Part shown: piece after piece, positions 1-32,776 of the stretch
Layout of the letters: each line of letters opens with the position of its first letter
Numbering within the stretch: the first letter of the stretch is position 1
From: Opitutales bacterium
GTDB taxonomy: Bacteria; Verrucomicrobiota; Verrucomicrobiia; Opitutales; UBA2995
Direction of reading: 5' to 3'
DNA: 32,776 nucleotides
Assembly: GCA_022824405.1 (NCBI GenBank)
Contig: JAJDZZ010000073.1
Location: forward strand, 1 to 32,776
Program-made: the position numbers and the translations under genes
Notes under the pieces: model-generated
What the model was told of the DNA's origin: nothing
The model's input: only the letters and a program-made list of their open reading frames with translations
Database searches by the model: none

Positions 1-113
1 TTCCTGGCACTTTCAATCCTGACGATTGACACCGTCGAAGGCTTTTTCGAGCGCTTTCTCCGACGAGTTTTTTGGGCCCATTCTCGAAAGCGCTCAAAAG
101 CCGGTAAATTCAT
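1..113 (-). CDS. Possible start of a gene running off the left edge
   Basis: An ATG at 113 on the minus strand opens a frame that stays open to the window edge. It begins MNLPAFERFREWAQKTRRRK and is rich in Arg and Lys. No family is recognised, and there is no convincing Shine-Dalgarno sequence. The forward strand is also open here in one frame, and another forward frame ends at a TAA (137-139) just before a GC hairpin, so the coding strand is uncertain. A 10-bp inverted repeat (arms 49-58 and 86-95, GAGCGCTTTC and its complement) lies inside. Low confidence; it rests only on an open frame with ordinary codon use. Confidence 0.28.
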   Translation of the reverse strand, partial: MNLPAFERFREWAQKTRRRKRSKKPSTVSIVRIESAR

Positions 114-141
114 GGTTGGGAGACCTACAAGATCGCTAAGA

Positions 142-216
142 GGCGCCTATGGGCGCCCCTCCTTCCTTTGTGCCTTTGCGCCATCTCGCCTCGGCGAGAT
201 CCCATCCTTCATCCTT
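142..216. repeat. Intergenic repeat mosaic before tsaB
   Basis: A GC hairpin (GGCGCC-TATG-GGCGCC, 142-157) is followed by two degenerate copies of the 8-base word TTTGTGCC and by a CTCGCC/GGCGAG inverted pair (about 185-200). These words recur in most other gaps of the window. Confidence 0.6.
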
Positions 217-268
217 TCCTTTCCTGCCCTTGACCCCGGCCACTATCGTGGTATCACGAGTGGAAGTC

Positions 269-958
269 ATGCCAAATTGCACACTGGACGCTTTTCCCTT
301 GTTGGTTACCGATGCCAGCTCGGTCGGAGCCCAAGTGGGGATCATGGGCCGGGATGGCTGGATGGCCTTCCACTCGGAAAGGGGCGCAACTTCCAAGACA
401 TTGTTTGCCTCGGTCCAGCGCCTTCTCGCCGAGACGGGACTCCACCTCGGCGATCTGCACGGTTTTATTTTCTGCGAGGGCCCCGGTTCCACCATGGGTA
501 TTCGGATCAACTGCATGGCTTTGAGAACCTGGGTCTGGCTCAATGCGGACCGACCCTCCGTCTACGCCTACAAGAGCCTGGAAGCCATGGCGCTCATTCA
601 GTCGGACCGGATGGGCCATCCCTTCGCCATTTTTTCCGATCTGCGGACCGACCGGTGGAATGCCATACGGGTGGACGCGCCGGGGCAATCCTCTCCCGTG
701 CAAGCGGTAACCTCAAAGGACCTGGAAAATTGGCCGGATACCCGGTATCACCTGCGCCAAAGGGTTTATTCACCCGCACCTCCGCCGGGCAGCCAATTAC
801 TGCCCTACGATATCGAACCCCTGCAAAGCCCCAACCATTTTACCGGGTTGATCAGACGGGTGAGAACCCCCAAACCCTTTCAGACAACGGAAACCACCTT
901 TAAAAAGTGGGTCCCACAACGACATAAAGGCGCCGGGGGCGCGAAGGAAATAGGATGA
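269..958 (+). CDS. tsaB: tRNA threonylcarbamoyladenosine biosynthesis protein TsaB
   Basis: TsaB-like protein of the ASKHA fold. In bacteria TsaB partners TsaD and TsaE to place threonylcarbamoyl on A37 of ANN-reading tRNAs. The ATG at 269 is chosen because it gives the family-type start (FPLLVTDASS...VGIMG) and has GGAAG just upstream; the frame is open further 5' only through repeat-like sequence. The segment EGPGSTMGIRI corresponds to the family GPGSFTGLRI motif. The protein is 229 residues, close to normal. The last residues (HKGAGGAKEIG) are encoded by a GGCGCC-type hairpin repeat, so the natural C-terminus has probably been extended by intergenic repeat. It precedes alanine racemase on the same strand. 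The family call is fairly firm; the start and the tail are less so. Confidence 0.78.
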   Translation: MPNCTLDAFPLLVTDASSVGAQVGIMGRDGWMAFHSERGATSKTLFASVQRLLAETGLHLGDLHGFIFCEGPGSTMGIRINCMALRTWVWLNADRPSVYAYKSLEAMALIQSDRMGHPFAIFSDLRTDRWNAIRVDAPGQSSPVQAVTSKDLENWPDTRYHLRQRVYSPAPPPGSQLLPYDIEPLQSPNHFTGLIRRVRTPKPFQTTETTFKKWVPQRHKGAGGAKEIG

Positions 959-993
959 AGGAAGAAGGATGAATCACGATTAAGAATCTCAGA

Positions 994-2145
994 ATGAACA
1001 TATATTACCAGGAACAAGCCCGGTGTTGGGCGGAAATAGACTTGGCCGCCCTGGAACGCAATCTGTTCAAAATCCGTTCCGCCTTGCCGGCTCACATTCG
1101 TTATGTGGCGGTGGTCAAGGCGGACGCCTACGGACACGGCCTGGCCCAAACCGCGGCCCGGCTCATGCAATCGGGCGCGGATATGTTCGCCGTGGCCAAT
1201 GTCCGTGAGGCCATCGCCATCCGTGAAATGGGTTCCGGTTGGCCCATACTGGTCTTATCGGCCGTACTTCCGCATGAGGACACCTACCTCTTCCAACACA
1301 ATTTGATACCAACCATCTCCACCATGGAGGAAATCAGGCGGCTGGACGGCAAAGCCAGGGCGGAAAAGGCCACCCTGGACGTGCACTTGAAGATCGATAC
1401 CGGAATGGGGCGCCTGGGCGCTTGGCACGAAGAAGCCGAACCGGTCATCGAGGGACTGGGAAAAGCCATTGGATTGAAATTGTCCGGCATCTTCACCCAC
1501 TTCAGTTCGGCGCCGACGGACGGGGATTTCACTTCTCTGCAGCGCAACCGTTTTCTCGCAGTGCTGGAAAAAGTGGCTAAATATCACGAGTTGGAGGCAT
1601 GCCTCATTCACGCCGACAACAGCGCCAGTTTGAGAAGTTTCGACCGATCGAGTCCCTTCAACGCGGTACGGGTGGGCCTACTGCAATTTGGCGCGGCGCC
1701 CTACCCCGATTCGTTGTTTGCCAATGTTTCGACCGAACCGGTCCTCTCCTTCCACAGCCGGGTATCCCTGGTAAAACCGCTTCCCCAAGGCGCCCCCATC
1801 AGCTATGGACGCCTTCTCACCCTGCAACGGCCTTCCCACATCGCCGTATTGGCAGCGGGGTATGCGGATGGGATCCCGATGCAATTTACCAATCGGGGCC
1901 AGGTCCTGATCAAGGGCATTCGCTGCCCTGTCCTGGGCAGGGTCACCATGGATCAATTGATCGTGGACGTAACGGATTTGCCCAGCCTCCCCGAGAGCGG
2001 GGAGGTAGCCACCTTGATCGGAAAAAGAGGGGGAACGGAAATCACCGTGGCCGAATTCAGCAAATGGGCCAAAACCATACCATGGGAGTGCTTTTGCTCG
2101 ATTTCCCAACGGGTGCCCAGGATCTACAAAACCTTCCGGGAGTAA
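994..2145 (+). CDS. alr: Alanine racemase
   Basis: PLP-dependent enzyme that interconverts L- and D-alanine for peptidoglycan synthesis in the cytoplasm. The N-terminal barrel shows the PLP-lysine motif VVKADAYGHG (Lys42). The conserved segments ISYG (residues 269-272, holding the tyrosine expected to act as the second base) and AGYADGIP (around 288-295) follow, then VTMDQLIVDVT in the C-terminal beta domain. Length 383 residues is normal. The start at 994 lacks a clear ribosome binding site, and the spacer after tsaB contains degenerate AGGATGAAGG repeat words. The stop codon is followed at once by a purine-rich 7-base tandem repeat. High confidence. Confidence 0.96.
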   Translation: MNIYYQEQARCWAEIDLAALERNLFKIRSALPAHIRYVAVVKADAYGHGLAQTAARLMQSGADMFAVANVREAIAIREMGSGWPILVLSAVLPHEDTYLFQHNLIPTISTMEEIRRLDGKARAEKATLDVHLKIDTGMGRLGAWHEEAEPVIEGLGKAIGLKLSGIFTHFSSAPTDGDFTSLQRNRFLAVLEKVAKYHELEACLIHADNSASLRSFDRSSPFNAVRVGLLQFGAAPYPDSLFANVSTEPVLSFHSRVSLVKPLPQGAPISYGRLLTLQRPSHIAVLAAGYADGIPMQFTNRGQVLIKGIRCPVLGRVTMDQLIVDVTDLPSLPESGEVATLIGKRGGTEITVAEFSKWAKTIPWECFCSISQRVPRIYKTFRE

Positions 2146-2605
2146 GAGGAGAGAGGAGAGAGGGAAGAGGGAAGAGGGAAGAGGAAAGAGGGAAGAGGAA
2201 AGAGGAAAGAGTTTAGTGGGCGGCTGCGCCGCCAATCGTGATCGTTATCGTGATCCTGATCGATAGGAAAGTGTTGGGAGTTCGGTTATCGGAGGTCAGA
2301 AATTGCCTCTCGCAAAGAGGAAACCACAGAAGGCACAAAAAACACAAAAGAAAGGCGCCGTTGGCGCCAGTTTCAGTGGTCAGATTTGGAAGAGTTCAGT
2401 AATAAGTTGTCGGTTGTCAGTGACAATTTACGATAGCGAAAGGAGGGGGGACATTCCTGTCCCCCATTACCCTAAAATAGGGGGTTGGAAAACCCGCCCT
2501 CCGTTATTTTCCAGCTGAAAATTCAATCCGTACTTATCCGTGCCCATCCGTGTAATATGTGGTCAGTGGTCAGAAATTGCCTCTCGCAAAGATCCCCAAG
2601 ATTTT
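2146..2605. repeat. Intergenic repeat mosaic after alr
   Basis: No gene is seen in this gap. In order: GAGGAAA/GGGAAGA 7-base tandem (2146-2212); GC hairpin GGCGGCTGCGCCGCC (2219-2233); AATCGTGATCG words (2234-2267); CTCTCGCAAAGAGG with ACCACAGAAGGCACAAAA (2304-2352); hairpin GGCGCCGTTGGCGCC (2354-2368); TCAGTGGTCAG/TTGTCAG words (2375-2425); palindrome GGGGGACATTCCTGTCCCCC (2446-2465); GGGTTGGAAAACCCGCCCTC word (2482-2502); ATCCGTACTTATCCGTG words (2525-2563); and a second CTCTCGCAAAG (2581-2591). Each word recurs elsewhere in the window. Confidence 0.85.
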
Positions 2606-2621
2606 TTATAGTAACGCTCTC

Positions 2622-2717
2622 TTTGTGCCTTTGTGCCTTTGTGCCTTTGTGCCTTTGTGCCTTTGTGCCTTTGTGCCTTTGTGCCTTTGTGCCTTTGTGC
2701 CTTTGTGCCTTTGTGCC
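2622..2717. repeat. 8-bp tandem repeat, about 12 copies of TTTGTGCC
   Basis: About twelve essentially perfect head-to-tail copies of TTTGTGCC. Because 8 is not a multiple of 3, the array is open in several frames and yields artefactual LCAFVP or HKGTKAQR peptides, which are not genes. A six-copy array of the same unit lies at 31935-31982 and a two-copy degenerate one near 167-182. Copy number is likely to vary between strains. Confidence 0.95.
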
Positions 2718-2772
2718 TTTCGTTAATAAATCTTGCTAAAGGAGACATCCACCGTAACTTATTGTCAGACTC

Positions 2773-4263
2773 ATGAAAAACCTTGTCATCAGAAACCTAG
2801 AACCGGCCCAGGCTTGGTTGCCGCTGAAAAAATCCGACTGGAATGAGGGCGCGGCCCGACACTTATTGAGGAGAATCGGCTTCAGCGTCCGCCCCGAGGC
2901 ATTGAAAATTGCCATGGAGGAGGGCCTGGGTCCCGCCATACGGCAAGCCTTCGCCGGGGCGAAGGTCATGAAACCCACGGATAGCCTTCAGGAAGTGGCG
3001 GAGGACTACCGCACCATGCGCCAGCGTCAAGAGGGTCTGCCCGAAAAAGAGCGCCGCAAGATCAGGCAGGCCATGAACCGGAAACGCCGGACCACCATGG
3101 AGGAGATCACCATCAATTGGTTGAAGAACGCATCCATGGCGCAAAACTCCGCTTTTGAGAAATGGGGCTTGTTCTGGGAAAACCTATTCGTGGTTACGGC
3201 CCAGAAGGTGAAAAACCCCGCCATGCTCTACCACTACCAGACAACCTTGAGGCGGTATTCCTTCAAGACCCTGGCGGAATTGGCCAAAGCCGTTGGCCGG
3301 AATCCGGCCATGATACATTTCCTGGACCTGCAACAGAACAAAAAGGGAAGTCCCAACGAAAATTACGCCCGGGAGTTGTTTGAGCTCTTTTTGCTCGGGG
3401 AAGGCAATTACACCGAAAAGGACATCAAGGAAGCGGCCCGCGCCTTTACCGGATACCGGCAAGTGAATGGGCAATTCCGCTTCATCCCCAAACAGCATGA
3501 CGACGGCAAGAAAACCGTTTTTGGAAAAACCGGGAATTGGAACGGCGATGACATCGTAGACCTGGCCCTCCAGGAACCCGCCGCCCGCACTTTTATCCCC
3601 AGGGAACTGTGCAAGCACTACCTGAGCGACCAGGTGATTCCGGATAAATACCTCCAACCCCTCGGAGACAAATGGGCCGAGAGAAATTTCGACCTCACTT
3701 GGCTGGCCTCCACCTTCTTTTCTTCCCGCCTGTTTTTTCACCCGCAATTTCGGGGGAACAAGATTAAAAGCCCCTTCGAATTCCTCATCGGGTTGTTGCA
3801 GGATCTCGATCTGGACCTGACTCCCCTGCCCAGGCGGGTTCTCCCGGCCTTGGGTGGAATGGGGCAGAATTATTTGAATCCACCCAACGTGCGCGGCTGG
3901 GTGGGCGGTCAATTGTGGATCAACAGCGCCACTATTATCCAAAGGCGTCTTTTGGTGGAAGGGCTGTTCAACCCGCCCCATCGCAAAAACCTGAACTCCG
4001 ACGAGACGATGGCCCTGGAACAAGCCCGAGAAGCGGGACAAGGCCGTTTTTTCGTCACCCGCCGCCAGGGCGAAATTTGGGCCGGCCTGCCCCCGGAGGA
4101 ACGCCTGGACCACATGGAGAAACAGTGGCTGGCCAATCCCCTGGAAGAGGAGGAACGGAAAAGTTTGATCCGGTTCCTGCTCGATAACCAGTCCACTCCC
4201 CTACCCGCAACCCGTGCAGTGGCCATCACGCTGCTCCAGTCACCCCAATATCAATTAGCCTAA
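2773..4263 (+). CDS. DUF1800 family protein
   Basis: DUF1800 domain protein, 496 residues. Typical family segments are the N-terminal helical AARHLLRRIGFSVRPEAL, the core NYARELFELFLLGEGNYTEKD with AARAFTG (about residues 195-225), RELCKHYLSD (about 275), and NPPNVRGWVGG (about 367). The biochemical function of the family is unknown; it is nearly always encoded beside a DUF1501 protein, as here, with an 11-base gap, so the two are probably cotranscribed. No obvious signal peptide is visible. The start at 2773 lacks a close Shine-Dalgarno; an AAGGAG at 2739-2744 is too far upstream and a stop separates it in frame. Confidence 0.9.
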   Translation: MKNLVIRNLEPAQAWLPLKKSDWNEGAARHLLRRIGFSVRPEALKIAMEEGLGPAIRQAFAGAKVMKPTDSLQEVAEDYRTMRQRQEGLPEKERRKIRQAMNRKRRTTMEEITINWLKNASMAQNSAFEKWGLFWENLFVVTAQKVKNPAMLYHYQTTLRRYSFKTLAELAKAVGRNPAMIHFLDLQQNKKGSPNENYARELFELFLLGEGNYTEKDIKEAARAFTGYRQVNGQFRFIPKQHDDGKKTVFGKTGNWNGDDIVDLALQEPAARTFIPRELCKHYLSDQVIPDKYLQPLGDKWAERNFDLTWLASTFFSSRLFFHPQFRGNKIKSPFEFLIGLLQDLDLDLTPLPRRVLPALGGMGQNYLNPPNVRGWVGGQLWINSATIIQRRLLVEGLFNPPHRKNLNSDETMALEQAREAGQGRFFVTRRQGEIWAGLPPEERLDHMEKQWLANPLEEEERKSLIRFLLDNQSTPLPATRAVAITLLQSPQYQLA

Positions 4264-4274
4264 TTGAAAACGTC

Positions 4275-5513
4275 ATGAAGAATTCGATTTTTAATTTTCC
4301 AGCCACCCGACGGGAATTTATCAGCGCTTCGGCCAAGGGAACCGGGTTGCTGGCTTTCAGCCAATTCGTCCCGGCCTTTTTGCGGGACTCGGTAGCAAAC
4401 CAGGCCCCCCTTCCGGAGAAGGACCGGAGGATTCTGGTTCTGGTTCAGTTAGCCGGGGGCAATGACGGACTGAACACCCTGATTCCCTACGAGGATTCCA
4501 ACTACTACCGGCTCAGGCCTACCCTGGGAATTCGCAAGGAGGATGCTTTGCCGCTGACGGATGACCTCGGGTTGCACCAGAGTTGCCAGGGCATCAAAGA
4601 GTTGTTCGATGAAGGCTTGCTCTCCATCGTGCAAAACGTCGGTTATCCCAACCCCAACCGCAGCCACTTCCGTTCCATGGAAATATGGGAAACCGCGGCG
4701 GAATCGGATGATTACAGCTCTTCGGGATGGTTGGGCCGTTTCCTCGACAACAACTGCAATGGGACACCTGAAATTGGAGAACCGGAAGCGGTATCCTTCG
4801 GCAACGAAATTCCCATTACGGTGCAAGGGAACCAATCCCACAACCTGTTCGCGCTGAATAACCGGTACGGCCGCGCGGCCAAGCGGGCCGATTATGGGCT
4901 TCTCGACAACATGGTGGGGAAAAGCAGCAGCAAGGACAACTCCAACTTCCTGAAGCACACCATGATGGACACCCTCCTCACGGAAAGGCGCATTCAGGCG
5001 TTATTTGCCAAATTCAAGCCCTCCGTGACTTACCCCAACCATCCTCTGGGCATATCCATGAGCAATGTGGCCTCTCTGATCAGCGCCGAACTTCCCACCC
5101 GCGTTTATTTTGTCTCTTTGGGCGGATTCGACACTCACCAGGGTCAGGCAACCCGCCACCAGACCCTGCTCAAAACCTTGGGCGACAGCTTGCAAGCCTT
5201 CCAGAAAGACCTGCGGAGCAAAGGATTGGAAGATCAGGTTCTCACTATGACGTTTTCCGAGTTCGGCCGCAGGGCGAGTGAAAATAAAAGTGGCGGGACC
5301 GACCATGGAACCTCCGCGCCCCTCTTTGTCATGGGCAGCAAATTGGGAGATTCGATAGTGGGCCAGCCTCCCGACCTGAACCTGGGCAAAAATAAGGACC
5401 TGACCTATTCCACCGATTTCCGACAGGTCTACGCCACCGTGCTGGACCATTGGCTGGATTGCGATTCCCGGACCGTCCTGGGGCAGAAATTCCAGCCCCT
5501 TCCGATTATCTAG
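4275..5513 (+). CDS. DUF1501 family secreted protein (Tat signal)
   Basis: DUF1501 protein, 412 residues, related to the sulfatase/alkaline-phosphatase-like fold. The N-terminus has a twin-arginine signal (TRREFISASAKG, Arg12-Arg13, then a hydrophobic stretch), so export by Tat in folded form is expected. Family segments seen are LVQLAGGNDGLNTLIP (about residues 55-70), SLGGFDTHQGQ (about 280) and TFSEFGRRASEN...GTDHGTSAP (about 328-355), which carry the likely metal-binding Asp and His residues. It forms an operon with the preceding DUF1800 gene. Substrate unknown. The family call is firm. Confidence 0.93.
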   Translation: MKNSIFNFPATRREFISASAKGTGLLAFSQFVPAFLRDSVANQAPLPEKDRRILVLVQLAGGNDGLNTLIPYEDSNYYRLRPTLGIRKEDALPLTDDLGLHQSCQGIKELFDEGLLSIVQNVGYPNPNRSHFRSMEIWETAAESDDYSSSGWLGRFLDNNCNGTPEIGEPEAVSFGNEIPITVQGNQSHNLFALNNRYGRAAKRADYGLLDNMVGKSSSKDNSNFLKHTMMDTLLTERRIQALFAKFKPSVTYPNHPLGISMSNVASLISAELPTRVYFVSLGGFDTHQGQATRHQTLLKTLGDSLQAFQKDLRSKGLEDQVLTMTFSEFGRRASENKSGGTDHGTSAPLFVMGSKLGDSIVGQPPDLNLGKNKDLTYSTDFRQVYATVLDHWLDCDSRTVLGQKFQPLPII

Positions 5514-5514
5514 T

Positions 5515-5842
5515 TTTAGTTGTTAGTGAAGAGTGGAGAGTGGAGAGCTTTTTGACCCCCTCAGAATTGACTCCCGCAAAGCTCGCCAAGAAGCGCAAAG
5601 AGGAAACCATATAAGGCGCCGTGGGCGCCAATTAGGAATTAGGAATGAGGAATTAGGAATGAAAAGGCAGGGAGAATTAACCACGGATAGGCACAGTTAA
5701 GTCGGGATTGAATTTTCAACAGGAAATCAAAGGAGGGCGGGTTTTCCAACCCGCCTTATAAATGCAATGGCGAACCCACCTCCCGTCGTGGAAAACAAGA
5801 ATGTATGTACACTTTCCTCTTTCCTCTTTCCTCTTTCCTCTT
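5515..5842. repeat. Intergenic repeat mosaic after the DUF1800/DUF1501 pair
   Basis: Module order: TTAGTTGTTAGTGAAGAGTG words (5515-5547); CTCCCGCAAAGCTCGCCAAG (5571-5602); hairpin GGCGCC-GTG-GGCGCC (5615-5629); AATTAGGAAT repeats (5630-5661); ACCACGGATAGGCACAG (5680-5696); a long word (5704-5791) containing GGGCGGGTTTTCCAACCCGC that matches 15074-15153 in inverted orientation; and TTTCCTC 7-base tandem (5813-5842). A short membrane-protein frame (5841-5933, minus) lies just beyond it. Confidence 0.85.
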
Positions 5843-5933
5843 AAAAAAGGATCACCCCTATGAGACACAGGGCCAACACCAGGGCTAGCACGGAAAGGGC
5901 GCGTCTCTCCTTGGAGGTCAGTCGAAAAGGCAT
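5841..5933 (-). CDS. Putative 30-residue membrane peptide (possible ComEA-like N-terminal remnant)
   Basis: Minus-strand ATG at 5933 preceded by AAGGTGATTCC, a good Shine-Dalgarno with about six bases of spacing. It encodes 30 residues: a basic start (MPFRLTSKERRAL) followed by one hydrophobic helix (VLALVLALCLIGVILF) and a TAA. The pattern 'LTSKERRALxVL + membrane helix' resembles the N-terminus of ComEA-type helix-hairpin-helix proteins, so it could be a truncated remnant cut off by the TTTCCTC tandem repeat that begins at its stop, or a genuine small membrane protein. It is the only stretch of this gap that is not repeat-like. No homology can be tested here. Confidence 0.42.
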   Translation of the reverse strand: MPFRLTSKERRALSVLALVLALCLIGVILF

Positions 5934-5990
5934 GGAATCACCTTGGCGGATTTGGAATTCTCGGCAAGCAGATTGCCACTAAACTCTACA

Positions 5991-6112
5991 CTCTCCGTCT
6001 CCTCTGCGGTTGATTTCGATCACAATCACGATGACGATTTATCTCTGTGCTTTTTTTGGTTATATTTCCTAAATCTCCGCTCTCTCTGTGTTCTCTGAGT
6101 CCTCTGTGGTTG
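5991..6112. repeat. Repeat mosaic overlapping the GH16 start
   Basis: CTCTCCGTCTCCTCTGCGGTT (5991-6011), TTTCGATCACAATCACGATG (6012-6031) and CTCTCTCTGTGTTCTC...CCTCTGTGGTT (6080-6112). The last word lies inside the GH16 reading frame and encodes most of its hydrophobic leader. Confidence 0.8.
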
Positions 6113-7708
6113 TTTATTCTTTGCTGGTCCATTGCAACCCAAGGCCTGAACGGCGTAGAACACCTGAGCCTGGTCTGGGCGGATGAGTTTGAATACACCG
6201 GACTGCCCGACGCCAATAAATGGAGTTACGATGTCGGCGGCCATGGCTGGGGAAATAACGAGTCGCAATACTATACCCAAAACAGACCGGAGAATGCCCG
6301 AGTCGAGGATGGCGTCCTGATTATCGAAGCCCGCCAGGAAGCTTTTCAAAATAGGAGGTACACCTCTGCCAGGGTGATTTCAAAGAACAAGGGAGACTGG
6401 AAATACGGGCGTTTCGAAATTCGAGCCAAATTGCCGCGAGGTCGCGGAACCTGGCCGGCCATCTGGATGTTGCCCACCGATTGGGTCTACGGCGGCTGGC
6501 CTGACAGCGGGGAAATCGACATCATGGAGCACGTGGGCTACAACATGCATCACATTCACGGTTCCATCCACACCGAACGTTTCAATCATATTCAGGGGAC
6601 CCAGATCGGTTCGAGCCTGAGGAGCCGCAACGTGGACACCGAATTCCACGTCTATGCCATGGAGTGGCGGCCGGACCGCATCGATATATTTTTGGACGGA
6701 CAACGCTATTTTACCGTGTCCAACGATGGGAGCGGGTTTGAAGCATGGCCCTTCGATCAACGTTTCCATTTGCTGCTGAATATCGCGGTTGGCGGGAATT
6801 GGGGAGGCGCTCAGGGTATCGACGATTCCATCTTCCCGCAACGCATGGAAATCGATTACGTCAGGGTTTATGCCTTTGAAGATTATGACCATTCGATCAT
6901 CCAGACCGTTCCGGGGCGGGTTGAGGCGGAGGATTTCAGCGATCAGTCCGGCATTCGCCTGGAGGAAACCCGGGATTCCGGGGGTGGCAGCAATGCGGGT
7001 TACCTGGATAAGGGAGATTGGGCCGAATACTCCTTGGATGTTACCATACCAGGCCGTTACGCCTTCGACCTGCGGTATGCCAGCCCGAGAGGAACTTCGG
7101 GGATCGAACTTTCCATCGACTCCGAAACGGTGGCTACCTTCGAGCCCTTTGACGCCACCGGAAATTGGCAGTCGTGGAGAACCCAACGATTGACCGAAAG
7201 GGAACTGCCAGCCGGCAAAATCACCCTCCGCATCAACATCCTGGGGCAACCGGAAAGCGATTTGAACTACAATTGGCTCGACGTATTGCTTTTGCAACCG
7301 CACGCCTTGGCCGAACCCTTTGCCGACCCCGACCGGGACGGCATTCAGAATATTTACGAATACGCCTTCGCCTTGGACCCCTCGAAGAACACCTCCCCGA
7401 AACTGCTGCCCTTTGGTTACACCGTAAAAAAACCGAACGGGACCTATGTCGGGATCACCTATCGTCAACGCATAGGCGGCACCGGTAGAACCGGAATCGA
7501 CTACACCGCCGCAGCGGTAACCTATCGCGTGGAAGATTCCGGCAACTTGGCCGAAGACTCCTGGAAAACGATCGCGACTCTTTTAAACCCCATCGGCGAG
7601 CCCCGAGACAATGGCGACGGCACCGAAACCGTGTCCGTCGAATTCGCCTTCCCCATCAATGTCGGTAGACGGTTTCTCCGCCTAAAGCTGATCACAGAAG
7701 AAAATTAA
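6047..7708 (+). CDS. Secreted GH16 endo-beta-1,3-glucanase (laminarinase) with CBM6
   Basis: Extracellular endo-glucanase, 553 residues as drawn. The GH16 domain (about residues 45-280) starts LVWADEFEYTG and has the catalytic signature GEIDIMEHVG, with nucleophile Glu156 and acid/base Glu161. WAIWML-like and WxYDVGGHGWGNNESQYY segments are typical of laminarinases. A CBM6 domain follows (about 285-420: GRVEAEDFSDQSG...DWAEYSL...YNWLDVLL), then a verrucomicrobial C-terminal region (DPDRDGIQNIYEYAFALDP...FLRLKL). No ATG exists before the domain: the drawn start is GTG at 6047. The leader PLSLCSLSPLWLFILCW is encoded by an interspersed repeat module and functions plausibly as a signal peptide. 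The stop TAA is followed directly by a GC hairpin repeat. The family call is firm; the start is uncertain. Confidence 0.93.
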   Translation: MLFLVIFPKSPLSLCSLSPLWLFILCWSIATQGLNGVEHLSLVWADEFEYTGLPDANKWSYDVGGHGWGNNESQYYTQNRPENARVEDGVLIIEARQEAFQNRRYTSARVISKNKGDWKYGRFEIRAKLPRGRGTWPAIWMLPTDWVYGGWPDSGEIDIMEHVGYNMHHIHGSIHTERFNHIQGTQIGSSLRSRNVDTEFHVYAMEWRPDRIDIFLDGQRYFTVSNDGSGFEAWPFDQRFHLLLNIAVGGNWGGAQGIDDSIFPQRMEIDYVRVYAFEDYDHSIIQTVPGRVEAEDFSDQSGIRLEETRDSGGGSNAGYLDKGDWAEYSLDVTIPGRYAFDLRYASPRGTSGIELSIDSETVATFEPFDATGNWQSWRTQRLTERELPAGKITLRINILGQPESDLNYNWLDVLLLQPHALAEPFADPDRDGIQNIYEYAFALDPSKNTSPKLLPFGYTVKKPNGTYVGITYRQRIGGTGRTGIDYTAAAVTYRVEDSGNLAEDSWKTIATLLNPIGEPRDNGDGTETVSVEFAFPINVGRRFLRLKLITEEN

Positions 7709-7981
7709 GGCGCGCTGAAGCGCGTTAGGAATTAGGAATTAAGAATTAGGAATTGGGAGAAAGGTAAACCAATAGAGTAGTCGAGGGGGCCAGCCTGCAG
7801 GCCAGCCCGCCTCGCCCCTCATCGAACCGAGTATACAGATTTCGAAAGGCACGAAAATCAATCGTGATCGATGGAATAGGGATTTGACTCTCGCAAAGAG
7901 CGCCGAGCTACGCAAAGAAGGAACGGACAGGAATGTCCCCCCTCCGTTATTAAATCCGTACTCATCCGTGTAATCCGTGGT
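7709..7981. repeat. Intergenic repeat mosaic after GH16
   Basis: Begins at the base after the stop codon: hairpin GGCGCGCTGAAGCGCG (7709-7724), TTAGGAATTAGGAATTAAG words (7725-7757), a CCTGCAGG-centred palindrome (7787-7807), AATCGTGATCG (7859-7870), CTCTCGCAAAGAGCGCC (7888-7904), GGACAGGAATGTCCCCCCTC (7925-7944) and ATCCGTACTCATCCGTG with ATCCGTGG (7953-7980). No gene is seen. Confidence 0.85.
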
Positions 7982-8020
7982 TTTTCCCCTACAGGTGAGT
8001 TTGTTCTTGTCCCGAAAATG

Positions 8021-8038
8021 AATTGCATTAATGTGCAC
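8021..8038 (-). promoter_or_regulatory. 18-bp regulon motif before the GH-A gene
   Basis: AATTGCATTAATGTGCAC on the plus strand, i.e. GTGCA-CATTA-ATGCAATT on the minus. It ends 36 bases before the GH-A start codon. It matches the motifs at 9791-9808 and 19615-19632 in 13 fixed positions (GTGCA and ATGCAATT with a 5-base spacer). Probable binding site of the regulator of this island; the LacI protein encoded here is a candidate but this is inference. Confidence 0.6.
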
Positions 8039-8074
8039 CTTGAATAGGGAGACTGAACTTCCTCCGCGAACCGC

Positions 8075-9436
8075 ATGAAATATTGTTATCCATGGCTCCT
8101 CCTTCTGGGAAGCTTGTCCTTGCCCGCCGCCTCGGTTTTTACGGTTGAGGACAGGCAAATCCTGCTCAACGGAGAGCCTTTTATCGTCAAGGGTGTCTGT
8201 TACAACCCTACTCCAATCGGGCTCGACATGAGCCTGCAAGCGCCTTACAGCGATTTCTATACCCTTCTTTTTCTGGGTTTGACGGCGAACGACATGGCAA
8301 GCCTGCGCCGGATGGGGGCCAATACCATCAGGGGTTACGGTTGGACCCCCGGGAGCAACCACCAAGCCTTCATGGATCGTGCCTACAATGAAGGTGAAGA
8401 CCCCATCTACATGTTCATTAACCGTTGGATTAACCCCAATACCAATTGGGGCGACGCCAATGCCGTCAATACCTGGACGAACGAATGGACTCGAATTGCT
8501 GAGGAAACGAAAGATCATCCGGCCATCATAGGTTACCTGATAGGCAATGAGCACAACAACGACGCCGGAAACGGGTCGAACCCACTGTTCTGGCAAGCCA
8601 TGGAGACGATCGCCGCCGCCGTTAAGGAAGTGGCCCCGGACAAGCTGGTTTCCGTCCCCATCACGGACCGGGTCGATCAAGTGACTCGATTCGATGCGAC
8701 GCTGAAGTCCATCGATTTTTGGAGCCTGCAGGTGTATCGTGGGACTTCCTTCGGCAGTTTGTTCGACGAGTATGCCAACGCCAGCGAGAAACCCCTGGTC
8801 ATCACGGAATTCGGTTATGACGCCTTTAACCATCAGGCCAATAGCGAATATCCCGAAGATGCAAAATTTGCCGCGGACGTGGTGGAAGGATTGATCGAGG
8901 AATCCGAGGAGGCCGATGAAGTGTGCGCGGGAGTAATTGTTTTCGAATACCGGGATGAGTGGTGGAAAGCCACCGGAAGCGCCAGCGCCCAGGACGTTGG
9001 CGGATTTTTCAATGGAGGCTTTCCCGACCGAATGATGAACGAGGAATGGTGGGGAATCTTCCGCGCCGAAGATAATGGATTTTTGCCCGACGTATTGACC
9101 CCGCGCGCCTTGTACTACCGGCTAATCGCCCTCTGGAACCCAATTCCCGATTTCAGCGCCAATTTCGACTTCAACAACCCATCCCTAGTGGTGGAATTCG
9201 AGCGCGACGTGGGGGACCGCGACTTTCGTTATGCCATCGAAGTGACAAACGATCTGGAAAACTGGAGGACCATCGCCGACAACGAAGGTTCCATTGCCCT
9301 GGTTGCCAAGGGGGAGGAAAACCTGGTCATTACCGAAACACCCGAAGCGGACCGGGTCAGAATTCGCGTCGAGGATCCCCGGTTTTTCAACCGGGGCCAG
9401 AGAACGTTTTTGCGAGCCGGAGTCGGCACCAGATAG
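8075..9436 (+). CDS. Secreted clan GH-A glycoside hydrolase, possibly a beta-1,3-glucanosyltransferase or glucanase
   Basis: Secreted TIM-barrel glycosidase, 453 residues. The first ~20 residues (MKYCYPWLLLLGSLSLPAAS) form a signal peptide. The barrel starts ILLNGEPFIVKGVCYNPTPIG, the 'own-name plus KGV.Y.P' start shared by GH2, GH17 and GH72-like enzymes. Catalytic candidates are acid/base Glu159 (YLIGNEHNN) and nucleophile Glu245 (VITEFGYDAF). After the barrel (about residue 350) comes a region with YAIEVTNDLENWRTIADNEG, a C-terminal region common in verrucomicrobial secreted proteins. It lies downstream of GH16 in the same direction and has its own promoter motif at 8021-8038. The exact GH family cannot be settled by eye; the context suggests beta-1,3-glucan. 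Confidence 0.85.
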   Translation: MKYCYPWLLLLGSLSLPAASVFTVEDRQILLNGEPFIVKGVCYNPTPIGLDMSLQAPYSDFYTLLFLGLTANDMASLRRMGANTIRGYGWTPGSNHQAFMDRAYNEGEDPIYMFINRWINPNTNWGDANAVNTWTNEWTRIAEETKDHPAIIGYLIGNEHNNDAGNGSNPLFWQAMETIAAAVKEVAPDKLVSVPITDRVDQVTRFDATLKSIDFWSLQVYRGTSFGSLFDEYANASEKPLVITEFGYDAFNHQANSEYPEDAKFAADVVEGLIEESEEADEVCAGVIVFEYRDEWWKATGSASAQDVGGFFNGGFPDRMMNEEWWGIFRAEDNGFLPDVLTPRALYYRLIALWNPIPDFSANFDFNNPSLVVEFERDVGDRDFRYAIEVTNDLENWRTIADNEGSIALVAKGEENLVITETPEADRVRIRVEDPRFFNRGQRTFLRAGVGTR

Positions 9437-9468
9437 GAAAAAGGGGACAAACGTAGAATTTGTAGGGG

Positions 9469-9572
9469 ACTTTCGCAAAGCTCGCCAAGAGCGCAAAGGA
9501 AAAGAGGGAACCACAAAAGGCGCGCTGAAGCGCGCCAATTAGGAATGAGGAATTAAGAATGAGGAATTGGGA
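9469..9572. repeat. Intergenic repeat mosaic after the GH-A gene
   Basis: Shows the module order very clearly: ACTTTCGCAAAGCTCGCCAA with GAGCGCAAAG, then GGGAACCACAAAA, then hairpin GGCGCGCTGAAGCGCGCC (9519-9536), then AATTAGGAATGAGGAATTAA repeats (9537-9572). The same order appears at 5571-5661. Confidence 0.88.
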
Positions 9573-9647
9573 GAAGAGAAACCAAAAACCAGAAGACAAT
9601 TTTCACTCACCACTAATGAAACGGATGGGGCCGGATAGATATTCCAA

Positions 9648-9770
9648 AGCCCAGTGTCGCGTAGCGCACACTGGGTGGGAATGGGAAAAATTACGAACCC
9701 CAACGGGGTTCCACTTCGGGTCAATCCCAACCACGGTAACAAAGGTGTGCGACGTTGGGTTCCAGATTCC
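9648..9770. repeat. Candidate dispersed element with an 11-bp hairpin
   Basis: Holds a strong inverted repeat (CCCAGTGT 9650-9657, ACACTGGG 9668-9675, with inner GCG/CGC) followed by an ACCCCAACGGGGTT palindrome near 9700. Elements of this style (hairpin plus 'CCCAACGGGGTT') recur in intergenic DNA of Planctomycetes and Verrucomicrobia, from memory; only one copy is present here. A 76-residue open frame across it is not credible as a protein. Sequence between it and 9791 shows nothing else. Confidence 0.45.
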
Positions 9771-9790
9771 GGATGGTGGGCGCATTTAAA

Positions 9791-9808
9791 GTGCAATTTA
9801 ATGCAATT
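9791..9808 (+). promoter_or_regulatory. 18-bp regulon motif before the five-domain glycan-binding gene
   Basis: GTGCAATTTAATGCAATT, 113 bases before the ATG at 9922. A TTGACA box (9815-9820) lies six bases downstream, so the motif would sit directly upstream of a -35 element. It shares 13 fixed positions with the other two copies. The opposite orientation and longer distance compared with the GH-A copy are matched by the TonB receptor copy. Confidence 0.6.
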
Positions 9809-9921
9809 TAGGGATTGACAGCGCTCCGATTGGCAGCCTGACTCACCCAAACTTCTTCAATTTTGGTCAGATACGAACCTTGGCGTCCCTAATCAAAAGG
9901 CCCTCAAAACCAGTAAACTTC

Positions 9922-12900
9922 ATGAAAATACACCGCTTCATAATCGCCTCCCTATTGACCTTCCTTACCGGAAGCCTGCTCAACGCTCAGGACCCGACGT
10001 ATGCCGATGAGCTACCTGTCACCTTTGACGATCGCGCGGCAGATTCCTACTTCTTCCGGGATTTCAGTCCGGAAGCGCCCGAGGGAGAGTCTTTCACATC
10101 GGTGGTGGCCGATCCCGATGACGCCAATAACATGGTGGCTCGAACCAATCGTCAGGCCAACGCGCAAACTTGGTCAGGCGTGACCTTTATGGAAGGTCAA
10201 GGTAGCTTACCTGGCTTGAATAACGGCTCTGAACTGAAGATGAGCGCGCGGGTGAGGGCTCCGGCCGCCGGCATACCCGTTTTGCTGAAGGCGGAAAGCA
10301 GTACGGGCGGCGGCGATCCACCTACCTTTTTTATGCAAAAATTGGCCCACACCACGAAGGCCGATGAATGGGAAATCCTGACCTTTGACTTCTCCGATCT
10401 CTCCGGTCAGGACGACGGTAGAAATTTCAATTCCGAATTCGATCCTTTCCTCGATCGGTTGGTCCTGTTCTTCAACTTTGGCGCCGCCAACGCCCCACCT
10501 CAGACTTATTATTTCGATGACGTGAAGTTCGGAGCGCCCGAGGTTCTCAACCTGCCCTTCGATTTTGAATCGGATACCCTGGAATACGACTTTGGTGAAG
10601 AAGGAGGTTTTGACGGCGGCGTCGCCACCATTATCGACAATCCGCAAATGAATGACGCCAACCCCAGCGCCAAGGTGGGGCAGATGGTCAAAGACGGCGG
10701 GCAAACATGGGCAGGCAGCACCCTGAAGACGGATGGCCCGATCAATTTCGGCGTCCATACTCACATTGCCATGGATGTTTTCTCCCCGGCTGCCGGTAAA
10801 ACAATTAAGTTCAAACTGGAACCCAGTATGGGTGAGGCTGAGGTGGATGTCGTTACCACCAAGGCCAATGAATGGGAAACCCTCCTTTTTGATTTCTCGG
10901 AAATACTGCCCGGGGAATTCACAAATTTCAGCCTGTTTTTCGGCTTTGGAGAGGTCGGGGACGGTAGCGCCGCTCACACCTACCTCTTCGACAACATCCG
11001 GTCCGTCCCAGCACCGGAAGTACCTGCAGAATTACCTCTGACTTTCGAGGATGATGCTCTGTCCTACAATTTCACCAACTTTGACGGGGGAGTCGCAGAA
11101 CGGATAGAAAACCCGGATATGTCCGGGATCAACACCAGCGGTCACGTGGCAAGGATGGTGAAAGACGGAGGCCAGGTTTGGGGGGGAGCCTGGATTCGAA
11201 TCTCCTCCGAGGGTTTGGATTTCTCCGAGAGCAGTGTTTTCAAGATGAAGGTATGGTCCCCACGGGTAGGAGTGCCGGTCCTTTTCAAGTTGGAAGGGGA
11301 GGACCCAGCCATCTTCAATGAGGTGTCCGTCGATACCACCGTGGCCAACGCATGGGAGGAAATGACCTTCGATTTTACAGGTATGACACAGGAAGGATTA
11401 ACTAAATTGGTCTTGATCTTCGAAAATGGAACAATGGGAGATGGCAGCGTGGATTGGACCTTCTATTTCGACGATGTGTACCTGGAGGGAACGGGAATCC
11501 CATTGAACCCGGTGGACCTGCCGGTGACCTTCGAGCAGGATAATGTGGATTTCAATTTCATTGCTTTCGGTGATATGGGGGATACCGTCATTGCGGAGGA
11601 TCCCACGGATGCTTCGAACAAGGTGGCTCACGCCGTTCGCCCTGATAATGCGCAGACCTGGGCTGGAACCACCATCGGCTCGGGCGAAGATGCCGTCTTG
11701 GCCAATCCGATTCCCTTTTCCGATACCGCCACTCAACTGTCCATGAGGGCCTATTCCCCGGCGGCAGGTATCCCGATCCGGTTGAAGGTTGAAGATAAGA
11801 CGAACCCGGCCATTTTTGCGGAGACGGAAGCGGTTACCACCATGGCCAACGCCTGGGAAACCTTGGTCTTCGATTTCGGAGAACCGGTGGAAGGCACTTC
11901 CGCGCCCGACTTGGCCAATACCTACGACAAATTGAGCGTCTTCTTTAATTTCGGAACCACCGGAGCGGAAGCGGGTGAACAGACCTTCTACTACGATGAT
12001 ATTGAATTTACCGGAATGACCAGGGGCGGACTTGGCGGTCCCATGAAGATCGACCTGCCCATCACCTTTTCGGATTCTCCGGATGAAACCGACTATACCC
12101 TCACTGATTTTGGCAATGCCATCACCATTCTCGGGGCCGACCCTTCAGACCCTACCAACGTGGTGGCGATAACTCAAAAAGGCCCCGGAGCGGAAACCTG
12201 GGCGGGAACGACCATGAGCACCCCTTCCGGGCTGAAGAGTCCGATTCCCTTCACGGCGGATAATACCCAGATATCGGTTAGAATATATTCCCCAGCCGCT
12301 GGTATCCCCGTGCTGCTGAAGGTGGAAGAACTAGAACCCGAAAGACCAAATCTCGGCATGGAAGTCTTCCGCAATACCACTGTGGCCAACGAATGGGAAA
12401 CCCTCGTATGGGATTATTCCGAATCGGTGGCAGGAGAAAACAGCGCCCCCCTCGATCTCAACGCCACCTATCAGAAGATTTCCATCTTCTTCAATTTCGG
12501 AGTGACGGGAGACGATGGGGGAGAATTGATTTTCTACTGGGATGACGTGATCTTTCTGGATAACACGCCTCGTGCGGTGGGCGAAGAGGCAGGATCCGGC
12601 ACCATTACTCTAACCATGGATCCTACTCCGAATGTAACCGTAGGTAAGCTGGTATTTCTCGATGATGGAACTGAATTGGGTAAGGTTGCATCGATTGCCG
12701 GTCGGGTGCTTACATTGGAGGCGCCGCTGGCAGTTGCTATTGCAGCCGATTCCCGTTTAACCTTTGTTACCCCGGCTCCCGGCTTCGAGATTGAAACTGG
12801 AGGAAATGTGATCAACATTTCGACCCGTGGCGTGGTGGGCGATGGCGCTGAAGCCATGATTGCCGGTTTCATCGCTGTTGATGCCAATCAAACCGTGATC

Positions 12901-13215
12901 GTTTACGCTAAAGGCGTCGGCGATCTCCCTGAAGCGGTGCCCAACAGATTGGCGGACCCGGTGCTCACGATCCAGAATCAGACAACCGGGGAGGTCATTA
13001 TGGTAAACGACAATTGGGAAGACGATCCCGAGCAGGCCCAACTGATAGCTGACCTTTGGGGAGGCACATCTCCTCTGGCTCCTGGAAGTACCAGTTCAGG
13101 CGCTGTTCTTACGGTCTCAGCCTTCCCGGAAACCTGGACTGCTAGAGTGAACGCCAAAGAGGGAACCGACTCAGGTGGTATAGCTCTAGTCGAAGTATGG
13201 GAAGTACAAGAATAA
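9922..13215 (+). CDS. Secreted protein with five tandem carbohydrate-binding-like domains
   Basis: 1,097 residues from the ATG at 9922, chosen because it starts a clean signal peptide (MKIHRFIIASLLTFLTG, ending ...LLNAQ). Five homologous beta-rich domains of about 160-190 residues follow. Each opens with (E)LPVTFDD/LPFDFES/LPLTFED/LPVTFEQ/LPITFSD and has an internal Q(T/V)W(A/S/G)G motif. A later segment reads PAAGIPVLLK(V/A)E..., then ANEWETLVFDFS, and the domain ends YYFDDV-like. The pattern resembles CBM-like or surface-glycan-binding modules known beside laminarin-degrading enzymes. The last ~200 residues hold a verrucomicrobial C-terminal region (INISTRGVVGDGAEAMIAGF...). No catalytic domain is seen. 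Likely role: binding beta-glucan outside the cell. Function is inferred from context. Confidence 0.8.
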   Translation: MKIHRFIIASLLTFLTGSLLNAQDPTYADELPVTFDDRAADSYFFRDFSPEAPEGESFTSVVADPDDANNMVARTNRQANAQTWSGVTFMEGQGSLPGLNNGSELKMSARVRAPAAGIPVLLKAESSTGGGDPPTFFMQKLAHTTKADEWEILTFDFSDLSGQDDGRNFNSEFDPFLDRLVLFFNFGAANAPPQTYYFDDVKFGAPEVLNLPFDFESDTLEYDFGEEGGFDGGVATIIDNPQMNDANPSAKVGQMVKDGGQTWAGSTLKTDGPINFGVHTHIAMDVFSPAAGKTIKFKLEPSMGEAEVDVVTTKANEWETLLFDFSEILPGEFTNFSLFFGFGEVGDGSAAHTYLFDNIRSVPAPEVPAELPLTFEDDALSYNFTNFDGGVAERIENPDMSGINTSGHVARMVKDGGQVWGGAWIRISSEGLDFSESSVFKMKVWSPRVGVPVLFKLEGEDPAIFNEVSVDTTVANAWEEMTFDFTGMTQEGLTKLVLIFENGTMGDGSVDWTFYFDDVYLEGTGIPLNPVDLPVTFEQDNVDFNFIAFGDMGDTVIAEDPTDASNKVAHAVRPDNAQTWAGTTIGSGEDAVLANPIPFSDTATQLSMRAYSPAAGIPIRLKVEDKTNPAIFAETEAVTTMANAWETLVFDFGEPVEGTSAPDLANTYDKLSVFFNFGTTGAEAGEQTFYYDDIEFTGMTRGGLGGPMKIDLPITFSDSPDETDYTLTDFGNAITILGADPSDPTNVVAITQKGPGAETWAGTTMSTPSGLKSPIPFTADNTQISVRIYSPAAGIPVLLKVEELEPERPNLGMEVFRNTTVANEWETLVWDYSESVAGENSAPLDLNATYQKISIFFNFGVTGDDGGELIFYWDDVIFLDNTPRAVGEEAGSGTITLTMDPTPNVTVGKLVFLDDGTELGKVASIAGRVLTLEAPLAVAIAADSRLTFVTPAPGFEIETGGNVINISTRGVVGDGAEAMIAGFIAVDANQTVIVYAKGVGDLPEAVPNRLADPVLTIQNQTTGEVIMVNDNWEDDPEQAQLIADLWGGTSPLAPGSTSSGAVLTVSAFPETWTARVNAKEGTDSGGIALVEVWEVQE

Positions 13216-13257
13216 GGTTTCCGAACCATCCGTAAAACTTTCCTGACGGATTGAATT

Positions 13258-13299
13258 TACCCGGGCGGGTATCGAACCTGCCTGGGTAGTTCTTTTTTT
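13258..13299 (+). terminator. Rho-independent terminator of the five-domain protein gene
   Basis: A 13-bp stem (TACCCGGGCGGGT paired with ACCTGCCTGGGTA, two G-U pairs) with an ATCGA loop is followed by TTCTTTTTTT. It lies 42 bases after the stop. It is the only textbook intrinsic terminator seen in the window and contrasts with the GC hairpins lacking a T-run that follow other genes. Confidence 0.85.
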
Positions 13300-13330
13300 G
13301 GTCTTCCCCTCTCCTGCCCTTTTTGATCTT

Positions 13331-13522
13331 TTGTGCATTTTGTGGTTCCTCTCTCCCAATTCCTCATTCTCAATGATTTGCGGCCTTGGGCGCCCCTCTC
13401 TGCGTCCTCTGCGAGCTTGGCGAGAGTCAATGCTTCATCCCGTCCATCCTGTCCATCCATGTTCAATTCCTAATTCTCTTCTCCCTCTGTGTTCTCTGTG
13501 CACTCTGTGGTTATTCCTATTT
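13331..13522. repeat. Repeat mosaic at the 3' end of the GPH transporter gene
   Basis: Read on the minus strand, away from the transporter: GGCGCCAAATAGGAAT (holding the TAG stop), AACCACAGAGTGCACAGAG, AATTAGGAATTGAACATGG, GGACAGGATGGACGGGATG, GACTCTCGCCAAGCTCGC, GGGGCGCCCAAGG, GAATGAGGAATTGGGAG and AACCACAAAATGCACAAAAG. Confidence 0.82.
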
Positions 13523-14863
13523 GGCGCCTGCCCCTCCCCGGCGCTTTTCCAATTTCCGGCGGATCTCCCTGGCTTTGGCCTGGGAAATTGGGAAGGTAAA
13601 GATGGCCCACATGGCTATGGCGGAGGTCAGGACGGGGACGGCCACATCGAATAGTTTCATCAGAAAAAAGGTTCTTTCGCTCTGACCGCCTCCCAGTTCC
13701 ACGTCGAATCCGGTAAGGTTGAGGACGTGGCCGGAAAGCGCCAGGGCCAGAGCCATGCCCAATTTTACCACCCACCAGAAAATGGAGCCGAACATGCCCT
13801 CCCGCCGGTGGCGTGTTTCCAGTTCATCCAGGTCGCACACGTCGGCAACCATTGATCCCATCAAGGTAAACAAGCTTCCCAAACCAAAGGCGATGAGGGG
13901 GGCCGTAAACAATATCAAATGGGGATGTTCGATGCTGTAACAAACCCACTTCAATGCATAACCCACCAGGGAAACACCGATACAAATGAAAAAGGTCCGG
14001 CGTTTGCCGATACGGGTGGCCAACCAGGTGGTCAAGGCAATGACACAAAAAGTGGAAATGGTGGTGGCGGTGCCAAACCAGCCGATCAATACACTGGCTT
14101 TGTCATTGTCCCCCTCTGAAACATAATAAATCAAAACAAAGGAGGAAAAGGCCGAGACCAGCATGAACCCGTTGAAGACGAGGAAGGTGGCGATACAGAG
14201 TTTGACAAAGGGCAGGCATTTGATGGCGCTCAAAAACCCCTTGAAGAAGTCTTTAATGTGCTCCGGCAAACCGGACATACCTTTTTCTCCGGACTGGCCG
14301 GAGTCCTTGGCCCGGGCTATGTCTATCATTCTTTCCCGGCAAAAGATGGCCGGGACGATCCCGGCTACCACCACGAAGACCCCTATCAGTATTGCCAGAC
14401 TCCGGGCCCCTTCCACCGGGTCGGAAAAGAACCGGTCGTTTTGCATGAAGGCATAAAACCAGGGAAGGGCCAGCCATACGCTCTGTCCCATGAAATTGGC
14501 CGTGCCCATGACCCGGGTTCGCTCATGATAATCGGGAGTCAACTCGTAACCCAAAGCTACCCAAGGGGTTGCAAAAGCGGTGTAGGCCAGGTAAAAGAGG
14601 ATGGACCCGATGAGAAAAAACCAGAAATAGAAGTTCTCGCTTTGCCCCTCGGGGAGTTGCCACAAAAGGGCAAACAATATTCCGGAAAATAGCGCCCCAA
14701 AGAAAATGTAAGGCCTCCGTCGACCCCACCTGGAATGGGTGCGATCCGAAAGGTAACCCATGATGGGATCGGTCAGCGCATCCGTCAATCGGGGAAGGCC
14801 CATCAGGGTGCCGACCAGAGCCGGGTTCATTTTCAGGCCCTCGATCAGGATTATGGACATCAC
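13517..14863 (-). CDS. GPH-family sugar:cation symporter
   Basis: Inner-membrane MFS transporter of the glycoside-pentoside-hexuronide type, which imports glycosides with a cation. The motif LTDALTDPIMGYLSDRTHSRWGRRRPYI (loop 2-3) is diagnostic, and about twelve hydrophobic segments follow. The drawn start is GTG at 14863, but this cuts the first helix. The frame continues upstream (LLQKLFYGCGALVNNLLGAAIGV), matching the family N-terminus, without any ATG, GTG or TTG before a stop near 15034. An AGGAGG (minus strand, 14946-14941) lies five bases before a GTT codon at 14935, so a non-canonical or lost start is likely. The C-terminal GGAGAK and TAG come from a GGCGCC/AATAGG repeat. Position between the glucan-binding and LacI genes suggests beta-gluco-oligosaccharide uptake. 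Confidence 0.88.
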   Translation of the reverse strand: MMSIILIEGLKMNPALVGTLMGLPRLTDALTDPIMGYLSDRTHSRWGRRRPYIFFGALFSGILFALLWQLPEGQSENFYFWFFLIGSILFYLAYTAFATPWVALGYELTPDYHERTRVMGTANFMGQSVWLALPWFYAFMQNDRFFSDPVEGARSLAILIGVFVVVAGIVPAIFCRERMIDIARAKDSGQSGEKGMSGLPEHIKDFFKGFLSAIKCLPFVKLCIATFLVFNGFMLVSAFSSFVLIYYVSEGDNDKASVLIGWFGTATTISTFCVIALTTWLATRIGKRRTFFICIGVSLVGYALKWVCYSIEHPHLILFTAPLIAFGLGSLFTLMGSMVADVCDLDELETRHRREGMFGSIFWWVVKLGMALALALSGHVLNLTGFDVELGGGQSERTFFLMKLFDVAVPVLTSAIAMWAIFTFPISQAKAREIRRKLEKRRGGAGAK

Positions 14864-14962
14864 CCCGATAGCCGCTCCGAGCAGGTTGTTGACCAGGGCG
14901 CCACAACCGTAAAACAGCTTTTGTAGAAGAGGAACCCTGTCCTCCTGCGGGGTTTTGTTACT

Positions 14963-15295
14963 GGATGCCGGGTTCTTGATGCTGGTTGCTTGTTCGTGAC
15001 CTTTGCGAGAGTCAAATTGTTCAGTTGTCAGTTATCAGAGGGGAAAGGAATGCGGACTTTCTTGCTTGCCACGGCGGGAGGTGGGTTCGCCGTTGCCTTT
15101 ATAAGGCGGGTTGGAAAACCCGCCCTCCGTTAATTTCCAGTTGAAAATTCAATCCGTACTTATCCGTGTAATCCGTGGTCAATATTCAGCGACTAGTTGC
15201 CAGTGCCGAGTGGCTAGTGTATTGTTCCTCATTCCTAATTGGCGCCCTTGGGCGCCTTTCCTCTCTCTGTGTCCTCTGTGCCCTCTGTGGTTAAT
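14963..15295. repeat. Repeat mosaic between the transporter and LacI genes
   Basis: Holds CTGGATGCCGGGTTCTTGAT (14961-14980, inside the 5' open frame of the transporter), TTTGCGAGAGTC (15002-15013), TTCAGTTGTCAGTTATCAG (15019-15037), a long word (15074-15153) that matches 5704-5791 inverted, ATCCGTACTTATCCGTG (15152-15168), a 57-bp stretch (15171-15227) nearly identical to 31872-31928, CATTCCTAATT (15230-15240), hairpin GGCGCCCTTGGGCGCC (15241-15256) and CTCTGTG...CCTCTGTGGTTAA (15262-15294). The last two are part of the LacI frame. Confidence 0.88.
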
Positions 15296-16350
15296 CTCCT
15301 CATTGGCACCCTTGTAGCTGAGGTTGCGCCCGCGATCTTCTTTCCCGAAACCTGGATGTGCCGACGGGCCGAGTTCGGCTCGGAAATTCTCCTCTGCAGG
15401 GACAATACCGAAGACATGCCCATGTCTTTAAACGGAATCCGTACAGTAGTCACCTGGGGAGTTCCCGGGGGTGGTTTGATTCCATCGAACCCGGTCACCG
15501 AACAATCGCCCGGTACCGACACCCCGAGTTTTTTCAATTCATCGATCAAATGATAGGCTTGGTGATCTGCCGCGCAGACCCACGCAGTAACGCCTAGTTT
15601 CACATAATGGGCAACTTTTTCAGCCAAATCCTCCAAACTGATCTGTTCTTCATTGCGGGCATTTAAGACCAGGTTGGGATCGAACTCCAATCCGAGGCGA
15701 TACAAATTTCCAACATAAGCTCCCAGCCTCCGTTCTACCCACGGGGTTTCGATGCTGTACTTCCAGGTCAGAAATCCAATCCTCCGGTGACCCAAGTCCT
15801 TGAGGTGCCGCACCATCGCTCCAATACCGCGATCCTCATCGGGATTAATCGAATCCAGTTCAACCTCCTCGTAGTTATCCAATACCGATACCGTGGGAAA
15901 CTTGGTCATGAGGTTACGAACCGCCTTGGGGTTAAACGGGTATATCAGGATAATACCCCTCCAGGTGGATGAACGGGCACGGGGCACAATCTTCCGCGGT
16001 CGGGGACCGGGAAGAAAACGGGATGGTTCGACATAGTGAATTTCGATCCTCAGCTTCTCGGCCGCGGCTTTTTCACTGATGCCGTTAATGATTTCCCCCG
16101 CCGTATCGTCGACCCGTTTTCTTTCGGATGCTGCGGCTCCGACCAGGACGCTGATGGTATTGCGAACCGTTCTCTGAGAAGCCTTCACATTCCTGGGGGC
16201 AGTGTATTCATAACCTAACTCCGCCGCTAACCGGAAGACCCGGGATCGGGTTTGAGGATTGATTTTCGGATGATTGGTAAAACAACGGGAAACCGTTGTT
16301 CGGGACAGTTTCAGGAGCCTGGCGAGGGTTTGCTGGTCTACTTTGGCCAC
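15235..16350 (-). CDS. LacI-family transcriptional regulator
   Basis: DNA-binding regulator, 371 residues. The N-terminal HTH (QQTLARLLKLSRTTVSRCFT...INPQTRSRVFRLAAELGY, residues 6-48) is followed by a periplasmic-binding-protein-like sensor domain (GIILIYPF..., HLKDLGHRRIGFLT, CSVTGFDGIKPPPGTPQVTTV). The drawn start is GTG at 16350; a GC hairpin (16356-16370) occupies the place of a Shine-Dalgarno. The family-type end is around GATSATRVP. The last 19 residues (LTTEGTEDTERGKAPKGAN) and the TAG stop are encoded by the ACCACAGAG, GGCGCC-hairpin and AATTAGG repeat words. It lies between the transporter and TonB receptor and probably controls the glucan island. Confidence 0.92.
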   Translation of the reverse strand: MAKVDQQTLARLLKLSRTTVSRCFTNHPKINPQTRSRVFRLAAELGYEYTAPRNVKASQRTVRNTISVLVGAAASERKRVDDTAGEIINGISEKAAAEKLRIEIHYVEPSRFLPGPRPRKIVPRARSSTWRGIILIYPFNPKAVRNLMTKFPTVSVLDNYEEVELDSINPDEDRGIGAMVRHLKDLGHRRIGFLTWKYSIETPWVERRLGAYVGNLYRLGLEFDPNLVLNARNEEQISLEDLAEKVAHYVKLGVTAWVCAADHQAYHLIDELKKLGVSVPGDCSVTGFDGIKPPPGTPQVTTVRIPFKDMGMSSVLSLQRRISEPNSARRHIQVSGKKIAGATSATRVPMRRLTTEGTEDTERGKAPKGAN

Positions 16351-16355
16351 AATCA

Positions 16356-16535
16356 GGCGGCTTCGCCGCCAGAGGAAAGATGAAAGAGGAAAGAGGAAAA
16401 CATCCTATCAATCCTATTATTGCATGTTTCAGTTTCGATCACTATCACGATCACGATTGGCGCGTAGCGCCTCCCTTTGTGTCTTTTCATTCCCTTCTTT
16501 CCACTTTACTCTTTCCACTTGGCGCCAACGGTGCC
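16356..16535. repeat. Repeat mosaic between LacI and the TonB receptor
   Basis: GC hairpin GGCGGCTTCGCCGCC (16356-16370), GAGGAAA tandem (16371-16400), TTTCGATCACTATCACGATC (16433-16452), hairpin GGCGCGTAGCGCC (16459-16471), a TTTGTGTC word (16476-16483), CTTTCCACTTTACTCTTTCC (16497-16516) and hairpin GGCGCCAACGGTGCC (16521-16535), which lies 15 bases after the TonB receptor stop on the minus strand. Confidence 0.82.
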
Positions 16536-16550
16536 TTGTTACAGCGCGTG

Positions 16551-19502
16551 TTAAAAGTAAATTCCCAACTGAAACCTCCAGGAAAGTCCCGGGGCGTAGA
16601 GGAGTCCGTATTGACCCGTATCGTTCCAGAGATTATCGACATTCAACTGAGCGTAAACTTCATGCTTATCCTTCCAAAGGGTGGTGTATTTGGCCAGACC
16701 GGTAAGGGTAAGGCGAGGATCGGTCAAGGCCTGAATCTTGACGCCGGTTTCGTTCTGCTTTTTCTGACCGGCTGTGGTGAAGGCGGAAGCGTACTCCCGT
16801 TCACTTTCCCAAAAGCCCCCCAAACCGAACTGCCATCCTTTGAAGTATGAATCTTCATCGATTCGAACAGTGGCCCAAAATGAGATAGCGTGTTCAGGGG
16901 TATCGTCGAGCGACTCCCCAAGCCCATAACCAACACCTGTCCAGGATCCGGTGTCCATGTTGGGCAGGTCACCCGTTCCACCCGGATAGACTTGCTCGTT
17001 GGAAAACCCGGAGAGCCCCCAAAATGCGTTGGGAAAATACCACATGGCCCAGCGGTCCCAGTTGCCTCCGACATAGTCATAGGAGGCAAAATTACCCGGA
17101 TTGGTAATGACCCGTTCGACATTCGAATAATTGACGATCAATTGGGTGTTTTCGGTAGGCGACATCAGGACCTGCATTTCCCAGCCGCTGGATTCATCGG
17201 ATATGGTTTGATAAAAATCTCCGGTCGACCAGTCCTCACCGGACGAATTTACCTTGGGGTCGTCGAATCCATTGTACAACCACCCCGGCCATGGGTCGAG
17301 GTCGTTCCGCCGATCCAAGGGCAGGGCGAACTCCTCCCGCAGCGCGGCGAAGACCCCATCCAGATAAGCGGCGCCATCGGGTTCGGAGGCGTTAACATAC
17401 CATAGCCCGGATTCCTGGTCCCGATAAACGGCGCCCGAATCCCTGGCCGCCAGGTATTCCGTCAGGGCAGCCTGAAGGTAAGGATTGTCGGGGTTCCTCT
17501 GGGGGTTGAAATCATCCAACCGGTAAACAATATCCGCATTCCGGTCAAAATCACCGCGCGCGGGAGCGGGAGCCCACCAATAACTGAAGGGAACTCCCGT
17601 CCTTTCGATCTTGAAGGAGCTGAAAGTCGCCGCCAGTTTCCCATCGAACAGGCTCAATTTCAGGCCAACCTCTTCAGATTTTGCCGTGGCCGCCTTCAAG
17701 GCATCGCCATAACCATCCACCAGACCTTCAAAGTTCGGCTGAACCCCCTCGGAAGATAGAGCGAAGGCGGTTACCCCTTCCAGAATTTCGTAGCTGATTC
17801 CCCATTGGGAGCTATCGTGCTCCAAATCGGGACTGGTGGAATTGAAATTTGCGCCCGGATTACGAAAGTCATCCCGACTTGTGAAAACCCCATTGGTGTC
17901 CCGGCGCAACCCGGCCACCAAAAACAAACGGTCATTGAGAAATCGACCGGAGTATACCACGTATTCGCCCTCGTTGGTGGCCTCGCTCATGGTCCGGTAA
18001 TCGGGGGTTATGGGCTCATCCACTTCCCCGTCTCCCTGCCTGCCGAAGCGAATGTAAGAGGTGTCGGTCGGGTTTTTCCAATTCCAACCATCGCGAGCGA
18101 AGTCCAAGGGAGTCCCCGTCACCAGGCTGCGGGCCTGAGTGCCCTGTTGATAGTTGTCGTTTGCCGCCTCTTCCAGGGTGTAGCCCGCAAGAAAGGAATG
18201 CTCGGAATTAAACCACTTGGAATCCTCGAATATTCGGACGGAATAGGTCCATTCCACACGCAATTGATCTCGGTCGGTGTCATCCAGACGTTCACCCCAG
18301 GAATATTGTAAAATCGCATTGTCAATTTCCGCTTCCACATCCGTGGTTGAACCATCGATCACCTGACGGGCTTTAATCGTTCTCCGCATCTCTTCCGGTC
18401 CGGAATTCTGGGAGATTCCGGCAAATACATCCCGGGAGGAGAAGTCGGCGCTGGCCGTATTATATCCAGCCTTGAAATACATGTTTTCAACGATCTCCTG
18501 AGTGAGGTCCAAGAGGATATTGCGGGATTCGGTATCCAAATAGGTATCCGGGCCGGACCAACGGAAGGTGCGAGGGTCCTTTCCGGGGAATTCCAGAAAA
18601 CCAAACGTTTCCAAACGGTCGGTTTGAGTGATGGGAATCCCCTCGATGCTGGGGGCGCGAACACTCAAAAAGCCAATGCCGCTGGAATCGGCCTGCCCGA
18701 ATTCCATATCCAATAACACGGTGGTCCTGGAACTGGGAGACCAGGAAAAGGAGGGAGCCACAAACCAGTGATAGGATTGCTTCAGCTCGGTGTAGTCCCC
18801 GGCATCCTGCATGGAAAAATTCACCCGGTATGCCCATCCCTTTTCCGGATCTCCCAAAGGCCCCGTAACGTCTCCCGTCAGCCGGTACAGACTATCCGAT
18901 CCCAGGGTAATGGAATACGCTTGAAAAGGCTCCATCAGAGGCGCTTTCGAAATGTAGTTGACCAAGCCTCCGAAATTCCCAATCCCGTACAACAAGGCCG
19001 AGGGTCCGCGAATGACTTCGACGCGGTCAATGTTCACTGAATCGGTGGCAAACTGCCTTCGAAAACCATTCCGCAATACATTGTCGGTGACAAATCCCCT
19101 CACCTTGAAAGAGGTTTCCGTTTTGCTGTCGGTAACCCCTTCGGCGCTGTTGACCCCTCCAATACCCGAAAAACTGTTGGCATTGAACGCGTCGTTTTGC
19201 GACTGCAGGAGCAATCCGGCGCTGTAACGTAAAGATTCCCGTAAATCGACGGCCCCGGTGTCCTCTATGAACTCCGAGGTTATAACTTCAATGGATAGCG
19301 GTATATCCTGAATCCTGGCGCTGACCCTCGTCCCGGAAATCGCATTGGACGCAAAATAGCCATCGTCCAAGGTCTCGTCGATTTCAAACGGGGATAGATC
19401 GTAAATCTCCTCATCGGTGTCGTCTTCCTGAGCCGAAAGGCCCAAAAAACAGATTAAAATGCTCAGTTGAGAAAATAAATTCCGAAAAAATGCATGGGGC
19501 AT
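16551..19502 (-). CDS. TonB-dependent receptor of the glucan island
   Basis: Outer-membrane active transporter, 983 residues. The start at 19502 (MPHAFFRNLFSQ) is preferred because AAGGGA lies six bases upstream and a signal peptide (LSILICFLGLSAQ) follows; ATG 19517 is the alternative. The mature N-terminus (YDLSPFEI...DDGYFASNAISGTRV) is the Opitutae-type extension. The plug domain follows (DIPLSIEVITSEFIEDTG...RVEVIRGPSALLYGIGNFGGLVNYISK), then a 22-strand-type barrel ending in ...WRFQLGIYF with a terminal Phe. No SusD partner is present. It diverges from the phosphorylase-like gene with a shared regulatory motif between them. Substrate is inferred as beta-glucan oligosaccharides. Confidence 0.94.
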   Translation of the reverse strand: MPHAFFRNLFSQLSILICFLGLSAQEDDTDEEIYDLSPFEIDETLDDGYFASNAISGTRVSARIQDIPLSIEVITSEFIEDTGAVDLRESLRYSAGLLLQSQNDAFNANSFSGIGGVNSAEGVTDSKTETSFKVRGFVTDNVLRNGFRRQFATDSVNIDRVEVIRGPSALLYGIGNFGGLVNYISKAPLMEPFQAYSITLGSDSLYRLTGDVTGPLGDPEKGWAYRVNFSMQDAGDYTELKQSYHWFVAPSFSWSPSSRTTVLLDMEFGQADSSGIGFLSVRAPSIEGIPITQTDRLETFGFLEFPGKDPRTFRWSGPDTYLDTESRNILLDLTQEIVENMYFKAGYNTASADFSSRDVFAGISQNSGPEEMRRTIKARQVIDGSTTDVEAEIDNAILQYSWGERLDDTDRDQLRVEWTYSVRIFEDSKWFNSEHSFLAGYTLEEAANDNYQQGTQARSLVTGTPLDFARDGWNWKNPTDTSYIRFGRQGDGEVDEPITPDYRTMSEATNEGEYVVYSGRFLNDRLFLVAGLRRDTNGVFTSRDDFRNPGANFNSTSPDLEHDSSQWGISYEILEGVTAFALSSEGVQPNFEGLVDGYGDALKAATAKSEEVGLKLSLFDGKLAATFSSFKIERTGVPFSYWWAPAPARGDFDRNADIVYRLDDFNPQRNPDNPYLQAALTEYLAARDSGAVYRDQESGLWYVNASEPDGAAYLDGVFAALREEFALPLDRRNDLDPWPGWLYNGFDDPKVNSSGEDWSTGDFYQTISDESSGWEMQVLMSPTENTQLIVNYSNVERVITNPGNFASYDYVGGNWDRWAMWYFPNAFWGLSGFSNEQVYPGGTGDLPNMDTGSWTGVGYGLGESLDDTPEHAISFWATVRIDEDSYFKGWQFGLGGFWESEREYASAFTTAGQKKQNETGVKIQALTDPRLTLTGLAKYTTLWKDKHEVYAQLNVDNLWNDTGQYGLLYAPGLSWRFQLGIYF

Positions 19503-19614
19503 ATGGGGTCCCTTCATGAGGTTTTGTCGGTTACCTGGCATTGAGACCAAATAGTTCCGATCGGTGATAATGAGCGCCATATTCCTCGAAAATTCGCATA
19601 TGATCAAGAAAAAT

Positions 19615-19632
19615 AATTGCATCGTATTGCAC
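19615..19632 (-). promoter_or_regulatory. 18-bp regulon motif in the divergent TonB receptor / phosphorylase intergenic region
   Basis: AATTGCATCGTATTGCAC on the plus strand (GTGCAATACGATGCAATT on the minus). It is 37 bases before the phosphorylase-like start (19670) and 112 bases before the TonB receptor start (19502). These two distances and orientations equal those seen at the GH-A gene (36) and the five-domain gene (113). A TTGATC box lies seven bases downstream towards the receptor. Confidence 0.62.
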
Positions 19633-19669
19633 TTTATGAATTCAATCGGGTCCCTCATTTTATTCTTCG

Positions 19670-22600
19670 ATGCCGACAATCCAATCGCCAAAGCAGTACC
19701 GCCATACCGACCCGGAAGAGGGAGAAACAAACCCCCTATCCCTTTCCGGTAAGAAGAAGCGATTTCTGAGGATCGAAGCCGTCCATAAGATGCCGCCCTT
19801 CCTCATCAATTTGGTGAGTCCGGAAAACCAGTGGATTTTTATCAATAGCAACGGGGCGCTGACGGCTGGGCGCGAAAATGCCGATCAGGCCCTTTTCCCC
19901 TACTGTACAGACGATAAGCTGGCGGACTTGGCCGAGACGGCGGGAAGCGTGACTTTTATTCGGAAGACGGCGTCGGCTCGTTCCAATCCGTCCATATGGA
20001 GACCGTTTTCACAAAAACCGGAAGAATCCGAAAATATCTCTCGAACGCTTTATAAGAGCCCCGAAGGAAACGAGGTTATACTCGAGGAAACCAATCACAA
20101 TCTCGGTCTTCAGATGTCCTGTGGCTGGTCGTTCAGTTCACGCTACGGATTCGTGCGCAGTATGGAAATCGAGAATATCGGACCGGTGGAAACGTCAATT
20201 CACCTGCTTGATGGAATTCAAAATATAGTCCCCAACGGGCTCGACCAAGCCTTTGAAAATCGCTTCAGCAACCTCGCCAACGCCTACAAGAAAAGCGAGC
20301 TGGTACTTTTTGAAAACCTCGGTATCTACTATCTCAGTTCCATTCCCACGGATAAGGCCCAACCAAGCGAAAGTTTAAAAGCAACCACAGCGTGGTCGCT
20401 GAATTATGAGCCGGACCATACCCTGCTCAGCGGCAATCAAATTGCAGCCTGGAGGCGGTCTAAGGCCATTCGGGATGAAGTCGATGTTCGCGGGCAACGG
20501 GGGGCCTACATCTTGGAAAAGAAAATGTCCCTGCCAGCCGGGGCAAGGTTCTCGGGATGGATTGTGGCTGAGGTCAACCAGGATGCCGGGACCATTGAAA
20601 TTTTGCGAAGGGAGCTGAAGAAACCGGATGAACTTTTGTCAAGTTTGGCAAAAGACATTCAATCCGGACATGCCGGTATCCGGCGAAAAATCAGCGCTTC
20701 GGACGGCATGCAAAGCACGAACGACCGGGAAAGGTGCAGGAGGCATCTCTCAAATGTTCTATTTAACATAATGCGGGGCGGGATATTTCACGACAACTAT
20801 TTCATTCCCCGGATCGACTTCCTCAAACACCTGAAGAATTCCAATAGCCCTCTCTACTCAAAATTCAGCGGCGAATTGGAAAGCCTGCCCAGGACGATCC
20901 AGGCGGGCGCGCTCATGGAAACCGTAGAATCCTGTAAGGACCCGGATTTGTCGCGTTTGGCCCTGGAATATCTTCCGCTCACCTTCAGCCGCCGGCATGG
21001 TGATCCCAGCCGGCCCTGGAACACATTCTCCATCGATACAACGGATCCTGAAGGTAATCCCATCCTGGCTTACCAGGGCAACTGGAGGGACATATTTCAA
21101 AATTGGGAAGCGCTGGCCTATTCTTACCCGAAATTCCTGTCCGGCATGATCTTTCGCTTTCTCAACGCTTCAACCGCGGATGGGTACAACCCCTATCGCC
21201 TGACCAAGAACGGATTCGAGTGGGAGGTATTGGGTCCGGATGAACCGTGGTCCAACATCGGATACTGGGGAGATCATCAAATCGTTTACCTGCTGAAATT
21301 TCTCGAGTTATCGGTGAAATTTCAGCCCGACGAACTGTCGTCCCGGATAAACGACGCACAATTTGTCTACGCCAACCTGCCCTACCGCATAGCCGACTTC
21401 GAAGAAATCTGGGAGAATCCACATGAAACAGTAAGGTTCGATCAGTCAGCCAACGACACCATAGAGAAGCAAGTCGAGAGGGTGGGAACAGATGGGAAGT
21501 TGCTCCTGTCCGAGGACGGCCAACCCTTGAAGGTTACCCTGCTGGAAAAACTGCTGGTTCCAATCCTGAGCAAACTGTCCAACTTCATCCCGGAAGGAGG
21601 CATCTGGATGAATACCCAGAGACCGGAATGGAACGATGCAAACAATGCCTTGGCCGGAAATGGTCTCTCGGTTGTGACCCTGGGTTATATTCACCGCTAC
21701 CTCAATTTCCTGATCGCTTTTCTGGGTTCGGAACGGGTCGACCGCACCAGCTTCATTTCGGAAGCGGTCTATCGATTCTTCAAGAGCCAGTCCTCTACCC
21801 TGAGGACCCACGCCGGATTGTTGGAAAATCCAATAGACAACGGAAACCGGTATAGGATCGCAAAGATGCTCGGAGAAGCCGGAGCAAAGTATCGCCAAGC
21901 CGTATATGAAACCCGGCTTCGGGGCCCTGGGAAAGATCTTTGCATCGAAGAAACAGTCGAGTTCCTCAAGACATCCAATTCCTGGATCGAGCATTCATTG
22001 AAAGCCAACCGCAGAAAGGATGGATTATTCCATTCCTACAACCTGCTGAGACGGTCGTTCGAAAGCATCGGCATTGAACACCTTTACGAAATGCTGGAAG
22101 GGCAGGTATCCATCTTGAGTTCCCAATGCCTTTCTCCCGAGGCAGCGGTGCAACTCCTCGACGGGTTGAGGCGGAGCAAGATATTTCGTCCCGATAAAGG
22201 CAGTTTCATGTTGTATCCCGATCGTGAGCTTCCGCGGTTTCTGGATCGGAATCGGGTTCCGGAAAAGGAATCCCGGAAATCTCCAGTCATTCAGCACTTG
22301 TTGAAATCTGGCGATAAGCGAGTCTGTTACCGGGACATCCGGGGCAACATCCGGTTCAACAGCGCTTTCAGGAATGTCGAAGACCTAAGCAAACAACTGC
22401 ATATTCTCCGTGATGGTCTCCTTGCCGATTTTTCCGCCGAACGGATCGGCGAGGTCGGAGAGATTTTCGAAACCACCTTTGCCCACCACGCTTTCACGGG
22501 AAGATCGGGTACCTTTTTCGCCTATGAAGGACTAGGCAGCATCTATTGGCACATGGTATCCAAATTGTTACTGGCCATACAGGAAACCTACTTGATCGCA

Positions 22601-23149
22601 TCTGAAAACAATCCCGATAAGGCGATTTTGGATGAACTGGCCCGGCACTACTATCGAACCCTGCAAGGGCTTGGAATCTACGACAAACCGGAGGATTACG
22701 GCGCTTTTCCGTCTGACCCGTATTCTCATGTGCCAAAACACAGCGGAGTGCAGCAACCGGGCATGACAGGTCAAGTAAAGGAGGATATCCTCGTTCGATG
22801 GGGCGAACTCGGCATCCGGATCGAAGAAGGCTGCTTGAGCTTCAAACCACGGTTGCTGAGAACCAGTGAATTTCTGACAGAACCCGGTCAGTTGAATTTC
22901 AATGGATTGGATGGGAAAGACCATTGCACCGAATTGGAACCCGGCCAATTGGGCTTCACTTTTTGCCAGGTCCCAATTGTTTATGCATTAGAGGAGGAGG
23001 AAAAAATGAGCATTCTCTTTTCGGATGGTTCAGTGAAGGAACTTGCCTCATCCCGACTCACTGAAGACTTGAGCAATTCCCTATTCTCCCGATCGGGAAA
23101 AATAGGCCTGATCAGGGTCGGTATCCCCCGAAAGCAACTCCGGGACTAA
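19670..23149 (+). CDS. Cytoplasmic GH94/GH149-like glycoside phosphorylase-like protein
   Basis: 1,159 residues, no signal peptide, so cytoplasmic. The N-terminal ~330 residues are beta-rich (RYGFVRSMEIENIGPVETSIHLLDG...AGARFSGWIVAEVNQD). A helical (alpha/alpha)6-type region follows with MRGGIFHDNYFIPRIDF, WRDIFQNWEALAYSYP, WSNIGYWGDHQIVYLLKFLE and PEWNDANNALAGNGLSVVTLGY. The WND segment (Asp656) resembles the DWND catalytic-acid segment of GH94 phosphorylases; GH149 and GH161 beta-1,3-glucan phosphorylases are similar in size. The start at 19670 has no Shine-Dalgarno, but its distance to the 18-bp motif matches the GH-A gene; ATG 19790 is the alternative. Likely role: phosphorolysis of imported beta-1,3-gluco-oligosaccharides to glucose-1-phosphate. 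The family assignment is inference. Confidence 0.72.
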   Translation: MPTIQSPKQYRHTDPEEGETNPLSLSGKKKRFLRIEAVHKMPPFLINLVSPENQWIFINSNGALTAGRENADQALFPYCTDDKLADLAETAGSVTFIRKTASARSNPSIWRPFSQKPEESENISRTLYKSPEGNEVILEETNHNLGLQMSCGWSFSSRYGFVRSMEIENIGPVETSIHLLDGIQNIVPNGLDQAFENRFSNLANAYKKSELVLFENLGIYYLSSIPTDKAQPSESLKATTAWSLNYEPDHTLLSGNQIAAWRRSKAIRDEVDVRGQRGAYILEKKMSLPAGARFSGWIVAEVNQDAGTIEILRRELKKPDELLSSLAKDIQSGHAGIRRKISASDGMQSTNDRERCRRHLSNVLFNIMRGGIFHDNYFIPRIDFLKHLKNSNSPLYSKFSGELESLPRTIQAGALMETVESCKDPDLSRLALEYLPLTFSRRHGDPSRPWNTFSIDTTDPEGNPILAYQGNWRDIFQNWEALAYSYPKFLSGMIFRFLNASTADGYNPYRLTKNGFEWEVLGPDEPWSNIGYWGDHQIVYLLKFLELSVKFQPDELSSRINDAQFVYANLPYRIADFEEIWENPHETVRFDQSANDTIEKQVERVGTDGKLLLSEDGQPLKVTLLEKLLVPILSKLSNFIPEGGIWMNTQRPEWNDANNALAGNGLSVVTLGYIHRYLNFLIAFLGSERVDRTSFISEAVYRFFKSQSSTLRTHAGLLENPIDNGNRYRIAKMLGEAGAKYRQAVYETRLRGPGKDLCIEETVEFLKTSNSWIEHSLKANRRKDGLFHSYNLLRRSFESIGIEHLYEMLEGQVSILSSQCLSPEAAVQLLDGLRRSKIFRPDKGSFMLYPDRELPRFLDRNRVPEKESRKSPVIQHLLKSGDKRVCYRDIRGNIRFNSAFRNVEDLSKQLHILRDGLLADFSAERIGEVGEIFETTFAHHAFTGRSGTFFAYEGLGSIYWHMVSKLLLAIQETYLIASENNPDKAILDELARHYYRTLQGLGIYDKPEDYGAFPSDPYSHVPKHSGVQQPGMTGQVKEDILVRWGELGIRIEEGCLSFKPRLLRTSEFLTEPGQLNFNGLDGKDHCTELEPGQLGFTFCQVPIVYALEEEEKMSILFSDGSVKELASSRLTEDLSNSLFSRSGKIGLIRVGIPRKQLRD

Positions 23150-23270
23150 ACCGATTGGCACTCAGTAAAGCGACAAGCATATGAAGTACAACGGAATACA
23201 GTTTTCAAGGCCTGACCCTTTTGCTCCGTAAGGCATCACGTTTCTACCGCCTGACCCCGACTGGCGGGCA

Positions 23271-23792
23271 TCACTTTTTCACGAATCGATAGGGGTTGTC
23301 GGCCCATTCACCGGCGTAATCGACCCCTATTCTCTGGGTGGTTTCATAAACCGGGGATTCCGGGCGATTGGGGTTTCTTTCCAGCCAAAGCCCGGTGGAC
23401 CGACCTGACGGAAGCGCGTTGAAGCGTTTATCGATTTTCAGTTCCCGGGTCAGGATACCGGGTCCATGGTAGCTCCCGACTCCCCGGATCAGAATGGCCG
23501 CCGGGTAACCAACCGGACCGGTCACGATATTGAGCAGCCAATGTATGCCGTAACACAGGTAGACGTACCAACATCCGGCCGGCCCGAACATCGCCGCATT
23601 GCGGGGCGTTCTACCCCGGGATGCATGGCAAGCCAGGTCCTCTTGTCCATCGTAGGCCTCTATCTCCAGCACCTCGGCGCGCACGATGCGCCCCTCCAGG
23701 CGTGTGACGAGGAAATGTCCCAGCAGTTCGGGACATACTTCCAGAACCGGTCGATCGAAAAAGGCAGGAGGTAATACGGGTTGGTGGGACAC
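23271..23792 (-). CDS. mpg: 3-methyladenine DNA glycosylase (AAG/MPG family)
   Basis: Base-excision repair glycosylase that removes alkylated purines. 173 residues, on the short side for the family. Motifs: EIEAYDGQEDLACHASRGRT (catalytic Glu45 and intercalating-region Tyr47), NAAMFGPAGCWYVYLCYGIH, LNIVTG (Asn88), GPGILTRELKI. The start is GTG at 23792, whose G is shared with the TAG stop of dtd (TAGTG), so translation is probably coupled. It is the last gene of gpsA-dtd-mpg. Confident family call. Confidence 0.95.
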   Translation of the reverse strand: MSHQPVLPPAFFDRPVLEVCPELLGHFLVTRLEGRIVRAEVLEIEAYDGQEDLACHASRGRTPRNAAMFGPAGCWYVYLCYGIHWLLNIVTGPVGYPAAILIRGVGSYHGPGILTRELKIDKRFNALPSGRSTGLWLERNPNRPESPVYETTQRIGVDYAGEWADNPYRFVKK

Positions 23793-24247
23793 TAGAAACG
23801 TTTGTCCTTTGAATCGATGACCAAGGTGACGGGTCCATCGTTGGTCAGGTCGATTTCCATCATGGCGCCGAAACTGCCCGTAACCACGGGTTTCCCCAGA
23901 CGTTGTTCCATTTCCCGGACGAAGGAGCGGTAAAACGGCAAGGCTTTCCCGGGGGGAGCGGAGCGGTTGAAGGACGGCCGCGATCCCTTTTTCAGGTTTC
24001 CAAACAAGGTGAACTGGCTTACCACTACCATTTCCCCGCCAACGTGGCCGATATCGCGATTCATGCGGCCCTCATCGTCCTCAAAGATCCGCAGCTTCTC
24101 CACTTTATTGGACAACCAATTCAGGTCGTCCTCCTCGTCCTCCCGATCGATACCCAGCAAGACCACCAATCCCCGGCCAATGGTTCCCGTTTCCCGGCCC
24201 TCCACCCGAACCGTTGCCCGGGATACTCTCTGGATAACCACCCTCAT
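23792..24247 (-). CDS. dtd: D-aminoacyl-tRNA deacylase
   Basis: Cytoplasmic homodimer that hydrolyses D-aminoacyl-tRNAs (and Gly-tRNA-Ala) for proofreading. 151 residues. Contains MRVVIQRVSRATV at the start, the SQFTLF motif (77-82) and the Gly-cisPro motif NDGPVT (136-141), the two active-site signatures. It starts 16 bases after gpsA and overlaps the mpg start by one base. Normal length, confident. Confidence 0.97.
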   Translation of the reverse strand: MRVVIQRVSRATVRVEGRETGTIGRGLVVLLGIDREDEEDDLNWLSNKVEKLRIFEDDEGRMNRDIGHVGGEMVVVSQFTLFGNLKKGSRPSFNRSAPPGKALPFYRSFVREMEQRLGKPVVTGSFGAMMEIDLTNDGPVTLVIDSKDKRF

Positions 24248-24263
24248 TGGTCCGGTCCCGGCC

Positions 24264-25262
24264 CTATTCCGATTTCAAATCACGTAGCATGAGCGCCTCG
24301 ATGGCATTGCGCGGCGGCAAGCCTCCAAACAGGATTTGGTAGATCTGATTGAGAATAGGAGCCTCTATATCCTGCTTCTGACAGAGTTCGTGAAAGACGC
24401 GCGTAGCCAAAACACCTTCAACCACGGTTTTGCGGTGGCGCATCAAATCTTCCAACTTCGATCCCTCCCCCAATTGTTGGCCCAGCGTCCGGTTGCGGCT
24501 CCAGGCCCCGTTGCAGGTGGCAACCAAATCGCCAAAACCGCTGAGCCCGAAAAACGTTTTGGCATCGGCCCCCAGGGAAGCTCCGAGCCGGATCATCTCA
24601 CTGAGGGATCGGGTGATCAGGGCCGCCTTTCCGTTGTCTCCGATGCGCAGACCATCGGCACAGCCGCACCCTATGGCGTAAATGTTTTTCAGACATCCCC
24701 CCAACTCCACCCCTTTGACGTCTTCACAGGTGTAGACCCGCAGGTTGGGACTGCTCAATGCCGATTGAACCTGCCGGACAAAGCCGGAGAGAGCCTCCAC
24801 CCCCAGGGTCAGGGCGGTGGGGTTTCCCCGAGCCACTTCCGCCGCATTGCTGGGACCGGATAATACGGCGTGGGAAATGCCGGGCAGAGAGTCCCGAACG
24901 ACTTCGCTGGGGCGAAGAAAGGTTTTCTGCTCCAGCCCCTTGCACAACGTGATGACCAGCTTGAGGGCGTGGGATGACTGCCTCACCCCATTCACCGCCC
25001 GGCAAAGATTTCTCAATCCCTGGGAAGGGCAGGCCAAAACCGCCACGTCCGCCTCCATCATTACCGGTCTGATCTCAAAACCTATCTGCAAATTCTCCGG
25101 CAGTACAAACCCGGGCAGGTAATCCCGGTTTTCCCGCGCGGTGGAAATTTCCAAGGCCATCTCCATACGACGCGGAACCAAGGTTACCGAATGCCCCTTC
25201 TTCAGAAGATGAAGCGCCATGGCAGTTCCCCAGGCGCCGGCGCCAAGTAGACAGAAATTCAT
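24264..25262 (-). CDS. gpsA: Glycerol-3-phosphate dehydrogenase [NAD(P)+]
   Basis: Reduces dihydroxyacetone phosphate to sn-glycerol-3-phosphate for phospholipid synthesis. 332 residues. N-terminal Rossmann motif LLGAGAWGTAMA (residues 5-16), SGPSNAAEVA (about 135-144), catalytic Lys192 in GGCLKNIYAIGCG, and the C-terminal helical part with NRTLGQQLGEG and VVEGVLATR. First gene of gpsA-dtd-mpg; divergent from the small gene at 25374 with 111 bases between. Confident. Confidence 0.97.
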   Translation of the reverse strand: MNFCLLGAGAWGTAMALHLLKKGHSVTLVPRRMEMALEISTARENRDYLPGFVLPENLQIGFEIRPVMMEADVAVLACPSQGLRNLCRAVNGVRQSSHALKLVITLCKGLEQKTFLRPSEVVRDSLPGISHAVLSGPSNAAEVARGNPTALTLGVEALSGFVRQVQSALSSPNLRVYTCEDVKGVELGGCLKNIYAIGCGCADGLRIGDNGKAALITRSLSEMIRLGASLGADAKTFFGLSGFGDLVATCNGAWSRNRTLGQQLGEGSKLEDLMRHRKTVVEGVLATRVFHELCQKQDIEAPILNQIYQILFGGLPPRNAIEALMLRDLKSE

Positions 25263-25373
25263 GAATTCAACGGGAGGGAGCTTAGAAGGGAGGATTCGAA
25301 AATAAAAGAACCGAATTTTTCTCTATTTTTTTGGTGCGGCGCTTGACCTTTTGCCCAGGCGAGGGTAGAAGGA

Positions 25374-25688
25374 ATGGATATCCTATCATCCTTTAACCCT
25401 GCTCTGTTGAAAAGGATTCTATTCGAGTTATTTCAACTGATATTCTTCGGATTCAAGCGGAAAAAATCCTTCCGCTTTGTACGCATGAAAGGGCGTTCCA
25501 GCTCCCGATTGCGGAATCCGCAGTTTGTCATTCATTTGGAATCGACCCATTTTTATTACAGGAATCTGGATCGGTACGAACGAAAATTACGCAGAAAGGC
25601 CTTGTGGAAACGCGGTTCACTTGCCCTTGGCGCGCTTCTATTCGGTTGGCTGATTCTGGAAAGCGCTCAAGCTTTCTCGCTTTTCTAG
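25374..25688 (+). CDS. Small membrane-associated protein of unknown function
   Basis: 104 residues with no recognised family. An N-terminal amphipathic or hydrophobic helix (LLKRILFELFQLIFFGF) is followed by a strongly basic middle (KRKKSFRFVRMKGRSSSRLR) and a C-terminal hydrophobic helix (LALGALLFGWLILESAQAF). GAGGGTAGAAGGA just before the ATG could serve as ribosome binding site. The gene stands alone between gpsA (divergent) and a repeat mosaic starting 20 bases after its stop. The open frame looks genuine but the function is not known. Confidence 0.55.
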   Translation: MDILSSFNPALLKRILFELFQLIFFGFKRKKSFRFVRMKGRSSSRLRNPQFVIHLESTHFYYRNLDRYERKLRRKALWKRGSLALGALLFGWLILESAQAFSLF

Positions 25689-25709
25689 TATTACGTCCCA
25701 AAATAATCC

Positions 25710-26006
25710 ACCACAGAGGAGACAGAGAACACCGAGGAAAGAGAGAAAGAAACCACGGATAACACGGATCGGCACAGATGGGATTTCGAGAGGCACGGAT
25801 TGGGCATTGGATCTCGTCAAGGAGAGTAGGAGCAGCTTTACGCCGCGATTGTTTCGAGGCTTATTCGTGGGATCGCGGCGTAAAGCCGCTCCTACAATTT
25901 GAAACCTTCACTATGGAGCCAAAAAGATAATCTTGGCGTTTTTGGCGCTCTTTGCGAGAGGCCATTTCTCCCCTCTCTCTGTGCTCTCTGTGTCCTCTGT
26001 GGTTAA
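25710..26006. repeat. Intergenic repeat mosaic with REP doublet before the histidine kinase
   Basis: ACCACAGAGGAGACAGAGAA (25710-25729), ACCACGGATAACACGGATCG (25752-25771) with a further GGCACGGATTGGG, a GTAG-headed REP pair (25826-25895), TTTGGCGCTCTTTGCGAGAG (25943-25962) and CTCTCTCTGTGCTCTC...CCTCTGTGGTTAA (25973-26005). The rest up to 26126 shows no gene other than an unsupported 5' extension of the kinase frame. Confidence 0.82.
25826..25895. repeat. Inverted pair of GTAG-headed REP-like palindromes
   Basis: Two 24-base units (25826-25849 and 25872-25895) are inverted with respect to each other, differ at one base and are 22 bases apart. Each begins GTAGGAGC and has a GCGGC..GCCGC stem (GGCTTTACGCC core). 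GTAG heads and inverted pairing are hallmarks of REP sequences mobilised by RAYT (REP-associated tyrosine transposase) enzymes; no RAYT gene is in the window. A third unit lies at 30497-30520. Confidence 0.8.
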
Positions 26007-26126
26007 TATTTCTTCCCATTGTTCCTTCTCGCCTTGGGACGATTGGAAGGAACAAACTGGTTTGCGCGTTTGCTCAAACGGTATTCTCGATTATCTTCAA
26101 ACGAAAGACTGTGTGAAAATACTCCA

Positions 26127-28067
26127 ATGCCGGTAACCACACCCATAGCCGCTATAAAAACCATCCTTATCATCGAGGACGAGGCGGATGACCGTGAAAA
26201 TTTCCGCCGCTATATCGACTTCTTTTCCGACTGCGAAACGCAATTTTTGGAAGAAGAAACGGGAAGGGCCGGACTGGAAGCCTTTTCCACAGACGCGGTG
26301 GACTGTATCCTCCTGGGTCTGAACCTGCCGGATATGAGTGGTTTGGAATTCCTCTCCCGTTTCAAGGAAAAGTTTGGGGATTACATATGCCCCATCGTGA
26401 TGCTCACCGGCAAGGGCAGCGAGGAAGACGCGGTAATGGCTATGAATCAGGGGGCGCACGATTACCTATCCAAATTGCGATTGACCCCGAAACTCCTGCA
26501 AAGAGCCATAGAAAACGCGGCGGAGAAGGTGAGCCTGCAAAAGCGCCTGGAACATCAGCGGCTCGACCTGGAGGTAAAAAATCACCAACTGCGGGTGATG
26601 AAAGACCACTTGGAAAAGTTGGTGGAAGAACGGACGCGCGATCTCCTCCTCACCAATGAGCGGCTACTGGTGGAAATCGAGGAGCGCAGGAAGGCGGAGA
26701 GCCAAGTTCGGGAAAACGCGAAATTCAACCGAATGGTGGTGGACGCGGTTCCCCCGTTCATGGCCTACGTGGATCACCGGGATTGTTATCGATTTGCCAA
26801 CCGTCAATACGAACGGGTTTTCAACTGCAAGGAGAGTGAAATCCTGGGACGGACGATTTCCGGCCACCTGGGCAATGCCTTTCATGAAGCCCGTCGCAAA
26901 GTCATGAAGGGCAAACAACAGGAATTCGAGCACGGTCAAGCCAACACCAGCGGGTTATATCAGACTTACAAGATAGCGCTCACCCCCCACAAGAAAAAGG
27001 GAGGGGAGGTCCTGGGATATTTTATCGTGGGATCCGACGTTACCGAAAGACTGATCACGGAACAGAGTTTGATGGAATCCGAGGCCAAGTTTTCCGCCCT
27101 TTTCCGCGATGCGGCCACCGGCATTGCCCTGTCCGATCTGGATGGGGCCATAATTGACTGCAATGCCGCCTTCCAACGCATTCTGGGCTACCTGAAACCG
27201 GATATCCTGGGCCATGGCATTCAGAAATTTTACGCCGAACCGATGGAGGAGGACGAACGGGACTTCCTGCTGGAATGCAAGCATGGCAAACGCTGGTCCT
27301 ACCGCATCGATAAACCGTTGAAGGCAAAGGATGGGCACACCATTTGGGGGCGTCTGAACACCTCGATGATACTCGGGATCAACCAGGCTCCCCAGTTCGT
27401 GGTCCACATGTTGGAAGACATCACCCCCCAGAAGGAAAATGAGGCGTTTATCCAAAAATCCCTCGAGGAAAAACAGGTGCTGCTCCGAGAAGTGCATCAC
27501 CGGGTGAAGAACAACCTGCAGGTCATCCAGAGTCTCCTGCGCATGCAGTCCCGCGAGGTGAAAGGAAGCGCTCTCGAGCCCCTCTTGCGGGAAAGTCAGA
27601 ACCGCATTCGCTCCATTGCCCTGATCCACGAACAACTCTACAAGCAGGACGACTTTGCTGAAATCGACTTTGCCGATTACCTGAGGCAACTTCTGCGTCA
27701 ACTCTTCCACACCTTCGGCCTGAAAAATTTGAACGTAATCAGTTCCATAGATTTTGAGGATATCTACCTCAGCCTGACCAAAGCCATACCTTGCGCCCTG
27801 ATCGCCAACGAAGTGGTCACCAACTCCTTGAAATATGCCTTCCAGGGAAGGAGCGAAGGGAAAATATCCATCAATGCCTACCGCGACAAAGGCTGGTTGA
27901 CCATGATAATCAAAGACGACGGAGCCGGTTTCCCCGAGGACTTGGATATCGAAGCCAGCGAAACATTGGGACTCAAAGTGGTCCGCACTCTCACCCGTCA
28001 GCTCGGCGGAGAAATGGAATTCATCAGTGACGGGGGAGCGGAATTCCGACTCTCCTTCATGCCCTGA
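26127..28067 (+). CDS. Hybrid sensor histidine kinase: pseudo-REC, two PAS, HisKA_2, HATPase
   Basis: 646 residues from ATG 26127 (MPVTTPIAAIKTILIIEDEA); the upstream extension is repeat-derived. Order: receiver domain (about 11-130), coiled coil (about 135-195), PAS 1 (about 200-310), PAS 2 (about 320-440), HisKA_2 dimerisation domain with EVHHRVKNNLQVIQSLLRMQ (His457/His458, the latter the likely phosphorylated one), and an HATPase domain with NEVVTNSLKYAF, DDGAGFPED and TLGLKVV. There is no membrane segment, so a cytoplasmic sensor. The receiver has DCILLGLNLPDMSG where the family has LLDLNLP: the phosphoacceptor Asp is Gly64 (GGT). The acidic EDE, Thr and Lys positions remain. It is followed by a REC-PAS-PAS protein. 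Confidence 0.93.
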   Translation: MPVTTPIAAIKTILIIEDEADDRENFRRYIDFFSDCETQFLEEETGRAGLEAFSTDAVDCILLGLNLPDMSGLEFLSRFKEKFGDYICPIVMLTGKGSEEDAVMAMNQGAHDYLSKLRLTPKLLQRAIENAAEKVSLQKRLEHQRLDLEVKNHQLRVMKDHLEKLVEERTRDLLLTNERLLVEIEERRKAESQVRENAKFNRMVVDAVPPFMAYVDHRDCYRFANRQYERVFNCKESEILGRTISGHLGNAFHEARRKVMKGKQQEFEHGQANTSGLYQTYKIALTPHKKKGGEVLGYFIVGSDVTERLITEQSLMESEAKFSALFRDAATGIALSDLDGAIIDCNAAFQRILGYLKPDILGHGIQKFYAEPMEEDERDFLLECKHGKRWSYRIDKPLKAKDGHTIWGRLNTSMILGINQAPQFVVHMLEDITPQKENEAFIQKSLEEKQVLLREVHHRVKNNLQVIQSLLRMQSREVKGSALEPLLRESQNRIRSIALIHEQLYKQDDFAEIDFADYLRQLLRQLFHTFGLKNLNVISSIDFEDIYLSLTKAIPCALIANEVVTNSLKYAFQGRSEGKISINAYRDKGWLTMIIKDDGAGFPEDLDIEASETLGLKVVRTLTRQLGGEMEFISDGGAEFRLSFMP

Positions 28068-28113
28068 CGGGCCAAACAAAATTTTGTTGCTTTAAAGCCT
28101 AAAAAAACACCGT

Positions 28114-29304
28114 ATGGGTGGCCGACATGAGAAGGAATTCCAACCTCAAATAGTAGTGAAGAAACAAATAATCCCCAAAGCCAAGCTCCTGGTTGTCGAA
28201 GATGAGGGTATCACAGCTGAGGACATTAAAGATTACCTGATCAGCCTGGGGTACGACGTATTGGGCATCTGCAGCACCGGAGAAGAGGCCGTAGAAAAAG
28301 CCAGGAGCCTGGAACCGGATCTCGTGCTGATGGATATCCGTCTGGCCGGGGTTGTCGACGGTATTCAGGCAGCGGATATTATCCGGGAACATTACGAAAT
28401 CCCGGTGGTGTACCTCACCGCGTATTCCGACCCACAGACCTTGGAGCGAGCCAAGATTACCGACCCCTACGGTTACGTGCTAAAACCATTCAACCAGCGC
28501 GACCTGCAGATCGCGGTGGAAATCGCCTTGCATAAACACAAAATGCAGAGTCGTTTGCAGGAAAGCGAACGCTGGTTGTCCGCCACCGTTTCCTCCGTAG
28601 ACGAAGCCATTATAACGGTAGATGCGATGTACCGGGTGAAGACGATGAATCAGGCGGCGGAACGCATTACCGGATGGCGGTTCAAGGATGCCAAATCACG
28701 TTTGTTTACGCAGATCTATACCACCTGCCATGCAGCCACCGGAGAAGACCTCCCCACCCCCATCCACCTGGCTTTGGAAACCGGTAAGACCGTGGCTCGC
28801 AAAGGGGAAGCCCTCCTCGTAGCCCTTGGGGGAACCATCCATCCCGTGGATGAAACGGCCACCTTGATTGTGGACCCTGTCCGAGGGGTCTTGGGGGCGG
28901 TTCTTGTGTTCAGGGATGCCTCCGAACGCATTGAAGCGGAAAACAATTATCGGGAAGATCTCATTCCAGCCGTTTTGGACTCCCTTTCCTCCTATCTCGT
29001 GGTAACCGACCGGGATGGAAAAATTATCCGCTTCAACCGGAAGGCTCAGAACCTGACCGGCCTGAGCGAACGAGACGCCCACAAGAAATTTTTCTGGGAT
29101 TTGTGCTCGGATTCCGAGGAGTCCGACGTCGCTTCTTCCTCCTTCAAAGTCCTCAATTGCAACCGACATGAGAGCACCTTCGACTGCAGGTGGAAGACGA
29201 AATTCGACCAAGCCTTGAAAATCCGCTGGTGCAACTCCGTCATTCGCGACGACGACGAAGCGATCAGTTACATCATCTGCACCGGGGTTGGCCTGGAAAA
29301 CTAG
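28114..29304 (+). CDS. Response regulator with REC-PAS-PAS architecture
   Basis: 396 residues. The receiver domain (about 24-140) is complete: acidic pair Glu29-Asp30 (VVEDEG), phosphoacceptor Asp74 (LVLMDIRLAG), Thr102 and Lys124 (YVLKPF). Two PAS domains follow (about 155-270 and 285-395), the first with WLSATVSSVDEAIITVDAM. No DNA-binding, kinase or cyclase output is present, so it probably acts through protein contacts. It lies 46 bases after the kinase gene and is the natural phosphate acceptor for it. The ATG has no Shine-Dalgarno; GTG 28156 is an alternative start. The domain call is firm, the role is inferred. Confidence 0.9.
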   Translation: MGGRHEKEFQPQIVVKKQIIPKAKLLVVEDEGITAEDIKDYLISLGYDVLGICSTGEEAVEKARSLEPDLVLMDIRLAGVVDGIQAADIIREHYEIPVVYLTAYSDPQTLERAKITDPYGYVLKPFNQRDLQIAVEIALHKHKMQSRLQESERWLSATVSSVDEAIITVDAMYRVKTMNQAAERITGWRFKDAKSRLFTQIYTTCHAATGEDLPTPIHLALETGKTVARKGEALLVALGGTIHPVDETATLIVDPVRGVLGAVLVFRDASERIEAENNYREDLIPAVLDSLSSYLVVTDRDGKIIRFNRKAQNLTGLSERDAHKKFFWDLCSDSEESDVASSSFKVLNCNRHESTFDCRWKTKFDQALKIRWCNSVIRDDDEAISYIICTGVGLEN

Positions 29305-29344
29305 CGCTTTTGTGGCTATTTGCTCCCCGACCTGTCCGCCATTA

Positions 29345-29563
29345 CCTCTCGCCAAGATCGCAAAGAGCGCAGAGAGAGAACGGAGGGGGGACATTCCTGT
29401 CCCCCGCCATGTCTTTCAAGAGGGGGACCCCGCCTTCGCCAGAGGTCTACGGCGTGGTGGGGGACAGGAATGTCCCCCCTCCGTTAGTACATCCGTGCTA
29501 ATCCGTGAAATCCGTGGTTATTCTCCCCCAATTCCTAATTCCTAATTGGCGCCCCTGGGCGCC
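29345..29563. repeat. Intergenic repeat mosaic between the response regulator and the ROK kinase
   Basis: CTCTCGCCAAGATCGCAAAG (29346-29365), then two GGGGGACATTCCTGTCCCCC palindromic words in inverted order (29382-29405 and 29459-29482) enclosing about 53 unrelated bases, ATCCGTGCTAATCCGTG (29491-29507), CCAATTCCTAATTCCTAATT (29528-29547) and hairpin GGCGCCCCTGGGCGCC (29548-29563), eight bases after the ROK gene stop on the minus strand. Confidence 0.87.
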
Positions 29564-29571
29564 TTTTTGGT

Positions 29572-30318
29572 TTAACGGTGAAAGGTCTGCTTCGCTACCA
29601 GCGCCGCTCCGATAATTCCGGCCCGGTTTTTCAGGGAGGCCATCAGAATCCGGGTCCTGATATTCAGGTAGGGCACGAAGCGGTCCCCTTTTTTTGAGGC
29701 TCCGCCTCCTATGATAAACCGATCCGGTTGGAACAAGTCTTCCAAATGGCGCAAATAAAGGCCGAACCGGAGCGCCCAATCCTTCCACCGCAAGCCTTCC
29801 CTCTTGCGGGCCGCATCCGAGGCGTAAACTTCCGCCTCGCCCCACTCCTCAAGCATCAAATGCCCCAACTCCGTATTGGGAATCAGTTTGCCGTCCCGAA
29901 TCAACCCGGAACCGATGCCGGTGCCCACGGTGAGGAACAAAATGGTGCCCGACTTGTGTTTTATCCCGCTATAATTCAATTCGGCCAGGGCGGCGGCGTC
30001 GGCGTCGTTTACCATCGCAACGGGACATCCCGTGGCCTCAGTCAACAATTCCCCCGCATTCAGGTCGATCCAGGAACGGTCCACATTGGCCGCCGAATAA
30101 ATGACGTTCTTTTTCACCACCGCCGGGAACCCGACCCCGATCGGTTTTTTCCAGGAAAATTCCCGGGTAATCCGGGCAATTACTTTGGAAACTGCCTGTG
30201 GGGTGGAAGGTTTTGGGGTGCGGTAACGGATGCGTTTGGCGGTGAATTTACCGTTTTCCAAATTTACCACCGAGCCTTTTATGCCTGAGCCCCCAACATC
30301 AATACCGAGTACCTCCAT
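29572..30318 (-). CDS. ppgK: ROK-family glucokinase, polyphosphate-glucokinase-like
   Basis: Cytoplasmic sugar kinase, 248 residues. The start ATG 30318 gives the family N-terminus MEVLGIDVGGSGIKGSVV (phosphate-binding loop); a TTG at 30333 is the upstream alternative. TPKPSTPQAV, GVGFPAVV, the catalytic VNDADAAALAE (Asp105), LTVGTGIGSG and ELGHL follow. The zinc-binding cysteine motif of many ROK regulators is absent, as in PpgK enzymes, which phosphorylate glucose with polyphosphate and/or ATP. It could phosphorylate glucose released from laminarin. Phosphate donor specificity cannot be read from sequence by eye. Confidence 0.88.
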   Translation of the reverse strand: MEVLGIDVGGSGIKGSVVNLENGKFTAKRIRYRTPKPSTPQAVSKVIARITREFSWKKPIGVGFPAVVKKNVIYSAANVDRSWIDLNAGELLTEATGCPVAMVNDADAAALAELNYSGIKHKSGTILFLTVGTGIGSGLIRDGKLIPNTELGHLMLEEWGEAEVYASDAARKREGLRWKDWALRFGLYLRHLEDLFQPDRFIIGGGASKKGDRFVPYLNIRTRILMASLKNRAGIIGAALVAKQTFHR

Positions 30319-30428
30319 GACTTCAGAATTCAATATGGAGTAAGCAACTTGGGAAAGGCAATGGAAGAATGGGCAAGTCCAAGACGAGGAAACCCCTCTT
30401 CCCTCCCACCCAAAAATGCCTTCCGGTT

Positions 30429-30650
30429 AATGCTCGATGCCTGATGCTGGATACCGGATACTGGAGGTCCTTTTCCTGGGTTTCGTGCTCCCAGCAATCG
30501 CGGCGTAAAGCCGCGCCTACAGTATATTTCTGTTTCGGCGAAGCCGGACCCCTTTGCGAACTTTGCGCTCTTTGCGAGATCCCTCTTTCAAGTCCTTTCG
30601 ATCGCGATCACGATTATTCAGCCTTCAGCCTTTAGCCTTTAGCCTTCTTC
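30429..30650. repeat. Intergenic repeat mosaic before the MmcQ/YjbR gene
   Basis: AATGCTCGATGCCTGATGCT with GGATACCGGATACTGG (30429-30465), a REP-like unit (30497-30520), CTTTGCGAACTTTGCGCTCT with TTGCGAGA (30552-30579), TTTCGATCGCGATCACGATT (30597-30616) and CAGCCTTTAGCCTTTAGCC 7-base tandem (30619-30645). 30334-30428 shows nothing recognisable. Confidence 0.82.
30497..30520. repeat. Single GTAG-headed REP-like palindrome
   Basis: Read on the minus strand it begins GTAGGCGCGGCTTTACGCCG, the same family as the pair at 25826-25895, with one base changed in the outer stem. Confidence 0.75.
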
Positions 30651-30660
30651 CTTTAAATCC

Positions 30661-31077
30661 ATGGATCCAACTGAATTACGTGAATATTTGTTATCCTTTA
30701 ACGGGGTTTCCGAAGAACAGCCGTTCGGTCCCGAGGTGGTGGTTTACAAAGTAATGGGCAAAATTTTCGCCCTGACCGCCTACGCCTCGCCCTTGACCAT
30801 CAACTTGAAATGCGAACCTCAACTGGCCCTGCAATTGCGGGAAGAGTATGCCGCGGTCAAGCCGGGATATCACATGAACAAAAAACACTGGAACACGGTC
30901 ACGGTGGACGGCAGCATCCCCCGGGAACGATTCCAGGACATGGTGAATGGTTCCTACGACCGCGTCGTGGAAGGCCTTCCGGCAAGGAAACGCAAGGTCT
31001 TGCAGACAAAGGATCCAACTACCAAGGGGAAGCCGGAAGATTGGCGCCGCGAATTTTTGCGGGATATCTCACAATAA
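30661..31077 (+). CDS. MmcQ/YjbR family protein
   Basis: 138 residues with a CyaY-like fold expected. Typical segments: GVSEEQPFGPEVVVYKVMGKIFAL near the N-terminus, INLKCEPQLALQLREEY, VKPGYHMNKKHWNTVTVDGS and DMVNGSYDRVVEGLP. The biochemical role of the family is not established (a DNA-binding role has been proposed for some members). It follows a repeat mosaic and starts a short same-strand cluster with the next unknown gene. Confident family call. Confidence 0.93.
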   Translation: MDPTELREYLLSFNGVSEEQPFGPEVVVYKVMGKIFALTAYASPLTINLKCEPQLALQLREEYAAVKPGYHMNKKHWNTVTVDGSIPRERFQDMVNGSYDRVVEGLPARKRKVLQTKDPTTKGKPEDWRREFLRDISQ

Positions 31078-31176
31078 ATTTGGTTGAACCCGGCCCCAAA
31101 ATCGTTGTTATTTCCAATTCCCTTTGGAGATTTCCGCGTTTTATTGGCATCTCCCACCGCAAAAATCGATCCGCCA

Positions 31177-31710
31177 ATGATTCAGGCCCTGACATCGAAG
31201 GATGGCATTTTGTCCGTTATTGTACGGATGGGGGTTCAATACATCTCCTTTCAGTTGGACCCCAAAGCCCAGGATTGGGTGAACAATAGATTGGGCAACG
31301 TGCACTTGTCCGCATTGGACCTCATTACCTTGGTCCTGGGCGGCAAAGCCAGCGTAGCGCCAACCTCCTCTAACTCCCGGTTTTTGAAACGCATCGGGGA
31401 CGACCGCAAGCAACTCCGGTTGCAATTGGATTTTACCCAATCCTTTCTCTCCTGCGAGCAAACCGGGCAAAGCCAGGACCTCCGTTTGTGTCTGATCCGG
31501 GGAAGGCGGGGCTACGATATCAAACTGCTCGCCGAGAACGCATCCCGCCATTACCGAGTCGAGGCGAGTGTTCCCGTCGAAGAACTAACCCTCGACCATT
31601 TGAAAAGCTTTGTGGAAAAGGGTCACATCTCCCAGGAGCAACCAACCGTTCGCCGCCTCAAACACTGGTTTGCCGGCAGGGTCGAACTCTGGGGACTAGC
31701 CTACGGTTAG
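31177..31710 (+). CDS. Hypothetical protein
   Basis: 177 residues from ATG 31177 (MIQALTSKDGILSVIVRMG); an upstream TTG at 31084 would add 31 residues (LLFPIPFGDFRVLLASPTAK) and lie six bases after the MmcQ/YjbR stop, so the start is undecided. No family is recognised. The protein is mixed alpha/beta in appearance, with a basic C-terminal part (TVRRLKHWFAGRVELWGLAYG). It shares strand and close spacing with the MmcQ/YjbR gene. No signal peptide or membrane helix is clear. Confidence 0.6.
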   Translation: MIQALTSKDGILSVIVRMGVQYISFQLDPKAQDWVNNRLGNVHLSALDLITLVLGGKASVAPTSSNSRFLKRIGDDRKQLRLQLDFTQSFLSCEQTGQSQDLRLCLIRGRRGYDIKLLAENASRHYRVEASVPVEELTLDHLKSFVEKGHISQEQPTVRRLKHWFAGRVELWGLAYG

Positions 31711-31732
31711 TGGCATATCCTGTAAATTAATT

Positions 31733-32022
31733 AACCACAGAGAACCCAGAGGACACAGAGGGGGGAGAGAAATGGCCTCTCGCAAAGAGCGCCAAGAACA
31801 CAAAGATTCTTAGGTAAAAACATGGATGAACAGGATGCACGGGATTTGGATAATCCGTGTCTATCCGTGGAATCCGTGGTCAATATTCAGTGACTAGTTG
31901 CCAGTGCCGAGTGGCTAATGTATTTTTCTAATTCTTTGTGCCTTTGTGCCTTTGTGCCTTTGTGCCTTTGTGCCTTTGTGCCTTTTCATTCCTCATTCCT
32001 AATTGGCGCGCCTCAGCGCGCC
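31733..32022. repeat. Intergenic repeat mosaic before the Hsp15-like gene end
   Basis: AACCACAGAGAACCCAGAGG (31733-31752), CTCTCGCAAAGAGCGCCAAG (31777-31796), ACATGGATGAACAGGATGC (31820-31838), ATCCGTGTCTATCCGTGG (31853-31870), a 57-bp stretch (31872-31928) 54/57 identical to 15171-15227, the TTTGTGCC array (31935-31982), CATTCCTCATTCCTAATT (31987-32004) and hairpin GGCGCGCCTCAGCGCGCC (32005-32022), two bases after the Hsp15-like stop on the minus strand. No gene is seen. Confidence 0.88.
31935..31982. repeat. 8-bp tandem repeat, six copies of TTTGTGCC
   Basis: Six copies of the unit that forms the larger array at 2622-2717, in the same orientation. It is inserted between two AATTCCT-type words, which suggests expansion inside an existing module. 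Confidence 0.93.
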
Positions 32023-32024
32023 CT

Positions 32025-32405
32025 TCAGTCGTCCCCCAATTCCTGCAAAATCCTATCCAATTTTCTCCGGTCCTTTTTGGTGGGTCGGCCCGTTCCCCGG
32101 TCCCGTTGCATGAGGGATTGGGCCTTGGACTGCTCCTTCAAGCGCCCATACTCCTTGGCAGGGGTAATGTCCCTGTAGTATTCGACCGCCTTGGCATACT
32201 TTACCCGCCGGGGCAGAAGTGCTACGACTTCTATCGACCGTTTAAAACGGGGGTATTGGAGTTCAACCGCGTCCCCGGGCTTGACCGGGGTAGCAGGTTT
32301 TACCGCCTGTCCGTTCAAACGAACTTTTCCAGCTCGACAGGCCGAGGCGGATTTGGACCGCGTCCGATATGCGCGAATATGCCAAAGCCACTTGTCGATT
32401 CTCAT
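32025..32405 (-). CDS. hslR: S4-domain RNA-binding protein, Hsp15-like
   Basis: 126 residues from ATG 32405 (MRIDKWLWHIRAYRTRSKSA), the usual start of Hsp15/HslR proteins; five extra residues upstream are possible. The S4 domain (residues 1-60) has CRAGKVRLNGQAVKPATPVKPGD. The C-terminal part is basic (RGTGRPTKKDRRKLDRIL). Hsp15 rescues stalled 50S subunits carrying peptidyl-tRNA. The stop is followed after two bases by a GC hairpin repeat. Confident family call. Confidence 0.93.
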   Translation of the reverse strand: MRIDKWLWHIRAYRTRSKSASACRAGKVRLNGQAVKPATPVKPGDAVELQYPRFKRSIEVVALLPRRVKYAKAVEYYRDITPAKEYGRLKEQSKAQSLMQRDRGTGRPTKKDRRKLDRILQELGDD

Positions 32406-32447
32406 GGACGCTGGTGTCATACAATAGCGTTACCAGATCGATTCCCT

Positions 32448-32597
32448 CTCGCCAAGATTCCGAGGTATTCTCCTTCTTCTTTGCGCTCTTAGCGTGCTTT
32501 GCGAGAGTCTATTTCCACCCTTTTTTCGATCACGATCACGTTCACGATTACTATCACGATGGGCATACCCAATGGGCGACACATGCGTCGCCCCTAC
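32448..32597. repeat. Repeat mosaic with REP-like palindrome at the right end
   Basis: CCTCTCGCCAAGATTCCGAG (32448-32467), TTTGCGCTCTTAGCGTGCTT with GCGAGAGTC (32481-32510), GATCACGATCACGTTCACGA words (32528-32560) and a second kind of GTAG-headed palindrome (32574-32597, minus-strand start GTAGGGGCGACGC, stem GGGCGAC/GTCGCCC). 32598-32776 holds only low-complexity CT-rich sequence and an ACCCGCGGGT palindrome near 32735; no credible gene is seen there. Confidence 0.75.
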
Positions 32598-32776
32598 TCC
32601 CTCTTCCTTTACCTTCCCCTCTCCTACTTTTTTGGGTCTTTTGTGATGGTATGCGTTCAATCCGAATCTGATAAAACTTGTTAAGCATGGCAGCGTTCGG
32701 AAGCATTAGAAGCAACTCGTGGGTGATTGTGCTAACCCGCGGGTGGCTACTGGAGACGCTCGGAAGAAGCACTGGA

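Follow-up and report, generated by a model that had tools for sequence, protein, structure and literature searches.

The closest described counterparts of the repeats analyzed here are the heptamers GGGAATC / GGGGA(T/C)T of Xanthomonas and Nostoc, which occur at about 180 loci per genome, preferentially in four units and mostly in intergenic regions (Rehm et al. 2015, PMC4692102). They lie closer to the 5' neighboring ORF irrespective of the orientation of that ORF, being found within 50 bp of stop codons when on the sense strand and upstream of ORFs when on the antisense strand, and their G-tracts of at least three residues permit G-quadruplexes (PMC4692102). The TAACTGA heptamers have a patchy distribution in Beggiatoaceae, Cyanobacteria, and Bacteroidetes; they carry stops in all three frames and can thus overlap ORF ends only (MacGregor 2015, PMC4679880). 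REP elements and BIMEs are short intergenic palindromes, present in hundreds of copies near or overlapping coding regions, which sometimes provide the stop codon; Opitutus terrae, which belongs to the same phylum as the organism studied here, has abundant GTAG repeats (PMC3733652).

The DNA analyzed in the present work is a stretch of 32,776 nucleotides (the window) from the draft MAG of an Opitutales bacterium (3.39 Mb, 92 contigs, 96% complete). The window harbors six copies of an element consisting of a GC hairpin, AA, and TKARGAA heptamers, and three further hairpins whose tail has decayed or differs (Table 1). The original prediction had placed these nine hairpins at or near the stops of the GH16, Hsp15-like, ROK, TonB, LacI, transporter, alr, DUF1501, and GH-A genes, and all the distances proved correct on re-reading against the ORFs and all GC-rich hairpins of the window; the repeated tail that it described is clear in the six copies and not in the other three. 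An Rfam 15 scan of the window gave no match at the gathering score.

Table 1. Hairpin-heptamer copies, related hairpins, and REP-like palindromes in the window.
Feature	Position	Strand	Description
alr hairpin	2219..2250	+	GGCGGC-TGC-GCCGCC + AA, then TCGTGA hexamers in place of TTAGGAA; 74 nt past alr
DUF1501 copy	5615..5660	+	GGCGCC-GTG-GGCGCC + AA + 4 heptamers; 101 nt past DUF1501 stop
REP-like palindrome	5736..5755	.	GGCGGGTT-TTCC-AACCCGCC; in the DUF1501-downstream intergenic region, past outward-pointing words; few genome copies of this type
GH16 copy	7709..7753	+	GGCGCGC-TGAA-GCGCG(TT), directly 3' of GH16 stop (7708)
GH-A copy	9519..9567	+	GGCGCGC-TGAA-GCGCGCC + AA + 4 heptamers; 82 nt past GH-A stop
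Transporter copy, decayed	13514..13544	-	GCGCC...GGCGCC + AA + ATAGGAA; its TAG is the transporter stop codon
LacI copy	15225..15256	-	GGCGCC-CAAG-GGCGCC + AA + 2 heptamers; LacI-type ORF ends at its TAG
TonB receptor hairpin	16521..16535	-	GGCACC-GTT-GGCGCC, one mismatch; 15 nt past stop (16551)
REP-like palindrome	29459..29478	.	GGGGGACA-GGAA-TGTCCCCC; type usually located at the word-orientation switch point
ROK copy	29531..29563	-	GGCGCC-CAGG-GGCGCC (29563-29548) + AA + 2 heptamers; 8 nt past ROK stop (29572)
Hsp15-like copy	31988..32022	-	GGCGCGC-TGAG-GCGCGCC (32022-32005) + AA + 2 heptamers; 2 nt past stop (32025)

The GH16 copy, whose two outermost stem pairs are G-U/G-T, carries the heptamers TTAGGAA, TTAGGAA, TTAAGAA, and TTAGGAA, in this order. 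The Hsp15-like copy continues into a AAAGGCAC octamer array, and the tail of the TonB receptor hairpin is AAGTGGAAAG rather than TTAGGAAT, the TTAGGAA tail being absent.

The unit of the Xanthomonas/Nostoc repeats is near-identical in sequence, being very close to AGGAATT, and the element shares with them the tandem arrangement of at least two heptamers, a mostly intergenic location, a mode of four units, and the same polarity. It differs from them in that the Opitutales consensus units have GG only, contain stop codons, and are usually preceded by a GC hairpin, and in that about eight other words follow the same polarity in the Opitutales genome; no mention of a preceding palindrome or of a multi-word mosaic was found in PMC4692102. 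With the TAACTGA repeats it has in common stop-bearing heptamers, an overlap limited to ORF ends, and a patchy taxonomy; unlike it, those repeats have another sequence, lack the hairpin, and, in the best-studied genome, are found immediately upstream of genes, directed at the start codons. Like REP elements, it is a short intergenic palindrome present hundreds of times, frequently close to coding regions or overlapping them; it differs from them in lacking the GTAG/CGTC tag, in bearing a heptamer tail, in having no consistent linkage to RAYT genes, and in its gene-relative polarity. A literature search for the word sequences and for intergenic mosaics of Verrucomicrobia, its scope excluding most subscription journals, retrieved no earlier description either of a palindrome joined to heptamers or of the polarity shared by several words that is reported below.

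Probing the whole genome with the pattern GGCGCN{4,16}GCGCCAATTAGGAATNAGGAAT retrieved 97 exact matches, against 0 for the reversed control. A looser definition yielded 254 elements in 2.4 Mb (71% of the genome), the portion on which the element and gene-edge statistics were calculated, with genes called by a simple hexamer-model heuristic. In these elements, the consensus begins with GGCGCC or GGCGCGC, followed by a loop of 3-4 nt, the complementary stem, AA, and one to five units (mode four) of T[T/G]A[G/A]GAA; the hairpins have a median predicted stability of -10.8 kcal/mol. When arrays of at least two units were sought without requiring the hairpin (n = 231), 183 had one directly upstream. 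Most units (641/694) are TTAGGAA, TGAGGAA, TTAAGAA, or TGAAGAA, each with TAG, TGA, or TAA, and 26 of the 694 are devoid of a stop codon. Since seven nucleotides are a multiple of three plus one, consecutive heptamers change frame, and ORFs entering the element terminate inside it, as do those of LacI and the transporter. The 5' flank of the hairpin is purine-rich (A at -1 in 210/254, A/G from -2 to -9), and the 3' flank is AATTAGG.

The stems had been read as showing covariation of an RNA structure. They are truly paired, and pair 6 does covary: with the outer four pairs anchored, C-G accounts for 113 and G-C for 44 of the 172 elements, which gives 157 paired, against 96 if the two positions were independent. 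On the other hand, pair 5, like the outer five pairs as a whole, shows almost no variation, so that the covariation is modest and essentially reflects two stem types; two founder stems account for it as well as ongoing compensatory change does. The loop variants differ in frequency (GGG 23, CAAG 16, GAT 14), as expected for copies amplified inside one genome.

The enrichment of the element next to stop codons was borne out: the first 50 nt past a sense stop contain 51 elements, whereas random placement, repeated 500 times, gave 16.1 ± 3.8 and never more than 27. Among 224 placed elements, 186 are intergenic and most of the others stand at ORF ends; of the 38 located in ORFs, 34, which add to the 51 above, occupy the extreme 3' end on the strand of the gene, where the stop codon of the array terminates the ORF. 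Nevertheless, when only intergenic elements with a gene on the hairpin side were considered, the stop of that gene faced the element in 96 cases and the start in 90, and in these start-facing copies the sense transcript would bear the complementary strand. The hairpin is intact in 90% of the copies within 60 nt of stops, in 75% of those farther from stops, and in 82% of the start-facing ones, and the stop codon is kept in 98% of the stop-facing units versus 96% of the start-facing ones. Moreover, the hairpinless word CACAGAGG is found within 20 nt of a stop in 19% of cases versus 10% for the hairpin-heptamer.

These data do not sustain the idea of an RNA structure built for stop codons. An intrinsic terminator was rejected, in agreement with the original statement that the element is not a standard one: on the tail strand, at least five T within the 8 nt following the hairpin occur in 0/254 elements, with a mean of 1.7 T. 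An RNA 3'-end function as the cause of conservation was also rejected, since integrity is alike at start-facing copies, and the same holds for a stop cassette selected as such, because start-facing copies keep their stops almost equally and show an excess of frame coverage too. Arrays with stops in all three frames number 20 versus 12 and 27 versus 20 expected at stop-facing copies, and 28 versus 18 at start-facing four-unit ones; the former excess hints at some selection for stops, although the latter is present as well. The element points away from the nearest gene at starts and stops alike, and is therefore a general outward repeat rather than a dedicated end-of-gene signal. Its proximity to stops is one aspect of a broader outward polarity, and to say that it is positioned at stop codons would mislead.

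The intergenic regions of this genome are mosaics of about nine repeated words, the hairpin-heptamer being one of them. The words (with their period) include TTAGGAA (7), AAAGGCAC (8), those of the CACAGAGGA, CACGGATTA, and TCGCAAAG types (about 9), TGATC(N) (6), and others. On either side of a region, reading the words 5' to 3' leads away from the adjacent gene; there is one switch, often marked by a REP-like palindrome. The hairpin-heptamer is oriented outward from the gene in 80% of cases, both at stops and at starts. Of the 221 regions that contain two or more words, 213 have every rightward word before every leftward one, with a single switch; randomized orientation would give 107 and a shuffled order 118. 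This polarity is present in tandem, convergent, and divergent regions alike. In a congener (Opitutia bacterium 287ce, G001, JAABVD01), 45/52 regions are polar versus 22 expected. The reference strand of TGATC was fixed after the orientation result had been seen. The words were partly picked by eye, a caveat answered by a 10-mer count independent of the word list, in which 40% of 10-mers have at least 80% of their occurrences in one outward orientation versus 0.5% in a strand-randomized control. Palindromic REPs are among the least oriented 10-mers, and the REP-like palindromes (GGGGGACA, CCGGC..GCCGG) lie between the two arms in 23/27 (10.9 expected) and 28/32 (11.4 expected), i.e., about twice the expectation. 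The same word occurs in both arms of a region in 68 cases, against 75 ± 6 by permutation.

A general purine asymmetry of intergenic DNA was rejected as an explanation: wordless regions have none at stops and a weak one (0.51-0.53) at starts. The sharing of one word by both flanks of a gene was likewise discarded (30 versus 30 expected). As for the order of words going outward, CACAGAGG precedes TTAGGAA 31 times to 11 and CACGGAT 20 to 1, and TTAGGAA precedes CACGGAT 43 to 20 and TGATC 41 to 16; the preferred order is CACAGAGG, then TCGCAAAG / AAAGGCAC / TTAGGAA, then CACGGAT and TGATC.

The comparison with the congener, whose proteins are about 90% identical, covered 63 intergenic regions in synteny: words are absent from both genomes in 47, present in both in eight, and confined to the genome of the window in five and to that of the congener in three. 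The counterpart in the congener often contains other words, or none. Where the situation is simplest, an unrelated spacer is replaced by a mosaic, as beside the gene at C79:102128, with 34 nt in the congener versus 268 nt here; one junction (C75:6899) is joined at GATGCGCCAA, which is the same in the gene and in the repeat. Furthermore, multi-word blocks of 100-460 bp, 85-98% identical, are common to unrelated intergenic regions.

Other genomes were surveyed by exact matches. The three-unit array was retrieved from 10/388 genomes of the phylum, with a patchy distribution (control 0), and reaches a high copy number in four distant ones (109, 32, 26, and 16). The hairpin-tail core was found only in this genus among 53 relatives, and no hairpin was found before the arrays taken from the distant genomes, in which 17/21 arrays are closer to the gene on their 5' side, some of them 7-9 nt from a start codon. 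At two loci of one distant genome (L219 and L220, G287), the arrays start right after apparent intrinsic terminators, with a GC hairpin and 7-8 T.

The similar integrity at starts and stops, the polarity relative to gene edges, the unpaired arms, the shared multi-word blocks, and the replacement junctions all point to a process acting on DNA. We consider that there is about an even chance that the element is a DNA repeat with a fast turnover, which spreads when recombination or repair copies a template and whose presence at gene ends is tolerated. The repeats would spread and turn over through copying between intergenic regions, probably by microhomology-primed repair or recombination; a 3' end broken at the edge of a gene would then be elongated outward on a donor that contains words. 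Such an extension would keep the polarity, leave the two arms independent, and replace sequence rather than insert it cleanly. A position adjacent to stops would be tolerated because the arrays provide stop codons; they close incoming reading frames and can overlap and terminate the 3' end of a gene. Stop-facing copies may act on RNA, but any such effect would be secondary. Profile searches of the genome for reverse transcriptase (PF00078, RVT_1) and Ku (PF02735) found neither, and so pointed to no specialized end-extending or end-joining pathway; telomerase-like or retron synthesis was rejected for lack of an RVT_1 match, and NHEJ for lack of a Ku match.

Templated copying maintains the polarity but, alone, does not account for its origin. 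We tentatively propose, as a reading that is less likely than not, that a directional process anchored at gene edges adds words, starting at the 3' ends of the two gene blocks that flank a region and proceeding outward, the two arms meeting at the central palindrome. If this were true, such a process would operate in this lineage and here and there in other bacteria, with a single polarity switch per word-bearing region, and would represent a general, undescribed route to the formation and replacement of intergenic sequence in bacteria. A single repeat of this kind is unremarkable; what matters is the shared rule, according to which unrelated words are all oriented outward, with one switch per region and a content differing between congeners. 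If general, this rule would explain why the Xanthomonas/Nostoc heptamers hug stops on one strand and starts on the other, and why such repeats resemble gene-end signals without being so; the creation and renewal of bacterial intergenic DNA would, in turn, become testable through it.

It is rather unlikely that the element is of the REP type and moved by a RAYT (Y1 transposase) recognizing the hairpin and its conserved tail as an end. Its size, copy number, and intergenic location are indeed REP-like, and the genome encodes seven Y1_Tnp proteins, one of which (C19, L006) has a copy just 3' of its gene, on one side only; the other six loci have no adjoining hairpin-heptamer, several loci being cut by contig ends. 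The tag is missing at the stem base, heptamers occur without hairpins in other genomes, the simple cases show replacement and not clean insertion, and a gene-relative polarity is not predicted by this mechanism. Because only one has a nearby copy, the seven transposases fit the palindromic REPs better than the hairpin-heptamer. A Y1-transposase (RAYT-like) domain is found in frame inside a long ORF that starts like a type I restriction HsdR (L001, C47:12596-15826); it is surrounded by GGGGGACT and GGCGGGTT palindromes, a candidate for the true REP-RAYT pair of this genome.

An RNA-level 3'-end element, in which the hairpin would halt RNA polymerase without a U-tract or block 3' exonucleases and the stop-rich tail would catch readthrough, is unlikely. 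The enrichment just past sense stops and the stable predicted hairpins suit it, and U-tract terminators, strictly defined, follow only 9/730 gene ends, which leaves room for another signal; yet just 50 of the same 730 ends (about 7%) bear a copy of the element. The lack of U-tracts, the similar integrity of start-facing copies, the hairpinless words equally near stops, and the arrays of relatives without a preceding hairpin all argue against it. The last two observations apply equally to the structure originally predicted, since such words lie as near stops or nearer and the distant arrays stand at gene ends.

If the intergenic regions contained nested MITE-like elements bounded by terminal inverted repeats, the outward polarity would follow automatically, and an inverted pair of CACAGAGG does occur in a convergent region from another family of the order (L221, 2120-2150 / 2303-2335). 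We regard this as very unlikely, however, and the permutation test disfavors such nesting, as the arms in the genome of the window are unpaired, sharing words no more than by chance. Least probable of all is an array bound by a CsrA- or S1-type RNA-binding protein (AGGA-containing repeats) for mRNA regulation: most units contain AGGA and a similar role has been proposed for the TAACTGA repeats of Beggiatoaceae (PMC4679880), but about half of the copies would show the complement in the sense transcript, and the remaining bases of the unit are conserved too.

Two minor observations concern the coding potential of the words. The octamer array CCTTTGTG (i.e., AAAGGCAC on the opposite strand) spans positions 2620-2728 and 31933-31993 of the window with up to about 13 units; it has no stop codons in the frames read and is oriented outward from genes in 96% of cases genome-wide. 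The C-terminus of the LacI-type protein, TTEGTEDTERGKAPKGAN (window 15235-15300, minus strand), is coded by CACAGAGG units, the hairpin, and the heptamer stop, and protein tails coded by repeat words are also found elsewhere in the genome.
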